Shown here: positions 1-64,000 of the stretch, in pieces
Position numbering within the stretch: position 1 is the stretch's first letter
How the letters are laid out: every line of letters starts with the position of its first letter
Source of the DNA: Catalimonadaceae bacterium JC749
GTDB taxonomy: Bacteria; Bacteroidota; Bacteroidia; Cytophagales; Cyclobacteriaceae
Length of the DNA stretch: 64,000 bases
Direction of reading: 5' to 3'
Assembly: GCA_021730635.1 (NCBI GenBank)
Contig: JAJNNC010000001.1
Location: 1,054,001-1,118,000, forward strand
Notes under the pieces: generated by a model
The model's input: the letters and a program-made list of their open reading frames with translations, nothing else
Databases searched by the model: none
Told to the model about the DNA's origin: nothing
Made by a program: the position numbers and the translations under genes

Positions 1-2193
1 ATTGGTCATCCCTTGCATGAATGGCTCCTCAGAGATTCTCCATGCTGCAGAAAAGGAGGGAAAGATACCTTGGCGATTTCCCTCAGCAAAACGTGAGGAC
101 CCATCACGGCGTACATTGGCCTCAAGCAAATACCTATCCTGGAAGTTGTATTTAACTCTTCCAAAAAAGGAACGCAAAGCCCAGTGGGTACCAGAACCTC
201 TGGTTAATTCGTTGGCCCGGTTACCCGCATCAATTTCCTGGTATTCAGGCAGTGGAAACACCTCTCTATAGGCGGAGACCCAGTTGTTGGTCTGGTCTTC
301 CTGCTGAAATCCTGCCAGAAAACTTAGCTGATGCATTTCATTAAAACTTTTATCTACAGTCACTACGGCCCGCAGGTTGTTGTACCATTCGCGATCAAAA
401 CGTTCGGTAAGAGAGTTTCTTTGAGGCACAAAGTGGGTGGGGGTCACTCCATCTCTGGCATAGGTTTGGGTGATATCGAAAAACCTGACTTCATGGGGGT
501 TCTCAAACCTTGGGGCATACATGACCTCCGCCGAGAGCCAGTTGGTAAATTGATAGTTAGCTCTAAAATTCAGGATAGCATCCAGCCCTTCCTTGGTCCA
601 TATGCCACCATCCTTGGCACGTGCCAGTGGATGATCCCCATTCCAACCTTCTCCATATAAGCCATTAGACAATACACCCACTTCATTAGAAGGGATACGG
701 CGCATCCAGTGAAATACATAACCCGTGCCATCAGCCGGCTGGTTTTGTTCGGTGCGACGGAGAAAAACATCCATTGAGGTTGTTAACTTATCCGTAATAT
801 CTATATCTGAATTCACGCGAATGTTGACCCTGTTAAAATCTGTACTCGGGATAATACCATCCTGATCCAGGTAACTTAGGGAAGCAAAGAGTCTTGCCTT
901 ATCACTTCCTGCATTAATCCCCAGATTATGATTTTGCATAAAGGCACTGTTCTTCATGGTAAGATCCTGCCAGTCTGTATCAGGATACTGGTCAGAAGGC
1001 ATCTGATTTCTGTGCGTCTCGATTTGCTCTTGTGTCCAAATAGGGGTGAGCCCCACATTGGTATAGGCTTCGCTTAGTAACGCCATATGATCAGCCCCAT
1101 TTACAATGTTGGGCATATCAGTAGGTACCTGGAATCCGGCATAACCATTGTAATTTACGCTAACGCCTTCTTTACCCCGTTTGGTAGTCACCAGGATCAC
1201 CCCGTTTGCAGCACGGGCCCCATAGATAGCCGCTGAGGCAGCATCTTTGAGTATAGATATATTTTCAATGTCATTAGGGTCTACATTACTTAGATCCGTT
1301 TCTACCCCATCCACCATCACCAGGGGGTTGCTATCACCTAAAGTACCGATTCCTCTGATACGGATGTTGCCTCCATCCGCACCAGGCTGTCCGGAGCGTT
1401 GGGTAACTGTTACCCCCGGCGCTACCCCTTGCAATGCCATTGTAGTTTGGCCTACAGGGACTTTTTCTAATTCACTCCCTTCAATAGAGCTGACCGATCC
1501 GGTAAGGTTCACTTTTTTCTCTGTTCCGTAACCCACTACTACTATCTCTTCCAAACTTCGTACGTCTTCTTCCAAGATTACATCAAGGGTCGTTCTTCCA
1601 TTTACGCCAATTTCGCGAGAAATGTATCCGATAGAAGAGAAGAGGATCGTATCATTTTCGTTAGGCACATTCAGACTATAAGCCCCTTCTACATCCGTAA
1701 CCGTTCCTGTATTGCTCCCTTTTATAATCACATTGACGCCGGGAAGCGGTTGCCCACTTGCCTGATCAGTCACCTTACCTTGTACCACCAAGGCTACTTT
1801 AGCTATCTCGACGGCTTCAGCTTTCTCTCCTGTCACCTTAGGTTTTACATTGATCACATCGTTGTATTGCCTAAACTTTAAATTGGATTGCCGGGAAAAA
1901 TCGATCAAAATCTCAAACAGTGACTGTTTCTTATAATCTCCATTTACTTTTTTCTGCCTTACGTCACTTATATTGTAGGAAAAACTAAAGCCAGTGGCTT
2001 CTTCAATCTTCTTAAATGCCGAAATGACATCTTCATTCTTGAATTCAAGTGTAGTAAAGACCTCTTTTACATTCTTACCTGCCTGCTTATTTTCAGCGAA
2101 AGCCGCCGATATATTAGCGGATAAAGCCTGCAATAGTAAGAGCGCCACAAAGAAGCTCCAGCACTTGTTAAAGTGTGGTATCAGTTTTGTCAT
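1..2193 (-). CDS. SusC/RagA family TonB-linked outer membrane receptor, N-terminal part
   Basis: Outer-membrane TonB-dependent transporter of the SusC/RagA type, imports large ligands such as glycans. The reading frame is open from an ATG at 2193 to the window edge, giving 731 residues; the C-terminal barrel lies outside. Order seen: signal peptide (about 1-30), an STN domain (about 45-110, LEFKNEDVISAFKKIEEATG), a carboxypeptidase-D-like domain (about 130-205, GKVTDQASGQPLPGVNV), the SusC hinge VVVGYGTEKK, then the plug (VDGVETDLSNVDPNDIENIS, AAIYGARAANGVILVTTKRG) and the start of the barrel. The STN domain is typical of receptors that signal to a FecR anti-sigma factor, and such a gene lies directly upstream on the same strand. 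The partner SusD is not in view. Ligand unknown. Confidence 0.93.
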   Translation of the reverse strand, partial: MTKLIPHFNKCWSFFVALLLLQALSANISAAFAENKQAGKNVKEVFTTLEFKNEDVISAFKKIEEATGFSFSYNISDVRQKKVNGDYKKQSLFEILIDFSRQSNLKFRQYNDVINVKPKVTGEKAEAVEIAKVALVVQGKVTDQASGQPLPGVNVIIKGSNTGTVTDVEGAYSLNVPNENDTILFSSIGYISREIGVNGRTTLDVILEEDVRSLEEIVVVGYGTEKKVNLTGSVSSIEGSELEKVPVGQTTMALQGVAPGVTVTQRSGQPGADGGNIRIRGIGTLGDSNPLVMVDGVETDLSNVDPNDIENISILKDAASAAIYGARAANGVILVTTKRGKEGVSVNYNGYAGFQVPTDMPNIVNGADHMALLSEAYTNVGLTPIWTQEQIETHRNQMPSDQYPDTDWQDLTMKNSAFMQNHNLGINAGSDKARLFASLSYLDQDGIIPSTDFNRVNIRVNSDIDITDKLTTSMDVFLRRTEQNQPADGTGYVFHWMRRIPSNEVGVLSNGLYGEGWNGDHPLARAKDGGIWTKEGLDAILNFRANYQFTNWLSAEVMYAPRFENPHEVRFFDITQTYARDGVTPTHFVPQRNSLTERFDREWYNNLRAVVTVDKSFNEMHQLSFLAGFQQEDQTNNWVSAYREVFPLPEYQEIDAGNRANELTRGSGTHWALRSFFGRVKYNFQDRYLLEANVRRDGSSRFAEGNRQGIFPSFSAAWRISEEPFMQGMTN

Positions 2194-2297
2194 GAGTATA
2201 GGGTTTAGGTGTGTAAGTAATTAAAAAATCCTTGTCGGATCTGTAATGAGGGCAGTAGCTTTAACTACTGTTTAAGCTTTGATTCATTGCACTAAAA

Positions 2298-3392
2298 TTA
2301 GGTTGAATACATAATTTTGACTTCTTTTCCATTGATGACATACTGAAATCCCATGGTGTAACCAATCGACTTCAGTACATAGGATAAGTGTTTGTCTTTG
2401 AACTTACCTGTATAATCCCAGGATTTTGATGACTGGCCTGATATGTCTATTTTGACGCCATACCAGCGTTCCAGTTGTCTCACGACTTCCTCCTCAGTGG
2501 CTCCTTCAAAAAAGATGATATTATCTTTCCAGGCAGTAACTTTCTCCGGATTAAATGCTTGTTTTATCAAATACCCTTCTTCCTGAAGAGATGCCTGCTC
2601 ACCGGGCATCAGTATGAGTTTAGTCACTTTCGTCCCAGGCTTTACTAAACTTACCTGCACTTTTCCTTCTACCAAAGCTACGTCTATTTTTTCCTGTTCA
2701 TTGCTAACATTAAAAGCCGTTCCTAGTGCTTCCGTCACTAGTGCTCCTGTTTTCACCCTGAAAGGCCGCAAGCTATCTTTGGCTACTTCTAGAAAAGCTT
2801 CACCTTCCACTTCAACAATCCTTTCTCCACTAGCAAAGCGTTCAGGATAACGGGCTATACTGCCAGCGTTTAAAACTACTTTGGTGCCATCGGATAAGTC
2901 AAAGCGCACCTTAGTGCCTAGAGGCGCTTCTTTGATAAGATAGGTGATCTCTCTTGCATCATTATCTTCATGAAATCCTAAATAACCGGCTATCCCAATA
3001 CTTAGTATGATTACTACAGTGGCAGCTACTCTACTAAGCATCCGGTAGCTCCACTTTCTTTTTTGATGCTCATTCAAGGAGGCCCCTAAAATGCTCTCTG
3101 CATTCATAGGAACTATTTTCGTATTGGCTATCTCCTCCCCTTGATGATTCTTTTGAGTTTTCTGAGCAATAGAGTGCCATATAGCGTTTTCCAGTTCAAG
3201 GTTCCATCCGTAATTAATGCGCGGTATTTTTACAATAATAGCTCTGGCCTCTTGCAACATTTCTATTTTCTCCGGATGGTGCTGTAGCCATTCTTGCCAA
3301 AACAGATTACTCTCTTCATCTGGTGAAAGTACCCACTGCCGAAAATACTTATCTAACACAAAATCTTCTACACTAAATCGACTATAACTCAT
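2298..3392 (-). CDS. FecR family anti-sigma factor
   Basis: Inner-membrane anti-sigma factor that holds an ECF sigma factor inactive until the receptor signals through its STN domain. The 364-residue protein has a cytoplasmic N-terminal part (about 1-115), one membrane helix (about 120-140, VAATVVIILSIGIAGYLGF), a periplasmic FecR domain (about 155-250, with GTKVRFDLSDGTKVVLNAGS) and a C-terminal DUF4974 domain (about 290-360, VVRQLERWYGVKIDI). Length and layout are normal for Bacteroidota FecR proteins. It sits between the ECF sigma gene (105 bp upstream) and the SusC gene (104 bp downstream), the usual order of such signalling loci. Confidence 0.95.
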   Translation of the reverse strand: MSYSRFSVEDFVLDKYFRQWVLSPDEESNLFWQEWLQHHPEKIEMLQEARAIIVKIPRINYGWNLELENAIWHSIAQKTQKNHQGEEIANTKIVPMNAESILGASLNEHQKRKWSYRMLSRVAATVVIILSIGIAGYLGFHEDNDAREITYLIKEAPLGTKVRFDLSDGTKVVLNAGSIARYPERFASGERIVEVEGEAFLEVAKDSLRPFRVKTGALVTEALGTAFNVSNEQEKIDVALVEGKVQVSLVKPGTKVTKLILMPGEQASLQEEGYLIKQAFNPEKVTAWKDNIIFFEGATEEEVVRQLERWYGVKIDISGQSSKSWDYTGKFKDKHLSYVLKSIGYTMGFQYVINGKEVKIMYST

Positions 3393-3498
3393 ATTGATGC
3401 CATTTCACTATAACAGTGACATCAACTGAAGAAAGTTATCCTTATAAATGGGGGAAAATTCGAAATATTTTGAGCCGGCACCTATAAATTGCTCAAAA

Positions 3499-4128
3499 TC
3501 AAATAATTAATAAGTGAAAAAAATATGCAGAAGTAAGTAAGAAGAGAAAATCTATGACAAGCTTTCTTAATGATTTGATTCCTTTCCAGGCTAACGTATA
3601 GGCAGATCTGACGTTAATTTCCATAATTTGGGATATTTCCTCATAACTCAGATCTTCCTCAAATAACAAGTGTAGTACTTCTCTTTGCCTGGCTGGCAGT
3701 TTTACAATTGCTTTAGCAAGCTTTTGCTGTTGTTCTTTATTTAGCTGCGCTGAGATAATCTTGTTTTCCACAGGTAACTCAACCTCTAATTCTTTTAACT
3801 TTTCAAAGTTCACCTGGTATATCCAATGTTTCTCTTTGCCATATTGCCGCTGTAACTTGTATTTGAATGCTTTAAAAAGATAAGTTTTTAATGCTGTGAC
3901 AGCTGATAATTTTTTGTGTTGCTTCCACAAATCTATAAATAGCTCTTGCAAAGTATCCCGAACCCATTCTTCTTTTCCGTAGATCTTCATACCAAAGTTG
4001 AATAAGTCTTTACCATAGGTACGGTAGAGGTATTCAAGTGCCATATGGTTACCTTCCCTTAACTGATGCCAAATTTCCTCATCGCTGAGATTTGTAAACT
4101 TGTTTTTAAGGTTTGAAGAGGGTAGCAT
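3499..4128 (-). CDS. RNA polymerase ECF sigma-70 factor
   Basis: Extracytoplasmic-function sigma factor expected to direct transcription of the neighbouring SusC locus. The 209-residue protein shows region 2 (about 20-90, ALEYLYRTYGKDLFNFGMKI, then LFIDLWKQHKKL) and region 4 (about 135-190, LPARQREVLHLLFEEDLSYEEISQIMEI). The C-terminus ends in an unusual hydrophobic stretch (FLFLLTSAYFFHLLII), also seen in some Bacteroidota ECF factors of this type. FecR follows 106 bp downstream. The assignment is firm; the regulon is inferred from gene order only. Confidence 0.94.
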   Translation of the reverse strand: MLPSSNLKNKFTNLSDEEIWHQLREGNHMALEYLYRTYGKDLFNFGMKIYGKEEWVRDTLQELFIDLWKQHKKLSAVTALKTYLFKAFKYKLQRQYGKEKHWIYQVNFEKLKELEVELPVENKIISAQLNKEQQQKLAKAIVKLPARQREVLHLLFEEDLSYEEISQIMEINVRSAYTLAWKGIKSLRKLVIDFLFLLTSAYFFHLLII

Positions 4129-4544
4129 TAAGTTGTATTCGTTGATATCCTACTATGTTAAATTTTTTAAGTATTAAAAACAACTGATTTTAAATCCAAG
4201 AATAATAATTTTTGTAACAGCAGCTACTTTGTAATAGAATTTAGCTCGGCTTTAGTATTTTTGACAATCATACATAGCTATTCTGATAACATGAGGCATA
4301 TTTAGTAATTTAATTTTTAACATCCTGTTGAAAACGTGATGTTGAAAATATAAAAACACTGCTTATGAATAGTTTTGAGGGCTTTTTGCTCTAGTTGTAA
4401 AATGCTAAAGAGCTTACCTTTTACAATCGCATCCCCATATACTTTTGAGATGACATTATCACGTTTTCCAATATTATTATACTCTTACTAAGTTTCTGAA
4501 TATTGTTTTCCTTCATTCAGTTTGATAGAGTGACTTCTGTAATT
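4129..4544. other. AT-rich intergenic region without a supported gene
   Basis: About 416 bases that are visibly AT-rich with many stops in all frames. One stretch of about 50 codons on the minus strand is open but has no start codon and resembles nothing I recognise. The promoter of the sigma factor gene must lie at its low-coordinate end. The region borders the decayed islet at tRNA-Val and may itself be decayed sequence. Confidence 0.5.
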
Positions 4545-4709
4545 TTATGATAAACAGCCTTCATTATGCCTTTTCAGTCGATCAGCTGGATAGGATACAA
4601 TAGATGCTTGAATGATTTCATTTTTGATTTGTTCGTCGCTAAGAGCATGTGCTGGATAGGTTAGGCATATACTTAGAAGAATATATATATAATTTATCTT
4701 TCTTATCAT
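4545..4709 (-). pseudogene. truncated small secreted protein (remnant)
   Basis: A 54-codon reading frame starts at an ATG at 4709 and encodes a clear signal peptide (MIRKINYIYILLSICLTYPAHA) followed by LSDEQIKNEIIQASIVSYP. That mature start resembles, from memory, small secreted proteins of the type DEEI..IIQESIxxYPGxCPCPYN, which continue with a cysteine-rich block. Here the similarity stops just after SYP and the frame ends 15 codons later without the cysteine block. I read this as a truncated remnant; it could also be an unrelated short secreted peptide. It lies between the sigma factor and the Fic gene. Confidence 0.35.
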
Positions 4710-4829
4710 AAGACATCCGGTCACCGGTTAGAGATTCGTATTATCGAATCTTTAACAGATTTTGATTCAACTACAAGATGTTCTATCTATATCATTTACA
4801 TATCCAACAAGCAAGCTGAGCTGATTATA

Positions 4830-4862
4830 TTTGATATTCGCCTCATATTTTGCTTATATTTG
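4830..4862 (+). promoter_or_regulatory. predicted Bacteroidota-type promoter of the Fic gene
   Basis: TTTG at 4830-4833 and TATATTTG at 4855-4862 are separated by 21 bases. This matches the -33 TTTG / -7 TAnnTTTG pattern of primary promoters in Bacteroidota. Transcription would start near 4869, about 20 bases before the ATG at 4889, which argues against the upstream in-frame ATG at 4850. Confidence 0.55.
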
Positions 4863-4889
4863 AGCCGAATAGAGGTTATAATCGGCTCA
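4861..4889. promoter_or_regulatory. inverted repeat at the Fic promoter and start (candidate operator)
   Basis: TGAGCCGA at 4861-4868 is perfectly inverted as TCGGCTCA at 4882-4889, with a 13-base spacer. The left arm overlaps the -7 element and the right arm ends on the first base of the ATG, so a bound protein would block both transcription and initiation. The Fic protein has a winged-helix-like C-terminus, so autoregulation is plausible. Confidence 0.5.
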
Positions 4890-5992
4890 TGACGTATAAC
4901 TGGCAACAACTAGACTGGCCTGATTTCAAGTATGACTTGCTTGATGCAGAAGATGCCCTTTTCCATTTCGCTGAACAAACAGGGCATGTCACAGGGCTAT
5001 TGAAAGCCATGCCTGAAGACGTTCAAACGGAAACCGTTATTGACCTCATGGTGTCTGAAGCCATCAAAACCTCTGAAATTGAGGGCGAGTACTTAAGTCG
5101 GCAGGATGTCATTTCGTCCATTCGTAATCAGCTTGGTTTTAACCAGACGCCTGAATCTATCAAAGATAAAAGAGCTCAGGGGGCCGGTGAACTCATGACC
5201 GATGTCCGTAAAACTTATGCTGAAGCGCTTACAGAGGCAAAACTCTTTGAATGGCATACCATGCTTTTAAGAGATAACAAAAGAATCAATGTCGGTGTAT
5301 GGCGTAGTCATGAAGACCCTATGCAGGTTATCTCTGGCGCACTAGGCAAGGAAAAAGTGCATTTTGAAGCTCCTCCTTCCACTCGAGTGTCGGAGGAAAT
5401 GAACAGGTTTGTCCGATGGTTCAACGACACCGCGCCTGGAGGGGTTAACGAAATCAAGAAAGCGCCTGTTAGGGCAGCTATTGCGCATCTGTATTTTGAA
5501 ACCATTCATCCCTTTGAAGATGGGAATGGCCGGATCGGACGTGCCATAGCAGAAAAAGCCTTATCACAAACATTGGGCCGCCCGGTATTGCTCAGTCTTT
5601 CTAAAACAATAGAAGCGGACAAGAAATCTTATTACCATGCTTTGGAGCAGGCACAAAAGAGCAATAACATCACCCTGTGGATTCATTATTTCGTCAACGT
5701 CGTTTTGAAAGCACAGGAACAGGCAGTCAGTCTGGTTAACTTCATTTTGAAGAAATCTAAATTCTTTGACCGATTTAAAAACGCCCTGAATGACCGGCAG
5801 ATAAAAGTTATCAGAAGAATGCTGGATGCAGGACCAGAAGGTTTTGAAGGAGGCATGAATGCAAGAAAGTATATCTCCATCACAAAAACTTCTAAAGCCA
5901 CAGCGACTAGGGATTTGCAACATCTTCTGGAGTTCGGTGCGCTCTTGCAGGAAGGAGGAGGGCGCAGTACGCGTTACATACTCAATATTTGA
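4889..5992 (+). CDS. Fic family protein (DUF4172 type)
   Basis: Fic enzymes usually transfer AMP from ATP to a hydroxyl side chain of a target protein. With the ATG at 4889 the protein has 367 residues: an N-terminal DUF4172 segment (YNWQQLDWPDFKYD), the inhibitory-helix motif TSEIEG near residue 59 (S/T-x-x-x-E-G, class II layout), the Fic core with the complete active-site motif HPFEDGNGRIGR, and a C-terminal winged-helix-like part (ARKYISITKTSKATATRDLQHL). Nothing essential is missing, so it should be active and self-inhibited. The frame is also open back to an ATG at 4850, but that codon lies upstream of the predicted transcription start. It stands alone between two gene remnants next to a tRNA, which suggests horizontal arrival. 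No antitoxin gene is adjacent. Confidence 0.93.
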   Translation: MTYNWQQLDWPDFKYDLLDAEDALFHFAEQTGHVTGLLKAMPEDVQTETVIDLMVSEAIKTSEIEGEYLSRQDVISSIRNQLGFNQTPESIKDKRAQGAGELMTDVRKTYAEALTEAKLFEWHTMLLRDNKRINVGVWRSHEDPMQVISGALGKEKVHFEAPPSTRVSEEMNRFVRWFNDTAPGGVNEIKKAPVRAAIAHLYFETIHPFEDGNGRIGRAIAEKALSQTLGRPVLLSLSKTIEADKKSYYHALEQAQKSNNITLWIHYFVNVVLKAQEQAVSLVNFILKKSKFFDRFKNALNDRQIKVIRRMLDAGPEGFEGGMNARKYISITKTSKATATRDLQHLLEFGALLQEGGGRSTRYILNI

Positions 5993-6044
5993 ACGGTCAG
6001 CCTGTCAGTTACCAAAAATGCGGCCTCACACTCCTAACCTTCAA

Positions 6045-6347
6045 CTAAAACCTGGCACATCTGCCGTTTTTTATTTGCTCAACATATACAGCGTCAATAT
6101 AATCCGCATAGTGCTGCATCATCTCGATCCTCTGAGGTAGAAACTGAGCTCGGTCGTAAGCTCCATCGACGCTGCTTTTCGGCACATAAGCAAGTTGCCG
6201 GTCTGCCACTTCATGCAAATAACCCAGTTTCTCTTTCAAAAGGCCCAAGGCAAGAGAGCGAAACCCATGGCCTGTCATGCGGCCATTATACCCCGGCTTG
6301 TGACCCTTTACTTTATTTCTGGTAAGGCTAGAAGTACAGCTAAACAA
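6045..6347 (-). pseudogene. tyrosine recombinase/integrase, C-terminal remnant
   Basis: About 90 codons match the C-terminal catalytic end of P4-type phage/island integrases. Visible are YNGRMTGHGFRSLA (the HxxR box), RQLAYVPKSSVDGAYDRAQFLPQR (the nucleophile Tyr within AYDRAQ) and MMQHYADYID near the end. The position that normally carries His in the QLAH motif reads QLAY. The N-terminal three quarters are absent: the frame begins with unrelated residues only about 15 codons upstream. The fragment lies just downstream of the 3' end of tRNA-Val on the same strand, the usual site of an integrase after insertion at a tRNA. It is a relic of a lost integrative element. Confidence 0.8.
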
Positions 6348-6381
6348 ATAACTTCAATTGTATGTAAAATTGCATGAAAAT

Positions 6382-6417
6382 AAAAAAGCACTTACAAATT
6401 TTACTTCGTAAGTGCTT
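6382..6417 (-). terminator. intrinsic terminator downstream of tRNA-Val
   Basis: A perfect 10-bp stem (AAGCACTTAC at 6386-6395 and GTAAGTGCTT at 6408-6417) with a 12-base loop is followed on the minus strand by a run of T (A6382-6387 on the plus strand). It lies 25 bases after the tRNA 3' end. Confidence 0.75.
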
Positions 6418-6441
6418 GATAATCATTATTCCATAAGGGAG

Positions 6442-6516
6442 TGGGTCCTGTAGGATTCGAACCTACGACCCCCTGCTTGTAAGGCAGGTGCTCTAAACCA
6501 GCTGAGCTAAGAACCC
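6442..6516 (-). tRNA. tRNA-Val (anticodon UAC)
   Basis: The minus strand folds as a complete cloverleaf. The acceptor arms GGGTTCT/AGGACCC pair with one G-T; the anticodon stem CCTGC/GCAGG holds the loop CTTACAA with anticodon TAC (valine); the T arm is GTAGG-TTCGAAT-CCTAC. The discriminator is A and CCA is not encoded. An integrase remnant lies just downstream, so this tRNA served as an insertion site. Confidence 0.95.
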
Positions 6517-6808
6517 TTGTTTTACCTTTAGCTTCTTGACCCTCATACCTCCGAGAAGACTTCTCAAAATGACTGAGCCAATTGCTTTTTACATCAATCA
6601 ACCAAGAACCATACGCTCTCGTTTGAAATGTCCTGCAAAGGTAATATAGCTTTTGATAATTGCAAAAGTATCCGCCAGGGAAATATAAAAAAGTTGCTTC
6701 TGAAAGCTATGTAATATTTATCTTCATTATCCTGTCAGCTTTTCTGAACGACAGGTATCATATTTGAACCCCTTATCACGTTTCCCTATATAAAACAGAA
6801 GCAGCCCC

Positions 6809-9391
6809 TTGATCAAAAAGATTATACGATATTTTTTGCTGTCGCTTATCATCATGATGGCTGGGCTGCTGGGATTTGTTTATTTATTCGAAGACCAGAT
6901 TATTCAACGCTTCGTCGCGGAGGCTAATCGTTATATCGCTACACCTGTCCGGGTAAAAAAAATATCTTTATCTGCCATTGACCAGTTTCCTCGTATCGCA
7001 CTTACCTTTGATCAGGTCCGGATGGAGGGTGCTACTGAAAATCCTGTGCAACCTCTGGCTGTAGCCGACAAGCTATTCTTCACCTTTAACTTCTGGGACT
7101 TACTCAGGGGCGATTATGTAGTCGATCAGGTATGGTTGCAAAAAGCTCAGATTTATCTGCAAGTATCGGAAGAAGGCAATAACTATGCGATCTTTCGTAC
7201 GCCTCCCCCCGAACAAAATCTGAAAGATCAGGCCCCCATCCGTTTCAAATTAAATAATATTGTGCTGTCGGAAGTAGCCGTAACTTATGCAGATAGTGCT
7301 GCCCGGCAGCAACATCAAATCTTTACTAATCATGCGGATGCCACCTTACAAGTGACAGGTGATCAGTATAATATCTGGCTCCGGGGAAATCTGCTCAGCG
7401 AGGGCATACGGGTAGAGGAGGAAACATTTTTTAAGAAGAAATCGCTCAACGTGCAAGCTGTATTGCGGTATGAGTATGATAAAAGGCACTTAACTATTGA
7501 ACCTTCTATGGTTTATATCGGTCCGGGTGAATTTTTAGTACAAGGTACTGTAAACCATGCGCAAGGTAATCTGATTGATCTTTCTGTGGATGGCAAGCAT
7601 ACAGATCTGCAAACCATTGTATCCTTATTGCCGCAGGCTACCATCCAACAACTGGCAGCCTATCAGAGTGAAGGGAATGTCTATTTTAAGGGTAGCATCA
7701 AAGGAAAAATTGATGCCCAGGAAACGCCTTCCATTCAGGTCCACTTCGGCTGCCAACAAGCTACTTTTTACCATCCCGACTACCAGAAAAGACTCAACAA
7801 CGTAAACCTGACAGGCAGTTTTACCAATGGTGCTGAAAGAAATCTAAACACAGCGACGCTAACCCTTCAAAATATTGAAGCTACCCTCGACGGCCGTCCT
7901 GTCAAAGGAAATTTTTCTATTCATAATTTCCGAAAATATTATCTGACCTGCCAGGCAGAAGCGGAACTGGATGTCAACTCCTTGCTTGATTTCTACCCTA
8001 TCCCTCAAATCCGGTCGGCCTCGGGTTTGGTAAAAGCGGATTTCTCTATTGCCGGAAGTCTGCAGGATTTACAAAATGTACAAGCCTACCGCCAGCAAAG
8101 GGTAAAAAGCGACGGAGATATCACCTTCCATGATCTTGATATTCAGTTTAAAGATATGCGCCTGCCCCTCCATGCCTGGAACGGAAATTTTATGTTTAAA
8201 AACAATGACCTGGCGCTGAACAATCTTTCCGGTTACCTGGGCAACAGTCATTTCCTGCTCAATGGACTCTTTAAGAATGCACTTGCCTATGTGCTGACCA
8301 AACATCAGTTTATCCGCATTGAGGCTGACCTGCATTCCAACCTGATCGATGTAGATGAGCTGCTTTCCGGTAATCTGAGTACGCCTTTTTCGCCACAGGA
8401 GAATATCAACCGGTCTGCTATGGCAGATTGGCAGACGACCGTAGAAAAACAGTCTTATCAATTTGGCATCGATCCTCGCCTACTGCTAAATTTTACCTGT
8501 GATATCAAGAAACTTAAATTCAGAAGATTCAAAGGAAAAGATATCCGCGGAAAACTGAACATTAGCCAGCAGGTAGCCAAAATCAACAATCTGACAGTAG
8601 AAGCAGCGGGAGGAAGGGTAGCTGCTTCAGGAACTGTGAATGCGCAATCTCCGCGTAATATTATCGTGAGTTCTGCCGTCAATTTTCAGGAACTGCAGAT
8701 AGACAGCGTTTTCTATATTTTCGAAGAATTCGGGCAGGATTTCCTAACCTCCCGCCATCTCAAAGGTAATGCTTTTGCCGATATCCAATGGATCATGCAT
8801 TTTAATAAGGCATTGCACCTGGATTATCCTTCACTACGGGTAGATGCCCTCACCACCATCCGGAGCGGTCAGCTCAATGACTTCGAGCCTATGCAGCGTT
8901 TATCGCGCTTTGTAGAAGAAAAGAGCCTGGCCCGGTTGCGTTTTGCCGAGATGAGCAATCGGATCCAAATTGCACAAGAGACTATTTTTATTCCCCGCAT
9001 GATGGTAAGCAGTAATGTATCTGACATGTATGTGCAAGGCACCCACACTTTTTCCAACCATATCAATTATCACTTCGAGGTGCCTGCCAGAAGTTTCAGT
9101 ATTCGTACGGCAGCGGCGCGGGAACGGGCAGCCCAAAGGGAGCGATCTTTTGGAGAAGTAGTTGAGGGAAATGCCAAACCCATGATGCTTTTCCTGAAAG
9201 CGACCGGCACGGTAGACGATTATAAATTTACTTATGATATGGGGGCCGCGAACGAAAGGCTGAAACAGAACCTGCAAGAAGAGAAAAAGGAGTTGAAAGA
9301 AATTATTAAAAACAAAGGGCAGAAAGCCAAATCTAAAGTAGAGTTGGAAGATGAGTATTTTGATTTCGATGAATCCGAGAATCCAAAATAA
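6809..9391 (+). CDS. AsmA-like family protein
   Basis: Large periplasmic protein anchored in the inner membrane; AsmA relatives are implicated in lipid traffic to, or assembly of, the outer membrane. The 860 residues begin with a membrane helix (about 6-27, YFLLSLIIMMAGLLGFVYLF), then the family N-terminus (VRVKKISLSAIDQFPRIALTFDQV), a long repetitive beta-rich middle and an AsmA-like C-terminal domain (about 560-800, LRVDALTTIRSGQLNDFEPM). The tail is highly charged and coiled (ERLKQNLQEEKKELKEIIKN). TTG at 6809 is the only start that keeps the whole membrane helix; an in-frame stop lies 18 bases upstream. The next gene, an outer-membrane barrel, begins 37 bases later and probably shares its transcript. 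Confidence 0.9.
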   Translation: MIKKIIRYFLLSLIIMMAGLLGFVYLFEDQIIQRFVAEANRYIATPVRVKKISLSAIDQFPRIALTFDQVRMEGATENPVQPLAVADKLFFTFNFWDLLRGDYVVDQVWLQKAQIYLQVSEEGNNYAIFRTPPPEQNLKDQAPIRFKLNNIVLSEVAVTYADSAARQQHQIFTNHADATLQVTGDQYNIWLRGNLLSEGIRVEEETFFKKKSLNVQAVLRYEYDKRHLTIEPSMVYIGPGEFLVQGTVNHAQGNLIDLSVDGKHTDLQTIVSLLPQATIQQLAAYQSEGNVYFKGSIKGKIDAQETPSIQVHFGCQQATFYHPDYQKRLNNVNLTGSFTNGAERNLNTATLTLQNIEATLDGRPVKGNFSIHNFRKYYLTCQAEAELDVNSLLDFYPIPQIRSASGLVKADFSIAGSLQDLQNVQAYRQQRVKSDGDITFHDLDIQFKDMRLPLHAWNGNFMFKNNDLALNNLSGYLGNSHFLLNGLFKNALAYVLTKHQFIRIEADLHSNLIDVDELLSGNLSTPFSPQENINRSAMADWQTTVEKQSYQFGIDPRLLLNFTCDIKKLKFRRFKGKDIRGKLNISQQVAKINNLTVEAAGGRVAASGTVNAQSPRNIIVSSAVNFQELQIDSVFYIFEEFGQDFLTSRHLKGNAFADIQWIMHFNKALHLDYPSLRVDALTTIRSGQLNDFEPMQRLSRFVEEKSLARLRFAEMSNRIQIAQETIFIPRMMVSSNVSDMYVQGTHTFSNHINYHFEVPARSFSIRTAAARERAAQRERSFGEVVEGNAKPMMLFLKATGTVDDYKFTYDMGAANERLKQNLQEEKKELKEIIKNKGQKAKSKVELEDEYFDFDESENPK

Positions 9392-9428
9392 TTTTTAACT
9401 TCCGCGCTTCAGGTCTGTTTAGTAGGTA

Positions 9429-10577
9429 ATGAGAAAGCTTTTTGTTTTATTTTTTTTTAGTACTATCGTAATTCAATCATCTGCCGTTTTTGCACAAAAA
9501 CAACTTTTTGACTTAGCAGACAACGTCATTGATTTTTTTTCAGGAGAAATTCCGCTGGACTCCAACCGTCATCCTATCAAATGGGTGGTGGCTCCGGTGG
9601 TTGCCTATGCCCCTGAAACCAGTTGGCAGTTTGGTATTGGTGGAAAAGTACTTTTCAAACCTAAAAGTGTGGGAGAGACAGAGCGTACTTCTTTTGTTTC
9701 TTTTGCTGCACGATACACCCTGAACCAGCAGCTCACCACATCGCCAGAATATACCATCTTCCTGAGGAATGAAAAGTATATCCACCGGGGAGAGTTGGCC
9801 TATATCAAATTTCCTCAATTGTATTATGGCATCGGCAATGATACACCTATCAGCAATGAGGAAATTTTCTCCTACAACACCATCAGCTTTGAGCACCTGC
9901 TCTATCGCAATATCATTGACAAGCTGTACGCTGGTATAGGTTTCCGCATGGCCAGCAATTATAATATTGAGATTGAGGAAGAAGGGCTTCTGCAGACAGA
10001 GCAACCCTTAGGAATTTTTTCTAACCAGGCGGTAGGTTTTGATGTAGGGCTTATGTTTGACAATCGTGACAACGTGTTGAGCACCACCCACGGTATTCTG
10101 GCAGAATTCCGGCAACGCTTCTACAGGAAATGGCTGGGCAGTGACTTTACCTATGCGGTGGGAGAACTGGATGTTCGTGCTTACTGGAAACCCCGGCCTG
10201 ACTGGCAAGGAATTTTCGCCTGGCAACTTTACAGTTATTTTTCTGAAGGAGATACCCCCTTTACCGAGTTGGCGCCACTGGGCGGTGATATGATTATGCG
10301 TGGGTATTATGAAGGGCGATACCTGGACAACGCCATGGCGGCCACCCAGGTAGAATATCGTTTTCCTGTCTGGAGAGCCTTGGGAGCGGTCGCTTTTGCA
10401 GGCGTTGGCGACGTAGCCAATAATTTTTATGATTTTACCCTGCCCGACATCAAATATTCTATAGGAGCAGGATTACGATATGTGCTGATCCCTGAAGAAA
10501 ATCTCAATATACGCCTGGATTTTGCCTTAGGTAAGGAAACCAGCAATTTTTATATTAATATCTCCGAAGCGTTTTGA
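9429..10577 (+). CDS. BamA/TamA (Omp85) family outer membrane protein
   Basis: Outer-membrane beta-barrel of the bacterial surface antigen (D15/Omp85) superfamily. The 382-residue protein has a signal peptide (about 1-22, ending AVFAQ), no visible POTRA repeats, and a barrel of alternating aromatic strands: YAPETSWQFGIGGKVLF near the start, DNRDNVLSTTHGILAEFRQRF in the middle, GGDMIMRGYYEGRYLDN (the lid-loop RGY motif) and a final strand ending in Phe, the usual barrel-assembly signal. The short, POTRA-less form suggests a membrane-biogenesis accessory or lipid-related barrel, not the essential BamA. It follows the AsmA-like gene by 37 bases, and the two probably act together at the envelope. 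Confidence 0.88.
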   Translation: MRKLFVLFFFSTIVIQSSAVFAQKQLFDLADNVIDFFSGEIPLDSNRHPIKWVVAPVVAYAPETSWQFGIGGKVLFKPKSVGETERTSFVSFAARYTLNQQLTTSPEYTIFLRNEKYIHRGELAYIKFPQLYYGIGNDTPISNEEIFSYNTISFEHLLYRNIIDKLYAGIGFRMASNYNIEIEEEGLLQTEQPLGIFSNQAVGFDVGLMFDNRDNVLSTTHGILAEFRQRFYRKWLGSDFTYAVGELDVRAYWKPRPDWQGIFAWQLYSYFSEGDTPFTELAPLGGDMIMRGYYEGRYLDNAMAATQVEYRFPVWRALGAVAFAGVGDVANNFYDFTLPDIKYSIGAGLRYVLIPEENLNIRLDFALGKETSNFYINISEAF

Positions 10578-10988
10578 CTACAGGCTGCTGAATGAATTGA
10601 ATATTTTGCTAAGAAATCCACGTGACCTTGTTTCCGAAACATCTAATTCTTCATCGGGTTTCAGGATACGCCAAACTTCGCTCCAACCGGGAAAACCACC
10701 CAGGTTCCGGTCATCAATATACACATCGGCCACTATTTTCGGACTATCTTCCGCTTCCCGCACTTCTCCCGGATAATTGCTATTTACTGCATAAAATTCA
10801 ATGCCGTTTTTACGACAAAAAGCAGTGGCCTCCTCCAGGCTTTTTCCCTTCCGGCAGGTCCAGAGGATCAATTTATGCCGCTCCTGATGCAACGCCCGTA
10901 AAGTCTGAAATGCAAAAATTTTTTCTTTCCCTATTCGGGGATACGCGTCTTCTACGATAGTTCCATCAAAATCTACTGCTATGATCAT
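10578..10988 (-). CDS. BT0820-like HAD-superfamily phosphatase
   Basis: Small haloacid-dehalogenase-fold hydrolase, 136 residues. Motif I is at the very N-terminus (VDFDGTIVED, nucleophile Asp), motif II around LILWTCRKGKSL, and the acidic motif III is ADVYIDDRNLGG. It resembles the cap-less Bacteroides BT0820 type, whose substrate is unknown to me. Its stop codon abuts the stop of the convergent outer-membrane gene with no base between them, so no terminator fits there. Confidence 0.85.
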   Translation of the reverse strand: MIIAVDFDGTIVEDAYPRIGKEKIFAFQTLRALHQERHKLILWTCRKGKSLEEATAFCRKNGIEFYAVNSNYPGEVREAEDSPKIVADVYIDDRNLGGFPGWSEVWRILKPDEELDVSETRSRGFLSKIFNSFSSL

Positions 10989-11266
10989 AAATGTGGTCCT
11001 GCGGTTTAGCCTCTAAAAATGATAAATATACAAGTTTATGTACAAACAATATAATTGTTAACGGTAATTTATGTTATATAATACGTTATTGTATGTTTTA
11101 AATTTTCATTTAATCATAAATTTTCAGTTTGATTGCGAGGAATTACCCTGATAATAACTTTCTTCTATCATAGTATCCTTAACGGCTCTATACAGTACAT
11201 GGGAAGCCAGACTCTTCTTTTGGGAATTCTCCTCTGTTTCAGGAATAAAAGTCTTTGGGTAACTGA

Positions 11267-12325
11267 CTAGGCCAGCCCTATGCGCTGATCCAGGTATACA
11301 TCCTGTACCGTACGCAAAAAGTCCACCCCTTTGTCAAAAGGACGTTGGAAGGCTTTTCGTCCCAGAATCAGCCCTAGCCCTCCTGCTCTCTTATTGATGA
11401 CCGCTGTTTTCACGGCTTCCTCCAGATCAGATTCACCGGCAGAAGCACCTCCGGAATTGATCAGACCAATTTTGCCCATGTAGCAATTCGCCACCATATA
11501 GCGGGTGAGGTCAATAGGATGATCGCTACTCAGTTCCGTATACATCTTCTCATCAAACTTCCCAAACTTTAAGGCTTTAAAGCCTCCATTGTTTTCCGGT
11601 AATTTTTGCTTGATCAAATCCGCCTGTATGGTTACACCGATATGACATGCCTGACTGCTCACATCCGTAGCATTATGATAATCCACACCATCATTTTTGA
11701 AGGCATTGTTGCGGGTATAACACCAAAGAATGGTAGCCATACCCAGTTCATGGGCATATTCAAAAGCTTCCGCTACCTCCTGTATCTGTCGGCTCGATTC
11801 TTCTGAGCCAAAGTAAATAGTAGCACCCACAGCGGCCGCCCCCAAATTCCAGGCTTCCTTTACTGAACCGAACATGATCTGGTCATACTTGTTGGGATAT
11901 GTAAGGAGTTCATTGTGATTGATCTTGACGACAAAAGGTATTTTGTGAGCGTACTTACGTGAGTTTTGAGCCAGTACCCCAAAAGTGGTCGCTACAGCAT
12001 TACAACCGCCTTCGATAGCCAGCTTTATGATATTCTCCCCATCAAAATACATAGGGTTTGGCGCAAAAGAAGCACCCGCCGTGTGCTCTATACCCTGATC
12101 GACCGGCAAAATAGAAATATAGCCTGTGCCTGCTAAGCGGCCATGATCAAACAAGGCCTGAAGGTTTCGCAATACCTGGGGAGAGCGGTTAGACCCGCCA
12201 AAGCTCTCGTCTACATAGTGTGGTGTCGGTTTTCTGATAGACTCTTTCCGAATAGTCTGGCAAGTATGGTTGAGCAGGTTCTCTGTTTCCGCACCCAGGA
12301 TTGATTCTATGTTTACATAATCCAT
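11267..12325 (-). CDS. class I fructose-bisphosphate aldolase
   Basis: Cleaves fructose 1,6-bisphosphate into dihydroxyacetone phosphate and glyceraldehyde 3-phosphate by a Schiff-base mechanism (glycolysis and gluconeogenesis, cytoplasm). The 352 residues match the archaeal/FbaB (DhnA) type in length and in motifs: [20 protein letters not shown] near 100, the TIM-barrel stretch [20 protein letters not shown], and the phosphate-binding end [17 protein letters not shown] and [14 protein letters not shown]. It is not the metal-dependent class II enzyme. It is transcribed away from the TetR gene; the palindrome at that gene's start lies 158 bases upstream of this ATG, so joint control is possible but unproven. 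Confidence 0.93.
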
Positions 12326-12482
12326 AAGCTTAATAGGTTTGTTGTTGATTCATTGATAAGCTATCCTATCCTATACTTTACAACGAGTTTAGGGTAATGC
12401 TGTTAAAAGAGAACCATTGCTTTTTAGTAAACAGAGATTCTCTTCTCTGGCAGTTGCTATATTTTGTTTTGTTTCCTAGCTT

Positions 12483-12504
12483 TAAACAAACGTTCATTTG
12501 TTTA
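12483..12504. promoter_or_regulatory. palindrome at the TetR start codon (candidate operator)
   Basis: TAAACAAA at 12483-12490 is perfectly inverted as TTTGTTTA at 12497-12504, with the 6-base centre CGTTCA. The right arm ends on the A of the ATG at 12504. Size and symmetry are typical of TetR-dimer operators, so it is a strong candidate for autorepression. Confidence 0.6.
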
Positions 12505-13061
12505 TGATAGATCAGGTTATCACTACACGGACTAACAGTAAAGAAAAGATTTTGCAAACGGCACTGGAACTTTTCAGCCGTAATGGGTTTGAAAAAACAT
12601 CTATCCGGGAAATAGCCCGGGTGGCTGACATCTCGCTGGGTTTACTGTACAACTACTACGATAGCAAAGAGGCGCTGCTGAAAGCCATCGTACGGGATGG
12701 TATCACAGATATACAACAGGCCTTTCTCTTTGAAAGTAATGAAGCGAACAAACTGGATACACTCATCAGAAAGATTTTTGCTGTTCTGAAAAAAAAGAAA
12801 AAACACTGGCGGCTCCTGCACAGTCTTCGGATGCAGGAACATCTGCTGGAGAAATTAGCGCCTGAACTGGAAGAAATGAACAATACCATGATCGCTGAGC
12901 TTGCCCTGATCCTTCAAGAACACCGTGAGCCTCAACCCATGCAGGAAGCTGTTTTGCTCTGCGCTACTATAGATGGGATAGCCCATCATTATCTGACCAA
13001 TGAAAAATACCCCATAGAGAAAATTACCCGCTTACTGGTGAGCAAATACAGAAGATATTGA
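12504..13061 (+). CDS. TetR/AcrR family transcriptional regulator
   Basis: One-component repressor with an N-terminal helix-turn-helix (about 12-58: SKEKILQTALELFSRNGFEKTSIREIARVADISLGLLYNYYDSKEALL) and a ligand-binding C-terminal part without a recognisable ligand signature; 185 residues. A TTG two codons upstream (12498) is in frame, but ATG at 12504 gives the usual N-terminus. The start codon is embedded in a 22-bp palindrome, so it probably controls itself. Divergent from the aldolase gene; no efflux or enzyme gene is co-transcribed. Confidence 0.92.
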   Translation: MIDQVITTRTNSKEKILQTALELFSRNGFEKTSIREIARVADISLGLLYNYYDSKEALLKAIVRDGITDIQQAFLFESNEANKLDTLIRKIFAVLKKKKKHWRLLHSLRMQEHLLEKLAPELEEMNNTMIAELALILQEHREPQPMQEAVLLCATIDGIAHHYLTNEKYPIEKITRLLVSKYRRY

Positions 13062-13084
13062 GGGATTTCCGTTAACTATGGCTA

Positions 13085-14158
13085 TTAAACTGAAGATTCC
13101 GGGCTTAGTTTTCGGTGCAGGTAGTAAAACAGACCCGCCGTTATCAGAAATGATCCAACGACCAAGGGGATATATATCACTAGATTTTTACCAAGGTACT
13201 CCCACAAGCTAAAATGCAAGAAGAAATCTTTAGGATGATCCATGAACAGAGAAATAATATAGATGATGATAAATCCTGCAGCAAATAGGAAGATAGTGGG
13301 ATACAATGACCGGGTTTTCCAGTAGATCCATCCTAGCATCAGGTTAAGGGTGAAATAGGAGGCAAAATAGGGATATCCCAGCAAAGCGCAGAACAAACTA
13401 CTCCAGAGGATTGCCCTAAGCGGTGTCATAGTCATGAGTAGCCCTTTTAGGATGATCCCCCGCAACAACAGTTCCACCAAGGTCACATTGAAGATGGTAA
13501 GCAAGAGAATCACCCAGGGGCTGAAAGCCTCCAACCGTGAAAGATGAGCTACTTTAAATTCCTGAAAAAAAGGGGGAAATATTGCGATCGGTTCCAGCCA
13601 AACCCGGCTGAAAATCACAATGAGCAGGAGTACTCCGTACACATAGGTGGGGACCGAACGAAACGAGAAAATAGGCATACTGACCTGCGTACGCCTTATT
13701 TTCCAAATGGCATACCCGATGGTCCCTCCAAAAGTAAGTATGCTACTGATCTCAAAAATTAATAGATAATTCTGACTCAACCATTGCGCTCGCACCTCTA
13801 CATTTTCTTCTCCGATGGCTATAGCCTGTACTGTGAGAGATACCACCCAGCTAATCATAAAAGCTAGCAGTAGTAGCCCGAAGCTTTGGAGAAGGTTAGG
13901 ATAGAAGATTTTTTTTCCTTCTAGAAGTTCTTGTGTTTTCATTTCGGTCGTTTTTAGTTCATCTTCCTGTAGCGTATCAAATACATAGTTGAAGGCAGAT
14001 TGAAATGGTCTTCCCTGCTTCATTTCTTCTTCGATAGCTACACAAAAATGATCCAGCAGGTCCTCCATAAGTTCAGAAGTAACGACACCCCCCTTGCTGA
14101 GCCTTTCCTTGACGAGTTTTATCTGTTCTTTGCTGAGATACTCTATACCATAAGGCAT
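13085..14158 (-). CDS. CPBP-like membrane protein with degenerate active site
   Basis: Polytopic membrane protein of 357 residues. The N-terminal 85 residues form a soluble helical domain (LMEDLLDHFCVAIEEEMKQG) of a kind found on membrane partners of PadR regulators. About seven membrane segments follow. The last part resembles CPBP/Rce1-type intramembrane proteases (VELLLRGIILKGLL, then FTLNLMLGWIYWKTRSLYPTI), but the first glutamate of the EExxxR motif is Val and no FxxxH histidine is visible. Catalysis is therefore doubtful. It overlaps the PadR gene by 16 bases, so translation is coupled and PadR probably controls it. Confidence 0.75.
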   Translation of the reverse strand: MPYGIEYLSKEQIKLVKERLSKGGVVTSELMEDLLDHFCVAIEEEMKQGRPFQSAFNYVFDTLQEDELKTTEMKTQELLEGKKIFYPNLLQSFGLLLLAFMISWVVSLTVQAIAIGEENVEVRAQWLSQNYLLIFEISSILTFGGTIGYAIWKIRRTQVSMPIFSFRSVPTYVYGVLLLIVIFSRVWLEPIAIFPPFFQEFKVAHLSRLEAFSPWVILLLTIFNVTLVELLLRGIILKGLLMTMTPLRAILWSSLFCALLGYPYFASYFTLNLMLGWIYWKTRSLYPTIFLFAAGFIIIYIISLFMDHPKDFFLHFSLWEYLGKNLVIYIPLVVGSFLITAGLFYYLHRKLSPESSV

Positions 14159-14496
14159 TTTTGTAATCCGGGCTTAAAATCCAGTAATGACTTCATGGTG
14201 TTTAGGTAATCTGCAAACTCTTTGAGTCTTTCCTTAGCCATTGCATTTCCCTGATCAGTTAATGAATAATAGATACGTAGCCGATTCCCCACTTTTTCTT
14301 TCTCGGTTGTCAGTTCTCCGCTCGCTTTCAGTTTGTGCAATACTGGGTAGATGGCAGCTAAGGTCAAACTGATTTTCCCCTGGGTAGCCTCCTTAAGTGC
14401 CTGGGTGATCTGGTATCCGTACATGCGTTTATTGTCGGATAATAACTTCAGAATAAGGGGTGTTACGGTCCCTTTGATAAGTTCTTGTGAATACAT
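14143..14496 (-). CDS. PadR family transcriptional regulator
   Basis: Winged-helix repressor of the PadR type, 117 residues from the ATG at 14496. The N-terminus (MYSQELIKGTVTPLILKLLSDNKRMYGYQITQAL) is the standard family start, followed by the wing (GKISLTLAAIYPVLHKLKASGELTTE) and a C-terminal dimer helix. The frame runs 16 codons further upstream, but those residues come from AT-rich leader DNA. Its 3' end overlaps the CPBP-like gene, the common arrangement of PadR with its membrane-protein target. Confidence 0.92.
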   Translation of the reverse strand: MYSQELIKGTVTPLILKLLSDNKRMYGYQITQALKEATQGKISLTLAAIYPVLHKLKASGELTTEKEKVGNRLRIYYSLTDQGNAMAKERLKEFADYLNTMKSLLDFKPGLQKCLMV

Positions 14497-14501
14497 AAGA
14501 C

Positions 14502-14526
14502 AATTATATATAAAAGAATTATATAT
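14502..14526. promoter_or_regulatory. direct repeat upstream of PadR (candidate operator)
   Basis: AATTATATAT occurs at 14502-14511 and again at 14517-14526, immediately before the PadR start at 14496, and a related TTTATATAT follows. The spacing and position fit repressor half-sites or the promoter. The evidence is weakened by how AT-rich the area is. Confidence 0.3.
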
Positions 14527-14676
14527 TTCAACTTTATATATCAATTTTTTTATTACTCTTTCGTGTTTTAAATTACAGTTTTAGGCCAGACATGATTTTT
14601 TATACCCTTTCTGTGGCCTCATACTAAGGAAAACTATCTATTCCAGGAACGTATTGAAATATCATAAGTCAGTTTT

Positions 14677-15571
14677 ATGAAGAAAAATACTCCAAGAAGG
14701 CATCACTATATCCCACAGCATTACCTAAAAGGCTTTAGTAGCCCTGATTTAGAATTAATATGGGTATATGATAAACGTGACAAGCAAAAAGCGCCTTTTC
14801 AAACAACTCCTGTAAACATAGCTGTTGAGAAGGATTATTATAAACTTAACTTATACGAAGGAGATGAAGACACGAGCGCTGTAGAGCAACATTTTGCTAA
14901 TAAGATTGAAGGCCCTGCCAACGCCATATTAGATAAAATTCGGATGAGGGATAAAATAGATGCAAAAGAAAAGTATATAATGACCTTCTACTTATACTCT
15001 ATGTTTAAAAGGGTGCCAGCAGCTAAAAAACGTGCTAAAAACATAATGCCTGGTATTGCCGATTCTGTGCTAAAAGAATTCAATCAAATGATAGACAGCA
15101 ACACCCGCTTTAGCCATTATACTGAAGAAGCAAAGCAATCTCTTCGGGAATACGGTAAATCATTTATACAGCAACAGTTTGACAATCCTTCTGTCCTATA
15201 TATGATACCCTCTCAGTCTTCTGGCGTTTTACCAGTTATGATGAAAATGAACTGGTACTTTCTATATACTTCAGATGATCAGTTTCTAACTTGTGATAAT
15301 CCTGTTTTTACGCATTGGGCCAAAGAAAGGACTTTCTCAAGGTGAATTTACTTTTCCAATCGGAAAAAGCCTGGCTTTATGGGCGACAAGTACGAAGAAA
15401 TATACATATGACTGCTCTTATCACCCTATTCGAACTCAGATGGTTAATGAGTTGAATCGCAGAACTATTCAAAATGCTACTCAATTCGTATATAGCTCAA
15501 AAAAAGAATACTGGATCAGGAAGATAATAAATAGAGAGAATATCCAAATAAAAGATCATTTGGATAGCTGA
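14677..15571 (+). pseudogene. DUF4238 domain protein, interrupted by a frameshift
   Basis: DUF4238 proteins have unknown function and often sit in mobile or defence-related regions. The first frame (14677-15345) encodes the family start RRHHYIPQHYLKGFSS and reaches FLTCDNPVFTHWAKE before ending in TFSR-stop. The rest of the domain continues in another frame up to 15571 (LSQGEFTFPIGKSLALWATS, NRRTIQNATQFVYSS). Removing one A from the AAA at 15326-15328 joins the frames into one protein of about 297 residues. The simplest reading is a one-base insertion in an A-rich run; an assembly error is possible. The distal end contains a 9-bp hairpin (15541-15566). It ends 26 bases before a convergent tRNA-Gly. 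Confidence 0.8.
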
Positions 15572-15597
15572 TATGAACCCTTTGAGAAAATAAATAG

Positions 15598-15670
15598 AGC
15601 GGAAAACGGGGCTCGAACCCGCGACCCTCAGCTTGGGAAGCTGATGCTCTACCAACTGAGCTACTTCCGC
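15598..15670 (-). tRNA. tRNA-Gly (anticodon CCC)
   Basis: The minus strand gives a full cloverleaf. The acceptor GCGGAAG/TTTCCGC closes with one G-T, the D arm is GCTCAGTTGGTAGAGC, the anticodon stem TCAGC/GCTGA holds TTCCCAA with anticodon CCC (glycine, codon GGG), and the T arm is CGGGTTCGAGCCCCG-like. The discriminator is T and CCA is not encoded. Confidence 0.94.
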
Positions 15671-15854
15671 TTCTTTAGCATAAAGATACAAGAATGGAGA
15701 CAATTTATTCCAATTGCTCTTAAAATAAATAGCAGCTTTCCAGCGCTGATTTTTTTCTTCATTCTTCCCTGTTCTTACATAAAGATTCTTTCCCAAAACT
15801 TTCGTTGTAATTCTTGCCAATATCACCATTCTTGCGGTATTACCTGTTTTTCTC

Positions 15855-17801
15855 ATGAAATACAAGCTAAGCATCGCTTTGTCCCTGCTGCTAGCCCTCC
15901 CTCTGATGGGACAGTCCTTCAAGAAACTGATCAAGACAGGAGACAAATACTATCATGATGGCTTTTATACAGAGGCTGTCAATACTTACCTTCAGGCTGA
16001 ACAGGAAGCCCCTGATGATCTTGAACTCATGCATAAGATCGGACAAGCCTACCTGAAAAGTAAATACAAAGACCGGGCTTTGCAGTATTTACAAAAGGTC
16101 TATGATCAGGTGGAAAACCCATCTCCTCCCCTACAGTTTCAGTTAGGACTGGCGTATCAGTACAATCATAAATTTGTGGAAGCCCTGGATTACTTCCAGG
16201 CTTACCGGGACGTGACAGAAAACACTTTTGAAGCAGACCAGCACATCATGCAATGTGCTATAGGAATAGAATTTGTCAACAATCCGGATGAGGTAAAAAT
16301 TATCAATCTGACCAATGTCAACTCAGACAATCAGGATTATGCCCCTCTGATCACTGCCGATGGCAAATCTTTGATTTTTACTTCCCGGCGGGAAGGCTCT
16401 ACCGGTGGCGAAATGGCCTATGATAATAATTATTATGAGGATATTTATATCTCTCATTTTGAAGGGGGTCAATGGTCAGCACCGAAGCAAATCAGTGAAA
16501 ATATCAATACCAGTTATCATGAATGTGGAGCGGCTATCGCTCCGGATGGTAAGCGCCTGTTTGTCTACATGGATGAAGGAGACGGAGACTTCTATATGTC
16601 TACCTTCGATGGTAAGGAGTGGAGCACACTTCGCCCGGTAGGGGGTGTCAATTCACCTTATCGTGAACTGTCTGTCTCTATCAACGAAGAAGGAAACAAA
16701 CTTTATTTTTCCAGCAACCGCCCGGGAGGCTATGGAGGTTTCGATCTGTATGTTTCTACCCTGGACCAATATGGAGAGTGGGGTAAGCCTATCAACTTGG
16801 GTCCTAAGATTAATACGGCAGGCGATGAAGATGCGCCTTTCATACACCCCAAAGGTGACGTTTTGTATTTCAGTTCTACCGGCCACCTGGGTATGGGAGG
16901 CTTTGATATTTTTAAAAGCAAGTGGCATCGTGAGAAATGGACTACGCCCATCAACCTGGGGTATCCTATCAATACAGCGCAGGACGACAACTATTTTGTA
17001 ATTGCTAAAGATAATGTATACGGCTACTACGCCACAGCCCGGGAAGATGGTTTGGGAGGTAATGATATCTATGCTATCCTGATGGATAAAAAAGACTATC
17101 AGGATACTCCGGAAGCCGCTCCCCATATGACACTAAGCCGCGCAACACTAGAAAAAACGAACTCTACTTTTCTGGAAGGAAAGATCACGGATCAGGAATC
17201 CGGAAAAACCCTGGATGCGGAGGTGATTCTATCCGACAACCAAAAAAATATAGTCATTGCCAGGGTATATTCCGATCCTGTTACCGGACTCTTTCGCATC
17301 CCTATTCCTGATGGCACCAACTTCGGCCTGACCGTTGAACGGGAAGGCTATCTTTTTTATTCTCAGAATTTCACTCAGTCAGAACTCAAACCGCAACAGA
17401 AAATCTATAAAGAAATTGCCTTGCAATCTACCCGGGTAGGCTCTGTCGGCATTCTGAAAAATATTTTCTTTGATACCAACCAATCCACCATCAAGGCTGA
17501 ATCGCTGATAGAATTAAATCAGATTTATGCTTTGCTCAAAGCGCACCCCAACGTCGTCATTCGTATCAATGGCCATACCGATGATGTAGGAGACGATACT
17601 TACAACCAAGCACTTTCAGAAAAACGAGCAGAGGCTGTGGCCCACTACTTATTAAATTTTGGGATTGCCCCCCACCGCCTTTCTTCTAAAGGGTTTGGAG
17701 AATCCCAACCTATCGCTTCTAACCAACATGAGGAGGGTGGCCGGGCTCTGAATCGCAGAACAGAAATCGAGATTGTCAAGATTCTGGAAAGTGGCTTTTA
17801 G
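15855..17801 (+). CDS. OmpA family protein with TPR and WD40-like (PD40) repeats
   Basis: Outer-membrane or periplasmic protein that binds peptidoglycan through a C-terminal OmpA domain. In 648 residues: signal peptide (about 1-19, ending LMGQ), TPR-like helices (about 25-140, YHDGFYTEAVNTYLQAEQEAP), a beta-propeller of PD40 repeats (about 150-410, e.g. SNRPGGYGGFDLYVS and STGHLGMGGFDIFKS), a carboxypeptidase-regulatory-like domain (about 435-520), and OmpA (about 530-645, NGHTDDVGDDTYNQALSEKRAEAV and NRRTEIEIV). The same architecture occurs in Bacteroidota proteins such as PorE of the type IX secretion system and many relatives, so a structural or anchoring role is likely. It stands alone between tRNA-Gly and the M1 peptidase. 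Confidence 0.93.
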   Translation: MKYKLSIALSLLLALPLMGQSFKKLIKTGDKYYHDGFYTEAVNTYLQAEQEAPDDLELMHKIGQAYLKSKYKDRALQYLQKVYDQVENPSPPLQFQLGLAYQYNHKFVEALDYFQAYRDVTENTFEADQHIMQCAIGIEFVNNPDEVKIINLTNVNSDNQDYAPLITADGKSLIFTSRREGSTGGEMAYDNNYYEDIYISHFEGGQWSAPKQISENINTSYHECGAAIAPDGKRLFVYMDEGDGDFYMSTFDGKEWSTLRPVGGVNSPYRELSVSINEEGNKLYFSSNRPGGYGGFDLYVSTLDQYGEWGKPINLGPKINTAGDEDAPFIHPKGDVLYFSSTGHLGMGGFDIFKSKWHREKWTTPINLGYPINTAQDDNYFVIAKDNVYGYYATAREDGLGGNDIYAILMDKKDYQDTPEAAPHMTLSRATLEKTNSTFLEGKITDQESGKTLDAEVILSDNQKNIVIARVYSDPVTGLFRIPIPDGTNFGLTVEREGYLFYSQNFTQSELKPQQKIYKEIALQSTRVGSVGILKNIFFDTNQSTIKAESLIELNQIYALLKAHPNVVIRINGHTDDVGDDTYNQALSEKRAEAVAHYLLNFGIAPHRLSSKGFGESQPIASNQHEEGGRALNRRTEIEIVKILESGF

Positions 17802-17830
17802 TTTTGATATCACACCAAATCTCCTAAATT

Positions 17831-17853
17831 GTGTACACTTGTAAAGTGTATAC
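17831..17853 (+). promoter_or_regulatory. near-perfect inverted repeat just before the M1 peptidase start
   Basis: TACACTT at 17834-17840 and AAGTGTA at 17844-17850 form a perfect 7-bp repeat with 3-base centre. Including one G-T mismatch, pairing extends to 17831-17853. It ends 2 bases before the ATG at 17856 and could be a protein operator or, as RNA, a hairpin covering the ribosome-binding region. Confidence 0.4.
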
Positions 17854-17855
17854 GC

Positions 17856-20447
17856 ATGAGTTTCAGCCATTATCTTATGAGCGGCATGACTTTGCTGATC
17901 CTGCCAGCTCTTTTACTATTTTATCAAAGAACAGGTCAGCACGACGGGCCACCGCTGGAGACGGGGGTTTCCAAAGTGTTGGCCGACTACCGGCAACAAG
18001 TACTCAGCCAGGTAGCCTATACCCTTCAGTTTGAGATTCCTGCGCAGCAAACGTTACCCATACCCGCTTCAGAAACGCTATCTTTTCATTTGAAAGAAAA
18101 TAATTTTCCTCTGCAAATAGATTTTAAGGAAAAAACTCATCATCTGAAAGGTATCAATGTCAACGGACATGATATTCGGGTTATACATAACCAAGAACAT
18201 ATCGTTATTTCACCGGAATTTTTGCAAACCGGAGAAAACAAGGTGTCTATCCGGTTTATCGCCGGCAACCTGTCTTTGAACCGGAATGAAGATTTTCTTT
18301 ATACTTTGCTAGTCCCTGACAGAGCGCGCACAGTATTCCCCTGTTTTGACCAGCCTAACCTGAAAGCTACTTTTCAACTGTCGCTCACTGTGCCTTCTAC
18401 CTGGAAAGCCTTAACGAATGCTCCTCTGAAAGATTCGCTGATCACCGGAGGGCGGAAAACCTATCATTTCCATCAGTCTGATACCCTAAGCACCTATCTT
18501 TTTTCTTTTGCTGCCGGACGGTTCGATCAGGTTTCACGAGAGGCTTACGGGCAGCCCATCCATTTTCTTCACCGGGAAACAGACACTGTCAAAATCCGGG
18601 AGAGCATGACTCCCATCTTTCAGATTCACCAGGATGCCCTACGTTTTATGGAGGAATACACCCAGATTCCTTACCCTTTTCAGAAATTTGATTTCATCGC
18701 TATCCCGGATTTCCAATATGGAGGTATGGAGCACGCCGGTGCTATTAACTATAAATCTTCTGCCTTATTCCTGGATGAAGGAGCTACCCAGGATCAGAAA
18801 ATAGCCCGCTCCAGCCTGATTTCTCATGAGACTGCCCATATGTGGTTTGGCGATCTGGTAACTATGCGCTGGTTCAACGATGTGTGGATGAAAGAAGTCT
18901 TTGCCAACTTCATGGCTGACAAGATCACCCAGGTAGCCCTTCCGGATGCTAACTTCGATCTGAAATTTCTGATGGATCACTTTCCAGCCGCTTATCAGAT
19001 TGATCGTACGGCAGGGGCCAATCCTATCCGTCAGCCACTGAGCAATCTACAGGAAGCAGGCACCCTGTATGGTGGTATCATCTACCACAAAGCGCCTATT
19101 GTGATGCGGCAGTTGGAACGGTTGATGGGGCCAGACGCCTTCAGACAAGGGCTTCGTGTTTATCTGAAAAAATATGCGCATGGCAATGCTTCCTGGCCAG
19201 ACCTGATCCGCATTCTGGACGACCTGACGCCGGTGGACTTACAATCATGGAATGAAGTGTGGGTTGATGAAACGGGCAGGCCAAAGTTCACTTATCAGTT
19301 GAATACTGAAGAAGATAAAGTTTCTGCACTGGTGATTACCCAACAGGGAGAAGATGGTTCGGACAGATTATGGCCACAGCTTTTTGAAATAGCGCTGGTA
19401 TATCCGGATCGCACAGAAGAATTCTCAGTATCAATGAACCAACCGCAGGTAACGGTGGCATCAGCCGCCGGAAAAGAAAAACCACTATTTGTTGTATTTA
19501 ATACCACAGGACAGGGATATGGGCTGTTTCCTGTTGACGCGCTTATGTTACCCCAACTCTATACGATCCAACATCCGGTGACCAGAGCGGCCGCTTACAT
19601 CAACCTATATGAAAATATGCTGGCAGGGCAGTCTATGAGTCCGCAGCAGTTGCTGGACATCGTGCGGAAAGGCTTATCTCAGGAAACGGAAGAGTTGAAC
19701 TTAACCTTACTCACCGACCAGCTCAGCAACCTCTATTGGCAATTTACTTTACCAGACAGGAGGAAACGACTGGCTGTCGCCCTGGAAGAGGAAATCTGGC
19801 AAGCCCTGCAACAGAATCCGGATACCAATCAGAAAAAGATCTTGCTGAAAGCTTATCAAAGCATAGCGCTAAGCCAGCAGGCGCAAGACCGCTTATATGC
19901 CATATGGGACCAAGAGCAGCCACCGGCTGGCGTGATCCTGGCAGAAGATGATTATACCTCTTTGGCATTGGCCCTGGCGGTAAGAGCCTACCCTACCCCC
20001 AATCAGATACTATCCCGGCAGATTGATCGTATTGAGAATCCTGACCGGAAAAAGCGTTTGCAGTTCTTAGTGTCTGCCCTTTCTCCGGAGGAACAGGTAA
20101 GAGATACTTTTTTTGCCTTCTTAGCAAATGAAAATAACAGAGAGAAGGAAGCCTGGGTGGTGGTTGCCCTGGGTTATCTGCACCATCCTTTGCGGGCCTC
20201 TTCCTCAGAAAAATACCTGCAAGAAAGTCTGGAACTGCTGGAAGAGATTCAGCAAACCGGCGATATTTTCTTTCCACAAAACTGGTTGCAAGCTACCTTT
20301 GGGGATTACCAAAGCCCGGAAGCCGCCCGGATCGTCCGAACTTTTCTGGAGACTCACCCCAAATACAATCCCCGGCTGAAAGCCAAAATCCTGCAAGCTA
20401 CGGATAAACTATTCCGGGCAGAAAAATTACTGTATGCCTCACATTAG
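17856..20447 (+). CDS. M1 family metallopeptidase (aminopeptidase N-like)
   Basis: Zinc aminopeptidase removing N-terminal residues from peptides, here probably anchored to the inner membrane by an N-terminal helix (about 8-25, SGMTLLILPALLLFYQ). The zinc motif is intact: HETAH with His324, Glu325 and His328, and the third ligand Glu347 18 residues further (WMKEVFANF). The substrate-binding GxMEN motif reads GGMEHAGAI, with His in place of Asn, a variant that occurs in the family. A conserved Tyr (GTLYGGIIYHKAP) follows. The long C-terminal half is helical, as in the ERAP/TricornF3 type. 863 residues from ATG 17856; the frame extends upstream to a TTG at 17829 through a palindrome. The 3' end overlaps the convergent EamA gene by 4 bases. 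Confidence 0.92.
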   Translation: MSFSHYLMSGMTLLILPALLLFYQRTGQHDGPPLETGVSKVLADYRQQVLSQVAYTLQFEIPAQQTLPIPASETLSFHLKENNFPLQIDFKEKTHHLKGINVNGHDIRVIHNQEHIVISPEFLQTGENKVSIRFIAGNLSLNRNEDFLYTLLVPDRARTVFPCFDQPNLKATFQLSLTVPSTWKALTNAPLKDSLITGGRKTYHFHQSDTLSTYLFSFAAGRFDQVSREAYGQPIHFLHRETDTVKIRESMTPIFQIHQDALRFMEEYTQIPYPFQKFDFIAIPDFQYGGMEHAGAINYKSSALFLDEGATQDQKIARSSLISHETAHMWFGDLVTMRWFNDVWMKEVFANFMADKITQVALPDANFDLKFLMDHFPAAYQIDRTAGANPIRQPLSNLQEAGTLYGGIIYHKAPIVMRQLERLMGPDAFRQGLRVYLKKYAHGNASWPDLIRILDDLTPVDLQSWNEVWVDETGRPKFTYQLNTEEDKVSALVITQQGEDGSDRLWPQLFEIALVYPDRTEEFSVSMNQPQVTVASAAGKEKPLFVVFNTTGQGYGLFPVDALMLPQLYTIQHPVTRAAAYINLYENMLAGQSMSPQQLLDIVRKGLSQETEELNLTLLTDQLSNLYWQFTLPDRRKRLAVALEEEIWQALQQNPDTNQKKILLKAYQSIALSQQAQDRLYAIWDQEQPPAGVILAEDDYTSLALALAVRAYPTPNQILSRQIDRIENPDRKKRLQFLVSALSPEEQVRDTFFAFLANENNREKEAWVVVALGYLHHPLRASSSEKYLQESLELLEEIQQTGDIFFPQNWLQATFGDYQSPEAARIVRTFLETHPKYNPRLKAKILQATDKLFRAEKLLYASH

Positions 20448-21364
20448 ACTTTCTCTTTAACACTTTGCTGTTTTGGAATGTAACTGACCAGATAGACGCC
20501 TGCAAATATGAGGACAGCGGAAATCACTTTTGTCCAGGTTAGCGTTTCTCCAAAAAAAATCATAGAGATAATAGCGGCAAATACGGGTTGCAGGTAGATA
20601 TAGGCGCCCACGGTTGTGGCGGCTAAAATTTTCAAGGGAACATTCATGAGTATGTACGCCAGGAAAGTGGTAAACACTGCCACATAGCCCAGGGCCAGCC
20701 AGTCGGGTAGCTGAAAAGCTTCCCAGGACACCTGACTAAACTCTTTGAAGCCGAAGGGCAACACAAAGAAAAACCCGAAAGTAAACATATATCGAACCAC
20801 TACAATGGGGTGATAAATACGCATCAAAGGCTTGGCAATCACCAGATAACAGGCAAAAGAAAAGGCGTTGAACAATACCAGCGCATCGCCCAGCACAATG
20901 TTGGTAGCATTGGCATAATTATTTTGTTCGGGCATACCAATCAGCAGCAGCGCACCACTGATACCACATGCAAGTCCTGCCACCTTTAGCCAGGTGATTC
21001 TTTCATGGATCAGCAAGGCAGCCAGGATGGTCACACAGATAGGAATGGTGAGCAGCATCAGGGAAGCATGAATAGGCAAGGTATAGGATAATCCTTTAAA
21101 GAAAGCCAACTGGTTGAGGGATGAGCCCAACAAGCCGCAAAGTATGAAACGGGGCCAGTCTTTTCTGGCCACAGGTTGCCGGAATGCCGGCCATAAGGCC
21201 AGCAACCAAAACAAAGTACCTGCCACGACCACTCTCACCAGGATAAAACCAAAGGGAGCGATCAGGCTGGGCATGATGGCTTTGGCGATGGTATAGTTAG
21301 CGCCATAAATCAAGCTGGCAGTTAATACCGCTACATGCGCCAGCAGTCGTTTGTTAATAATCAT
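20444..21364 (-). CDS. DMT-superfamily transporter (EamA family)
   Basis: Ten-helix inner-membrane transporter, drug/metabolite type; relatives export amino acids or metabolites, substrate unknown here. The protein is two EamA repeats of five helices each (about 10-140 and 155-295), with the usual glycine/proline-rich helices (LTASLIYGANYTIAKAIMP; GAYIYLQPVFAAIISMIFFGE). ATG at 21364 is preferred; an in-frame GTG lies three codons upstream. It overlaps the M1 peptidase gene tail to tail by 4 bases. Confidence 0.9.
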   Translation of the reverse strand: MIINKRLLAHVAVLTASLIYGANYTIAKAIMPSLIAPFGFILVRVVVAGTLFWLLALWPAFRQPVARKDWPRFILCGLLGSSLNQLAFFKGLSYTLPIHASLMLLTIPICVTILAALLIHERITWLKVAGLACGISGALLLIGMPEQNNYANATNIVLGDALVLFNAFSFACYLVIAKPLMRIYHPIVVVRYMFTFGFFFVLPFGFKEFSQVSWEAFQLPDWLALGYVAVFTTFLAYILMNVPLKILAATTVGAYIYLQPVFAAIISMIFFGETLTWTKVISAVLIFAGVYLVSYIPKQQSVKEKV

Positions 21365-21512
21365 TCTGAGCACAAAGATAATTGAAAAGCAGCAATGGAC
21401 TGCTGAGATGACTCTATTTCCCTTGTCAAAACAGGTAAATAAGGCTTAACTTACTGAACACCTATACAGCATTTTTTTCTATCTTCTGGCGCAAATAGAA
21501 ATCAATCCCATT

Positions 21513-22703
21513 ATGGCAAATCTTACAGGTCTCTTCTGCCTCATCATGACAACTGTTTCATGCCTGTCTGTCGGGATGCCTGCTGCTCAGGCACAGAAAA
21601 ATGAATCCTTTGACAAAGCCTGGCAGGACACTGAAACGTACTTTCGTCAGACGCTACAGGACAATCAGGTGGTAGGGGGAGCCTTGCTGTTTCTGGAGCA
21701 TGGGCAAGTGAAAGGAAGCCACTATTATGGGGAAGCGGACCTGAGCCATCACCGGCCGATGGATGAAAATACCATTTTACACTGGGCTTCCATCACCAAG
21801 ACCTTCACTGCTATCGCTATCATGCAACTCAGAGACCGTGGCCTGCTGCGTCTGGATGACCCGGTCACGCGGTATTTACCGGAACTGCGTCAAGTACACA
21901 ATCCCTACGGCAGCATGGATGCTATTACTATCAAGATGGTCATGAGTCATTCGGCAGGTTTCCGTGACCCCACCTGGCCCTGGGGCGGCGACAAACCCTG
22001 GCACCCTTTTGAGCCTACCGAATGGGATCAGATTGTGGCGATGTTACCGTATACTGAAATATTATTTCCACCCGGCAGCAAGTTCAGCTACTCTAATCCG
22101 GCCATCATTTTCCTGGGCCGTATCATCGAAATTCTTTCTGGCGATGACTATGAGGTATACATTGATAAGAACATTCTCAAACCTCTGAAAATGTATAGCT
22201 CCTATTATGACATCACGCCCTACCATTTGCTAAAATACCGCTCCAACAACTACACCATACGCAACGGACAGCCTGAAGCCAACGGGCTGGATTTTGATAC
22301 GGGGATTACAACCTCTAATGGAGGGCTGAATGCTCCTTTGAAAGATATGATCCAATACCTGACTTTCCTGACAGGCCAGGCTACAGAGGACGAAGTGCTG
22401 AAACGTTCTTCGCTGGAAGAACTCTGGCAGGTACAGCATTTCATTGGTGAGCACGATGGGGTCAGGTCATCGGTGGCCCTTTCTTTTTTTCTGGAAGAAT
22501 TTGAGAACAGGCAGGTGATAGGCCATACTGGCACACAGAAAGCTTTCTATTCTTTCTTTTACATTCATCCTCCCTCTGCTACTGCTTGCATTGGCATTAC
22601 CAATACAGATGGGGCTGGTGAAATCCCAAACCCGGAGCAGATTCGGTTAGATGTGAGCCATTTTGTCTTTCGTCACTTGTTTAGCCTGTATAAGCCGCAA
22701 TAG
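21513..22703 (+). CDS. serine hydrolase (class C beta-lactamase family)
   Basis: Exported penicillin-binding-protein/beta-lactamase-fold hydrolase of 396 residues. It has a signal peptide (about 1-28, ending AAQAQ), the SxxK nucleophile motif (HWASITKTFTAIAIMQL), the YxN motif (KFSYSNPAIIFLGRI) and the third box as HTG (VIGHTGTQKAF). These proteins act as esterases or D-aminopeptidases in the periplasm; an antibiotic-hydrolysing role is not implied. Substrate unknown. It is monocistronic, with no obvious terminator behind it. Confidence 0.92.
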   Translation: MANLTGLFCLIMTTVSCLSVGMPAAQAQKNESFDKAWQDTETYFRQTLQDNQVVGGALLFLEHGQVKGSHYYGEADLSHHRPMDENTILHWASITKTFTAIAIMQLRDRGLLRLDDPVTRYLPELRQVHNPYGSMDAITIKMVMSHSAGFRDPTWPWGGDKPWHPFEPTEWDQIVAMLPYTEILFPPGSKFSYSNPAIIFLGRIIEILSGDDYEVYIDKNILKPLKMYSSYYDITPYHLLKYRSNNYTIRNGQPEANGLDFDTGITTSNGGLNAPLKDMIQYLTFLTGQATEDEVLKRSSLEELWQVQHFIGEHDGVRSSVALSFFLEEFENRQVIGHTGTQKAFYSFFYIHPPSATACIGITNTDGAGEIPNPEQIRLDVSHFVFRHLFSLYKPQ

Positions 22704-22809
22704 GTTTTGTGAAAGCAGACGCACCTTCACATCCTTCATGAAATGGCGGGGATGATTTGGTGATCGTTATGATCAGGATGAGCGAAGGCCCACCCTGATA
22801 AAGCATTGT

Positions 22810-23085
22810 TCAGTATGCACTCGTTGTCGGATCAATGATAGCTTTCACTTCTTCAACACTATTGGCCGGAAATCCGCCCCGCTTCGCATGCTCACGGATG
22901 GTCGCTTCATCGGGTGCGATATGTACACAGTAGATTTTATTTTCCGTCACATAAGATTCAATCCAATGGTAAGGTTTACCCAGGCCGCTGACTACCTCAC
23001 AGGATTTGAGAGAAATAGCTTTTAACTCGCCAGGAGACAGTTGTCCGGCACCGGGAAGTTCTCTTTCGATAATAAACTTTTTCAT
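22810..23085 (-). CDS. DUF4242 domain protein
   Basis: A 91-residue cytoplasmic protein consisting of one DUF4242 ferredoxin-like domain (MKKFIIERELPGAGQLSPGELKAIS, then YVTENKIYCVHIAPDEATIREHAKRGGFPANSVEEV). Members of the family such as SCO4226 bind nickel, as I recall; the role of this one is unknown. The gene lies downstream of a lipoprotein gene on the same strand and belongs to a cluster with a double DUF4242 lipoprotein and a LuxR-type regulator. Its first codons and the gene's flanking bases are nearly identical to those of the neighbouring lipoprotein gene. Confidence 0.85.
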   Translation of the reverse strand: MKKFIIERELPGAGQLSPGELKAISLKSCEVVSGLGKPYHWIESYVTENKIYCVHIAPDEATIREHAKRGGFPANSVEEVKAIIDPTTSAY

Positions 23086-23133
23086 TTTGATGATAATTTT
23101 GAGTTAGAAATATGATGTAAAGATTAGAGGCCA

Positions 23134-23727
23134 TCAAGGAAGATTGGGATTATGGGAAGCAAAGACACCATGAGGATTGTCCAGCCCTACCCACACATGG
23201 AGCGTCCATACATTAAATTCCGTGTTAATTTCCCATACATCTACTTCTCCGGTGAAGCCCGCTGGTGCCGGGGGTGGGTTCTCCATATTTTCAATAGGGA
23301 CTGCATATTCCACAGCGACAAACTGAAGGTTACCGTCGGTATCAGGAGCATATAACACTACTTCCGGCTTCTCTAATTCAAATTTGTCATCTATCAATGA
23401 AGCCTTCATGTAGTGAAATCCCATCTGTGTTCGGTATCCGGTAAACTCAGTGTCATAGCCATCCTCTATGGCGTTCTCGATATCCTGATAAGAGGCAACT
23501 TTCATGCGGAGCTGATCGAGTTCCTGCTCCCACGGTTCCAGAGCATGCTGGTCGTCGTTGCAACTGACAAGGAAGCCGAACAAGGTCATCATACACCAGC
23601 TGCTGAGCGTGGCGGCCACTATTTTTTGTTTCCACCATTGTGTGTCGGATTGTAAGAGGCTGCCCCAACGGTTATCAGGCAGTTCTTTTTTGAATGGAAT
23701 AATAAACTTTTTCATTTTGACTAGCAT
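23134..23727 (-). CDS. conserved lipoprotein of unknown function
   Basis: A 197-residue protein with an unusually long N-terminal extension before a membrane segment and a lipobox (MMTLFGFLVSCNDD, Cys near 55). The mature part carries motifs I associate with a conserved family of unknown function: DGYDTEFTGYRTQMGFHYM, KPEVVLYAPDTDGNLQFVAVEYAVP, and the end LHVWVGLDNPHGVFASHNPNLP. The first residues (MKKFIIPFKKELP) resemble the start of the downstream DUF4242 protein. Both may be co-transcribed, and both lie between a serine hydrolase and a LuxR-type regulator. Confidence 0.8.
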   Translation of the reverse strand: MLVKMKKFIIPFKKELPDNRWGSLLQSDTQWWKQKIVAATLSSWCMMTLFGFLVSCNDDQHALEPWEQELDQLRMKVASYQDIENAIEDGYDTEFTGYRTQMGFHYMKASLIDDKFELEKPEVVLYAPDTDGNLQFVAVEYAVPIENMENPPPAPAGFTGEVDVWEINTEFNVWTLHVWVGLDNPHGVFASHNPNLP

Positions 23728-23802
23728 TTGTTTTTAACAAAGCTAGCGACAGGAGCATTAGTGCAATTCGGGAGAATTCCCTATTTATCGGTAAGCCATT
23801 CC

Positions 23803-26400
23803 CTATTTTAATATACCCAGGCGGGAAGCTTCTGCTACGGCCTTCATTCGAGAATTTACCGCCAACTTTGAAAGAATAGCGGATATATGGTGATCGACTG
23901 TTTTAAGTGAGATAAATAGCCTATCTGCAATTTCCTGATTTTGAAGTCCTTCCTGTAACAAATGGAGAACGTCAATTTGGCGGGTAGTTAAATGAGCTGG
24001 ATTTTCACGGGTACTTTGGCGCAGTCCTCTGGGAATGCTTTTTATACCCGACAACCTCATTTTTTGCTTCAGCCTTTCGCTGGTACCTGATGCCTCTAGT
24101 TCATCAAGTATTGTTAAAGCTTGTTTTTGCCCTTCTTCGTTGCCATCAGACAACGCCATAGCCAGTTCATAAGGGCAGCCTAGTTCTTGCCACAACTTAG
24201 CTGCTTTTTTCCAGTCTCCTTGCAGTTCTGATTTATAAGGATCTACTATCTCCTCCTTTACCGCTGGCTTACCGGTAGATTTATGCTTCCAGTAGTTGAA
24301 TTCGCTGATATACCAAGGATTGTCTTGTTGCTGTAATAATTGGCCTGCCAGTTCTATGATTTCATTAAACTCATCAGTAATGCCATGAATCCATCTGTAT
24401 TCCAGCAAGGCCGTGGCTACTGGCACGATTCTTTGCACTTCCAGGGTGGAGGAAGCCAAAGTTGTAGCTTCTTTTAATAAATCCAAGGCACCGTCTTTTC
24501 CTTTTCGCAACAATAGTTTGCCCAATACCACCAAGGCACCAATTCTGACAATGGATGGATGGCGAGGATTTCTCAGCAAATCACCGGCAATGGAAGCAGC
24601 TTTATCCCAAAGCCCCTGTTCCAGATAAAGGCGGGCTTTCCAGGAAAGCATGTAGTAGGTCCAAGAATCCAGATCACGCTCTTCACAATAGGCTATTCCG
24701 TCTTCCAGGGCTGTCAACCCCTTATCATATTGTTTGGTGAGTACATAGCAGGAGCCTAAATTAGTATAAGCACGGGCGATATGTTCCTGATATCCCTGCG
24801 CTATCGCAATGGACAGACTTTGGTGTAGGTCGGTTCCACCTTTCTGATGCAAGGCTGGTCTTGTAAGACAAACAGTGCCTACATTATTTAAAGCATGACA
24901 CAAGATTTCCTGGTCTTCCAGCTTGTGCGCCAGTTCAATCGCTTTCCCACCCCAATGGAGCGCTTGTTCTACGTTGTCAGAGAGCATCTTTAGCTGTGCC
25001 AGGTTACTGTAGGCTAAGGCCCTTTCCCGGGTAGGGAATCCGTTTTCCAACACAGCGATAGCTTCCAGAGCAAAGGTTTCTGACTGTTTCCTATTTCCCT
25101 GAAACCACCACAAACGGGATAAAAAACGAAGGGCATTGCCCTCTTTTAATTTGTCCTGCCTTTCCCGCCACAGGTCGAGGGCTTTTTTCTGCGAATTAAT
25201 GGCTTCTAGAATCTGATTGGTGAGGTAGCACTCATAGGCATGCGCTTCATGCAGACGAGCCATTTCTTCTGGCGTAAGATGGGAAGCATAGGTTATGGCC
25301 GTCGTATAAAACTCAGCGGCCTCTGTATGGGCTCCTAAAGAAGCTGCCTTGGGTGCCGCCTCCAAAGCTAGTTTCGCCACGGTATCATTTTCACGCGCAC
25401 TTTTAGCGTGATGTACCAGTCTTGCCAGCTCAATATGTGGATCTCGATGCGCCAGTAAAATATCCAACAATTGTTTGTTGAGCCATATCCGCCTGGGTGG
25501 CGACAACGATTCTTCTATGATAATGCGGAACAGTTCATGTTTAAAAAAAATATAATGATCGTCTGCTTTTAAAATTCCTTTTTGAAAACAGGTTTCCAGG
25601 ATTTGCGTATCATCCGGTGCCACTTTTTTCAGCAACCAGTTTTCTATCCGGTTTGGTATGACAGCGATCAGTTCCCACAATGCCTTTACGGCCGGATCGA
25701 GCCTGTTAAATACCGACAACACCGAGTCTTTGATATTTTCAGGAATGCCATGGCTGTAACTAGCCAGAATTTCATTGACATAAAACGGATTACCCCGGGT
25801 CAATCGGTACACTTCCTTACCAGCATAACCAGCCTTTTCCGATAAGCGATGTACGACTGCTTCAGATAATGGCTCGATGTGAAGCCGGGTTACTGACTGA
25901 TGGGGTAATTCACCCATGACTAATCGCAAGGGATGATGGAGACCTACCTCATCTTCTCTGAATGAAAGCAGAAAGAGGCATTTCAGGCGAACGATCCTTC
26001 GGGCCAGGAATTTTATCAGATCGAGCGTAGCTTCATCGGCCCAGTGTACATCTTCAAAAACCAACACGACGGGCAGAGAGGCTTCGTCCAGTTCCTGGAT
26101 CAGGGAAGTAAAAATATTAGCCCGGTCGGTTTCGGTACGCAACAGTTCCCAAAAATCATGGCTCAGGTTCCGGGCGATATCATACAAAGGCCCGAGTGGA
26201 GTAGGCGTAAAAAGCGAATCACAGGCACCCACATACACATTACTTTTATCATTAATCTGCTTTAAGAAAGCATTGATTAAAGCCGTTTTGCCAATACCGG
26301 CTTCACCCATCATAAATGCCGTATGCCCCTCTCCTGAACTAACACGCCGGTAAAGTTGCTGTAGATTTTCCAAATAGCCGTCACGCTCGAGTAATTCCAT
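23803..26400 (-). CDS. LuxR family transcriptional regulator with AAA ATPase and TPR domains (LAL type)
   Basis: Large ATP-dependent activator of the MalT/LAL kind, 865 residues. The N-terminal AAA ATPase has Walker A GEAGIGKTA (32-40), Walker B VVLVFEDVHWADEATLDLI, and a sensor region LFLLSFREDE. The middle (about 330-720) is helical repeats of the TPR type, and the C-terminus is a LuxR/GerE helix-turn-helix (about 800-865, LTTRQIDVLHLLQEGLQNQEIADRLFISLKTVDHH). Such proteins bind an inducer in the repeat region. It is divergent from the double DUF4242 lipoprotein (154-base gap) and upstream of the lipoprotein/DUF4242 pair on its own strand, so these are its likely targets. Confidence 0.93.
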   Translation of the reverse strand: MELLERDGYLENLQQLYRRVSSGEGHTAFMMGEAGIGKTALINAFLKQINDKSNVYVGACDSLFTPTPLGPLYDIARNLSHDFWELLRTETDRANIFTSLIQELDEASLPVVLVFEDVHWADEATLDLIKFLARRIVRLKCLFLLSFREDEVGLHHPLRLVMGELPHQSVTRLHIEPLSEAVVHRLSEKAGYAGKEVYRLTRGNPFYVNEILASYSHGIPENIKDSVLSVFNRLDPAVKALWELIAVIPNRIENWLLKKVAPDDTQILETCFQKGILKADDHYIFFKHELFRIIIEESLSPPRRIWLNKQLLDILLAHRDPHIELARLVHHAKSARENDTVAKLALEAAPKAASLGAHTEAAEFYTTAITYASHLTPEEMARLHEAHAYECYLTNQILEAINSQKKALDLWRERQDKLKEGNALRFLSRLWWFQGNRKQSETFALEAIAVLENGFPTRERALAYSNLAQLKMLSDNVEQALHWGGKAIELAHKLEDQEILCHALNNVGTVCLTRPALHQKGGTDLHQSLSIAIAQGYQEHIARAYTNLGSCYVLTKQYDKGLTALEDGIAYCEERDLDSWTYYMLSWKARLYLEQGLWDKAASIAGDLLRNPRHPSIVRIGALVVLGKLLLRKGKDGALDLLKEATTLASSTLEVQRIVPVATALLEYRWIHGITDEFNEIIELAGQLLQQQDNPWYISEFNYWKHKSTGKPAVKEEIVDPYKSELQGDWKKAAKLWQELGCPYELAMALSDGNEEGQKQALTILDELEASGTSERLKQKMRLSGIKSIPRGLRQSTRENPAHLTTRQIDVLHLLQEGLQNQEIADRLFISLKTVDHHISAILSKLAVNSRMKAVAEASRLGILK

Positions 26401-26554
26401 TTACCATGTGAATTAGAACATATAGGGGCCTGCTTCACTAAAATGGGGAGGGCTCCTTTTCAATTTAGGTAAAACCTCTGATTTATAGTACTCTCTGGCT
26501 CTCTTCCTTTGTACCGTTAATCTCTTATTTGTAATCATCAAATTAATAAAAATT

Positions 26555-27205
26555 ATGAAAAAACTATTGATTCTTTTCGTTTCAGGAATGAGTTTATTTA
26601 CTGGATGTCAGCGTGCTAGCCAACCTGCTTTTCATAAAACAAGTAGGCCACAAGCAATCACACATACATTGCCGGCCAAACAACTTTTTATCGATGTCCA
26701 TGAGCTGGAACCCGGGAAAGTTACCTATGAAGACGTTGCTGAAGCGCATAAAAAAGATCTGGCTACACAGGATAAATACGGTGTCCAGTTTGTAAAATAC
26801 TGGGTAGATGAAGCAGCAGGAAAGGTCTTTTGTTTATCAAAAGCAGCAGATTCAACGCAAATAATGAAAACCCATGCAGAAGCACACGGTTTGATACCTG
26901 AGCAGGTTTTTGCCGTTACTGAAGGTATAGAAGCTGCTTTGGATGGTCATCAAAAGCTGTATTTTGATATACACCACATAGGCCCTGGTAAAGTTACCGC
27001 TCAGGCCGTATTAGAAGCTCATGAGAAAGATCTGGCGATTCAGGATAAGTATAGTGTAAATTTTATCAACTACTGGGTAGATGAAAAGAAGGGCATAGTC
27101 ATGTGTTTGGCAGAAGCCCCCGATGCAGCGTCCATGATTCAAACGCACAAAGACGCTCATGGGCTTGTACCCGATCAGGTGGGAGAAGTGCAGCAGGGAG
27201 AATAG
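26555..27205 (+). CDS. lipoprotein with two DUF4242 domains
   Basis: A 216-residue lipoprotein (lipobox LFTGC, Cys near 19) followed by two copies of a DUF4242-like domain: about 48-130 (FIDVHELEPGKVTYEDVAEAHKKDL) and about 135-215 (YFDIHHIGPGKVTAQAVLEAHEKDL). The copies share the block HxKDLAxQDKYxVxFxxYWVDE and a THxxAHGLxPxQV ending, so this is an internal duplication. The conserved His in each copy may bind metal, an inference from the family. It is divergent from the LAL regulator and probably under its control. A strong hairpin follows, but its T-run faces the other strand. Confidence 0.88.
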   Translation: MKKLLILFVSGMSLFTGCQRASQPAFHKTSRPQAITHTLPAKQLFIDVHELEPGKVTYEDVAEAHKKDLATQDKYGVQFVKYWVDEAAGKVFCLSKAADSTQIMKTHAEAHGLIPEQVFAVTEGIEAALDGHQKLYFDIHHIGPGKVTAQAVLEAHEKDLAIQDKYSVNFINYWVDEKKGIVMCLAEAPDAASMIQTHKDAHGLVPDQVGEVQQGE

Positions 27206-27209
27206 GCTT

Positions 27210-27240
27210 AAAAAATCAGAGCAGAAAAGTTTCTGCTCTG
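27210..27240 (-). terminator. intrinsic terminator of rtcB
   Basis: A 10-bp perfect stem (CAGAGCAGAA at 27217-27226, TTCTGCTCTG at 27231-27240) with loop AAGT. On the minus strand it is followed by T-rich sequence (A27210-27215 on plus), and it lies 14 bases after the rtcB stop. Confidence 0.75.
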
Positions 27241-27253
27241 GTAGTAAAATCAA

Positions 27254-28675
27254 CTAATCTATGCCATCCCAACCTTCGTTTGGTCCACACATACGGACAA
27301 TTTTTGGAGAGAAAGTCCCGACAATATCAACAAGTTCCTGCTGCGCCTGCATTACCTGCCGGATATCTTTATAGGCCATAGGCGCTTCATCCAGGCCGGA
27401 GCCAATCAGGGTGACACCCGCTGTCTGAAGTTGTTCAGCCACTTCTTTGGAAGACAAACTTTCTTTGGCTTTTCTTCTCGACATGACCCTGCCTGCGCCA
27501 TGAGAAGCCGAGTTGAGAGAAGCTGCTTCTCCCCTGCCCCGCACGATAAAACCGGGGGCCGTCATAGAACCGGGAATAATACCTAATACCCCCTTGCCTG
27601 CGGGTGTGGCTCCCTTTCGGTGTACAATCATTTCTTCTCCTTGTACGTCCCGCTCTTTCCAGGCAAAATTATGGTGGTTTTCCACCATGACCAGCGGTTT
27701 TTCTCCTAATGCTTTTGCCAGCCTACGGTGGATGTGATGGTGGCAAGCCGACGCATAATCACCAGCCAGCGTCATAGCCAGCCAGTACTCCTGTCCTTCT
27801 TCCGTATCCAGATCCAGCCAGGCCAGATGCTTGGCCTCATTGGGGAGGGGGCATAATTCTCGGGCTACTTTCGTATAGTGCTGGGCAATGCTAGCCCCCA
27901 ATCCTCTGGAACCGGAGTGAGATAACACGGCCAGGTATGGCCCTGTGGGCAGGGAGAACTCATTGTGCGGATCTGCAAGATTCACTACCCCGAACTCCAC
28001 AAAATGGTTGCCTCCACCGGAAGTACCTATTTGTCGGTAAGCCCGGTCTTTGAGATCCCGTACTACTTTGATCTCACTGAATTCTTTTCGGGCCAGTACC
28101 GCATCATCTTCCGGCTTGGCGAAGGTAGCCTGTCCGAAGCAGGTATGGCTCACCAGCATGTTTTTCATGGTATCACGATGTTGCTGCAGGTAAGCAGGAG
28201 GAATATCGTACAACGTCAGACACATACGGCAACCAATATCCATACCTACGCCATACGGAATGACGGCATTCTTGGTAGCCAGTACACCGCCAATGGGTAA
28301 GCCATAGCCCTGGTGGGCATCGGCCATTAAAGCCCCACCCACTGTCACCGGCAGTTGCATGGCAATATCCATCTGATGCCGGGCCCCTGCTTCAATCCCA
28401 CCTTCTCCGTACATCTGATAAGGTCTTTGCTGGTGTAACCCTATCGGCGCTTTAGATGCTGTCTGGGTCAGCAGTTCCCGGGCCACACCGCCGAGTACCT
28501 CATCATTGATATAATTATGGGGATATTGGTAAATGTTGCTGAGTATGGTCAGTTTTTGTTTTTTGCTTTTTCCTCTGTAATGGGATTCCATCACCTCTAT
28601 GGCCACACCTACAACTCTGCTTTCCGGATACCCCAGGGCTTTGATCTCTTTTCCTGTTAATTTCTTAGTCGACAT
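27254..28675 (-). CDS. rtcB: RtcB family RNA ligase
   Basis: GTP- and Mn-dependent ligase joining 2',3'-cyclic phosphate or 3'-phosphate RNA ends to 5'-hydroxyl ends, a cytoplasmic repair or splicing enzyme. The 473-residue protein keeps the family's metal and guanylate motifs: GVGMDIGCRMCLT, GTSGGGNHFVEF, LSHSGSRGLGA, VENHHNFAWKE, HRKGATPAGKG, GSMTAPGFIVRGRG and SASHGAGRVMSR (the nucleophilic His). All look intact. No archease or RtcA/RtcR gene is nearby, so it stands alone, which is common in Bacteroidota. Its own terminator lies just behind it. Confidence 0.95.
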   Translation of the reverse strand: MSTKKLTGKEIKALGYPESRVVGVAIEVMESHYRGKSKKQKLTILSNIYQYPHNYINDEVLGGVARELLTQTASKAPIGLHQQRPYQMYGEGGIEAGARHQMDIAMQLPVTVGGALMADAHQGYGLPIGGVLATKNAVIPYGVGMDIGCRMCLTLYDIPPAYLQQHRDTMKNMLVSHTCFGQATFAKPEDDAVLARKEFSEIKVVRDLKDRAYRQIGTSGGGNHFVEFGVVNLADPHNEFSLPTGPYLAVLSHSGSRGLGASIAQHYTKVARELCPLPNEAKHLAWLDLDTEEGQEYWLAMTLAGDYASACHHHIHRRLAKALGEKPLVMVENHHNFAWKERDVQGEEMIVHRKGATPAGKGVLGIIPGSMTAPGFIVRGRGEAASLNSASHGAGRVMSRRKAKESLSSKEVAEQLQTAGVTLIGSGLDEAPMAYKDIRQVMQAQQELVDIVGTFSPKIVRMCGPNEGWDGID

Positions 28676-28852
28676 GTTCTCAATAGCTGTGCTTTTTCAT
28701 CCTTTATAACAAATATTTTAACAAAAACAATCTGTTCAAAGGCATACATTCCCATTGTAAAAGCACTTAGCATATCATCGACAAAACAGGATCGGGCATT
28801 TGCGCCATTAGCTGTAAAGGTGCTGGCCGGATTGTGAGAGAAAATTTCTTGC

Positions 28853-30289
28853 TCAAACAGTCATGGCGGCTGGTAAAGTAATTTTCCAGATCATCCCGGT
28901 ATACTCGATCACATACACCACATTATCTATCATCAGGGCATCCGTAGGACCTGTAAAACCGTCGACAATTCGATAGCAATGGACGATGTAATTGTCAATG
29001 TCTGGCTTATATTGTAATTTCATGTGGATCAGGTCTGCTCCTAATACCGAAAGCCGTCGCATGAGAGAAGAATTTTCGCCGAAGGTATTGCTCAACACAA
29101 AACCATCTCCTTTGTAGGGGTCGGCCAGCAGGCTGTCTGTATCAAAGAATAAGCCCAGGGGAGAACGATGCCCTGTAAAAGTGCCAACCGGTTCTCCCGT
29201 CTCATCCCCATCTTTCACTTCTCCTGTTTGCCGGTCACGGTAAAAGTTGGCATCAGGTCCATAATTGAGAACCGGAGCTGTGATCGTCAGCTCTGCCGGC
29301 CTTTTGGGAAATGTCGGGTCATTCTTAAAATACTTGTTATTATAAGCATAGGCGGCCGGATTGATGAAAGGATCTTTTGCCGGATCAGGGTCCCAGTCAG
29401 GAAACTGCTGAGGGTTTTCTGTATTTCCCATCACCCAGGGGAACCCATAATGGTGCCCTTCTCTGAGCCAGAACATATCTTCCGAATGGTCATAATCGGA
29501 AGAATTGGATACAGCAAACAAGTGCCCTTCCGGAGAAAAAGCCAGATCATATGCATTCCGGACGCCATTTGCAAACAGATATCTCTTTTCAGCCAGAAAA
29601 CTGGAATCATCTTTCAGCACTATATCTTTCCCGTCTACAGGAAGCTTGAAGATACAGGCCGTGATGGCCACTTCCCTGGTGTCCGGAAACATTCCGTCAT
29701 TATCCTGCACTTCCCCATGGTCTGTGCGGGCACCGCTATTCACATAAATATATTGTCCGTCGGGGCTTACTGCAATGCCATTAAACTCATGGCTATACAG
29801 TGTTTTGGGTTTTCCATACAGGTCGGTGATGGCCAGCGTATCCCAGGCATATTGACCTTTCTGATCCAAGCGACCCCGCATGACAATGCCCTTGGTGGCT
29901 TTGTTGTCGTCATAAAATTTATTGCCCACCAAAAAAAGCATGCTATCATAGAAGGCCATGCCTTGTAAGGATTCTATGCCATGATCCGATAAATCATAGG
30001 CTTTTTCAGCAAACAGCGAGTCTTGCTGCCGGTATATTCTGAAAATATCTCCTGCCATGTTGTTATAGAAGAAATCGTTGGTGACAGGATCCAGGCATAA
30101 GCGAATCCCTCCTCGCTCTATCGCCATGAAAGGTTCTATTTTTATATCGGCGCTCAGGGCACGGGGCGTTCGCTCTTCTGTCGATGGAGAAAGGTAAGAA
30201 GACTGTTGGTTGCCCCGTTCACAAGCTGTATACAATGCCAGCAGCGACAAGCACAAAAAAGAAAGAATGAAGCGCATGAGGATAGGCAT
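28853..30289 (-). CDS. sorbosone/glucose dehydrogenase-like lipoprotein
   Basis: Exported beta-propeller protein of about 478 residues, with an N-terminal hydrophobic segment ending in a lipobox-like LYTAC. The propeller resembles PQQ-dependent sugar (sorbosone) dehydrogenases: FNGIAVSPDGQYIYVNSGAR, VRNAYDLAFSPEGHLFAVSNSSD, EGHHYGFPWVMGNTENP, GFTGPTDALMIDNVVYVIEY. The known relatives oxidise sugars or alcohols in the periplasm; whether this one binds PQQ I cannot tell. ATG at 30289 lies one base after the amidohydrolase stop at 30291, so the two are translationally coupled as the last genes of the operon. A further ATG at 30277 is a possible start. Confidence 0.8.
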   Translation of the reverse strand: MPILMRFILSFLCLSLLALYTACERGNQQSSYLSPSTEERTPRALSADIKIEPFMAIERGGIRLCLDPVTNDFFYNNMAGDIFRIYRQQDSLFAEKAYDLSDHGIESLQGMAFYDSMLFLVGNKFYDDNKATKGIVMRGRLDQKGQYAWDTLAITDLYGKPKTLYSHEFNGIAVSPDGQYIYVNSGARTDHGEVQDNDGMFPDTREVAITACIFKLPVDGKDIVLKDDSSFLAEKRYLFANGVRNAYDLAFSPEGHLFAVSNSSDYDHSEDMFWLREGHHYGFPWVMGNTENPQQFPDWDPDPAKDPFINPAAYAYNNKYFKNDPTFPKRPAELTITAPVLNYGPDANFYRDRQTGEVKDGDETGEPVGTFTGHRSPLGLFFDTDSLLADPYKGDGFVLSNTFGENSSLMRRLSVLGADLIHMKLQYKPDIDNYIVHCYRIVDGFTGPTDALMIDNVVYVIEYTGMIWKITLPAAMTV

Positions 30290-30290
30290 C

Positions 30291-31556
30291 TTAATGTCCT
30301 GTTGAACTGCTGGAGGCTTCCGACTGCCAGGGGGTCCCTGCCAGACCATTCAGGTCATATACCACCTGACCGGCTCTGAGGGTAAGTTCGCACTCCAGCT
30401 TTTGGGTGCCATCCATGCGATACCCCTGAGAATCTATAAAGCCAAACTGCCCTTCCCGAAGGTTTAATACGGCTACATCAGCCTCTGCCCCTACACTCAG
30501 ATGGCCCAGCTCTTCCCGGTGTATCACCTGAGCAGGCTTCCAGGTGGTAGCTGCTATAACGCTGGGTAAATCCATTTGCATATTCAGAAATTTGGACATC
30601 AGGTTGAGTATATCTTTCATCCCTCCATTCATACTACCGGTATGAATATCCGTACTGATGGTATTAGGATAAAACCCGCTCTTCAGGGCTGGTACGGCCT
30701 GCTTGAAAAGAAAACTGGCACCGCCATGCCCTACATCAAAAATAACACCCTTCGTCTGGGCTTCTTTGACATAGGGACGGACTTTTCCCTTTTCATCCAC
30801 CACAGGCACCCGGCCATTTACATGAGCAAACACATGGGTAAAAATATCACCGGGGCGGAGACGCTGGAGCAGTAGTTCTTCCAGAGAAAGCGGGGGTGTA
30901 TGTCCACCAAAATCAATCATCACAGGAATATTGGCTATTTCTCCGGCCTCTACAGCCCGATCTACCGGGTCCCATTCGGGTCCGGAAAAATGAGCCACCT
31001 TAATGCCGACCACCTCCGGATTTTGCTGAGCGACCAGGGCCGTCATTCTGGCATCCATATCGTCCAGGTTCTGCTCGTAAACGCCACCCCGCATCCCTTC
31101 CCCTACAATATTGAGGAAGGAAAGCACCCGGGTTTTAGAAGGGTCAATGATATTTTCTTTAAAAAGGGGAAAGCTACGCCATCCGGCCCCCCCTGCATCC
31201 ACCACCGTGGTGACGCCACACCGGAAGGTAAAACCGTCGGGTGCCAGAGCACTGGGGCCATTACTCAGATAGTGATCCGCTTCGGTTCCCTGAAAATTAT
31301 GGGAATGCAGATCGATAAGACCAGGCGTTACATATAATCCCTGGACGTTGATCACTTTTTCTGCGCTTTCTTCGCTGATATTTTCAGCCACCTGTACAAT
31401 TGTATCACCACTGATAGCCACATCCATGATGCCATCTATATTATTCTTTGGGTCTATCACATGGCCTCCCTTAAGAAGCAGACTGTAAGATTGGGCCCAG
31501 GCATGGCTACAGTAAAAACAACTTAGACAACAGAGAACATAAATTAGGTTTCGCAT
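30291..31556 (-). CDS. amidohydrolase/deacetylase family metallohydrolase, exported
   Basis: TIM-barrel amidohydrolase with a signal peptide (MRNLIYVLCCLSCFYCSHAWAQ), so it acts outside the cytoplasm. Metal ligands seen are the HxH of GLIDLHSHN, a Lys at VVGIKVAHFSG, His in FTHVFAHVNG, His in IFDVGHGG and Asp in TISTDIHTGS. It resembles the EF_0837-type deacetylases that occur with SelA-like PLP enzymes; here exactly such an enzyme is 94 bases upstream. Probable role: removing an acyl group from an amino compound. An in-frame TTG at 31577 is upstream, but ATG 31556 gives a clean signal peptide. Length 421 residues. Confidence 0.87.
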   Translation of the reverse strand: MRNLIYVLCCLSCFYCSHAWAQSYSLLLKGGHVIDPKNNIDGIMDVAISGDTIVQVAENISEESAEKVINVQGLYVTPGLIDLHSHNFQGTEADHYLSNGPSALAPDGFTFRCGVTTVVDAGGAGWRSFPLFKENIIDPSKTRVLSFLNIVGEGMRGGVYEQNLDDMDARMTALVAQQNPEVVGIKVAHFSGPEWDPVDRAVEAGEIANIPVMIDFGGHTPPLSLEELLLQRLRPGDIFTHVFAHVNGRVPVVDEKGKVRPYVKEAQTKGVIFDVGHGGASFLFKQAVPALKSGFYPNTISTDIHTGSMNGGMKDILNLMSKFLNMQMDLPSVIAATTWKPAQVIHREELGHLSVGAEADVAVLNLREGQFGFIDSQGYRMDGTQKLECELTLRAGQVVYDLNGLAGTPWQSEASSSSTGH

Positions 31557-31650
31557 AGAACAGAATACACTTTGCAAGTTTTAAAAATAAGGAAATGGGG
31601 CAGCTTTTGGCTATCCCTTTCATAAAAGAAGACATAAGCCCGACGAATGA

Positions 31651-32871
31651 TCAGGATACTGCCACTTCAGACAAGGCTTCCTGCAAACGGGTAGCAACAA
31701 TTCTTTCCTGCCCGGGCCTCAGCATCCAGGTTGTGATACTGATAGAATCCGGTCCTCCGCCGGCTACTTCAATAGAAGGGTGCCCTTTGCGCAACACCTC
31801 TTTGAGCTCATCACCGGAAATACGCACTTTACCAGTATCCCAGGAGACATTCAGCGTTGGCACATGATTCGCTACGGGAGGCACATCTGTTTTTGCTGTT
31901 ACCCCTTTGATCGATTTAATGGCATCGCCTATGTGGGCAATCTGTCCTTCCCAGCGCTTCCACTCTTCTTCATGATTCTTAGCCAGATAAGTTTCAAGCG
32001 CGATGAGCATGCCTAGCACTTCTTCTTTGTTCACCTTCATGCCTCTTCCCACCGTATCGCCCCGGGGTGGCGCGCTTAAACGGGCTGCTGCAATCAGGTC
32101 TTTTTTCCCCAGCAGCAGGCCAGCACTTTGCGGACCTCTCAACCCTTTCCCACCGGAGAAGCAGACTAGGCCAAAACCCATTTCGGTGTATTTCCACAAA
32201 TTCTCAACAGGAGGCACATCCGCCGCACAGTCATTCAAAGTCGGAATATTATGTTTTTTCGCTATCTTGACAAATTCTTCTGTCTGTATCTTACCATCAA
32301 AATTATAGGCATTGATGAAGACCATCATAGCGGTTTTGTCGTTGATAGCTTCTTCTAACTCTTTCCGGGTCTCTACATAAACAATATCCACCCCACAGTT
32401 GCGGATGGCATGCGCATATCCGATGTCATGTGCTTTTTGCATAATGACCTCGGTTTTCATGCCTGTCCCTTGCAGATGAGGAATTTGGGCTGCTTTTTTC
32501 TCATCCAGCCCCGTAAGTACCCCGGCAGTAGCCAGCGTCATTGCTGAAAAAGCACCGGAGGTCACAGTGGCTGCTTCGCAACGCAGCAAGGAAGCGATCC
32601 TTTCTCCTACTTTATCCTGCAGTTCATCCAGCATTACATATTCGTTGGAAGCATACTGATAGGCATCCTTCACTTCATCGAGGAGCAATGAGCCGGTCAT
32701 GGCAGTATAGGTACCCGCCGCATTGATGAAAGTCCGCACCCCCAGTTCCTTGAAATAATCACGATACTGAGGAACTACGGTGGTTGGCATTCTGGAAAAT
32801 CCCTGCCCCATAAACCCTCCTATGAGCGGGAGAGACGATAAATGTTTGATAAGTTGTCTGCGATTAAGCAT
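31651..32871 (-). CDS. SelA-like PLP-dependent enzyme, probably Tat-exported
   Basis: Fold-type I pyridoxal-phosphate enzyme of the SelA-related family that includes D-glucosaminate-6-phosphate ammonia-lyase. The core shows FINAAGTYTAMTGSLLLDEV, the cofactor stretch VTSGAFSAMTLATAG, Asp in PTLNDCAADVPP and the Schiff-base Lys in CFSGGKGLRGPQSAG. The N-terminus MLNRRQLIKHLSSLPLIGG looks like a twin-arginine signal, which is unusual for this family; Tat export would allow the folded, cofactor-loaded enzyme to reach the periplasm. It lies between RidA (36 bases) and the deacetylase. Function inferred: ammonia elimination from an amino compound. Not a selenocysteine synthase: no selenium genes are near. 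406 residues. Confidence 0.85.
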   Translation of the reverse strand: MLNRRQLIKHLSSLPLIGGFMGQGFSRMPTTVVPQYRDYFKELGVRTFINAAGTYTAMTGSLLLDEVKDAYQYASNEYVMLDELQDKVGERIASLLRCEAATVTSGAFSAMTLATAGVLTGLDEKKAAQIPHLQGTGMKTEVIMQKAHDIGYAHAIRNCGVDIVYVETRKELEEAINDKTAMMVFINAYNFDGKIQTEEFVKIAKKHNIPTLNDCAADVPPVENLWKYTEMGFGLVCFSGGKGLRGPQSAGLLLGKKDLIAAARLSAPPRGDTVGRGMKVNKEEVLGMLIALETYLAKNHEEEWKRWEGQIAHIGDAIKSIKGVTAKTDVPPVANHVPTLNVSWDTGKVRISGDELKEVLRKGHPSIEVAGGGPDSISITTWMLRPGQERIVATRLQEALSEVAVS

Positions 32872-32907
32872 AAGGTTATAGCTTAAGATCTCATAAAAGA
32901 CCAGAAA

Positions 32908-33375
32908 TTATACGGCTGCAATACAGTCTATTTCTACCAAAGAATCTCCAGGTACTCCTCCGAAAACAGCCACTGTCGTACGGACAGGCGGCTTGTTGCC
33001 AAAGCGACCCCGGTAAGTTTCATTCATAGCCTTATAATCATTCAGGTCGTGGAGGTATACATTCACTTTTACTACCTTATCCATAGAAGAACCGGCGTTC
33101 TTCAGTTGTTTCTCCATTTCATTCAGCACATGCTCGGTGTGTGCTTTGATATCCCCTTCAAAGTGTGCCCCTATGCCGGCGATAAAAACAAAGCCTCCCT
33201 GTTTCACAGCACTGGAGAATAAGGGAACTTCCTGGTCGGGTACCACATCAAATACTTCTTTTTCTGTCGCTTCGTCAGCGTTTTTTGCACTAGCCTGTGC
33301 TCCTACACTAAGCCCGGCTACACCTGCCAGAGAAGCAAACATTTTTTTCAGAATAGATCTTCGTTGTGTTTTCAT
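32908..33375 (-). CDS. RidA family protein, probably Tat-exported
   Basis: RidA proteins hydrolyse reactive enamine/imine products of PLP enzymes to keto acids and ammonia. This 155-residue copy has a long N-terminal signal with a twin-arginine motif (QRRSILKKMFASLAG, cleavage likely after QASA). The RidA core follows: AVKQGGFVFIAGIGAH, TEHVLNEMEKQLKNAGSSMDKVVKVNVYLHDL, and the end RTTVAVFGGVPGDSLVEIDCIAAV. Arg in PPVRTTV is the usual catalytic Arg. It is the first gene of the operon and precedes the PLP enzyme whose product it probably processes. Export of RidA is uncommon. Confidence 0.9.
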   Translation of the reverse strand: MKTQRRSILKKMFASLAGVAGLSVGAQASAKNADEATEKEVFDVVPDQEVPLFSSAVKQGGFVFIAGIGAHFEGDIKAHTEHVLNEMEKQLKNAGSSMDKVVKVNVYLHDLNDYKAMNETYRGRFGNKPPVRTTVAVFGGVPGDSLVEIDCIAAV

Positions 33376-33750
33376 ACTATCATTTCAAAGGTTTATAGGG
33401 AGTGATTTGGTTATCTCGCTTAATTTATCATTTTTTTTCATACAATGGTGGCGTCCGCTTTAATTTTACACAGGCACTTTTTTTCGCATATATGGGGGTA
33501 GGCTTTCCATGTTCTTGATTATTGCATCGCTGGCTAGCCCATATCGTATTTCTTTGAAAAGAATTAAACAGGTGGTTTGCCCGATTTTATGCCAATTTGG
33601 CTACTTCACCTGTATTTTGAGCTATAATTAATATTCCCATAGCCATCAAAATAACCTATCATTGCCATTGTGTCCGTTAACAGTATATTTTGAAAAAATT
33701 GATGGAATACCTTTGCCCATGACAAAAAAGTATACTATAAAATCGGTTGG
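33376..33750. other. intergenic region
   Basis: About 375 bases between the convergent-side end of the DUF72 gene and the RidA start. Short open frames appear but none has a plausible start and composition. The RidA operon promoter must lie here on the minus strand. I see no hairpin terminator, no repeat and no RNA signature. Confidence 0.5.
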
Positions 33751-34476
33751 CTACCCCAGCATTGCCTGCAAGGTGGCTGCATTCCGGACAGCGTTTCCGC
33801 CTCCGTCATTATTAAAATAGACAAACACCTCTTTACCCACTGCCCGCCATTCCCAGATCCTGTCGCGCCACCATCGCAAATCATCATCCGCATATGAGCC
33901 ACCATACAAATGATGCGTATCCGGTCCGTGCATACGCACATAGACAAAAGGCGCTGTGGCTCTGAGGATGCAAGGCAAATAAGCCCCACTCATGATGCAG
34001 TAGGCCGCCTGATGCTGCTCCAGCAACTGAAAGATCTCTTCCCGGTGCCAGCTGGGGTGACGAAACTCCACCGTGGTTCGCATCCACCAGGGCAGCTTGG
34101 ATAAAAAATAGGCTAGACGTTCATAATCATATTCAAAAAGAGGAGACAACTGTACCAGCAGGACGGCTCTTTTATCCAGCAAAGCGTGCCACCCCTTGCC
34201 TATGGTGTCCAGCCATTGCTCGGGGCCATACAATCTTCGGGCATGGGTCAGCCAGCGGGGGGCTTTCACACTCATCAGAAAACCTTCCGGCAAACGCCTT
34301 TTCCAGCTCCTGAAAGTACTGATCCGGGGCCAGCGGTAGTAGCTGCTGTTAAGCTCCACAGTATGAAATCGCTGGGTGTAATAATGCAACCTTGCATGAT
34401 GCGGTATATCGTGAGGATATAAAACCCCCTGCCAGTGATCATAACTCCACCCTGAAGTGCCAATATGAATACTCAT
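33751..34476 (-). CDS. DUF72 family protein
   Basis: A TIM-barrel-like cytoplasmic protein of 241 residues, uncharacterised although widespread. Family marks include the N-terminal IHIGTSGWSYDHWQGVLYP, FHTVELNSSYYRWP, FLMSVKAPRWLTHARRL, TTVEFRHPSWHREEIF and PFVYVRMHGPDTHHLYGGSYADDDLRWW. Some relatives are thought to bind or act on nucleic-acid-like ligands, but no activity is assigned. It is isolated, with about 260 bases free on its upstream side. Confidence 0.9.
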   Translation of the reverse strand: MSIHIGTSGWSYDHWQGVLYPHDIPHHARLHYYTQRFHTVELNSSYYRWPRISTFRSWKRRLPEGFLMSVKAPRWLTHARRLYGPEQWLDTIGKGWHALLDKRAVLLVQLSPLFEYDYERLAYFLSKLPWWMRTTVEFRHPSWHREEIFQLLEQHQAAYCIMSGAYLPCILRATAPFVYVRMHGPDTHHLYGGSYADDDLRWWRDRIWEWRAVGKEVFVYFNNDGGGNAVRNAATLQAMLG

Positions 34477-34738
34477 TCAGCTTATTTTAAAAAGTTTTGT
34501 TCCTTCGAATAACATTTCCTCCACAAAAAAATAATTTCTCAGCAGATCAGGCAACGCTGCCTGTCTCCATCCACCCGGATAATGTAAAAATAGAACTCAC
34601 CGCAAGCAACCAATCTTGCCGGAAATCCTGTACTGATCAGGAAATATGAAACACAAAATACCTGCTGGCCTCTTATGATTTCTCCACAGGCGATAGCAAT
34701 TGACACTATAAACTATGACACCTTAAAAAACCAATCAT

Positions 34739-36349
34739 ATGAAAACATTACGCAAATTACTGAATGGCAGCCTCCTATCGCTCATGATTCTTTGTTTGAT
34801 AAGTTGTAATGAAGATGATGAGACGCCAGACGCTTCAGGAGAAGTAAGATTAGCTACTGATGCTTCACTGGGTGAAATTCTGGTAGATGGCAATGGCACT
34901 ACCCTTTATTATTTTACCAGAGATGTCAGCGGAGAAAGTGCTTGCTCCGGTGGTTGTTTGAGTGCCTGGCCTGTGTATTATTCGGAGAACCTAACTACAG
35001 GAACGGGATTGAACACCGCTGACTTCGGCACAATTACCCGCAGCGAGGGCGGTATGCAAACCACTTACAAAGGTTGGCCCTTGTATTACTACTCTCCTAC
35101 TTCAGACGGAAATATAGAAGCCCCTGGTGAAACCAACGGGCAGGGTGTTAACAATGTCTGGTATGTGGTAAAGCCTACCTACTCCCTAATGATTGCCGAT
35201 GCCCAGTTGGTGGGGGAGGACGGATTGAATTACAAGAGTGACTATACGGAAGGAGAAGAAGTGACCAAATTTTTTACAGACGCCATGGGGCGTACCCTCT
35301 ATAGTTTTATCAGAGACTATAAAGATGTGAATAATTTTACCCGTTCTGATTTCAGTAACGATGCTGTATGGCCGATATTCCACGTGGAAATTGAAGATCT
35401 GCCGGGTAATGTAAATGCAGACGATTTTGGAGAAATTACCGTTTTCGACCGTCAGCAACTGACCTATAAGGGATGGCCGCTCTATTATTTTGGGCAAGAT
35501 GAAGAACGAGGACAAACCAAAGGCGTTAGTTTTCCGGCACCTGGTGTGTGGCCTATTGTTAATACTAATGTGACAGAAGCACCCCTGGCGCCTACCGTTC
35601 AAACTGCGAACAATGAAACGTTGGGCAGTATTCTCACCGATACCCAAGGTCGTACACTTTATTACTTTACCCGTGATCATGACGGAACCAATCATTGTTC
35701 GGGTGGTTGTGCCGGTGCCTGGCCGGTCTTTTTCACGGAGGAAATCAGACTACCCACAGGAAGCACCTTAAACGCGGATGATTTCAGCAGTATTACTCTT
35801 TCTGACGGAACCACTGAACAAACCACTTACAAAGGATGGCCGCTCTATTATTTTGCACCCAATGGAGATGGCGAGATCGAAGCACCTGGTGAAACTGCCG
35901 GAGAAGGGGCAAACAATGTATGGTATGTGGCCAAACCGGGTTATTCTCTGATGATTGCCGATGCTCAACTGGTAGGGCATGACGGAAAAAATTACAAAAG
36001 CGATTACACAGAGGGAGAAGAGGTTACTAAATATTTTACAGATGCCAACGGTCGTACGCTTTACATCTTCATCAATGATAGCAAGGATACCAACAATTTT
36101 ACCAATGGTGACCCTGGTCACGATGCGGTCTGGCCTATCTTTTATGTAGCGCTGACAGAACTTCCCAGCGCCATGAATCCGGAAGACTTTGGAGAAATCA
36201 CCGTACTGGGAGAACCACAACTTACTTACAGAGGATGGCCCCTCTATTACTTTGGGCAAGATGAAGCACGGGGAGAAAACAAAGGCATCAGCTTCCCGGC
36301 ACCTGGTGTGTGGCCCATTGCCAATTTTGATACGCCGGCGGCACAATAA
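34739..36349 (+). CDS. lipoprotein with duplicated Yx(FWY)xxD repeats (PF03640/COG4315 type)
   Basis: Surface or periplasmic lipoprotein of 536 residues (lipobox LISC, Cys23). The mature protein is built of two large units, about 33-275 and 285-530, that are strongly similar along their whole length. Each contains two short COG4315-type motifs: one with a CSGGC cysteine pair (TLYYFTRD...CSGGC...AWPV) and one without cysteines (FTDAMGRTLYSFIRD). Each unit ends in QLTYKGWPLYYFGQDE or its near-copy and SFPAPGVWPI. Proteins of the family are small; this fourfold form is large. Function unknown; relatives have been linked to redox or metal stress, which I cannot confirm here. It is monocistronic. 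Confidence 0.88.
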   Translation: MKTLRKLLNGSLLSLMILCLISCNEDDETPDASGEVRLATDASLGEILVDGNGTTLYYFTRDVSGESACSGGCLSAWPVYYSENLTTGTGLNTADFGTITRSEGGMQTTYKGWPLYYYSPTSDGNIEAPGETNGQGVNNVWYVVKPTYSLMIADAQLVGEDGLNYKSDYTEGEEVTKFFTDAMGRTLYSFIRDYKDVNNFTRSDFSNDAVWPIFHVEIEDLPGNVNADDFGEITVFDRQQLTYKGWPLYYFGQDEERGQTKGVSFPAPGVWPIVNTNVTEAPLAPTVQTANNETLGSILTDTQGRTLYYFTRDHDGTNHCSGGCAGAWPVFFTEEIRLPTGSTLNADDFSSITLSDGTTEQTTYKGWPLYYFAPNGDGEIEAPGETAGEGANNVWYVAKPGYSLMIADAQLVGHDGKNYKSDYTEGEEVTKYFTDANGRTLYIFINDSKDTNNFTNGDPGHDAVWPIFYVALTELPSAMNPEDFGEITVLGEPQLTYRGWPLYYFGQDEARGENKGISFPAPGVWPIANFDTPAAQ

Positions 36350-36578
36350 TACACTGTGTGTTAAGTCAGCAGGTACTGAGCATTCCATCAGTATTTGCTG
36401 GCCTGCACATAAAATATGTTCCCATGACTATGATCTGTTTTTGTTGCTTCTCTGAAAGGGTATCAGTGGCTTATGATAGGTTTCTCTTGCTAAAAACTTC
36501 ATTTGCTTTTTACACTGGTCACACAAACAATTCCCTGTACTAACTCCTTTATTATATTTCACCTTTTATGATTAAAGT

Positions 36579-37625
36579 ATGAAATATAATGTCTTAGGCA
36601 ATACGGGTTTACTGGTTTCTGAATTGTGTCTGGGAACCATGACTTTCGGAGGACGAGGCTACTGGACAGCCATTGGCAAACTGGAACAGGAACCGGTCAA
36701 TCAGTTGGTAAAACGCTCCGTGGAGGCTGGTATTAATTTTATAGATACCGCTAATGTGTATTCGGAAGGGCTTTCAGAAGAAATGACTGGGAAAGCCATT
36801 CGTGACCTGGGCTTAAAGCGGGATGAACTCGTGCTGGCCACTAAAGTCAGAGGCCAAATGGGCGAAGGCCCCAACCAAACCGGTTTGAGCCGGGGCCATA
36901 TTATGCAGCAGGTAGAAGAGAGCCTGCGCCGCCTCAACACCGATTATATTGATTTGTATCAGATTCACGGGTTTGACCCCTGGACACCCCTGGAAGAAAC
37001 CGTAAGAGCATTGGACGATATAGTGAGAAGTGGCAAGGTGCGGTATGTAGGTTGTAGTAATCTGGCTGCCTGGCATCTTATGAAAGCATTGGGTTATGCT
37101 GAATATCATCATCTGGCTAAGTTTGTTTCTCTGCAAGCCTATTATACCATTGCCGGCCGTGATCTGGAAAGAGAAATTGTTCCGCTGCTGCTGGATCAGA
37201 AAATAGGGTTGATGGTATGGAGCCCCCTGGCTGGTGGTTTGCTCAGTGGTAAATATAAACGTGACCAGGAAGGACCAGAAGGATCGCGACGGGTAGAATT
37301 TGACTTTCCCCCGGTCAACAAGGAAAAAGCGTTCGACATTCTGGATGTGATGTATCCTATGGCTGAAGAAAAAGGCATCAGCGTGGCCCGCCTGGCCCTG
37401 GCCTGGCTGCTGCACCAGCAAGCTGTCACTACGGTCATCATTGGTGCCAAGAAGATGTCGCAACTGGAAGATAATCTGAAAGCAGTAGAGATAAGCTTAA
37501 GCGAGTCTGACCTGCAAAAATTAGACGAAGTGAGCAAATTGTCTCCGGAATATCCCGGATGGATGTACGAGCGCCAGGGCAGAGACCGTAAAAAGCAAAG
37601 TGAGATACTAGGTAAACAACACTGA
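36579..37625 (+). CDS. aldo/keto reductase
   Basis: NADPH-dependent oxidoreductase with the TIM-barrel fold, 348 residues. The catalytic tetrad is visible: Asp and Tyr in NFIDTANVYSEG, Lys in LVLATKVRGQMGEG and His in IDLYQIHGFD. The cofactor region is VVTACWCS-free but shows the typical WSPLAGGLLSGKYKR and the C-terminal IIGAKKMSQLEDNLKAVEI (2'-phosphate binding). Length and order match the YghZ/Gas-like AKR clade; the substrate, a carbonyl compound, is unknown. It is followed by a hairpin terminator and has no operon partner. Confidence 0.92.
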   Translation: MKYNVLGNTGLLVSELCLGTMTFGGRGYWTAIGKLEQEPVNQLVKRSVEAGINFIDTANVYSEGLSEEMTGKAIRDLGLKRDELVLATKVRGQMGEGPNQTGLSRGHIMQQVEESLRRLNTDYIDLYQIHGFDPWTPLEETVRALDDIVRSGKVRYVGCSNLAAWHLMKALGYAEYHHLAKFVSLQAYYTIAGRDLEREIVPLLLDQKIGLMVWSPLAGGLLSGKYKRDQEGPEGSRRVEFDFPPVNKEKAFDILDVMYPMAEEKGISVARLALAWLLHQQAVTTVIIGAKKMSQLEDNLKAVEISLSESDLQKLDEVSKLSPEYPGWMYERQGRDRKKQSEILGKQH

Positions 37626-37636
37626 TGCATCTTGAC

Positions 37637-37667
37637 AAAAGCGCTGATCTTTGAGGTTGGCGCTTTT
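37637..37667. terminator. probable bidirectional terminator
   Basis: AAAAGCGC at 37637-37644 is inverted as GCGCTTTT at 37660-37667, and G-T pairs can extend the stem into the 15-base loop. The A-run on one side and T-run on the other serve both the aldo/keto reductase gene and the convergent TMEM175-like gene. Confidence 0.6.
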
Positions 37668-37715
37668 CGCTTCTACCGAGTGCTGATTTATCATTAATGT
37701 TTGGCTCAAAAACAA

Positions 37716-38489
37716 CTACTCTAAGACTACTTCCGACAGGGGTTTCTCTTTCTCCAGCCACCGGTTCACGGTCCAGACCAACGGACCTACTATAAAATAA
37801 ATTAACCCTCCTACGATGGCCAGCCAAGGCATGGTAACCATTGCCGTAAACACCACTAATATAGATACGCAACCTACCCCTGCCTGTACAGAGAACATAT
37901 ATATGCTTCGTCTGGTAAGCCAGTATTCCATAGGGGATAAGGATGGTGTTTGTTTGCTATGCAAGGCATGTTTGTAGAGTAGGGCAAAAGTCAGCATCAG
38001 GGTCACATACCCTCCACTATAAATACACATGATAGTAGGCAGCGTTTCCCAACCCATGACCGAGGTCACTAAAGTATGAAAACCAGATGAATCAAAATCT
38101 ATACCTAGCAATATCATCAATACGTACCCTGCATAACGCAACAAGAAGCCAAGGATAAATTTTAAGGGATATACATAAAACAACACAACTAACAGCAGAA
38201 AAGCGTTCAGCACAATGGTTGTGGTATCCCGAAGGTTATACCGGCAAAAATACAGGTAATGCTGGTACCAGATCAGCATGATCACCGCGGTGCTTAAGAG
38301 AAAAGATAACAATTCATTCGTAAACTGAATGAGCTCTTCTGCCGTTTTGGGAGTCTGAGGAGAAATAAGCAAAAGGGTAATGGACAAAGCAAAAACACCA
38401 TCGCTCAATTGCTCCAGCCTTGAAGAGGTGGCCACCCGAAAGGTAAAAAAACTCTCTCCTATGTGCTGCTGTTTCAGATAATTTCTCAT
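37716..38489 (-). CDS. TMEM175-like (DUF1211) potassium channel family protein
   Basis: Membrane protein of 257 residues with about six helices. The first helix carries the family signature RLEQLSDGVFALSITLLLI (RxxxFSDGVFA, here Leu for the first Phe), known from TMEM175 potassium channels whose pore is lined by this helix. Bacterial members have six helices per subunit and work as tetramers. A transport role is inferred from the family. It is 22 bases downstream of a DUF2306 gene on the same strand, so the two may be co-transcribed. Confidence 0.87.
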   Translation of the reverse strand: MRNYLKQQHIGESFFTFRVATSSRLEQLSDGVFALSITLLLISPQTPKTAEELIQFTNELLSFLLSTAVIMLIWYQHYLYFCRYNLRDTTTIVLNAFLLLVVLFYVYPLKFILGFLLRYAGYVLMILLGIDFDSSGFHTLVTSVMGWETLPTIMCIYSGGYVTLMLTFALLYKHALHSKQTPSLSPMEYWLTRRSIYMFSVQAGVGCVSILVVFTAMVTMPWLAIVGGLIYFIVGPLVWTVNRWLEKEKPLSEVVLE

Positions 38490-38511
38490 GGAAGGGATTT
38501 ACTAAAGGCAT

Positions 38512-39006
38512 CTATTTTGAGGCAGTCAACAGCAGGCGAAATCTTTTCTGCCACCGCTTCTGGTATTTGCGAAACAAAAGGCTGGCCACCAGCATAGCCC
38601 CAAAGGTGGCTATACCCAGCATACCAAAAAAAGGAGTGTCAGGAATACGAGTGATCATCTCAGAAATAAAAGCAGCATACAGTCCAATCACAGACCAGTA
38701 CATAAAACTAAAATGCAAACTGATCCAGTGGACTGGTTTTTTAACTATCACCGGAACCATCCCTGCCGCCAGCGTAGCCAAACTGATGATGGCAGCAACA
38801 TGAAAAATGCCAAATCTGCCAAAAAGGCCATACAAGCCAAAAGCTGTTATGTTTACCACAACCATCATGACAGCATAGGCATACCCTGTTTGTTTATGGA
38901 GTGGTGTCCCTTTCTCCGCCACCAAAACGAAAGTACCCAGCAGCAGCGAAAGAACCGCTGCTACAACATGGATCCATCCTACCGGACTGTGAATCAGTTG
39001 GTTCAT
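38512..39006 (-). CDS. DUF2306 membrane protein
   Basis: Small polytopic membrane protein of 164 residues with four predicted helices (WIHVVAAVLSLLLGTFVLV; YAVMMVVVNITAFGLYG; VAAIISLATLAAGMVPVIV; MLGIATFGAMLVASLLF). The first helix and following GTPLHKQTGYAYAVMM match DUF2306, in which histidines in the membrane part suggest haem or metal binding; function unknown. It precedes the TMEM175-like gene by 22 bases and follows a small HTH regulator by 33 bases, so regulator, DUF2306 and channel may be one operon. A longer relative is at 51145. Confidence 0.85.
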   Translation of the reverse strand: MNQLIHSPVGWIHVVAAVLSLLLGTFVLVAEKGTPLHKQTGYAYAVMMVVVNITAFGLYGLFGRFGIFHVAAIISLATLAAGMVPVIVKKPVHWISLHFSFMYWSVIGLYAAFISEMITRIPDTPFFGMLGIATFGAMLVASLLFRKYQKRWQKRFRLLLTASK

Positions 39007-39039
39007 CTTAAAGCAATTGGGGTGTGTAATACGATTGAT

Positions 39040-39345
39040 TCAGGCTTTTTTGGGCTTCGCATGGATATAAGTTTTGAGGGCATGGACATAGGCTTCGAAG
39101 GCATTTACCCCTTGCCGGGTAATTTTACACTGCGTGAGGGGATAGTTATCCTTAAAACTTTTCTGTACTTCTATATAGCCAGCCTCTTTCAACTTATTGA
39201 TTTGCACGCTCAGATTACCGGCTGTCGCTCCTGTTTTCTCTTTGAGGTAAGTGAATTCAGCTTCCTCTACCCCTATCAACAAGGAAATGACTGCCAGCCG
39301 TAGTTGAGAATGCAATATGGGGTCCAGAGACTTAAACTCGCTCAT
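39040..39345 (-). CDS. winged-helix transcriptional regulator (HTH_34 type)
   Basis: A 101-residue ArsR/MarR-like winged-helix protein: DPILHSQLRLAVISLLIGVEEAEFTYLKEKTGATAGNLSVQINKLKEAGYIEVQKSF. It has the short form seen in Bacteroidota regulators paired with a membrane protein. No metal-binding cysteines are present. Its start overlaps the end of the upstream membrane-protein gene by 14 bases, so the two are translated in tandem, and a perfect 14-bp palindrome lies in front of the pair. Confidence 0.9.
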   Translation of the reverse strand: MSEFKSLDPILHSQLRLAVISLLIGVEEAEFTYLKEKTGATAGNLSVQINKLKEAGYIEVQKSFKDNYPLTQCKITRQGVNAFEAYVHALKTYIHAKPKKA

Positions 39346-39925
39346 GACGATAACTGGCTTTCAGCAGGTATCCTGGAATTAAATAACTCACCAGCGTTGT
39401 CAGCGCCATCAGCAGTAACTGAACAGGAAAGCTCACGAAAAAGGCGACCACCGCAAGTATCCAGCAGGCGGCACCCCCTATGATCAAGGGTTTGAAACGA
39501 AACAAGCTACCAGAGGTAAAAGTAGCTACCCCATAGAGAGCAATGAGTATGGGGTAGGCTGCCTGAAAACCGATCTTGAAGCCTCCCCCTATCAACGTGA
39601 TCACAATGGCGATGAAGATGGCAAACCAGAAACTTGCCATAAATCGGCTTATATAGGTCTTTACCCGTTCCTTTCTGCTTCTCCGGTTTACCTGGTAAAC
39701 AGTGCCAATGACTCCTACCAGCATAAGCAGCCACACGATGTAGGGATGAGGATAGTGTAAAACATAACCCAGCACATAATGCCCCAGACTAGCCACCAGG
39801 ACCAACCAGCCCCAAAGCAGGTAAAAAAACCCATCGTCACGCACTTCATTTTTAGCCTCCTGAATCATGCGCTGGATAATATCCCATGATTCTAATTCTG
39901 TCAAAGAAGATTCCTTGGTTGTCAT
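39332..39925 (-). CDS. membrane protein paired with HTH regulator
   Basis: A 197-residue protein with a soluble N-terminus (ESWDIIQRMIQEAKNEVRDDGFFYLLWGWLVL) and about five membrane helices. The opening is characteristic of Bacteroidota membrane proteins encoded just before HTH_34 regulators; no biochemical role is known to me. ATG at 39925 is preferred over the in-frame TTG at 39934. It overlaps the regulator gene by 14 bases, and the divergent neighbour is an ECF sigma factor. The membrane protein may sense or sequester the regulator, which is inference. Confidence 0.75.
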   Translation of the reverse strand: MTTKESSLTELESWDIIQRMIQEAKNEVRDDGFFYLLWGWLVLVASLGHYVLGYVLHYPHPYIVWLLMLVGVIGTVYQVNRRSRKERVKTYISRFMASFWFAIFIAIVITLIGGGFKIGFQAAYPILIALYGVATFTSGSLFRFKPLIIGGAACWILAVVAFFVSFPVQLLLMALTTLVSYLIPGYLLKASYRHERV

Positions 39926-39943
39926 AGCGAACAATTTAAGTTT

Positions 39944-39957
39944 GTAAACTAGTTTAC
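39944..39957. promoter_or_regulatory. perfect palindrome between divergent genes (candidate operator)
   Basis: GTAAACTAGTTTAC is a perfect 14-bp palindrome, 19 bases upstream of the membrane-protein ATG and 85 bases upstream of the divergent sigma factor ATG. A related, imperfect ATAAACT...AGTTATA follows at about 39961-39980. It is a good candidate site for the HTH_34 regulator. Confidence 0.5.
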
Positions 39958-40041
39958 ATTATAAACTAAATTAAGTTATAAATTATTTTCAAACAAGCAT
40001 CTTTGCAATTTTTTTTTCGTTTACTCGTCTATACCCCTATT

Positions 40042-40620
40042 ATGGAAGCAATCACTATTACCGGTTTACTGCAACACCAGAATAACGAAATAGCGGATAC
40101 TGTACGCAAAGAGCGACGTCGTCTGTTAAATTTTATTCAACAGCGTATTCCAGACCGGGAAGAGGCCGAAGATATTTTACAGGATGTGTTTTACCAATTT
40201 ACAGAGGCTTACCGAACCATCAACAAAATTGAGCGGGTCACTGCCTGGCTGTTTACGGTAGCCCGCAATAAAATTACAGACCGTTACCGCAAAAAGAAGC
40301 CGGAAGCTTTTAGCCGAAAGCCCTTTTATGCAGACGATGATGGCGACACGCCTTTACGGCTGGAAGATATACTTCCCAGTCTGTCAGATGATCCGGCCAA
40401 CGAACTTCTGCGCAATACCATATGGCACGCCATAGAAGAAGCCTTGGAAGAGCTCCCGGACGAACAGCGAGAGGTTTTTGTGATGCATGAATTTGAGGAC
40501 CTGAGCTTCAAAGAAATGAGTGCCCTTACCAAGGTACCGGTCAATACGTTACTTTCCCGGAAGCGTTACGCCATCCTATACCTGAGAAAGCGGTTACAGG
40601 TATTGTACGATGAGCTCTGA
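40042..40620 (+). CDS. RNA polymerase ECF sigma-70 factor (orphan)
   Basis: ECF sigma factor of 192 residues from the ATG at 40042; the in-frame TTG at 40003 would add hydrophobic residues that do not fit the family. Region 2 (about 30-100, RRLLNFIQQRIPDREEAEDILQDVFYQFTEAYR) and region 4 (about 130-185, LEELPDEQREVFVMHEFEDLSFKEMSALTKVPVNTLLSRKRYAILYLRKRLQ) are complete. The region 2.4 stretch (ARNKITDRYRKKKP) is also clear. No FecR or other anti-sigma gene is next to it; the following small membrane protein (67 bases downstream) is the only candidate partner. Confidence 0.93.
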   Translation: MEAITITGLLQHQNNEIADTVRKERRRLLNFIQQRIPDREEAEDILQDVFYQFTEAYRTINKIERVTAWLFTVARNKITDRYRKKKPEAFSRKPFYADDDGDTPLRLEDILPSLSDDPANELLRNTIWHAIEEALEELPDEQREVFVMHEFEDLSFKEMSALTKVPVNTLLSRKRYAILYLRKRLQVLYDEL

Positions 40621-40686
40621 CGGGTAGCGTAGTATTATGGCTAACTGTTCTCCCCTTTTGCATCGGACATCTCAAATAAACATAAG

Positions 40687-41034
40687 ATGAAAAAATTTTG
40701 GATTGTAAAAATAGTGCTTTTCGGAGCTTTTGCATTACTGGCGTTGGGTCTGTTGGTGATGCTATTGTGGAACTGGCTGGTTCCTGTTTTATTCAAGGGT
40801 GTTCCCATCAACTTATGGCAGGCAATGGGTCTGTTGGTTTTATCCAGAATTCTGTTTGGTGGTTTCGGCGGCGGAGGATGGGGGCACGGCTCTCACCATC
40901 GGAAAAGCACCTGGCGTGAGAAATTTAACCAAAAATGGTCCGGCATGACCCCCGAAGAAAAAGAACGTTTCAAGCACAGCTTCGGACGGTGCCGTAAATT
41001 CCACCAACAAAAAGAGCAGGAAGTAATGGCCTAG
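40687..41034 (+). CDS. small glycine/histidine-rich membrane protein
   Basis: A 115-residue protein with two membrane helices (about 5-30 and 45-62), then a glycine- and histidine-rich turn (GGFGGGGWGHGSHHRK) and a charged tail (MTPEEKERFKHSFGRCRKFHQQKEQ). I do not recognise a named family; similar proteins are encoded behind ECF sigma genes in other Bacteroidota, as I recall. The tail recalls Spy/CpxP-like sequences only loosely. It may be an anti-sigma-like or metal-binding envelope protein, which is speculative. Confidence 0.75.
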   Translation: MKKFWIVKIVLFGAFALLALGLLVMLLWNWLVPVLFKGVPINLWQAMGLLVLSRILFGGFGGGGWGHGSHHRKSTWREKFNQKWSGMTPEEKERFKHSFGRCRKFHQQKEQEVMA

Positions 41035-41035
41035 C

Positions 41036-41434
41036 CTAAGTCTCGTTACTCGCCACTTCATACAACTCCAGTGGCAGATGATCCGGATCTTCCAAAAAGG
41101 TAAACCGCTTACCAGTCAGTTCATCCACCCGGATGGGTTCTGTGGACACCCCTTTCTCCTTTAGCTTTTGCACCACCTGATCAAGATCCTGCACCGAAAA
41201 GGCCAGATGCCGCAAACCTAAGGCTTCCGGATACGACAGACGGGGTGGCCGATCGGGAAAAGAAAACAGCTCAATCTGATACTGGCTATTAATCGCCAAG
41301 TCCAATTTATAGGATTGTCTTTCTGCCCGGTACGTTTCCCGGATAATGCTTAATCCGAGCACTTTTGTATAGAAATCTTTTGATCTCTCATAGTCTGAAC
41401 AGATAATGGCGATGTGATGTATTCCTTTTAACAT
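41036..41434 (-). CDS. VOC family metalloprotein (YaeR/SMU1112c type)
   Basis: Glyoxalase-I-fold protein of 132 residues with two beta-alpha-beta-beta-beta modules. Metal ligands of the family appear: His in KGIHHIAII, Glu in YQIELFSFP, His in GLRHLAFSVQDLDQV and Glu in LPLELYEV. It belongs to the YaeR/SMU1112c type (gloA2 in some annotations), whose substrate is unknown. It converges on the small membrane protein gene, with stop codons one base apart. Confidence 0.9.
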   Translation of the reverse strand: MLKGIHHIAIICSDYERSKDFYTKVLGLSIIRETYRAERQSYKLDLAINSQYQIELFSFPDRPPRLSYPEALGLRHLAFSVQDLDQVVQKLKEKGVSTEPIRVDELTGKRFTFLEDPDHLPLELYEVASNET

Positions 41435-41550
41435 TTGGATAATTTACTGACAGATATCTGGGGCGAACCTTTGTAAAATTAACATTTATCTTGCTTTTTT
41501 TTTGTGCCAGAAAATATTAAATTCCAAAACCTAACCTATTCGATCATGTT

Positions 41551-42300
41551 ATGAAAAAAGTACTATTTACGCTGATGATCACCATTGGAGTGCTTCACAT
41601 GAGTACCTCCCATGCCCAATTCGTGAGAGCTCTGAAAGATAAAATAAAGAGCGAAACCGAAAAAATGCAAAAAAGTGAATCTGAAGAAGCCGAACCGCAA
41701 GTCAATGAGAACCGTTCAGCTACCAACACCAAAGGAGAAGGTCTTATTTTTACGCCACCCGACGTAAAGGAGAACATGGCCGAAGCCGAAGCTGCTTTTC
41801 AGGCCAAGAATTACGTGGACGCAAAAAATGCGATTAGGCAAGCCATTATGGGTGTTGAAATGGAAATGGGGCAAAACGTTTTAGAATCTTTACCGGAAAA
41901 TATAGCCGGAATGGAGAAAGATCCACAGTCGGACCAGGTCAGCAGCTCATCCGAATTGCTGGCAGGGCTCACCATCACCAGAAAATACGTCAAAGATGAT
42001 AAAGAGCTGAACATAACGATTGCTAACAACTCCCTGCTGATCGCTTCCGCCAACGCTTATTTATCGAACCCCAGTTATGCTGCTTCTGGCAGTGAGCAAA
42101 ACTACAAGCCTGTAAAAATCAAAGACTTTAAAGGTGTACTGGAGTTTGATGAAAGCAGCGGTTATAAGCTGAGTCTTCCTATCGGACAAACTTCTATTGT
42201 TGTGCTGGAAGGGATCAATTTTCAGAATGAACCGGAAGTAATGACCGCAGCAGACAACTTTGATTTTGACAGTATTAAGAAACAATTAGGTGAACAGTAA
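41551..42300 (+). CDS. secreted protein of unknown function, paralogue 1
   Basis: A 249-residue exported protein: signal peptide (about 1-22, ending SHAQ), a charged linker (about 25-65), a TPR-like helix pair (AEAAFQAKNYVDAKNAIRQAIMGVEMEMGQNVLESLPENIAGM), and a beta-rich end (KELNITIANNSLLIASANAYLSNP, YKLSLPIGQTSIVVLEGI). The next gene encodes a paralogue with the same order of elements. I do not recognise a named domain; proteins with the same helix-pair and SLLP block exist in other phyla, as I recall. The two genes are 3 bases apart and form an operon. Confidence 0.8.
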   Translation: MKKVLFTLMITIGVLHMSTSHAQFVRALKDKIKSETEKMQKSESEEAEPQVNENRSATNTKGEGLIFTPPDVKENMAEAEAAFQAKNYVDAKNAIRQAIMGVEMEMGQNVLESLPENIAGMEKDPQSDQVSSSSELLAGLTITRKYVKDDKELNITIANNSLLIASANAYLSNPSYAASGSEQNYKPVKIKDFKGVLEFDESSGYKLSLPIGQTSIVVLEGINFQNEPEVMTAADNFDFDSIKKQLGEQ

Positions 42301-42303
42301 TTT

Positions 42304-42915
42304 ATGAAAACGATATATCTACCGCTGATATTCTTATTCTCCCTGACGGCTATAGCGCTGCAAGCACAGGACTTTTCAGATAAAATCAGCACAGCTACCG
42401 CTTCTTATCAATCCGGTAATCTGGAAGATGCCCGCTTTAATCTCCAGCAGGCACTGGCCGACATTGACGCGGAAATAGGAAAGGAAATATTGAGCTTGCT
42501 TCCCTCTTCACTGGGTGAAATGGCTTCAAAACCAGAAGAAGATGATTATTCTGGCAGTAACCTGGGCTTTGCCGGCTTGTATGTGCATCGTATCTATGGA
42601 AATCAGGAACAAGATCATGCTTCCCTTGAGATCATTACAGACTCCCCTTTACTCACCGGTATCAATGCAATATTGTCCCTGCCTACTTTCATGAATAAGG
42701 GGGACGAGAATCAAAAAGTAATCAAAGTGGAGAACTACAAGGCCTTGATGCAAAAAACAGAGGATACATCTACCGGAGCAACATCCTATACTGTTCAGCT
42801 GCCTTTCGGGCAGTCGCTATTAACCCTTAGTTGCAATGGTTCCTTTGAAGAATCACAGGTGCTGGCACTAACCAATACCATACCTTTTAGTCAAATCCTG
42901 GATGTGGTAGAATAA
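42304..42915 (+). CDS. secreted protein of unknown function, paralogue 2
   Basis: A 203-residue exported protein with a signal peptide (about 1-21, ending ALQAQ), a helix pair (ATASYQSGNLEDARFNLQQALADIDAEIGKEILSLLPSSLGEM) and a beta-rich end (HASLEIITDSPLLTGINAILSLP, TVQLPFGQSLLTLSCNG). It aligns by order and motif with the preceding protein but lacks the charged linker, so it is a tandem duplication with divergence. Possibly the two act as a complex; no role is known. Confidence 0.8.
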   Translation: MKTIYLPLIFLFSLTAIALQAQDFSDKISTATASYQSGNLEDARFNLQQALADIDAEIGKEILSLLPSSLGEMASKPEEDDYSGSNLGFAGLYVHRIYGNQEQDHASLEIITDSPLLTGINAILSLPTFMNKGDENQKVIKVENYKALMQKTEDTSTGATSYTVQLPFGQSLLTLSCNGSFEESQVLALTNTIPFSQILDVVE

Positions 42916-43100
42916 TAAGGTACAATCTGTCATTCGTGTTTGCCCACCTCCCTCAGTTTGTTAAAACAGAGGACTGGATGATTATGCTTTTCAATTGACT
43001 ATTGAAATAACAGGATACCGCCAGGAAGGAAAACCTTGGTGGTGACAGCCCTACAAGCTCATTTAAGAAAATGACCGGAGGGGGATCCAAGGCCCAAAAC

Positions 43101-43117
43101 ATGCTTATTATAAGCAT
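43101..43117. promoter_or_regulatory. palindrome upstream of the AraC gene
   Basis: ATGCTTA at 43101-43107 is inverted as TAAGCAT at 43111-43117 around TTA. It lies about 125 bases before the AraC start; possibly a protein-binding site. Confidence 0.3.
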
Positions 43118-43175
43118 ATCATTATCAATAGATTAAGTCATTTTGCTTTCACAAGCGCTGTAAGAGGGGATTTTT

Positions 43176-43200
43176 TATACTTTTTTTAAGTATATTTTTG
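43176..43200 (+). promoter_or_regulatory. palindrome and TAnnTTTG-like promoter element of the AraC gene
   Basis: TATACTT (43176-43182) is inverted as AAGTATA (43188-43194) around TTTTT. It overlaps TATTTTTG (43193-43200), which fits the Bacteroidota -7 consensus TAnnTTTG. No good -33 TTTG is visible at the right distance, so the promoter call is tentative. Confidence 0.35.
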
Positions 43201-43241
43201 TGGCTTTTATAAGGAAATTTACTTAATATCATGTGTTTATC

Positions 43242-44102
43242 ATGAAGCATATGACATACGGTGAATTTCCTCCTTCCCCCATATTAGCACCTTTTGTAGA
43301 GTGCTTTTGGGCAGTCAGTTTCAAACAATCGCCCTTTCAGCCCATAGAGATTCTTGTTCCGGATGGGAGAACAGAAATTATTTTCAACTATGGGAGTGCT
43401 TACAAAAGATTCATAGATCATAATCGAAAACGGTATGAGTTCATCTCAGGCAGCCATTATGTCGGCATGCGGGAGAAGTCAATTTTCCTGGAAGAGATGG
43501 ATGGCATATCCTTTTTTGCTATCCGGTTCAGGCCGGGAGGCATTTTGTCTTTCCTGCGCATTCCTGCCTTCGAGTTCGTACAACAGTTTCTTCCTTTAGA
43601 GACCCTTTGGGGCAAAGTGGCGGGTGAGTTGGAAGCCCGTATTTTTGAAGCTCCCAATTATGCTGAAAAAGTAAAAGCGGCGGAATCCGTACTACTGCGC
43701 CAACTTAAAAAGGCATATACTGAGAAAACTTTCCTGGATGCGGCTCTGCAGGATATTTATGCCCGAAAAGGGCATTGTACCATCGATGAGATCAAAGAAA
43801 AATATAAGGTGGGGTATAAAAAGCTGGAAAGACATTTTCTAAAAAAAGTAGGCTGCACGCCTAAGTTATACATTAAAATGGTACGCTTGAGCCGGGCTAT
43901 CGATATGATGCAGCGGCAGCCTGAAACCAGCATGACGGAAGTAGCCTACGAAACAGGCTTTTATGATCAGGCTCATTTTAATCGTGACTTCAAACTGTTT
44001 ACAGGAAATACCCCCAGGCAGTTTAAGAAAAAACGATACACCATTTCCCGGGTCATCAAACCCAAACTCCATTATCAACCTGCAGCCTGTATTCAAGTTT
44101 AA
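43242..44102 (+). CDS. AraC family transcriptional regulator
   Basis: A 286-residue regulator: N-terminal ligand-binding part of the DUF6597 kind (about 1-130, FVECFWAVSFKQ, EILVPDGRTEIIFNYG, ISFFAIRFRPGGILSFLRIPA) and a C-terminal double helix-turn-helix (about 180-275, GCTPKLYIKMVRLSRAIDMMQ, SMTEVAYETGFYDQAHFNRDFKLFTGNTPRQFKK). The frame begins with GTG at 43233; ATG 43242 is the likelier start, and 43251 is possible. It is followed by a VOC protein gene, which may be a target. Confidence 0.9.
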   Translation: MKHMTYGEFPPSPILAPFVECFWAVSFKQSPFQPIEILVPDGRTEIIFNYGSAYKRFIDHNRKRYEFISGSHYVGMREKSIFLEEMDGISFFAIRFRPGGILSFLRIPAFEFVQQFLPLETLWGKVAGELEARIFEAPNYAEKVKAAESVLLRQLKKAYTEKTFLDAALQDIYARKGHCTIDEIKEKYKVGYKKLERHFLKKVGCTPKLYIKMVRLSRAIDMMQRQPETSMTEVAYETGFYDQAHFNRDFKLFTGNTPRQFKKKRYTISRVIKPKLHYQPAACIQV

Positions 44103-44182
44103 AGTGTGTCTAATTCATACAATCTTTTGTGCATAATCCATCCTATATTGTAGAAAATCACTTACACTAAAGAGCAAAATAT

Positions 44183-44557
44183 ATGAAACATGCCATCAAC
44201 TGGTTCGAGATTCCTGTCAAGGATTTTGATCGTGCTAAAAAGTTTTACAGTGCTATTTTCAATTATGAAATGCCCGAGCAACCCATGGAGCCCTATCGTA
44301 TGGGTTTCTTACCTGCTGATCAGGATGGCCAGTCTGTAGGAGGTGCCATTGTATCTGGAGAGGGGTATGAGTCTTCAGAAAAAGGGGCTAAGATCTACCT
44401 CAACGGAGGTGCTGATTTGAATGAGGTTCTCATGCGGGTACCCGATGCTGGAGGAAAGATTCAGCGAACAAAAACCTTGATCACAGAAGAGTTTGGTTAT
44501 TATGCTTTCTTCACCGACTCAGAAGGAAACCAGATAGGCCTGCATTCCATGAACTGA
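44183..44557 (+). CDS. VOC family protein
   Basis: Single vicinal-oxygen-chelate domain protein of 124 residues (INWFEIPVKDFDRAKKFYSAIF; SEGNQIGLHSMN). Metal-ligand positions are present as His3 or Asn5 and Glu7 at the start and His near the end, but a complete ligand set is not certain. Bleomycin-resistance or dioxygenase-like function cannot be told apart. It follows the AraC gene on the same strand by 80 bases and ends in a strong terminator, so it may form an operon with it. Confidence 0.88.
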   Translation: MKHAINWFEIPVKDFDRAKKFYSAIFNYEMPEQPMEPYRMGFLPADQDGQSVGGAIVSGEGYESSEKGAKIYLNGGADLNEVLMRVPDAGGKIQRTKTLITEEFGYYAFFTDSEGNQIGLHSMN

Positions 44558-44623
44558 TGTTGAGCAAACTGATACTCGCTTAACCCAAAATCCCTATTCA
44601 GAGAAATTTTTGCAGACATCAAA

Positions 44624-44659
44624 ATGTCCCACACTGCATTTATGGTGGGACATTTTTTT
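44624..44659 (+). terminator. intrinsic terminator after the VOC gene
   Basis: A perfect 9-bp stem (ATGTCCCAC at 44624-44632, GTGGGACAT at 44645-44653) with a 12-base loop is followed by seven T (44653-44659). A weaker A-run on the other side could serve the convergent gene at 44741. Confidence 0.85.
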
Positions 44660-44740
44660 AAGTAGTATTACCTGATTTGTATTTATTATAAATGGCTCTG
44701 AATTTACATTTACCCGATGCTCTTCACTTTATGAGCGAAA

Positions 44741-47700
44741 TTAATGTTGTACTATGAATTTCTTCAGTACTACCCCATACGGATCTTTGATCATCAAAGT
44801 ATACCATCCATTTTTCAGGTGAGCTACGTGGAGTCGCATGCCCCCCTTCTCTTCAACTAAAGAAAAAGGAATACTCTTTCCAGAAATATCTACTATCTGC
44901 CATATTGTACCTTCTGTCATCTGGTAACCTTTTACATAGATGTCATGATCGGTTGGATTAGGGTAGATCTCCACTGATATAGTGGCGAATGTAGAGGAGG
45001 AAGTACTAGTTTTAACTTCAGCCATTTGCGCATTTTCACTTTCAACAGATACTTTCAGGTGATCCATATTAGGGCCACTTGAACCTACTGCAATAGCCGT
45101 TACCGTATTCATACCTGCATTCAACGTAACTAAGGTGCTAACAGTATTCCAGTTAGTCCAGCTTCCGGTAGATGGAAATGAAAGACTGGATATGGCAATT
45201 ACATTATTGATCTGAATTTGTAAAGGCCTGTTGCTGCTCCCTAAGGCATATCGGAAGGTTAAAGTGTATGAGCCCTGGATAGGCACCTCTACAGTCCATC
45301 TTACATAATCGTTGTTCTTATGAAGATAATCAACAAAACCGCTTCCCGTGAAGGCACTGTGATTACTGGCTATTTGTCCACCTACTATCTCAGCAGCTTC
45401 TGCTTCTAACATAACCGGGTCAAAGGGTGAATTTTCCTGAATGACGCTTACCTGACCAAAGGTAGCTGTGTTCAAGGCACCATCCTGATGAGCTGTGACG
45501 GCCAAGCCTACATATACCAGGCTGTTCAGTGCAACACTAATGACTCCTACCTGTTGCCAGTTGCTACCATCTGTGGATTTATATCCCGTTAGGGTATTTC
45601 CACTACGGGAAAGTTTAAGCCATACAGGCACTGATCCTGAAGTGCCGGTATGACTACTATTACTGCCAACACCGGTTCTCCGCTGGAAAGCTACGCCTTG
45701 TGAAGGTGTTATAAAAATAGAGGCATGGCGTGCATTTGCAGCCAACGTTTCCCGTATCATCAATCCCGCCTTAGCCCAGCTATTGGTATTGGTAATATTG
45801 GTCACACGACCTACAATTTCTCCGTCTCCTTCTAAAGTCTGGTATACATAGTGAAACTCATCCGACGTACTCCATATATCGGCTCCTGAACCTACTACCG
45901 TAAAAGTGCCATTGCTAAAAGTAGCACTGCCGGGAGCAGCTACACTACCCACATCGGAATGGTTCCAAGGAGTTGGTACTGTACCGCCTGTTTCATTAAA
46001 TACAGCTGTATAGGTTACATTCTGTATGGGAGTCACAATAGTTTGCGTAGCATTTCCTCCTTGTACCCAATGATCAAATTCATAGTTTTTACCATTGGCT
46101 GTTTGCGGGGATACTACCCCGACGGTGCGGATAATGCCTTCCACTCCCTGTATGGAAGCAGGTGTAGACAGTGGCTGTCCGTCCAGCGTCACCTTAAGTC
46201 CAGCGGGGACAGTCGTAAAGCTCAACATAGACTTCCTGGGATAAATGTCACGATAAGTGGTAGCACTCAGACCATCTGCATCCACCACCGTCAGATATAG
46301 GCGGTACCACACATTGGCTGATGTTTCTCCCGTATTCGGAATAACAAACGATCCGGACTTGGTTCCCGAAGCCACCGGTGGCCCATCGTGGGAATGCGTA
46401 TCATGGTGAAAGACAACTTCCCAGGTAAAGGCGCTGGCGGGCAATGCCCCATCTTCCTCATCAGTAGCACTCCCAGAAAACGAAATAGTTTCTCCGGCCC
46501 TGTATAGAGCATCCTCAGTAGGCGTCATAATTTTCGGTACGGGTGCTGCATTAAATTCTGTCACTGTGAGCGTAGCGGCATTGCTGGTCGCACTGCCAGC
46601 ACTGTTGCTTACTATAACCCGATAGGCACCAGCATTTGCAGGCGTTGCACTATTAATAGTGAAAGTAGCGGTTGTAGCGCCTGCGATATTAGCATTGTTC
46701 TTTTGCCATTGATAACTCAAAGGGCTGGCTCCTGAAGCACTCACACTAAAAGAAGCTGGTTGCCCTTCGGCAACTGTCAGGCTAGCAGGTTGATTGGTGA
46801 TCATAGGAGCTTCTACACTGGTATAAATAATTTTGTATAGCGCCTGATTACTTCTGCTCAAATAATATAAGTTGCCATCACTGCCTACTTCCAGGCTTAC
46901 CACTCTGCCCCCTATATTGGTCGCAAAAGGCAGCTTGCTGATGCCACCTGACAAGTCCAGCATATTGATCCAATCATTACAGTAATCTACAAAAAAATAT
47001 CTTCCCCGAAAGGCAGCCGGGTAACTGGTAGTAGAAGGATTGAAGAAAACACCTCCTGTGATCGCACATCCTGTTCCGTCCTCGGAACCATGAGCATAAG
47101 CATATACCGGATTAACAAAACTGCTGTTGCTGCTGTTACCTTCCGCAGAAGGCCAGCCAAAATTACGGCCTCCCCTGGTGGCATTGTTAATTTCCTCCCA
47201 GGTACTTTGCCCTACATCATTGACAAAAATTTTGCCTGTTCCTGGCTGAATATCAAACGTATAAGGATTGCGAAGGCCATAAGCCCATACACTTCGCTTC
47301 TGTTTTGAGCCACTGGTAAAGGGATTGCCGGCAGGTATACTACCATTGGCATTAATCCTCAACAGTTTGCCATGATAAGTGTTGAGATCCTGCGACTTAT
47401 TGGGGCTGGCATTTTCACCTATGGCTACATAAAGCTTACCGTCTGGACCAAAGTGCATTGCCCCTCCATTATGATTGTTAGCGCTACTCAAAGGATCTAA
47501 GTTCAAAACTACTACTTCACTGCCGGGAACTACTACATCTCCATTAGCAGTGAACCTGGAAATTCTGTTCCGGCTACCATCCGGTAAGGTATAATACAGA
47601 TAAATATGCTGATTGGTAGTAAAATCTGGGTCCAGCGCAATGCCAATAAGTCCTCTTTCTCCTGTAGCATTCACATTCAGACTTATAAAAGGTTTGCTTA

Positions 47701-47944
47701 GTAAATTTCCATTTTTGATCACGCGTAGGTTCCCTGCCTGTTCGGCTACAAAGATGCGACCATCTGGTGCAAAAGCCATTACAGTAGGCTTAATGATACC
47801 CTTGGCTACCTGAACTCTGCTAAACCCATTGGGGAAATTTTGCGCACTGCTTTCCAGTCCTGTTAGTAGCATCAGCAGTATGCATGCCCATGCATAAGGA
47901 TAAAGGGATGTCGTTTTTCCAGAATAAACATAGAAGTGCCTCAT
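44741..47944 (-). CDS. T9SS-exported glucose/sorbosone dehydrogenase with Ig, CBM6 and sorting domains
   Basis: Large secreted enzyme, about 1067 residues from ATG 47944. Order: signal peptide (ending LESSAQ), a PQQ-type sugar-dehydrogenase propeller (about 40-380, PTVMAFAPDGRIFVAEQAG, NNHNGGAMHFGPDGKLYVAIGEN, VWAYGLRNPYTFDIQPGTGKIF), an Ig-like domain (about 385-460, PASLTVAEGQPASFSVSA), a PKD-like segment, a repeat with EFDHWVQGGNATQTI, a concanavalin-like domain (AGLMIRETLAANARHASIF), a CBM6 (MLEAEAAEIVGGQIA, DYVRWTVEVPIQGSYTL), and a T9SS type A C-terminal domain (VEIYPNPTDHDIYVKG). It should be released or anchored at the cell surface and oxidise sugars bound by the CBM. An in-frame upstream ATG at 48046 adds a non-signal sequence. 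Confidence 0.92.
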   Translation of the reverse strand: MRHFYVYSGKTTSLYPYAWACILLMLLTGLESSAQNFPNGFSRVQVAKGIIKPTVMAFAPDGRIFVAEQAGNLRVIKNGNLLSKPFISLNVNATGERGLIGIALDPDFTTNQHIYLYYTLPDGSRNRISRFTANGDVVVPGSEVVVLNLDPLSSANNHNGGAMHFGPDGKLYVAIGENASPNKSQDLNTYHGKLLRINANGSIPAGNPFTSGSKQKRSVWAYGLRNPYTFDIQPGTGKIFVNDVGQSTWEEINNATRGGRNFGWPSAEGNSSNSSFVNPVYAYAHGSEDGTGCAITGGVFFNPSTTSYPAAFRGRYFFVDYCNDWINMLDLSGGISKLPFATNIGGRVVSLEVGSDGNLYYLSRSNQALYKIIYTSVEAPMITNQPASLTVAEGQPASFSVSASGASPLSYQWQKNNANIAGATTATFTINSATPANAGAYRVIVSNSAGSATSNAATLTVTEFNAAPVPKIMTPTEDALYRAGETISFSGSATDEEDGALPASAFTWEVVFHHDTHSHDGPPVASGTKSGSFVIPNTGETSANVWYRLYLTVVDADGLSATTYRDIYPRKSMLSFTTVPAGLKVTLDGQPLSTPASIQGVEGIIRTVGVVSPQTANGKNYEFDHWVQGGNATQTIVTPIQNVTYTAVFNETGGTVPTPWNHSDVGSVAAPGSATFSNGTFTVVGSGADIWSTSDEFHYVYQTLEGDGEIVGRVTNITNTNSWAKAGLMIRETLAANARHASIFITPSQGVAFQRRTGVGSNSSHTGTSGSVPVWLKLSRSGNTLTGYKSTDGSNWQQVGVISVALNSLVYVGLAVTAHQDGALNTATFGQVSVIQENSPFDPVMLEAEAAEIVGGQIASNHSAFTGSGFVDYLHKNNDYVRWTVEVPIQGSYTLTFRYALGSSNRPLQIQINNVIAISSLSFPSTGSWTNWNTVSTLVTLNAGMNTVTAIAVGSSGPNMDHLKVSVESENAQMAEVKTSTSSSTFATISVEIYPNPTDHDIYVKGYQMTEGTIWQIVDISGKSIPFSLVEEKGGMRLHVAHLKNGWYTLMIKDPYGVVLKKFIVQH

Positions 47945-48139
47945 TAGATTGGTAGTTAGGTGAAAAAAATGTGTAAAGAAGCATTTCAGCCAAAAATATG
48001 ATGCACTTAATTTACAATACTGCTTTCTGGAAAAGAACAGGAACAATATAAATATTCAGAAGTATCATACTCCTAACTGATCGTTACTGATCGTTTATAT
48101 CCATAAGAGTTCACCTGCTCTCTTCTGTTAACTGTCTTT

Positions 48140-51097
48140 TTAGTTTAATTGATCATAATGCTGTGCCAGTAAAGCCTTGTATTTGTCTGCTTCCTCCGGA
48201 TAGCCAGCAGCTTGGTAATAGCGGGCAAACTCGTTAAAAGCGTAGAGACCAATGGCCTGCTCTCTCTGATACAGCGGGTTTTCATGATCCGCTAAGTAGG
48301 TGAGCAGTTCATCGTATCGCTGTGTCAGGGTATCAGCAATATGGTCAGCCTGAGATTTTTCACCTAATTCCAGCCATAAACCCGCCGTTTGAATACTGGC
48401 CACATCATAAGGCAGCGTGTCATCAGGCATCACCTCCAGGCTTTTGTGTAAGGTCGCTTTGGCCTTGTCAAACTGCGCCTCTTTGATCAGGGCGTCAGCC
48501 AGGATATTAAAATTCATGCGCTGGTTTTGTACATACATCAGGTAATACCCATGATAATAAGTATCCGGATTATCCAATCCACGCCAGGCAAACTGATGCA
48601 TCATCCGCTCATACATTTTTTCCGTATCTACCAGGGTCTCTTCCGGGTCGGGATTTTCAAAAGGCACCAACCTGAAAGTGTCTCCCTCTTGTACGACAAA
48701 ATTGCTTATATCCAAATTGATACTCCGTAAAGAAGTCGTATTAAAGTAGACAGGGCGTGTCCACCGGCTGGTATCTACCAGGTCCAGCAACAACAGGTCT
48801 TTCTTCTCCAATCCGCTTCCTGTCAGTTGCCAGGTGATACGCTTGTGGATGCCCGGTTCTTTTCCGGAAGGAACTATCTTATTTTGAATAAGCTCACTGG
48901 TGTCTACATTAAAATAAACAGATTGTGCGGGAATGGTATTGATCTTTCCTGTTTGCGTACGCACCTGTAAGGCAGGGCTGTTCTGCTGTATTAATTTCAG
49001 ATATTGGCTGGCATTGATGGCCCCCTGTATTTTGGAATTTTGAACGTAAGGAATATAATCATTCAACCCACCCTGCCTGTAATGTTCCATGGTTAAAGAA
49101 AGCGGCACCGGTGCCGAATCATACAATGGCCGCTTCATCTGTTCAATATACCAATCCACATTAGAAAAAGAAGTTACCAATACCCGCACGTCGGTACGAA
49201 AACCTTCTACATGCTGCACATACCACAGCGGATAAGTGTCATTATCTCCTCCGGTAAACAGAATGGCATTTGGATCACAGGAGGCCAGCATATTCCGGGC
49301 TGCATCCACGGAAAAATAGCGGCCGGAACGGTCATGATCATCCCAGTTTTCTGTTACTAGCAATACGGGAACTATCAGGCAACCCAAAGAGGCCAGCACT
49401 GCTTGGTGCCAGGTATGGCGCTTCCACCAATGGGCTATCATGGCACTGATACCCATTACGCCTATTCCTATCCACAGAGAAAAGGTGTAGAAATTACTGA
49501 CATACACATAATCCCGCTCTCTGGGTTCAGCAGGAGGGTTATTGGTATAGATGACCAACGCGATCCCTGTCATAAAGAACAAAGAGGCCAGTACGGTAAA
49601 ATCCTTTTTACTCTTCCTGTATTGAAAAAGCAAACCACCTACCCCCAGAAGTAGTGGCAACATCCAATAATTATTACGGGCCTTATTTTGAGCCAACAAT
49701 GCAGGAACCTTTTCCCATCCTTCTAATGGAGATAGCCAGTCAGCATTTTGCAGGTCACTGGCACGCCCGGCGAAGTTCCACAGGAAGTAGCGCCAATACA
49801 TATGCCCCAACTGATAGCGGAACAGAAAAGTCAGGTTATCCAGGAAAGTAGGTTTTTCTCCTTCCTTCAGGTCTGTCCACTGCCGGTAGAGTGCCGGATG
49901 ACCCGGGTCCTGGCTATATAAACGAGGTAATAAGGTTTGTGCCTCAGCATCATAGCGGTACTCAAGTTTATGATCTTTGACTATATATTGATCTCCCTGG
50001 GGCGTATAAATAGCTTTGCCCTGCTCCTGCCCTTCTATTTCCGCTGTAAAATCAGGCCCATACCATAAAGGTCTGCTAGGATATTGCTCCCGGTTGAGGT
50101 AGCCTATAAAACTAACAATGTTGTTGGGATCATTCAGGTTGATGGCGGGATCCTCACTGGCACGAATGGGAATCAGGAAGTAGGAAGCATAACCGATAAA
50201 AACAAAGGCGATCACCAGCAAAATAATGTTAAGTGCTACTTTCATTTTCCGCTGTGAATCATAAATACCATAACCTAGAGCACCAAAGAAGAGAAAGCAA
50301 AACAATACAAGGCCACTACCGATAGGAAGTCCTACCACATTTACCAAAAAGATATCTAATTGAGCGGCGATGTTTCCGCTAAAACCCAGACCGTACAGCA
50401 CGCAACCTAAAATACCTAATCCGGCAACAAAAGCCAGAAGGATACCCTTAAGATTGAAATGCTCGTATTTTTTACCATAGTAAATAATGGCTAAGGCCGG
50501 GATTACCAGCAGGTTTAAAATATGCACCCCTACGGATAATCCTATCAGATAGGCAATCAGTATTAACCACCGCTGGGCTTCAGCAAAGTCTGTCAGCGTT
50601 TCCCACTTTAGCATGGCCCAGAAGCAGAAAGCAGAAAAGAGGGAAGCCATGGCATAAATTTCTGCCTCTGTCGCTGAAAACCAGAAGCTATCGGTAAAGG
50701 CAAAGGCCAAAGAACCTATCAGGCCACTACCCATCAGCACTGCCATCTCCCAGGATGTTTCCGCTCCCTTTTTTACGCTTAAGAGTTTTCTTCCTAACAG
50801 GGTAATGCTCCAAAATAAAAACAGTATAGTGAGCCCACTACAAATTGCGCTCAACACATTGAGGCAGTAAGCCACCTGCAAAGGATCGCCATACGATAGA
50901 AAGGAAAACAATCTTCCCAGTAGTAAGTACAAAGGAGCCCCTGGTGCATGTGGCACGCCCAAGGTATACGCCGTGGCAATATACTCACCACAATCCCAAA
51001 AACTGGCAGTAGGTTCTGCGGTTTGTATATAAACGAAGGTAGCGATCAGAGCAGCTATCCAGCCGGTAAGGTTATTGAGCCTGGTGTAGGAGTTCAT
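48140..51097 (-). CDS. DUF2723 family membrane protein (TMEM260-like, putative O-glycosyltransferase)
   Basis: A 985-residue inner-membrane protein. The N-terminal half has about a dozen helices with the family signature TASFWDCGEYIATAYTLGVPHAPGAPLYLLLGR, and a periplasmic loop with AIYTPQGDQYIVKDHKLEYRYD. The C-terminal half is soluble, with GGDNDTYPLWYVQHVEGFRTDVRVL and helical repeats near the end. The membrane part has the GT-C fold of protein O-mannosyltransferases; the human relative TMEM260 is an O-mannosyltransferase. A role in periplasmic protein glycosylation is therefore plausible but inferred. It is transcribed away from a DUF2306-like gene upstream on the same strand (47 bases). 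Confidence 0.9.
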   Translation of the reverse strand: MNSYTRLNNLTGWIAALIATFVYIQTAEPTASFWDCGEYIATAYTLGVPHAPGAPLYLLLGRLFSFLSYGDPLQVAYCLNVLSAICSGLTILFLFWSITLLGRKLLSVKKGAETSWEMAVLMGSGLIGSLAFAFTDSFWFSATEAEIYAMASLFSAFCFWAMLKWETLTDFAEAQRWLILIAYLIGLSVGVHILNLLVIPALAIIYYGKKYEHFNLKGILLAFVAGLGILGCVLYGLGFSGNIAAQLDIFLVNVVGLPIGSGLVLFCFLFFGALGYGIYDSQRKMKVALNIILLVIAFVFIGYASYFLIPIRASEDPAINLNDPNNIVSFIGYLNREQYPSRPLWYGPDFTAEIEGQEQGKAIYTPQGDQYIVKDHKLEYRYDAEAQTLLPRLYSQDPGHPALYRQWTDLKEGEKPTFLDNLTFLFRYQLGHMYWRYFLWNFAGRASDLQNADWLSPLEGWEKVPALLAQNKARNNYWMLPLLLGVGGLLFQYRKSKKDFTVLASLFFMTGIALVIYTNNPPAEPRERDYVYVSNFYTFSLWIGIGVMGISAMIAHWWKRHTWHQAVLASLGCLIVPVLLVTENWDDHDRSGRYFSVDAARNMLASCDPNAILFTGGDNDTYPLWYVQHVEGFRTDVRVLVTSFSNVDWYIEQMKRPLYDSAPVPLSLTMEHYRQGGLNDYIPYVQNSKIQGAINASQYLKLIQQNSPALQVRTQTGKINTIPAQSVYFNVDTSELIQNKIVPSGKEPGIHKRITWQLTGSGLEKKDLLLLDLVDTSRWTRPVYFNTTSLRSINLDISNFVVQEGDTFRLVPFENPDPEETLVDTEKMYERMMHQFAWRGLDNPDTYYHGYYLMYVQNQRMNFNILADALIKEAQFDKAKATLHKSLEVMPDDTLPYDVASIQTAGLWLELGEKSQADHIADTLTQRYDELLTYLADHENPLYQREQAIGLYAFNEFARYYQAAGYPEEADKYKALLAQHYDQLN

Positions 51098-51144
51098 ACA
51101 AAAAAAATAAGAGTGAACACTAACACCAAAATAAAAAAAATCAG

Positions 51145-51840
51145 CTATTCACCTATCATTTCAGAAGCCGGATTCTTATAGGTTGGCCACTTTTTTTTGG
51201 TGCCATACTGCTTTTGGAAATAAAAAATTAAGGGTACACCGATGACTGCAGGCAGCAACCAGCCAAGAATTCCCAATGGTGTGGGTACCACATTTACCAG
51301 AAAGGCAGTCAGTGCCGCTATGTAAGCGCCCGTGATCCGTCCTATGTGATACAGGATCCAGTTGTTGCGGCTTTTCATTACTTTTTTTCCGGTGAAAATG
51401 CTCGCATCTTCTAAGATTTGCGATAGAAGGAACAAGGTAAAGATAATGAGCACAGGCACGAATGCAAGGTTTTGGGGGTAAAGCCACACCAAGGCAACGA
51501 CTAAAAATCCTACTAACAGTCCTGAGAATATCCATAAGCCCATCCAATCCTGTCTTTCAGCTTTGTTTTTCTGCTTCCGCATCCATTTCAATCCCTGTAA
51601 ACCCGTAAAGGTGGAATAGCCTGTCAGCATTCCTACCATAAAAAGAAAAGGGTTAAAGCGATATAAGGAAAGCAGCAAAGCGCTCACCGCTGTGATTAAC
51701 ATCGCATTGTAAAAAATTTTGCCACTCATCCGGTGCACTTTTCCTCCTTTTTTAGTTAAAAAAGGAACGAGGCCTATGGTAAGCGAAGTAAATCCTGCCA
51801 TTACGTGGAGGAATAATAGGAGTTTCACGGCAAATTCCAT
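51145..51840 (-). CDS. DUF2306-like membrane protein
   Basis: A 231-residue protein with about six helices. Its start (LLLFLHVMAGFTSLTIGLVPFLTKKGGKVHRMSGKIFYNAM) matches the pattern of the smaller DUF2306 protein at 38512: helix with His, KG, HR.SGK and second helix. The rest (FTGLQGLKWMRKQKNKAERQDWMGLWIFS and RNNWILYHIGRITGAYIAAL) is specific to this longer type. Histidines inside helices suggest haem or quinone binding; no function is established. It is 47 bases upstream of the DUF2723 gene. Confidence 0.75.
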   Translation of the reverse strand: MEFAVKLLLFLHVMAGFTSLTIGLVPFLTKKGGKVHRMSGKIFYNAMLITAVSALLLSLYRFNPFLFMVGMLTGYSTFTGLQGLKWMRKQKNKAERQDWMGLWIFSGLLVGFLVVALVWLYPQNLAFVPVLIIFTLFLLSQILEDASIFTGKKVMKSRNNWILYHIGRITGAYIAALTAFLVNVVPTPLGILGWLLPAVIGVPLIFYFQKQYGTKKKWPTYKNPASEMIGE

Positions 51841-51992
51841 TATTTCTGCTATTAGGTTGACCTTTCAAAGGTAATGATGGGCAGGTGAGTGGAGAATTAA
51901 AGTTGACTCAACCGTTGTTTATAATACCTGAATCGCCGAAACAACCAGATGAATAAGCCTGGATTTGGCATTTTTCAACAAGAAAAAGCGCT

Positions 51993-52859
51993 ATGGAAAA
52001 CTATCCAAACTGGCTAAACCGCAGAATATACCCTTTTAATACAAATTTTTTGGACCTTCCTATGGGAAAAATGCATTATGTGGACGAAGGTCAGGGAGAA
52101 ACTATTGTGATGTTGCATGGGAATCCGGACTGGTCTTTTTCTTTCCGCAAATTGATCCGCGAACTTCATAGTGATTTTCGCTGTATCGCTCCTGATCATA
52201 TCGGCTTTGGTCTTTCTGACAAACCCGCCGACTGGTCTTACCTCCCACAGGATCACGCCAAAAATTTTGAAATGCTTGTCACTGCCCTCAACCTCAAAAA
52301 TATAACCCTGGTTGTTAACGACTGGGGTGGGCCCATTGGTCTCTCTTATGCACTCCGGCATCCTGAGCAGGTAAAGCGGCTGGTCATTCTGAATACCTGG
52401 ATGTGGCCGGTCAACAGTGACTGGCTCTTTCAGGGTTTTAGCAGACTGATGGGCAGTGCGCTGGGAAAATGGCTGGCCATCCATCAAGACTTTTTTGTAA
52501 GAGTGGTTGTTCGCACAGCCATCGGCGATAGAAAAAAGTTTTCTCCTGGCATTTTCACCCACTACCGAAAACCTTTAGAGCATCCCCAGGACCGGAAAGG
52601 AAGCTGGATGTTTTCTAAACATCTGATCGAATCGAGCCAATGGCTGAAAAGCTTGTGGGCGCAGCGGGATAAAATTAAAGACAAGCCCGCTTTTGTCTTT
52701 TGGGGCCTGAAGGATCTAGGCTTTCGGGAGAAAGAACTTAAAGTATGGGAAAACTTATTGACGCAAAAAAAAATCTTTCGTCTGAAAAGAGTAGGACATT
52801 TTCCACAAGAGGAGCGGGGGCATCGACTGGCGCTTGAATTAAAAAACTGGATGCTTTAA
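51993..52859 (+). CDS. haloalkane dehalogenase-like alpha/beta hydrolase
   Basis: Alpha/beta-hydrolase of 288 residues whose catalytic residues match haloalkane dehalogenases. HGNPDWSFSFR has the halide-binding Asn, the nucleophile elbow is VVNDWGGPIG with Asp and the halide-stabilising Trp, the acid is probably Asp in FVFWGLKDLG, and the His is in RVGHFPQEE. Dehalogenases use Asp here where esterases use Ser. The physiological substrate is not known; many family members from non-polluted habitats have uncertain roles. Monocistronic, facing rsgA. Confidence 0.87.
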   Translation: MENYPNWLNRRIYPFNTNFLDLPMGKMHYVDEGQGETIVMLHGNPDWSFSFRKLIRELHSDFRCIAPDHIGFGLSDKPADWSYLPQDHAKNFEMLVTALNLKNITLVVNDWGGPIGLSYALRHPEQVKRLVILNTWMWPVNSDWLFQGFSRLMGSALGKWLAIHQDFFVRVVVRTAIGDRKKFSPGIFTHYRKPLEHPQDRKGSWMFSKHLIESSQWLKSLWAQRDKIKDKPAFVFWGLKDLGFREKELKVWENLLTQKKIFRLKRVGHFPQEERGHRLALELKNWML

Positions 52860-52926
52860 CCTGCATTAAACAAAACTGACCCGGAATGCCGGCAGCGGAG
52901 GCAGGTATTTGTTATTTTGGCAAGTA

Positions 52927-53850
52927 TCAACGATGACTATCTTCATCCGCCAGCATACTGAGGTAATTATAATACCGGGTTTGGGCGATTTCGCCGGCTT
53001 CTACTGCTTCAAGCACTACACAACCTGGTTCGTGGGTATGGGTACAATTATAAAACTTACAGGCCCCTAACAAGGCACGCATTTCCGGAAGGTAATGGCT
53101 CAGTTCTCCCTCATTGATATCCATCAATCCCAGTTCCTTAATACCCGGCGTATCAATTACAAAGGTATGCTGATCCAGTGAGAACATTTCTGCATAAGTT
53201 GTAGTATGAACCCCCTTATTGGCAAAAGTGGAAACTTCAGCCGTTTTCTGCTGAATACTGTTATCCAATTGGTTCAGTACGGTAGATTTCCCTACCCCTG
53301 AATGACCGGACAGCAAGCTGGTACGCTGCTGCAACAGTACTTTCACCCGATGAATATCTTCTTTATTTAAGGCTGTAATGGCTGAACAGGTATAGCCGAT
53401 ACTTTCGTAAAGCTCCATCAACTCTTGTTGCATGGCTTTCTGCTCGTCATCCAGCAAATCTGTTTTATTAAAAATAAGGACTGCCGGAATGCGAAAGGAC
53501 TCTGCAGAAACCAGAAAACGATCGATAAAACCCAGAGAGGTTCGGGGAAACACTAAGGTGACCACCAGCACCGCCTGGTCTATATTGGCGGCAATAATGT
53601 GACCGTACCGCGTCTTACGGGTCGACTTCCGGATGATATAATTCTCTCGAGGAAGAATATCAGTGATAACGCCGGTGTTTTCTACCTCATCTTCCACTTC
53701 CATGATCACGCGATCGCCTACTGCGATGGGATTGGTTACCTCAAGTCCTTTGATCTTGAATTTTCCTCTCAAACGACAGTCATAGGTATTTTCTTCGTGG
53801 GTCAGCACCCTGTACCAGGATCCTGTAGACTTCATCACTTTGCCTTCCAT
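52927..53850 (-). CDS. rsgA: ribosome small subunit-dependent GTPase A
   Basis: Circularly permuted GTPase that binds the 30S subunit late in assembly and checks its decoding centre. The 307-residue protein has an N-terminal OB domain, then the permuted motifs: G4 LIFNKTDLL, G1 LSGHSGVGKSTVLNQL and G3 VIDTPGIKELG. The C-terminal zinc knuckle is CKFYNCTHTHEPGC. All are intact. It follows waaA by 3 bases, so the two are co-transcribed. Confidence 0.97.
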   Translation of the reverse strand: MEGKVMKSTGSWYRVLTHEENTYDCRLRGKFKIKGLEVTNPIAVGDRVIMEVEDEVENTGVITDILPRENYIIRKSTRKTRYGHIIAANIDQAVLVVTLVFPRTSLGFIDRFLVSAESFRIPAVLIFNKTDLLDDEQKAMQQELMELYESIGYTCSAITALNKEDIHRVKVLLQQRTSLLSGHSGVGKSTVLNQLDNSIQQKTAEVSTFANKGVHTTTYAEMFSLDQHTFVIDTPGIKELGLMDINEGELSHYLPEMRALLGACKFYNCTHTHEPGCVVLEAVEAGEIAQTRYYNYLSMLADEDSHR

Positions 53851-53853
53851 AAG

Positions 53854-55101
53854 CTATACCAGGTTTTTTTGAATATAATTGATAATCACTTGGGTAGCCC
53901 CAGTATTTTCAGAAACATAACTTCTACAAATGTCGGCAACCTCTTTTCTTTTTTCTTCATCCCGGAGGAATATCAGAAATTTATGTCTCAGTTCTTTGGT
54001 ATCTCCTATCGTGAAGGCAGCACCTAGTTTTAACAACGCATTAGACTCATTAAAATGCCGGTAGCTTTTATTTCCGAAGAAAATAGGCATACCGAAGGTG
54101 GCCGGTTCCAGAATATTGTGCAAGCTCTTCCCGAAAGCGCCTCCCACATAAGCAAAATCTCCATATTGATACAAAGAAGTGAGCATACCGATATTGTCAA
54201 TGAGCAACACCCTGTAATTAGAAACCGTATTTGGTTTGGCTTTCGAGAAACGCACCGTTTTATAAGGAATATTTTCTTCTATCCTTTCCAACTCTGTTTC
54301 TTCAATATGATGAGGGGCTACAATAAACTTTATCTCATCTACAAATTCTCGCATGAATGGGAGCAGCACGTTAAGATCGGCGGGCCAACTGCTGCCAATG
54401 ACCATCACTTTTTCATCCTGCTTGAAGAGCTTGGCCAGTTCTATCTCCTCCACCTGACGACAAATAGCCGCCACACGGTCGAAGCGGGTATCACCTGCCA
54501 GCATGACATTGCGGATGCCCATGGATCTTAATAATACCGCTGATCGCTCATCCTGCACAAAATAATAATTGATTAACCGCAATATATTTTTGTAATAACC
54601 ACCATACCAGCTAAAAGGAAGTGAATGAGGCCTGAATACGGCCGAGATAGAAATAGCTGGAATTCTTCGTTGTTTCAGTTCATTCAAGTACCCGAACCAA
54701 AACTCATACTTGACAAAAAAGGCGACATCCGGTTTGATCAAACGGATAAACCTGCGGGCATTGATTTTTCCATCCAGCGGCAGATAACATATAAAGTCAG
54801 CCATTGCATAGTTTTTTCGCACCTCATAGCCAGAAGGAGAAAAAAAAGTAAGCACTATATGGCTCTGAGGGTATATTTCTTTTAACCGCTCTATAACAGG
54901 CCGTCCCTGCTCAAATTCGCCCAAAGAGGCACAATGAAACCAGAAAGTTTTTTCATGGTTGGAACGGCTGGCTGCATACTGCTGAATTTGATTAAAAAGC
55001 CCTTTTTGCCCCTCCACAAACTTTCGGTTTTTAGCGGAAAAAGGCACAGAGGCCCAAAGCCCGGCTCTCAGCAGTAGTAAAAAAACACGATATGCGAACA
55101 A
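53854..55101 (-). CDS. waaA: 3-deoxy-D-manno-octulosonic acid (Kdo) transferase
   Basis: Adds Kdo from CMP-Kdo to lipid A, an inner-membrane glycosyltransferase (GT30) of lipopolysaccharide synthesis. 415 residues. The N-terminal hydrophobic helix (FAYRVFLLLLRAG), FWFHCASLGEFEQGRPVIERLK, KPDVAFFVKYEFWFGYLNELK and the GT-B donor site NILEPATFGMPIFFGNKS are all standard. The start is TTG at 55101; the open frame extends a little upstream without any ATG. A terminator of the preceding gene lies within 60 bases upstream, so it has its own promoter. rsgA is 3 bases downstream. Confidence 0.95.
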   Translation of the reverse strand: MFAYRVFLLLLRAGLWASVPFSAKNRKFVEGQKGLFNQIQQYAASRSNHEKTFWFHCASLGEFEQGRPVIERLKEIYPQSHIVLTFFSPSGYEVRKNYAMADFICYLPLDGKINARRFIRLIKPDVAFFVKYEFWFGYLNELKQRRIPAISISAVFRPHSLPFSWYGGYYKNILRLINYYFVQDERSAVLLRSMGIRNVMLAGDTRFDRVAAICRQVEEIELAKLFKQDEKVMVIGSSWPADLNVLLPFMREFVDEIKFIVAPHHIEETELERIEENIPYKTVRFSKAKPNTVSNYRVLLIDNIGMLTSLYQYGDFAYVGGAFGKSLHNILEPATFGMPIFFGNKSYRHFNESNALLKLGAAFTIGDTKELRHKFLIFLRDEEKRKEVADICRSYVSENTGATQVIINYIQKNLV

Positions 55102-55123
55102 GATTATAGGTTTTATTGGCTCA

Positions 55124-55156
55124 TAAAAAAAGCTCTTCTCATGAAGAAGAGCTTTT
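55124..55156 (-). terminator. intrinsic terminator after the peroxiredoxin gene
   Basis: An 11-bp perfect stem (AAAAGCTCTTC at 55128-55138, GAAGAGCTTTT at 55146-55156) with loop TCATGAA. On the minus strand it is followed by a T-run (A55124-55131 on plus), 23 bases after the peroxiredoxin stop; it may work in both directions. Confidence 0.85.
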
Positions 55157-55178
55157 GCTATAATGATTCAAACGTTTG

Positions 55179-55817
55179 TTAGCTCTTTTTGTTTTTAGTA
55201 AGGTATTCTGCCACCCCTTCTTTGGTTGCTTTCATCGCCTCTTGCCCTTCTTCCCAGTTGGCAGGGCAAACCTCACCATGTTTTTCAACATGTTGCAGGG
55301 CTTCTACCAGGCGAAGTGTTTCGTCAATATTTCTTCCCAGCGGTAAATCGTTGATGGTTTCCTGACGAACTTTTCCTTCCTTATCAATCAGGAAAGTACC
55401 CCGATAGGCAACGGGTGTTCCCTCAAAATACAACTCTCCTTCTTCATCATAGGCATACTCACCGGCCAAGACACCATATTTCTGAGCGATCACTTTGGCA
55501 GCGTCAGCTACAATGGGATACGTTACCCCTTCGATACCGCCTCGCTCTTGGGGTGTCATCAACCAGGCCAGGTGCGTTTCTTCTGTATCACAAGAGCAAC
55601 CTACTACGGCTACATCCCGTCTTTTAAACTCCTCTAATTTTTCCTGGAAAGCTAGAATTTCTGTCGGACAAACAAAGGTAAAGTCTTTTGGATAAAAGAA
55701 AAATACTACATATTGGTTACCAATATATTGCTCCAAAGAAAAGTTCTCAACGATTTCTTCGCCGTTAACAACGGCGGGTGCATTAATAAATGGAGCTTTT
55801 TTTCCTACTAATGACAT
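55179..55817 (-). CDS. 2-Cys peroxiredoxin (AhpC/Prx1 type)
   Basis: Thiol peroxidase reducing hydrogen peroxide and organic peroxides, cytoplasmic. The 212-residue protein has the peroxidatic Cys in YPKDFTFVCPTEILAF, the resolving Cys in GEVCPANWEEG near the C-terminus, and the conserved Arg in AYRGTFLIDKEG, as expected for typical 2-Cys enzymes. The C-terminal extension is long, which suits a sensitive, inactivation-prone enzyme. The gene is 47 bases downstream of the interrupted Fur-family gene, suggesting an operon in which a peroxide sensor once controlled it. Confidence 0.95.
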   Translation of the reverse strand: MSLVGKKAPFINAPAVVNGEEIVENFSLEQYIGNQYVVFFFYPKDFTFVCPTEILAFQEKLEEFKRRDVAVVGCSCDTEETHLAWLMTPQERGGIEGVTYPIVADAAKVIAQKYGVLAGEYAYDEEGELYFEGTPVAYRGTFLIDKEGKVRQETINDLPLGRNIDETLRLVEALQHVEKHGEVCPANWEEGQEAMKATKEGVAEYLTKNKKS

Positions 55818-55864
55818 AGTTAAAATTTATTAGGGTTTTATGGTTAAAAATCTGGTTTACTTAT

Positions 55865-56314
55865 TCAATTTTCATGTACTTCCTTATCCGGATCGATTTT
55901 ATATCCACTGATCTGCACGTGAACCTGTTGAATCCGGAAGTTTTCAATATTCTTACTGCTAAAGTATTGCTGTATCCACTGATCCAGCGCTGCATCATAA
56001 TAGTCGCTGATTTCATTCGTTTGTGTACAGTAAATATGGTGATGCTGAACCGTACGTACCTCATAACGCCTGTGCCCTTCTGCTGTAAACACACGATTGG
56101 CTAGTCCGCTAGTCACAAACGTGTCCAGGGTTTTATAAACAGTCGCTAAAGAAATACTGGGATTTTCAGGTTTCACCAGTTCATATACCGCTTCAGCCGT
56201 AGGATGTTGTTTCTCAGCCTAGTATAAAGCATCATAAACAACCATCCGCTGCTGGGTGGCTTTCAACCCTACCTCAAACAGTTTTTCTTTGATATGTTGC
56301 AGGTGCTGACGCAT
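55865..56314 (-). pseudogene. Fur family (PerR-like) regulator interrupted by an in-frame TAG
   Basis: Peroxide- or metal-responsive repressor. The full frame runs from ATG 56314 (MRQHLQHIKEKLFEVGLKATQQRMVVYDALY) to the stop at 55865, but codon 32 is TAG (56219-56221). After it the frame continues with AEKQHPTAEAVYELVKPENPSISLATVYKTL, the wing-helix, and the dimerisation domain with the His-rich VQHHHIYC. The total of 149 residues is normal for Fur proteins. The family's CxxC reads CTQT, so the structural zinc site is not complete; this occurs in some Bacteroidota members. One change C-to-T (CAG to TAG) would explain the stop. A partial product from GTG 56176 would lack the N-terminal helices. 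Confidence 0.85.
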
Positions 56315-56344
56315 ATTTGGCGCAAAACTAGTTATTATTTTTAT

Positions 56345-56359
56345 TAAGAAAAATTCTTA
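56345..56359. promoter_or_regulatory. candidate Fur/PerR box
   Basis: TAAGAAAAATTCTTA (15 bases) has the 7-1-7 inverted layout of Fur/PerR boxes with one mismatch. It lies 31 bases upstream of the interrupted Fur-family gene's ATG, where an autoregulatory site is expected. Confidence 0.4.
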
Positions 56360-56545
56360 TATAAGATATATTACCTTATCAACTTAGCAGTAACCAAGGC
56401 ATTTCATTGAAAGTTCACTAACATTTTGATATTATTTTATGAATTTATATAGTTTCCTTTGACTTCCTGGATGCTCTTTTAAGCGTTTGGTAGTTTCTAA
56501 AGCTACCTTTATACCCTATATAAATCTTAAAAAATATTTCATTAT

Positions 56546-56561
56546 TACGAATTAATTCGTA
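56546..56561. promoter_or_regulatory. BlaI-type operator 1
   Basis: TACGAATTAATTCGTA is a perfect 16-bp palindrome, 65 bases upstream of the BlaI start. The same TACGAA/TTCGTA arms recur in a second site at 56603-56618. Confidence 0.65.
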
Positions 56562-56568
56562 GGAAATC

Positions 56569-56599
56569 TTGACTTTTCAATGATAACCCTTTACCATTG
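56569..56599 (+). promoter_or_regulatory. predicted promoter of the BlaI-M56 operon
   Basis: TTG at 56569-56571 and TACCATTG at 56592-56599 (one mismatch to TAnnTTTG) are 20 bases apart. The pair lies exactly between the two palindromes, so a repressor bound on both would enclose it. Confidence 0.45.
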
Positions 56600-56602
56600 T
56601 AC

Positions 56603-56618
56603 TACGAACATATTCGTA
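56603..56618. promoter_or_regulatory. BlaI-type operator 2
   Basis: TACGAACATATTCGTA has perfect 6-bp arms TACGAA/TTCGTA around CATA. It ends 7 bases before the BlaI ATG, and it shares its arms with operator 1 57 bases upstream. Confidence 0.65.
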
Positions 56619-56625
56619 ATAAATA

Positions 56626-57027
56626 ATGAAAGAAGTAAAACGTATTAAACCTTCCGACAATGAATTGTCCATCTTACAGGTGCTATGGGCACTAGGTCCC
56701 AGTACCGTTAGGGAAGTCAACGATAGGCTTAACCAGCAAAAACCTACGGGGTATACCACTACCCTCAAACTGATGCAGATTATGTACGATAAAGGGTTAT
56801 TAACGCGAACTTCCGAAGGTACTAAAGGGCGTTCGCATATTTACTCTCCTACTGTTAAAGAATCTCAGGTGAGTACCCATCTGCTGGATAGTTTTATACA
56901 ACGGGTATTTCAGGGTTCTACTGCCAAGCTGGTTATGCGGGCGCTGGGAAGAGACACAACTTCTCCAGAAGAGATCGCACAGATCAAACAATTTTTAAAT
57001 GAATTGGACAAAAATCAATCTTCATGA
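56626..57027 (+). CDS. BlaI/MecI/CopY family transcriptional repressor
   Basis: Winged-helix repressor of 133 residues: KPSDNELSILQVLWALGPSTVREVNDRLNQQKPTGYTTTLKLMQIMYDKGLLTRTSEG, then a C-terminal dimerisation and cleavage region. In the known systems the M56 sensor triggers proteolysis of BlaI. Two TACGAA...TTCGTA operators lie in front of the gene. It overlaps the M56 gene by 4 bases (ATGA), so the sensor and repressor are translated together. Confidence 0.95.
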   Translation: MKEVKRIKPSDNELSILQVLWALGPSTVREVNDRLNQQKPTGYTTTLKLMQIMYDKGLLTRTSEGTKGRSHIYSPTVKESQVSTHLLDSFIQRVFQGSTAKLVMRALGRDTTSPEEIAQIKQFLNELDKNQSS

Positions 57028-59657
57028 ACTTTTTTGACTTTTCAGCATTTCAGACAGTCCTGCAAGCTTTTGGGCTTACCTTGTTTCATATTTTGTGGCA
57101 AGGCATGATCATAGGGATAGTGTGTTGGATATTGCTTAACGCAGTACAAAGCAACTTGTTTGCCTTAAGATTTATCATTGCTTATACTGCACTGCTGTTA
57201 CTCTTTGCCACCTTTCTCGGTACTTTTTACTGGCAATACAAAGCTTTGTCACCTGCTGCTCCCTATCTAACTTCAACAAAAGATAACCCTTCTATATCAG
57301 GTAACACATTTCACTTACAAACCGATACCCCACCCACGACCTGGGAAAATAAACGGATGTGGGTTACAGCCTTGTATCAACAGGCGATAACTAAAATCGG
57401 GCTCTACTCAGTCTACCTGACTATAGGTTGGTTATTGGGCTTTTTCTATTACACACTGCAGCTAAGTGCTGGTTTTTATCAAATACAGCAGATGAGAAGA
57501 ATAGGTCACCAGCCAAAGGCACGATGGTTACATCAGGCAAAAAAACTTCAGAAAAAACTAAATATGAGCAGTCCGTTACGCTTGCTGATTTCTCCACAAG
57601 TTGATGTGCCCGTCACATACGGTTGGCTTAGGCCTGTAGTGTTGCTTCCCCCTATCGTTTTCACAGAACTTTCTTCCACGCAACTGGAAGCGATCATCTT
57701 GCATGAACTGGTACATATCAAAAGAAGAGATTATCTACTTAATCTGATTCAATCGGTAATTGAAGTATTTCTTTTTTTCCATCCAACCTACTGGTTTCTG
57801 GCAAATGTGATCGAAAGAGAGCGAGAGCAGGCATGTGACCAGACTACACTGCGCCATGTGGAAGAGCCAATGACCTATGCCCGAGCACTTATCCGACTGG
57901 CTGAGATCAACCAGGGGAAATCTGCTGACATTGCTATTGCTGCCTTAGGTAAAAATTTCCTTCAACATAGAATCCATAAAATTATGCAACGTTCCCCTCA
58001 TACTCTGCGCCACTATCGGCATAACGTTTTCAAATGGTATCAGTTAGGTACTGTTACTGCTTTGTGTTTACTGCTTTCCTTCTTTGCCATGGAAGTACAG
58101 GGCAACAAACCCAGTATGACTAACGAAATAACGAAGCCATATCACTCCAAGCCCACAGTATCAGCAGTTATTTTTATAAAACTAGATGATTCGAGTCATT
58201 GCTATATTGATGGAAAAAAAATACAAGAAGCAGATCTCTATGAAACCTTGTCAAGGACAATCACAAGCAGGACCCAAGCAGGCTATTCAAAAAATGAAAT
58301 AACGGCCAAGGTAGACATAAGTGAAGACGCTCACAGGAATAAGGTAAGACAGCTACACAGCACGCTAATCAGATTTTCACTGGGTGTTATTTTACATACT
58401 CGCCGTCCGACATCAGGGGCCTTATCAGAAGAAAAGCCCCAGGAAGTTATTTTTGAATCTCTTCAAGAAAATGAAAGCCCTGGCAGCAAGACCAAACCAA
58501 CAGTAGAGAAAAAGCATAAATCCTCTCTACAGGATAATGCTCTGGTCGTACCTAATTCTTTAAAAACCAATCATAACGGTTTAAAGAGAAAAGCCTATAT
58601 TTCAGGCCAAGTTATTGATGCTCAAACCAGAAAGCCCCTGGTAGGTATTAATGTTTTAGTTCCCCACCAAGAAAGGCGCACGCTTACCCGTGCCAACGGT
58701 AGATTTACGATTCAAGCCTATTTGGATGAAGACACACTTCAATTCATATCCCCTGGTTATCAAACCTTCCAAGCACCTATACACTTTACGAGCATGAATG
58801 TGGCTATGATTAAGACAAATGATAGCCTTTTTCAGAATCTAAAGCCTAACGAAGACATTCTTTTTATTACAGATGAAAAAACAGCCCATATTGGTGGTCC
58901 GGCCAGTTGGCATTTATATGACATTAATCCTAAGGAGATAGCCACGATAGAAGTAGAGGAAATGGATGAAAACAATCCAAAGTTCAGAAAATTTCTAAAC
59001 AGCAGATCTGCGGAAGCCTGGAGAAAATGCAAGCATGTCGTTATGGTTACAACGAAATCCCAAGCTAAACAAGAGGCACAGCAAAATGGTAAGATTGAAG
59101 CATTGACTCAGCAACTCAATAAAAATATACAGCAAGCCACTCAAAACACAAAAAACCTCACAGGTCAAAGGCCTGACACTGCTGATATACTGTATATTAT
59201 TGATGGAGTAGTTATCCAAGGTTCAGGTAAAAAGGAATACGACGCAATCGATCCTGATGATATAGTGTCTATCAGTGTTGAAAGGCCCGGCCCAGTTTAT
59301 CTACAAGATGGCACAAGTGCAGCGTATGAGGGTGTTATTACTATCAAAACTAAATTTCATGCACTTCCTAAAGGGCGGGCAGCCAAGAAAAACCCGGCTT
59401 TCGAGGATCAACTGCTTATTTTTCCTAACCCTTCCGGACAGCAATTTGCCATTCAATTTACCCTAGAGCAGGCTGTCAAAGTGCAGATAGATGTAACAGA
59501 TAACAACGGACATGCTGTGACGTCGCTTTCCAATCAAGTGTATCCCCCTGGTACCCATCGGATAGAATGGAACAAGACAACACAACCACCCGGCGTCTAT
59601 CTGATACAAATTAGTCAAGAAGAACAACACCTCACACGGAAGGTAGTATTAAAGTAA
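57024..59657 (+). CDS. M56 family metallopeptidase sensor with plug-like repeats and T9SS sorting domain
   Basis: BlaR1-like sensor protease of 877 residues. The N-terminal half has four membrane helices and the zinc motif HELVHIKRRDYLLNLIQSVIEVFLFFHP (HExxH) with ERERACDQT-like ligand stretch (EREREQACDQTTLRH). The C-terminal half is unusual. A carboxypeptidase-like domain (about 525-600, ISGQVIDAQTRKPLVGINVLV) is followed by two stretches that look like degenerate TonB-receptor plug segments (ILFITDEKTAH...VMVTTK near 610-680 and ILYIIDGVVIQ...GVITIKTK near 715-775), and finally a T9SS type A sorting domain (LLIFPNPSGQQFAIQF, PPGVYLIQIS). A membrane-bound sensor with a secretion tail is odd; see findings. 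Overlaps BlaI by 4 bases. Confidence 0.9.
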   Translation: MNFFDFSAFQTVLQAFGLTLFHILWQGMIIGIVCWILLNAVQSNLFALRFIIAYTALLLLFATFLGTFYWQYKALSPAAPYLTSTKDNPSISGNTFHLQTDTPPTTWENKRMWVTALYQQAITKIGLYSVYLTIGWLLGFFYYTLQLSAGFYQIQQMRRIGHQPKARWLHQAKKLQKKLNMSSPLRLLISPQVDVPVTYGWLRPVVLLPPIVFTELSSTQLEAIILHELVHIKRRDYLLNLIQSVIEVFLFFHPTYWFLANVIEREREQACDQTTLRHVEEPMTYARALIRLAEINQGKSADIAIAALGKNFLQHRIHKIMQRSPHTLRHYRHNVFKWYQLGTVTALCLLLSFFAMEVQGNKPSMTNEITKPYHSKPTVSAVIFIKLDDSSHCYIDGKKIQEADLYETLSRTITSRTQAGYSKNEITAKVDISEDAHRNKVRQLHSTLIRFSLGVILHTRRPTSGALSEEKPQEVIFESLQENESPGSKTKPTVEKKHKSSLQDNALVVPNSLKTNHNGLKRKAYISGQVIDAQTRKPLVGINVLVPHQERRTLTRANGRFTIQAYLDEDTLQFISPGYQTFQAPIHFTSMNVAMIKTNDSLFQNLKPNEDILFITDEKTAHIGGPASWHLYDINPKEIATIEVEEMDENNPKFRKFLNSRSAEAWRKCKHVVMVTTKSQAKQEAQQNGKIEALTQQLNKNIQQATQNTKNLTGQRPDTADILYIIDGVVIQGSGKKEYDAIDPDDIVSISVERPGPVYLQDGTSAAYEGVITIKTKFHALPKGRAAKKNPAFEDQLLIFPNPSGQQFAIQFTLEQAVKVQIDVTDNNGHAVTSLSNQVYPPGTHRIEWNKTTQPPGVYLIQISQEEQHLTRKVVLK

Positions 59658-59683
59658 AACCAGCAATCTGGTTACATAAAACA

Positions 59684-59707
59684 AAAAGCCTCTTCAAAGA
59701 GGCTTTT
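59684..59707. terminator. bidirectional terminator
   Basis: AAAAGCCTC (59684-59692) and GAGGCTTTT (59699-59707) form a perfect 9-bp stem with loop TTCAAA, with A-run and T-run on either side. It lies between the convergent M56 and small secreted-protein genes. Confidence 0.8.
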
Positions 59708-59720
59708 CTGCAAAGTGGCG

Positions 59721-60221
59721 CTATCGGTTGCCCAGCACCACGTAATCAGTATAATTCTTTTCTTCCCCGTAGCCGGTCACATATTGCATCAGGTCCTCAA
59801 AAATGGCCTTATGGGCAGGCATCCAGAGTTCCATAGCATTATCGGGAACGCTGGCTTCTCCTCCGTGCTCGAAGGGGTAGTAATAATCACGGGTATTAAC
59901 AGAATCAAAGATCAGGGCAAAAGAGTATTCTCCTTTTTCATCGCCCCGCTCCCCTTTTAAAATATAAGCCCGTACTCCTGGTACTTGCTCCTCAAAAATC
60001 GGTGTAAAGTCTTCTGTCACAAAACGCTCAAACTCTTCAATACTGATCTCTGATTTTAGCGTTATGGGTCGAATGGCAACCACATTACCTGGGCTTACCA
60101 TCATAGGAAGTGCTTTTACTGCGTCAAGATTATTAGAGGGGGCAACTGGCTCCTCCACTTTACGATCGGTTAAAAGAGTAGCCAGACTAATTAATAAGGT
60201 TGTGATGAATAGCGTTTTCAT
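59721..60221 (-). CDS. small secreted protein of unknown function
   Basis: A 166-residue protein from ATG 60221 with an N-terminal hydrophobic signal (MKTLFITTLLISLATLL). The mature part (ISIEEFERFVTEDFTPIFEEQVPGVRAYILKGERGDEKGEYSFALIFDSVNTRDYYYP) has the length and beta-alpha pattern of a dimeric alpha-beta barrel, but I recognise no named family. An upstream in-frame ATG at 60269 adds 16 residues and seems unlikely. It is isolated, with the terminator 14 bases behind its stop. Confidence 0.75.
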   Translation of the reverse strand: MKTLFITTLLISLATLLTDRKVEEPVAPSNNLDAVKALPMMVSPGNVVAIRPITLKSEISIEEFERFVTEDFTPIFEEQVPGVRAYILKGERGDEKGEYSFALIFDSVNTRDYYYPFEHGGEASVPDNAMELWMPAHKAIFEDLMQYVTGYGEEKNYTDYVVLGNR

Positions 60222-60269
60222 AGTCGCTTTGTAGTTTATTGTAAAAAAATAATATGGCTGAAGCTCCAT

Positions 60270-60721
60270 AGGGATGAAATTGAGGCATCCCGGGAAACTG
60301 TCCTGTCCAAAAAAATAGTGAATCCCTACGCTTGATAACAGGATATTAAGTCTAATTTCACCTGAATTACAGAGAAACAGCCCTTAGATGCTCTGTACGG
60401 AAGAATCAAAACACTTTGGAAACGAATTTTCATGCCCTTTTTCAACAGTTTTCCAAAGAATCGATCTCCATTTCATCAAGCCTTGTTTGTATACAATATA
60501 CAAATCGCTTTCACAAAGAAAAATATATTTACCAGGTTATTTTCAGAGAGGAGGGTCTTGAATATGTGTATTTCAAACACTATTTCTTTATATTTCTGAA
60601 GAGGAAAAACTCATCGAGAGTTGCTATTAAACTGGCATTTGTCTATAAAATAGAAGGGCGCAATTACGCGGAAATTAATAAGCCAATTCTTATAGACACC
60701 TGCTCCTTTGGTCTCTCCGGA
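60270..60721. other. intergenic region, possible decayed sequence
   Basis: About 450 bases between galT and the small secreted protein. One plus-strand frame (from TTG at 60416) is open into the galT 3' end, and part of it (IEGRNYAEI) loosely recalls a sigma-factor helix-turn-helix, but the similarity breaks off at once. I find no start signal, RNA or repeat that supports a gene. Confidence 0.4.
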
Positions 60722-61765
60722 TCACTTCATTTTATAATGTTCTTTGGGCAGGCTGCGCAATCGTTCGGCACTGTGTTCTGCAGTGATATCCCGTTGTGGA
60801 TTTCCTAGCATTTCGTAGCCTACCATAAATTTTTTGACAGTGGCAGACCGGAGCAACGGAGGGTAAAAATGATGATGAAAATGCCACTCGGTATGTTCCA
60901 TACCATCGGTAGGTGCCTGATGAATACCCGCTGAATATGGAAAAGAGGTTTCAAAAAGATTATCGTACAGGATAGTCAGCTCTTTCAATACGGCTGCATA
61001 AGCCTGTTTCTCTTCTTCCGTCATTTGAAGAATATTCTGAAAATGCCTTTTGCTGATGATCATGGTCTCGAAGGGCCATACTGCCCAGAAAGGCACTACC
61101 ACCAGAAAATGTTCATTGTTGATAACAATACGCTCTTTTTCTTTTAATTCCAGTGCTACGTAATCCTGCAGTAAACTGGTTTGAAACCGCTGGTAATAAT
61201 CTCCCTGCTGTTTTCCCTCTTTGGCTGGCTCAACAGGAACATCACTCTGTGCCCAGATTTGTCCATGCGGATGTGGGTTGCTACAACCCATCATTTGCCC
61301 CTTGTTTTCAAAGATCTGGACGTACTGAATTTCAGGAAGACTGCCCAATGCTTTATATTCCTGCTGCCACAACTCAACGACCCGGACAATATCTTCCTGG
61401 CTAAGTTCTGGTAATGTCAAATCATGGCGAGGGGAAAAGCAGATCACCCGACACATTCCCTTAGCGCCTTTGGCCTTCAGCAAACCTCCTTTTTCGTAGG
61501 TGCCCATGGGTGTATCTTCCAGCAACGCACTAAAATCGTTGGTAAAAACAAAAGTATGATCATACTCAGGATTTTGCTCTCCCCCTGCCCGGCTATTTCC
61601 CGGGCAAAGATAACAGGTAGCCTCATATTCAGGTTTTATCTCTTTCTCAGGTTTTTCAACCTGCCCTTGCCAGGGGCGTTTCATCCGGTGAGGAGAAACC
61701 AGCACCCACTCGCCATTCAGTGGATTATAACGCCGATGGGGATGTTCCTTTAAATCAAAATTCAT
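60722..61765 (-). CDS. galT: UDP-glucose--hexose-1-phosphate uridylyltransferase
   Basis: Leloir-pathway enzyme exchanging UMP between UDP-glucose and galactose 1-phosphate. The 347-residue protein has the N-terminal [25 protein letters not shown], zinc-binding CYLCPGNSR, and the active-site triad HPHGQ in [13 protein letters not shown] with nucleophile His. The later [14 protein letters not shown] motif binds metal. It is the last gene of a galactose operon: galK is 60 bases upstream on the same strand, and the symporter precedes galK. Confidence 0.97.
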
Positions 61766-61825
61766 AAGTGTGCTAAGGTTAAAAAGAGTTGGTCAATTAA
61801 AATCAATAATTGCCACAGGGCTAGT

Positions 61826-62983
61826 CTACGCCTGACGGATCAATTCTGTTCCATGCACAATATCGCCTACATAGACCTTGAGAGGCCGATCGAACTGCTG
61901 CTGATAAAGCTGTTGCAGATGGGCTGCCAGAGGCTCTACTGCCGCTTCCTGCACCAAATTAATGGTACAACCGCCAAATCCTCCTCCCATCATGCGGGCG
62001 CCTACAACCTGTTCATGATGGCGTGTTTGTTCGACCAGAAAATCCAGTTCAGGGCAGCTCACCTCATACTGGCAGCTCAACCCTTCATGCGACTCATACA
62101 TTTTCTTTCCAAAAGCTTCCAGATCACCCTGCTCCAGAAAATAACAGGCCTCTTCTACCCTCTTATTTTCTTCTACTACATACCAGCATCTCCTGAAAAT
62201 AACTTCGTCAAAAACTGATTTATACTGCACCAGCATATCCAGTGTAACATCTCTCAGATTCTTGATTTCCAGCCCATGCTGCTGTAACAACCGTACTCCC
62301 TCCTCACACTGTTGTCTTCGCACATTATATTCTGAGGAAGCCAGCGAGTGGCTGACATTTGTATCAAACAACACAATCTTATACCCTTCAATCTCAAAAG
62401 GAAAATACTCATAAGCCAAAGAACGGCAATCCAGCCTGATCACATGGTTGCGTTTACCAAACACATTGGCAAACTGGTCCATGATACCACATTTCACGCC
62501 TACATATTCATTTTCTGCTTTTTGAGAAAGTTTCGCGATGCTTGTCTGATCTAATCCCAGGTCAAACAAATGATTGAGCGCTGTGGCAATTCCACACTCC
62601 AAGGCAGCCGAAGACGACATGCCGGCCCCCTGAGGGATATTGCCACCAAATACCACATCAAATCCTCCCAAGGTAAACCCTTGTTGCTTCAATTGATCTA
62701 CCACCCCCAATAGGTAGTTAGCCCATCCTTTTTTTGATTTTGAAAAAGCGTTAGGGTCAAACTCTTCACTTTCTTTGAGATCATAGGCGTGAAGCCGACA
62801 TCGGCTTAAGTCGTTGGGTGCAACGGCAAAAACAATTTCTTTGTTGATAGCGGCTGGTAGCACAAACCCGTCATTATAATCTGTATGTTCACCAATCAGA
62901 TTTACCCGGCCCGGCGACCGCACCAAAATAGGTTGTGCTGAAAACAAAGAGGTAAAAGTATCAGCGATGAGTGTTCGTTCCAT
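61826..62983 (-). CDS. galK: galactokinase
   Basis: Phosphorylates galactose with ATP to galactose 1-phosphate, first step of the Leloir pathway. The 385-residue GHMP kinase shows the signature RSPGRVNLIGEHTDYNDGFVLPAAI, the ATP-binding loop PQGAGMSSSAALECG, the catalytic Asp region CGIMDQFANVFGK and the C-terminal GARMMGGGFGGCTINLV. Complete. Between the symporter gene (81 bases) and galT (60 bases), all on the same strand. Confidence 0.97.
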   Translation of the reverse strand: MERTLIADTFTSLFSAQPILVRSPGRVNLIGEHTDYNDGFVLPAAINKEIVFAVAPNDLSRCRLHAYDLKESEEFDPNAFSKSKKGWANYLLGVVDQLKQQGFTLGGFDVVFGGNIPQGAGMSSSAALECGIATALNHLFDLGLDQTSIAKLSQKAENEYVGVKCGIMDQFANVFGKRNHVIRLDCRSLAYEYFPFEIEGYKIVLFDTNVSHSLASSEYNVRRQQCEEGVRLLQQHGLEIKNLRDVTLDMLVQYKSVFDEVIFRRCWYVVEENKRVEEACYFLEQGDLEAFGKKMYESHEGLSCQYEVSCPELDFLVEQTRHHEQVVGARMMGGGFGGCTINLVQEAAVEPLAAHLQQLYQQQFDRPLKVYVGDIVHGTELIRQA

Positions 62984-63064
62984 AAAATGCTAGCGACGAT
63001 TCACAATAGAAGTTAAAAAATCTATTTAATCTTTCATACAGAAATATCCTTCGTGCCCTGATGG

Positions 63065-64000
63065 CTACCAAAAAAAAGCATACAGAAAAGCCAGAATGAC
63101 AAAAACGGCAACAGCGCCCACATTGAATGCTGGTCCTGTTTTAAACAGACTTCTTTTAAGAATAAGTCCTTTTTTATCATCAACGCCCCGGTTGTCCAGA
63201 TAACTTACTAAAATAATAATCAACGCAGTAAAAATGAAGGTGAGGCCCATCTGGTCCATCCAGGGCAACACTGGAAACAGAGGCTCCATGGCTGTATTCT
63301 CTGCCCAACCTTTGCTGCCCACTTTGAGATAGAGCGCAATAGGAATGGAAACAACAGCACCCCAGATAGCGCCTTTGTTGGTAGTTTTTTTATAGAAAAG
63401 CCCAAGCATAAATACCGCCAGAATCCCTGGGCTTACCAGCCCTGTATATTCCTGAATATATTGAAAGGCCTGACCGATATTTCCTAACAGAGGTGCTACA
63501 AAAATAGCAACGAGCAGGGCTGCCGCTGCTGAAGCACGACCTACCGTCACCATTGTGCGCTCAGACGCATTTCTGTTGATGTTCGGTTTATAAATATCCA
63601 TGGTAAAGATCGTAGCTGTAGAATTTAGCATGGAAGCCAAGGAAGACACGATGGCAGCCGTCAACGCAGCCAATACCAGTCCTTTCAACCCGAAGGGAAT
63701 AAACCTGTCGATGAGCCAGGGAAAAGCACGGTCGTTATCTATCCCGTTGGCAGACAGAAAAGCAGGGTCTACAGTATCAGCCGTTAAGTTTCCTTCAGGT
63801 CCAGCATTGATCACAAAGGCCACAATACCCGGAATCACCACAATGAAAGGAATTAATAATTTGAGAAAAGCAGCAAACACAATACCCCGCTGCGACTCCG
63901 CCAAACTTTTAGCAGCCAGGGTACGCTGAATAATATACTGGTTAAAACCCCAATAGTATAAATTGGCAATCCACATACCGCCAATCAGCACTGATAATCC
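63065..64000 (-). CDS. sodium/solute symporter (SGLT type), C-terminal part
   Basis: Sodium-coupled sugar importer of the SSS/SLC5 family. The open frame continues past the window edge; 311 residues are seen, starting with GLSVLIGGMWIANLYYWGFNQYIIQRTLAAKSLAESQRG, the family's NQ/QR motif. About seven membrane helices follow (e.g. LVLAALTAAIVSSLASMLNSTATIFTMDIYK), ending in a last helix (VGAVAVFVILAFLYAFFW). The similarity to vSGLT-type galactose carriers and the galK-galT genes downstream make galactose the likely substrate. Confidence 0.93.
   Translation of the reverse strand, partial: GLSVLIGGMWIANLYYWGFNQYIIQRTLAAKSLAESQRGIVFAAFLKLLIPFIVVIPGIVAFVINAGPEGNLTADTVDPAFLSANGIDNDRAFPWLIDRFIPFGLKGLVLAALTAAIVSSLASMLNSTATIFTMDIYKPNINRNASERTMVTVGRASAAAALLVAIFVAPLLGNIGQAFQYIQEYTGLVSPGILAVFMLGLFYKKTTNKGAIWGAVVSIPIALYLKVGSKGWAENTAMEPLFPVLPWMDQMGLTFIFTALIIILVSYLDNRGVDDKKGLILKRSLFKTGPAFNVGAVAVFVILAFLYAFFW

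Follow-up and report, generated by a model that had tools for sequence, protein, structure and literature searches.

Four adjoining minus-strand genes in the window, the whole 64,000-nucleotide stretch of DNA that we analyzed, encode a RidA-family protein, a SelA/DgaE-like PLP enzyme, a deacetylase-type amidohydrolase and a glucose/sorbosone dehydrogenase (GSDH)-like lipoprotein, and together they probably carry out those steps in the breakdown of N-acetylated amino-sugar acids, such as N-acetyl-glucosaminate or N-acetyl-galactosaminate, that take place in the cell envelope. The predicted export of RidA together with the PLP enzyme recurs in two phyla, which points to amino-sugar-acid breakdown outside the cytoplasm. 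On our best reading, amino-sugar acids are catabolized in unphosphorylated form in the envelope, with a putative substrate and chemistry.

An earlier note on this DNA had described the four genes, with gaps of 36, 94 and 1 base between them, and the positions, gaps and leaders were all as claimed (Table 1); the leaders QRRSILKK..., NRRQLIKH..., MRNLIYVLCCLSCFYCSHAWAQ and ...LALYTAC were each found in the sequence. The amidohydrolase gene was counted from an ATG and the lipoprotein gene from an inner ATG, their longest open reading frames beginning at 31577 and 30349, respectively. We looked for a promoter-like motif upstream of RidA and found none, and visual inspection of the window ORFs of at least 150 aa revealed no mobile or phage genes.

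Table 1. Coordinates of the operon genes and their predicted leaders in the window
Feature	Position	Strand	Basis
RidA-family protein (PF01042), 155 aa, Tat-type leader	32908..33375	-	PF01042 match
RidA Tat-type signal peptide: QRRSILKK, uncharged stretch, AQA/ASA	33286..33375, end approximate	-	Sequence; Tat rule and shuffles
SelA/DgaE-like fold-type I PLP enzyme, 406 aa; putative ammonia-lyase for an unphosphorylated 2-amino-3-hydroxy acid	31651..32871	-	Profiles; model
PLP enzyme Tat-type signal peptide, NRRQLIKH..., without clear AxA	32791..32871, end approximate	-	Tat rule
Amidohydrolase/deacetylase (NF006689), Sec leader (SHAWAQ)	30291..31556	-	NF006689 score; metal-site residues
Glucose/sorbosone-dehydrogenase-like beta-propeller lipoprotein, lipobox YTAC	28853..30289	-	PF07995 24.0 bits, just under cut-off; model

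We examined 81 loci found by similarity to the window PLP enzyme (controls, to DGL), 80 of which carried a SelA homologue of at least 330 aa; dropping near-copies (95% identity or more) reduced 96 homologues to 79. Loci L001-L005, L036-L065, L069, L075-L078, L081-L084 and L125-L144 lie outside the 79-row counts. The clade considered below comprises 53 non-redundant members at least 52% identical to the window PLP enzyme; named genome records contributed 18 of them and genomes of the window's family 34, the remaining one being the window. Neighboring genes were named by blastp to chosen representatives.

Tat leaders were called by a home-made rule requiring an RR motif and a hydrophobic h-region in the leader. 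The rule was passed by 52 of the 53 SelA clade members and by 45 of 47 RidAs of the window's type, the window included in both, in agreement with the earlier claim that RidA and the PLP enzyme carry twin-arginine-like leaders. Shuffled leaders rarely passed (0.1% for RidA, 0.36% for SelA), as did other genes of the same loci (22/632), so the Tat-type leaders are not a matter of chance. With RR and h-region in the leaders and TatC encoded in the genome, both proteins have the sequence features of Tat substrates and are likely exported across the inner membrane. It is very unlikely that the leaders are unused, with RidA and the PLP enzyme cytoplasmic and only the amidohydrolase and lipoprotein exported. 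RidA and most PLP enzymes are indeed cytoplasmic, and no clear AxA cleavage site is evident in the window PLP enzyme; against this, the RR and hydrophobic stretch are kept in 52/53 although the 25 residues after RR average 38% identity versus 62% in the mature part. Of the 53 members, 14 have a second RidA type nearby, with a Sec or lipoprotein leader in 11 cases, and 15 have RraA nearby, by rule Sec-exported in all 15; this too argues against unused leaders.

The window RidA scored 80 bits against PF01042 (cut-off 27.3) and 71.3 bits against TIGR00004 (Rid family detoxifying hydrolase), below the required 106.25. Equivalents of E. coli RidA G31, N88, R105 and E120 are kept in 45/45 Tat-bearing RidAs of the window's type, window included; the Pfam score and the presence of Arg105 and Glu120, which we take to be the catalytic residues, place the protein in the RidA/Rid superfamily. 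Across 296 genomes of the wider phylum, just 7 had the RidA orthologue at E 1e-25, one of them being the window's own, which counts against our reading. The earlier note had regarded export of the whole pathway as new. No exported RidA or Tat/RidA link was found among the literature matches listed; periplasmic PLP enzymes, on the other hand, are already known. PvdN of Pseudomonas, for example, binds PLP. Like the window enzyme, this aminotransferase-type protein crosses the inner membrane via Tat, but it serves pyoverdine biosynthesis, with neither a RidA nor a catabolic operon in the account given by the cited part of PMC6085387.

Because the loci were found by similarity to the window PLP enzyme, co-occurrence is conditional on that enzyme, with short contigs counted as misses: a RidA-family gene of either type lay within 12 kb of 48 of the 53 members, and one of the window's type within 12 kb of 41, with a Tat-type leader in 40 of the 41. 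The amidohydrolase (Amh) was near 49 members, in 48 cases with a signal by a home-made rule, and a Tat PLP enzyme, an exported RidA-family protein and an exported Amh occurred within 12 kb at 41 of 53. Besides RraA, neighbors included GSDH, GSDH-cytochrome or lactonase (35), SusC (17) and BASS carriers (13). A RidA-family gene stood within 400 bp of the PLP enzyme gene on the same strand in 37/53 (adjacency counted with a 260-aa length limit). In 27 of these the nearest such gene was a Tat RidA lying upstream; in the other ten it was of the second type, upstream in 7 and downstream in 3. This proximity, together with the R105 and E120 equivalents kept in 45/45, makes it exceedingly unlikely that exported RidA is mainly an envelope protectant, whether a chaperone or a scavenger of enamines made elsewhere, and not a pathway step. 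Other roles are on record for RidA proteins, and the cited part of PMC9537276 mentions diverse RidA functions, both in keeping with a protectant. As for the gene order that the earlier note proposed comparing in relatives, the linkage was kept across Bacteroidota and, in rearranged form, in Acidobacteriota, but the exact order RidA-SelA-Amh-GSDH was not, occurring in 4 of 53 with the window included.

Among the rows put in a tree built on mature domains there is a single exported lineage. The 45 rows comprised 18 of the 53 members, 13 homologues at 40-52% identity, 13 below 40% and DGL; the 37 Tat rows fell on one side of a single branch and the 8 others on the other, with split support of 99/95, or 100/98 when two haloarchaeal rows were left aside. 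The Tat trait changed once on this tree, compared to a mean of 5.7 changes for shuffled traits.

The PLP enzyme scored 38.5 bits against PF03841 (cut-off 22.8), placing it in the SelA-like/DgaE-like fold-type I superfamily, and its PLP lysine (K213 in chain 7lc0 numbering, Lys-217 in the text of the DGL paper) is kept in 79/79 homologues. The model (pLDDT 86) matched Cap15, a PLP monooxygenase (PDB 8t7j) and the closest solved fold, with a VIA-align Z of 39.5 (2.5 A over 349 residues), and DGL (7lc0) with a Z of 37.9 (27% identity over 352 residues), the next match having a Z of 25.6. We take both DGL and Cap15 to be fold-type I enzymes. Because the nearest solved fold is an O2-dependent PLP monooxygenase, lyase chemistry is not certain, and the exported protein may instead be a monooxygenase or oxidase like Cap15, with RidA hydrolyzing the resulting imine. 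Cap15 is the top structural match and was itself annotated by similarity to SelA (cited part of PMC6384614). We nevertheless consider this decidedly improbable: the Z gap is just 1.6, the sequence score favors DGL (119 versus 88.9 bits), and the gene context resembles ammonia-lyase operons, not antibiotic biosynthesis, the setting in which Cap15 carries out its O2-dependent oxidation-decarboxylation according to the same part of PMC6384614.

Our preferred reading has the PLP enzyme as an ammonia-lyase differing from DGL at the active site. DGL has His162/His163 and phosphate-site arginines; the exported clade is without them. Where DGL has SHH the window enzyme has AYN, and among 66 members of at least 40% identity none has HH in that loop (some histidine persists there in 11), none has Arg at the R301 position and one has Arg at the R332 position. 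Assignment as DGL itself was rejected, as neither the scores (183.0 and 147.9 bits) nor the residues fitted. The H163A variant of DGL releases free enamine, according to the cited part of PMC9529869; this is the kind of compound that RidA destroys. A simple rule by which enzymes without the His pair have a RidA and those with it do not was also rejected, because relatives in Rhizobium (two records) and Sagittula keep HH yet adjoin a RidA-type protein, of a different type and leaderless.

The amidohydrolase scored 50.5 bits against PF07969 (cut-off 29.7) and 457.6 bits against NCBIfam NF006689, 'amidohydrolase/deacetylase' (cut-off 371), and belongs to that family. Its metal-site residues H91, H93, K193, H248 and D310 (longest-ORF numbering) were invariant in 58/58 amidohydrolases; at the position aligned with a His of 2ogj the clade carries Asp222, a point against our reading, and the alignment to 8je0 is shifted there. 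The GSDH-like lipoprotein just missed the PF07995 cut-off of 25 and scored 28.6 of 434.55 bits against TIGR03606. The best Foldseek match of its low-confidence model (pLDDT 55, too weak for site analysis) was the soluble PQQ glucose dehydrogenase 1qbi; a search of the genome for PqqC, run without a positive control, found none. These results for the GSDH count against our reading.

Cytoplasmic relatives of the PLP enzyme were found in deacetylase/ammonia-lyase/aldolase operons: Amh-DgaE-KDGP aldolase-lactonase in Klebsiella and PTS-MupG-Amh-DgaE-KDGP aldolase in C. difficile. Haladaptatus has a PIG-L deacetylase, a glucose 1-dehydrogenase and a Rid protein, and Daejeonella a sodium:solute symporter, a lactate permease and GSDH. 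Granulicella has TonB-RraA-SelA-RidA-SelA2-Amh-lactonase-BBE oxidase, and its BBE oxidase lacks a leader, which counts against our reading. The window operon has no adjoining RraA or lactonase genes, and just 15 of the 53 members have RraA nearby, which likewise tells against it. The earlier suggestion of an N-acylated amino sugar acid as substrate gains from this context of lactonases, RraA aldolase and sugar-oxidizing enzymes, and from the occurrence of the same deacetylase family in cytoplasmic DgaE operons. An unlikely but not negligible alternative is that the same exported machinery handles an N-acyl (D-)amino acid or another 2-amino-3-hydroxy acid (serine, threonine or hydroxyaspartate type) from peptidoglycan or proteins, yielding pyruvate or 2-oxobutyrate via 2-aminoacrylate-type enamines. 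In favor of this, 2-aminoacrylate is RidA's classical target. Amh also weakly matches D-aminoacylases, the Rhizobium and Sagittula relatives adjoin ABC transporters and not sugar-type enzymes, the SelA2 locus L139 adjoins 5-oxoprolinase-like genes (named by sight), and OngC of the Ong pathway also accepts D-Ser and D-Thr (cited part of PMC9537276). The recurrent partners are of sugar type (lactonase, RraA, GSDH, CBM9, sulfatase-like by sight, MR/MLE), and this argues against an amino acid substrate, as does the sharing of the deacetylase family with DgaE operons.

In the proposed route for amino-sugar acids, a sugar or oligosaccharide would pass the outer membrane via the SusCD/TonB receptors encoded near some relatives and be oxidized at C1 by the propeller dehydrogenase (GSDH or, in relatives, the form fused to cytochrome c), after which exported lactonases of the SMP-30/Pgl type may open the lactone. 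The Sec-exported amidohydrolase would remove acetate, as its family and kept metal-site residues suggest; the Tat-exported PLP enzyme would eliminate the 3-OH and ammonia; and the Tat-exported RidA, with its active-site residues present, would convert the enamine to a 2-keto-3-deoxy acid. An exported RraA-type aldolase, encoded beside some relatives and at other loci in the window's genome, could then cleave this acid, and BASS-, ActP- or LldP-type carriers could import the small acids. There is rather less than an even chance that N-acetyl-hexosamines are degraded completely in the periplasm by a non-phosphorylating, Entner-Doudoroff-like pathway. In such a pathway C1 oxidation and opening of the lactone would be followed by deacetylation, by the PLP-dependent loss of ammonia, by RidA hydrolysis of an enamine that is released as a matter of course, and by aldol cleavage through RraA, and the only products imported would be acetate, ammonia, pyruvate and compounds of the glyceraldehyde type. 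RidA would therefore be an exported pathway enzyme here. Among the literature matches listed on periplasmic Entner-Doudoroff pathways, no title dealt with this system.

The DgaE/DGL systems of Salmonella, Klebsiella and Clostridioides share a related PLP enzyme and the same amidohydrolase/deacetylase family, with a KDGP aldolase following in Klebsiella and C. difficile and a lactonase in Klebsiella. They differ in having no leader, no RidA annotated in the two operons examined, and a phosphorylated substrate brought in by a PTS (cited part of PMC9529869). The oxidative chitin pathway of Pseudoalteromonas likewise pairs a deacetylase (OngB) with a PLP deaminase (OngC), taking N-acetylglucosaminate to KDG, and growth on N-acetylglucosaminate requires its RidA gene, ongD, whose role there is given as unknown in the cited part of PMC9537276. 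As described there, the Ong pathway differs in being cytoplasmic after SSS-type uptake, with a KDG kinase following, and its enzymes differ in that OngC is fold-type III and OngB a D-aminoacylase relative; an OngC-type fold-III deaminase was rejected for the window PLP enzyme, which matches fold-type I DGL and Cap15. A predicted haloarchaeal GlcNAc route in Natrarchaeobius also begins with a deacetylase, and the chitinase gene clusters there include genes for a DGL homologue, a glucose dehydrogenase and a RutC-family protein. It is a prediction only and is not described as exported in the cited part of PMC12343721, whose authors postulate an unknown kinase as well and consider the RutC protein to be a repressor.

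Work on RidA has treated it as a protein that protects the cytoplasm from enamines escaping PLP enzymes. If our reading is true, enamine release can be a normal pathway step, carried out by an exported PLP lyase without the proton-donor histidine and linked to an exported RidA, and such a step can take place away from the compartment where most of the cell's PLP enzymes reside. The reading would also offer a possible function for Tat-tagged 'selenocysteine synthase-like' proteins and for the exported RraA proteins found in Bacteroidota and Acidobacteriota, and would point to sugar-acid catabolism that bypasses inner-membrane sugar uptake. A sister SusCD locus in the window's genome, L079, encodes Tat-tagged MR/MLE-family enzymes, an exported RraA and a BASS carrier, and may serve non-amino sugar acids.

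The four genes of the operon lie at the positions assigned in the earlier note, with gaps of 36, 94 and 1 base, and its identifications held for RidA (PF01042, 80 bits), the SelA-like PLP enzyme (PF03841, 38.5 bits) and the amidohydrolase/deacetylase (NF006689, 457.6 bits against a cut-off of 371). The fourth protein, of the glucose/sorbosone dehydrogenase (GSDH) type, scored slightly below the Pfam cut-off, and the PLP enzyme reached 183 bits with NCBIfam TIGR01437, below the cut-off of 385.3. The flanking RtcB-like and DUF72 genes look unrelated, since as queries they gave matches in the window's own genome only. TatC is encoded in the JC749 genome (8.0 Mb in 86 contigs), along with four PF01042 matches and four RraA-like proteins.

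The twin-arginine-like starts proposed for the first two proteins, MKTQRRSILKKMFASLAGVAGLSVGAQASA in RidA and MLNRRQLIKHLSSLPLIGGFMGQGFS in the PLP enzyme, match the Tat pattern. By a simple rule of our own (RR, then hydrophobic residues, with an uncharged stretch of at least 13), shuffled leaders passed at 0.1% (RidA) and 0.36% (PLP enzyme), and 22 of 632 other genes of the same loci passed. Among PLP enzymes at least 52% identical to that of the window, itself included, 52 of 53 passed, as did 13/13 at 40-52% and 6/13 below 40% identity; the lone failure among the 53 nonetheless starts MTSRRNLIKSLS. RidAs of the window's type passed in 45 of 47 cases, and two orthologues from another family of the phylum (L129, L131) carry RK in place of RR and are assigned to Sec by the rule. 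Mean identity of the PLP enzymes was 38% in the 25 residues after RR vs 62% in the mature domain, as expected for a leader retained for its properties and not its letters. Judged from these leaders, RidA and the PLP enzyme are both very probably exported. No description of an exported RidA was found in the literature searched, with most subscription papers outside its scope; PvdN of Pseudomonas is a known exported aminotransferase-type enzyme (PMC6085387).

The SelA-like loci compared comprise 30 from named genomes, others from the window's family, where 45 of 148 genomes gave a match, and further ones on plasmid records. The gene order that the earlier note proposed to compare is preserved in part: linkage to RidA is widely kept, with a RidA-family gene of either type within 12 kb of the PLP gene in 48 of the 53 clade members, and the exact four-gene order recurs in three others (L085, L088, L093). 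Within the same distance lie the amidohydrolase (49/53), a GSDH, GSDH-cytochrome or lactonase (35/53), SusC (17/53), RraA (15/53) and BASS carriers (13/53). A same-strand RidA-family gene occurs within 400 bp in 37 members, the nearest being a Tat RidA upstream (27) or a second RidA type upstream (7) or downstream (3). This distinct second type (PF14588/PF01042) is found near 14 of the 53 and has a Sec or lipoprotein leader in 11; the three leaderless ones are those of Daejeonella. The clade also includes Chitinophaga, Sinomicrobium, Zunongwangia, Cyclobacteriaceae and Saprospiraceae. Across Bacteroidota, orthologues of the window-type RidA are uncommon: counting the window's own genome, 7 of 296 have one at E 1e-25. 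Acidobacteriota (Terriglobus, Acidicapsa, Granulicella) show the order RraA-SelA-RidA-SelA2, where SelA2 is another SelA-like type; SelA, RidA and SelA2 each have a Tat leader there. A longer Tat-type SelA2 clade of about 530-550 aa occurs in Bacteroidota (L137-L144); two amidohydrolases adjoin SelA2 in seven of these eight loci, and in L139 so do permease and 5-oxoprolinase-subunit-like genes, named by sight.

RidA positions equivalent to G31, N88, R105 and E120 are invariant in all 45 Tat RidAs. The five metal-site residues of the amidohydrolase are kept in 58/58, and its Asp222 takes the position of a His in the alignment to 2ogj. The PLP-enzyme model (pLDDT 86) matched the monooxygenase Cap15 (8t7j, Z 39.5) and DGL (7lc0, Z 37.9), with the next match at 25.6, and the PLP lysine is kept in all 79 homologues. 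At the SHH loop of DGL the window reads AYN; the pair His162/His163 is missing in all 66 members at least 40% identical, 11 of which have some loop histidine. Of the 66, none has Arg at phosphate-site position R301 and one has it at R332. The pair and both arginines are kept by DgaE of Klebsiella and C. difficile, and by Rhizobium and Sagittula proteins. Phillips et al. (PMC9529869) showed that H163A DGL has a similar kcat but sets free into solution a product that they interpret as the enamine, and RidA is named there as the type of enzyme degrading such enamines. Because the histidines and phosphate arginines are absent and H163A DGL behaves in this way, we predict that the exported lyase would act on an unphosphorylated substrate and pass its enamine on to RidA. 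We lean only slightly towards this hand-over; the Rhizobium and Sagittula proteins, with the His pair present and a RidA-type neighbour, are counter-examples to a pairing of His loss with RidA.

A maximum-likelihood tree of mature domains had 45 rows, made up of 18 members of the 53-member clade, the remaining 26 homologues and DGL. In it 37 Tat rows were split from eight others with support of 99/95, and the six rows with the His pair formed another group (100/98). The eight non-Tat rows are plasmid records and DGL, and the split could therefore change with wider sampling. Relatives about 30% identical and without a Tat leader (L135, L136) exist within the same family and were left out of the tree.

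Leaderless relatives follow the same logic as the exported operon and its neighbours: amidohydrolase-DgaE-KDGP aldolase-lactonase in Klebsiella, PTS-MupG-amidohydrolase-DgaE-KDGP aldolase-kinase in C. difficile, and a PIG-L deacetylase, glucose 1-dehydrogenase and Rid in Haladaptatus. In the oxidative chitin (Ong) pathway of Pseudoalteromonas (PMC9537276), N-acetylglucosaminate is converted to KDG in vitro by deacetylation and PLP-dependent deamination, and the RidA gene is essential in vivo; unlike the exported operon, Ong is cytoplasmic and uses enzymes of other families. A version of such a route is predicted for Natrarchaeobius (PMC12343721). Two haloarchaeal relatives (L068, L072) lack the DGL His pair and the phosphate arginines, so the kinase step proposed in PMC12343721 may be dispensable; one has a Rid gene nearby. 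Our best reading is that the operon would be an envelope version of the deacetylase/PLP-deaminase chemistry of Ong and the leaderless relatives, and gene content makes an amino-sugar acid its moderately probable substrate. Neighbours in relatives include SMP-30/gluconolactonase, an RraA-like aldolase, a GSDH-cytochrome c fusion, carriers of the BASS type (PF01758), L-lactate permease and a sodium:solute symporter with DUF485, which we take to be of the ActP type. Granulicella has a lactonase and a BBE oxidase, the latter leaderless by our rule. Other loci of the JC749 genome are listed below.

Coordinates of the operon and of other loci in the JC749 genome
Feature	Location	Coordinates	Strand	Content
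RidA operon	window	28853-33375	minus	RidA, PLP enzyme, amidohydrolase, GSDH-like lipoprotein
L079	contig 12	725000-744900		SusCD locus; two Sec-exported RraA-like aldolases; BASS carrier; four Tat-tagged MR/MLE-family (enolase-superfamily) proteins (two Pfam-confirmed, two by similarity); exported GlcNAc-2-epimerase-like protein; looks like an envelope-located sister pathway for plain sugar acids
L080	contig 17	3967-5196		second Tat-type SelA-like paralogue, 45-47% identical; no RidA or amidohydrolase match in the 14 kb covered at this locus
L084	own genome	6552-7031		leaderless RidA paralogue adjoining genes identified by sight as D-threonine-aldolase-like, dipeptidase-like and permease; apparently a D-amino-acid locus of its own
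1101-aa protein	window	44741-48046		by eye, a sugar-dehydrogenase-like propeller, then PKD/CBM-like segments and a sorting-type tail at the C terminus
Lipoprotein	window	34739-36349		repeat-built, repeat type LYYFTRD...KGWPLYYF (by eye)
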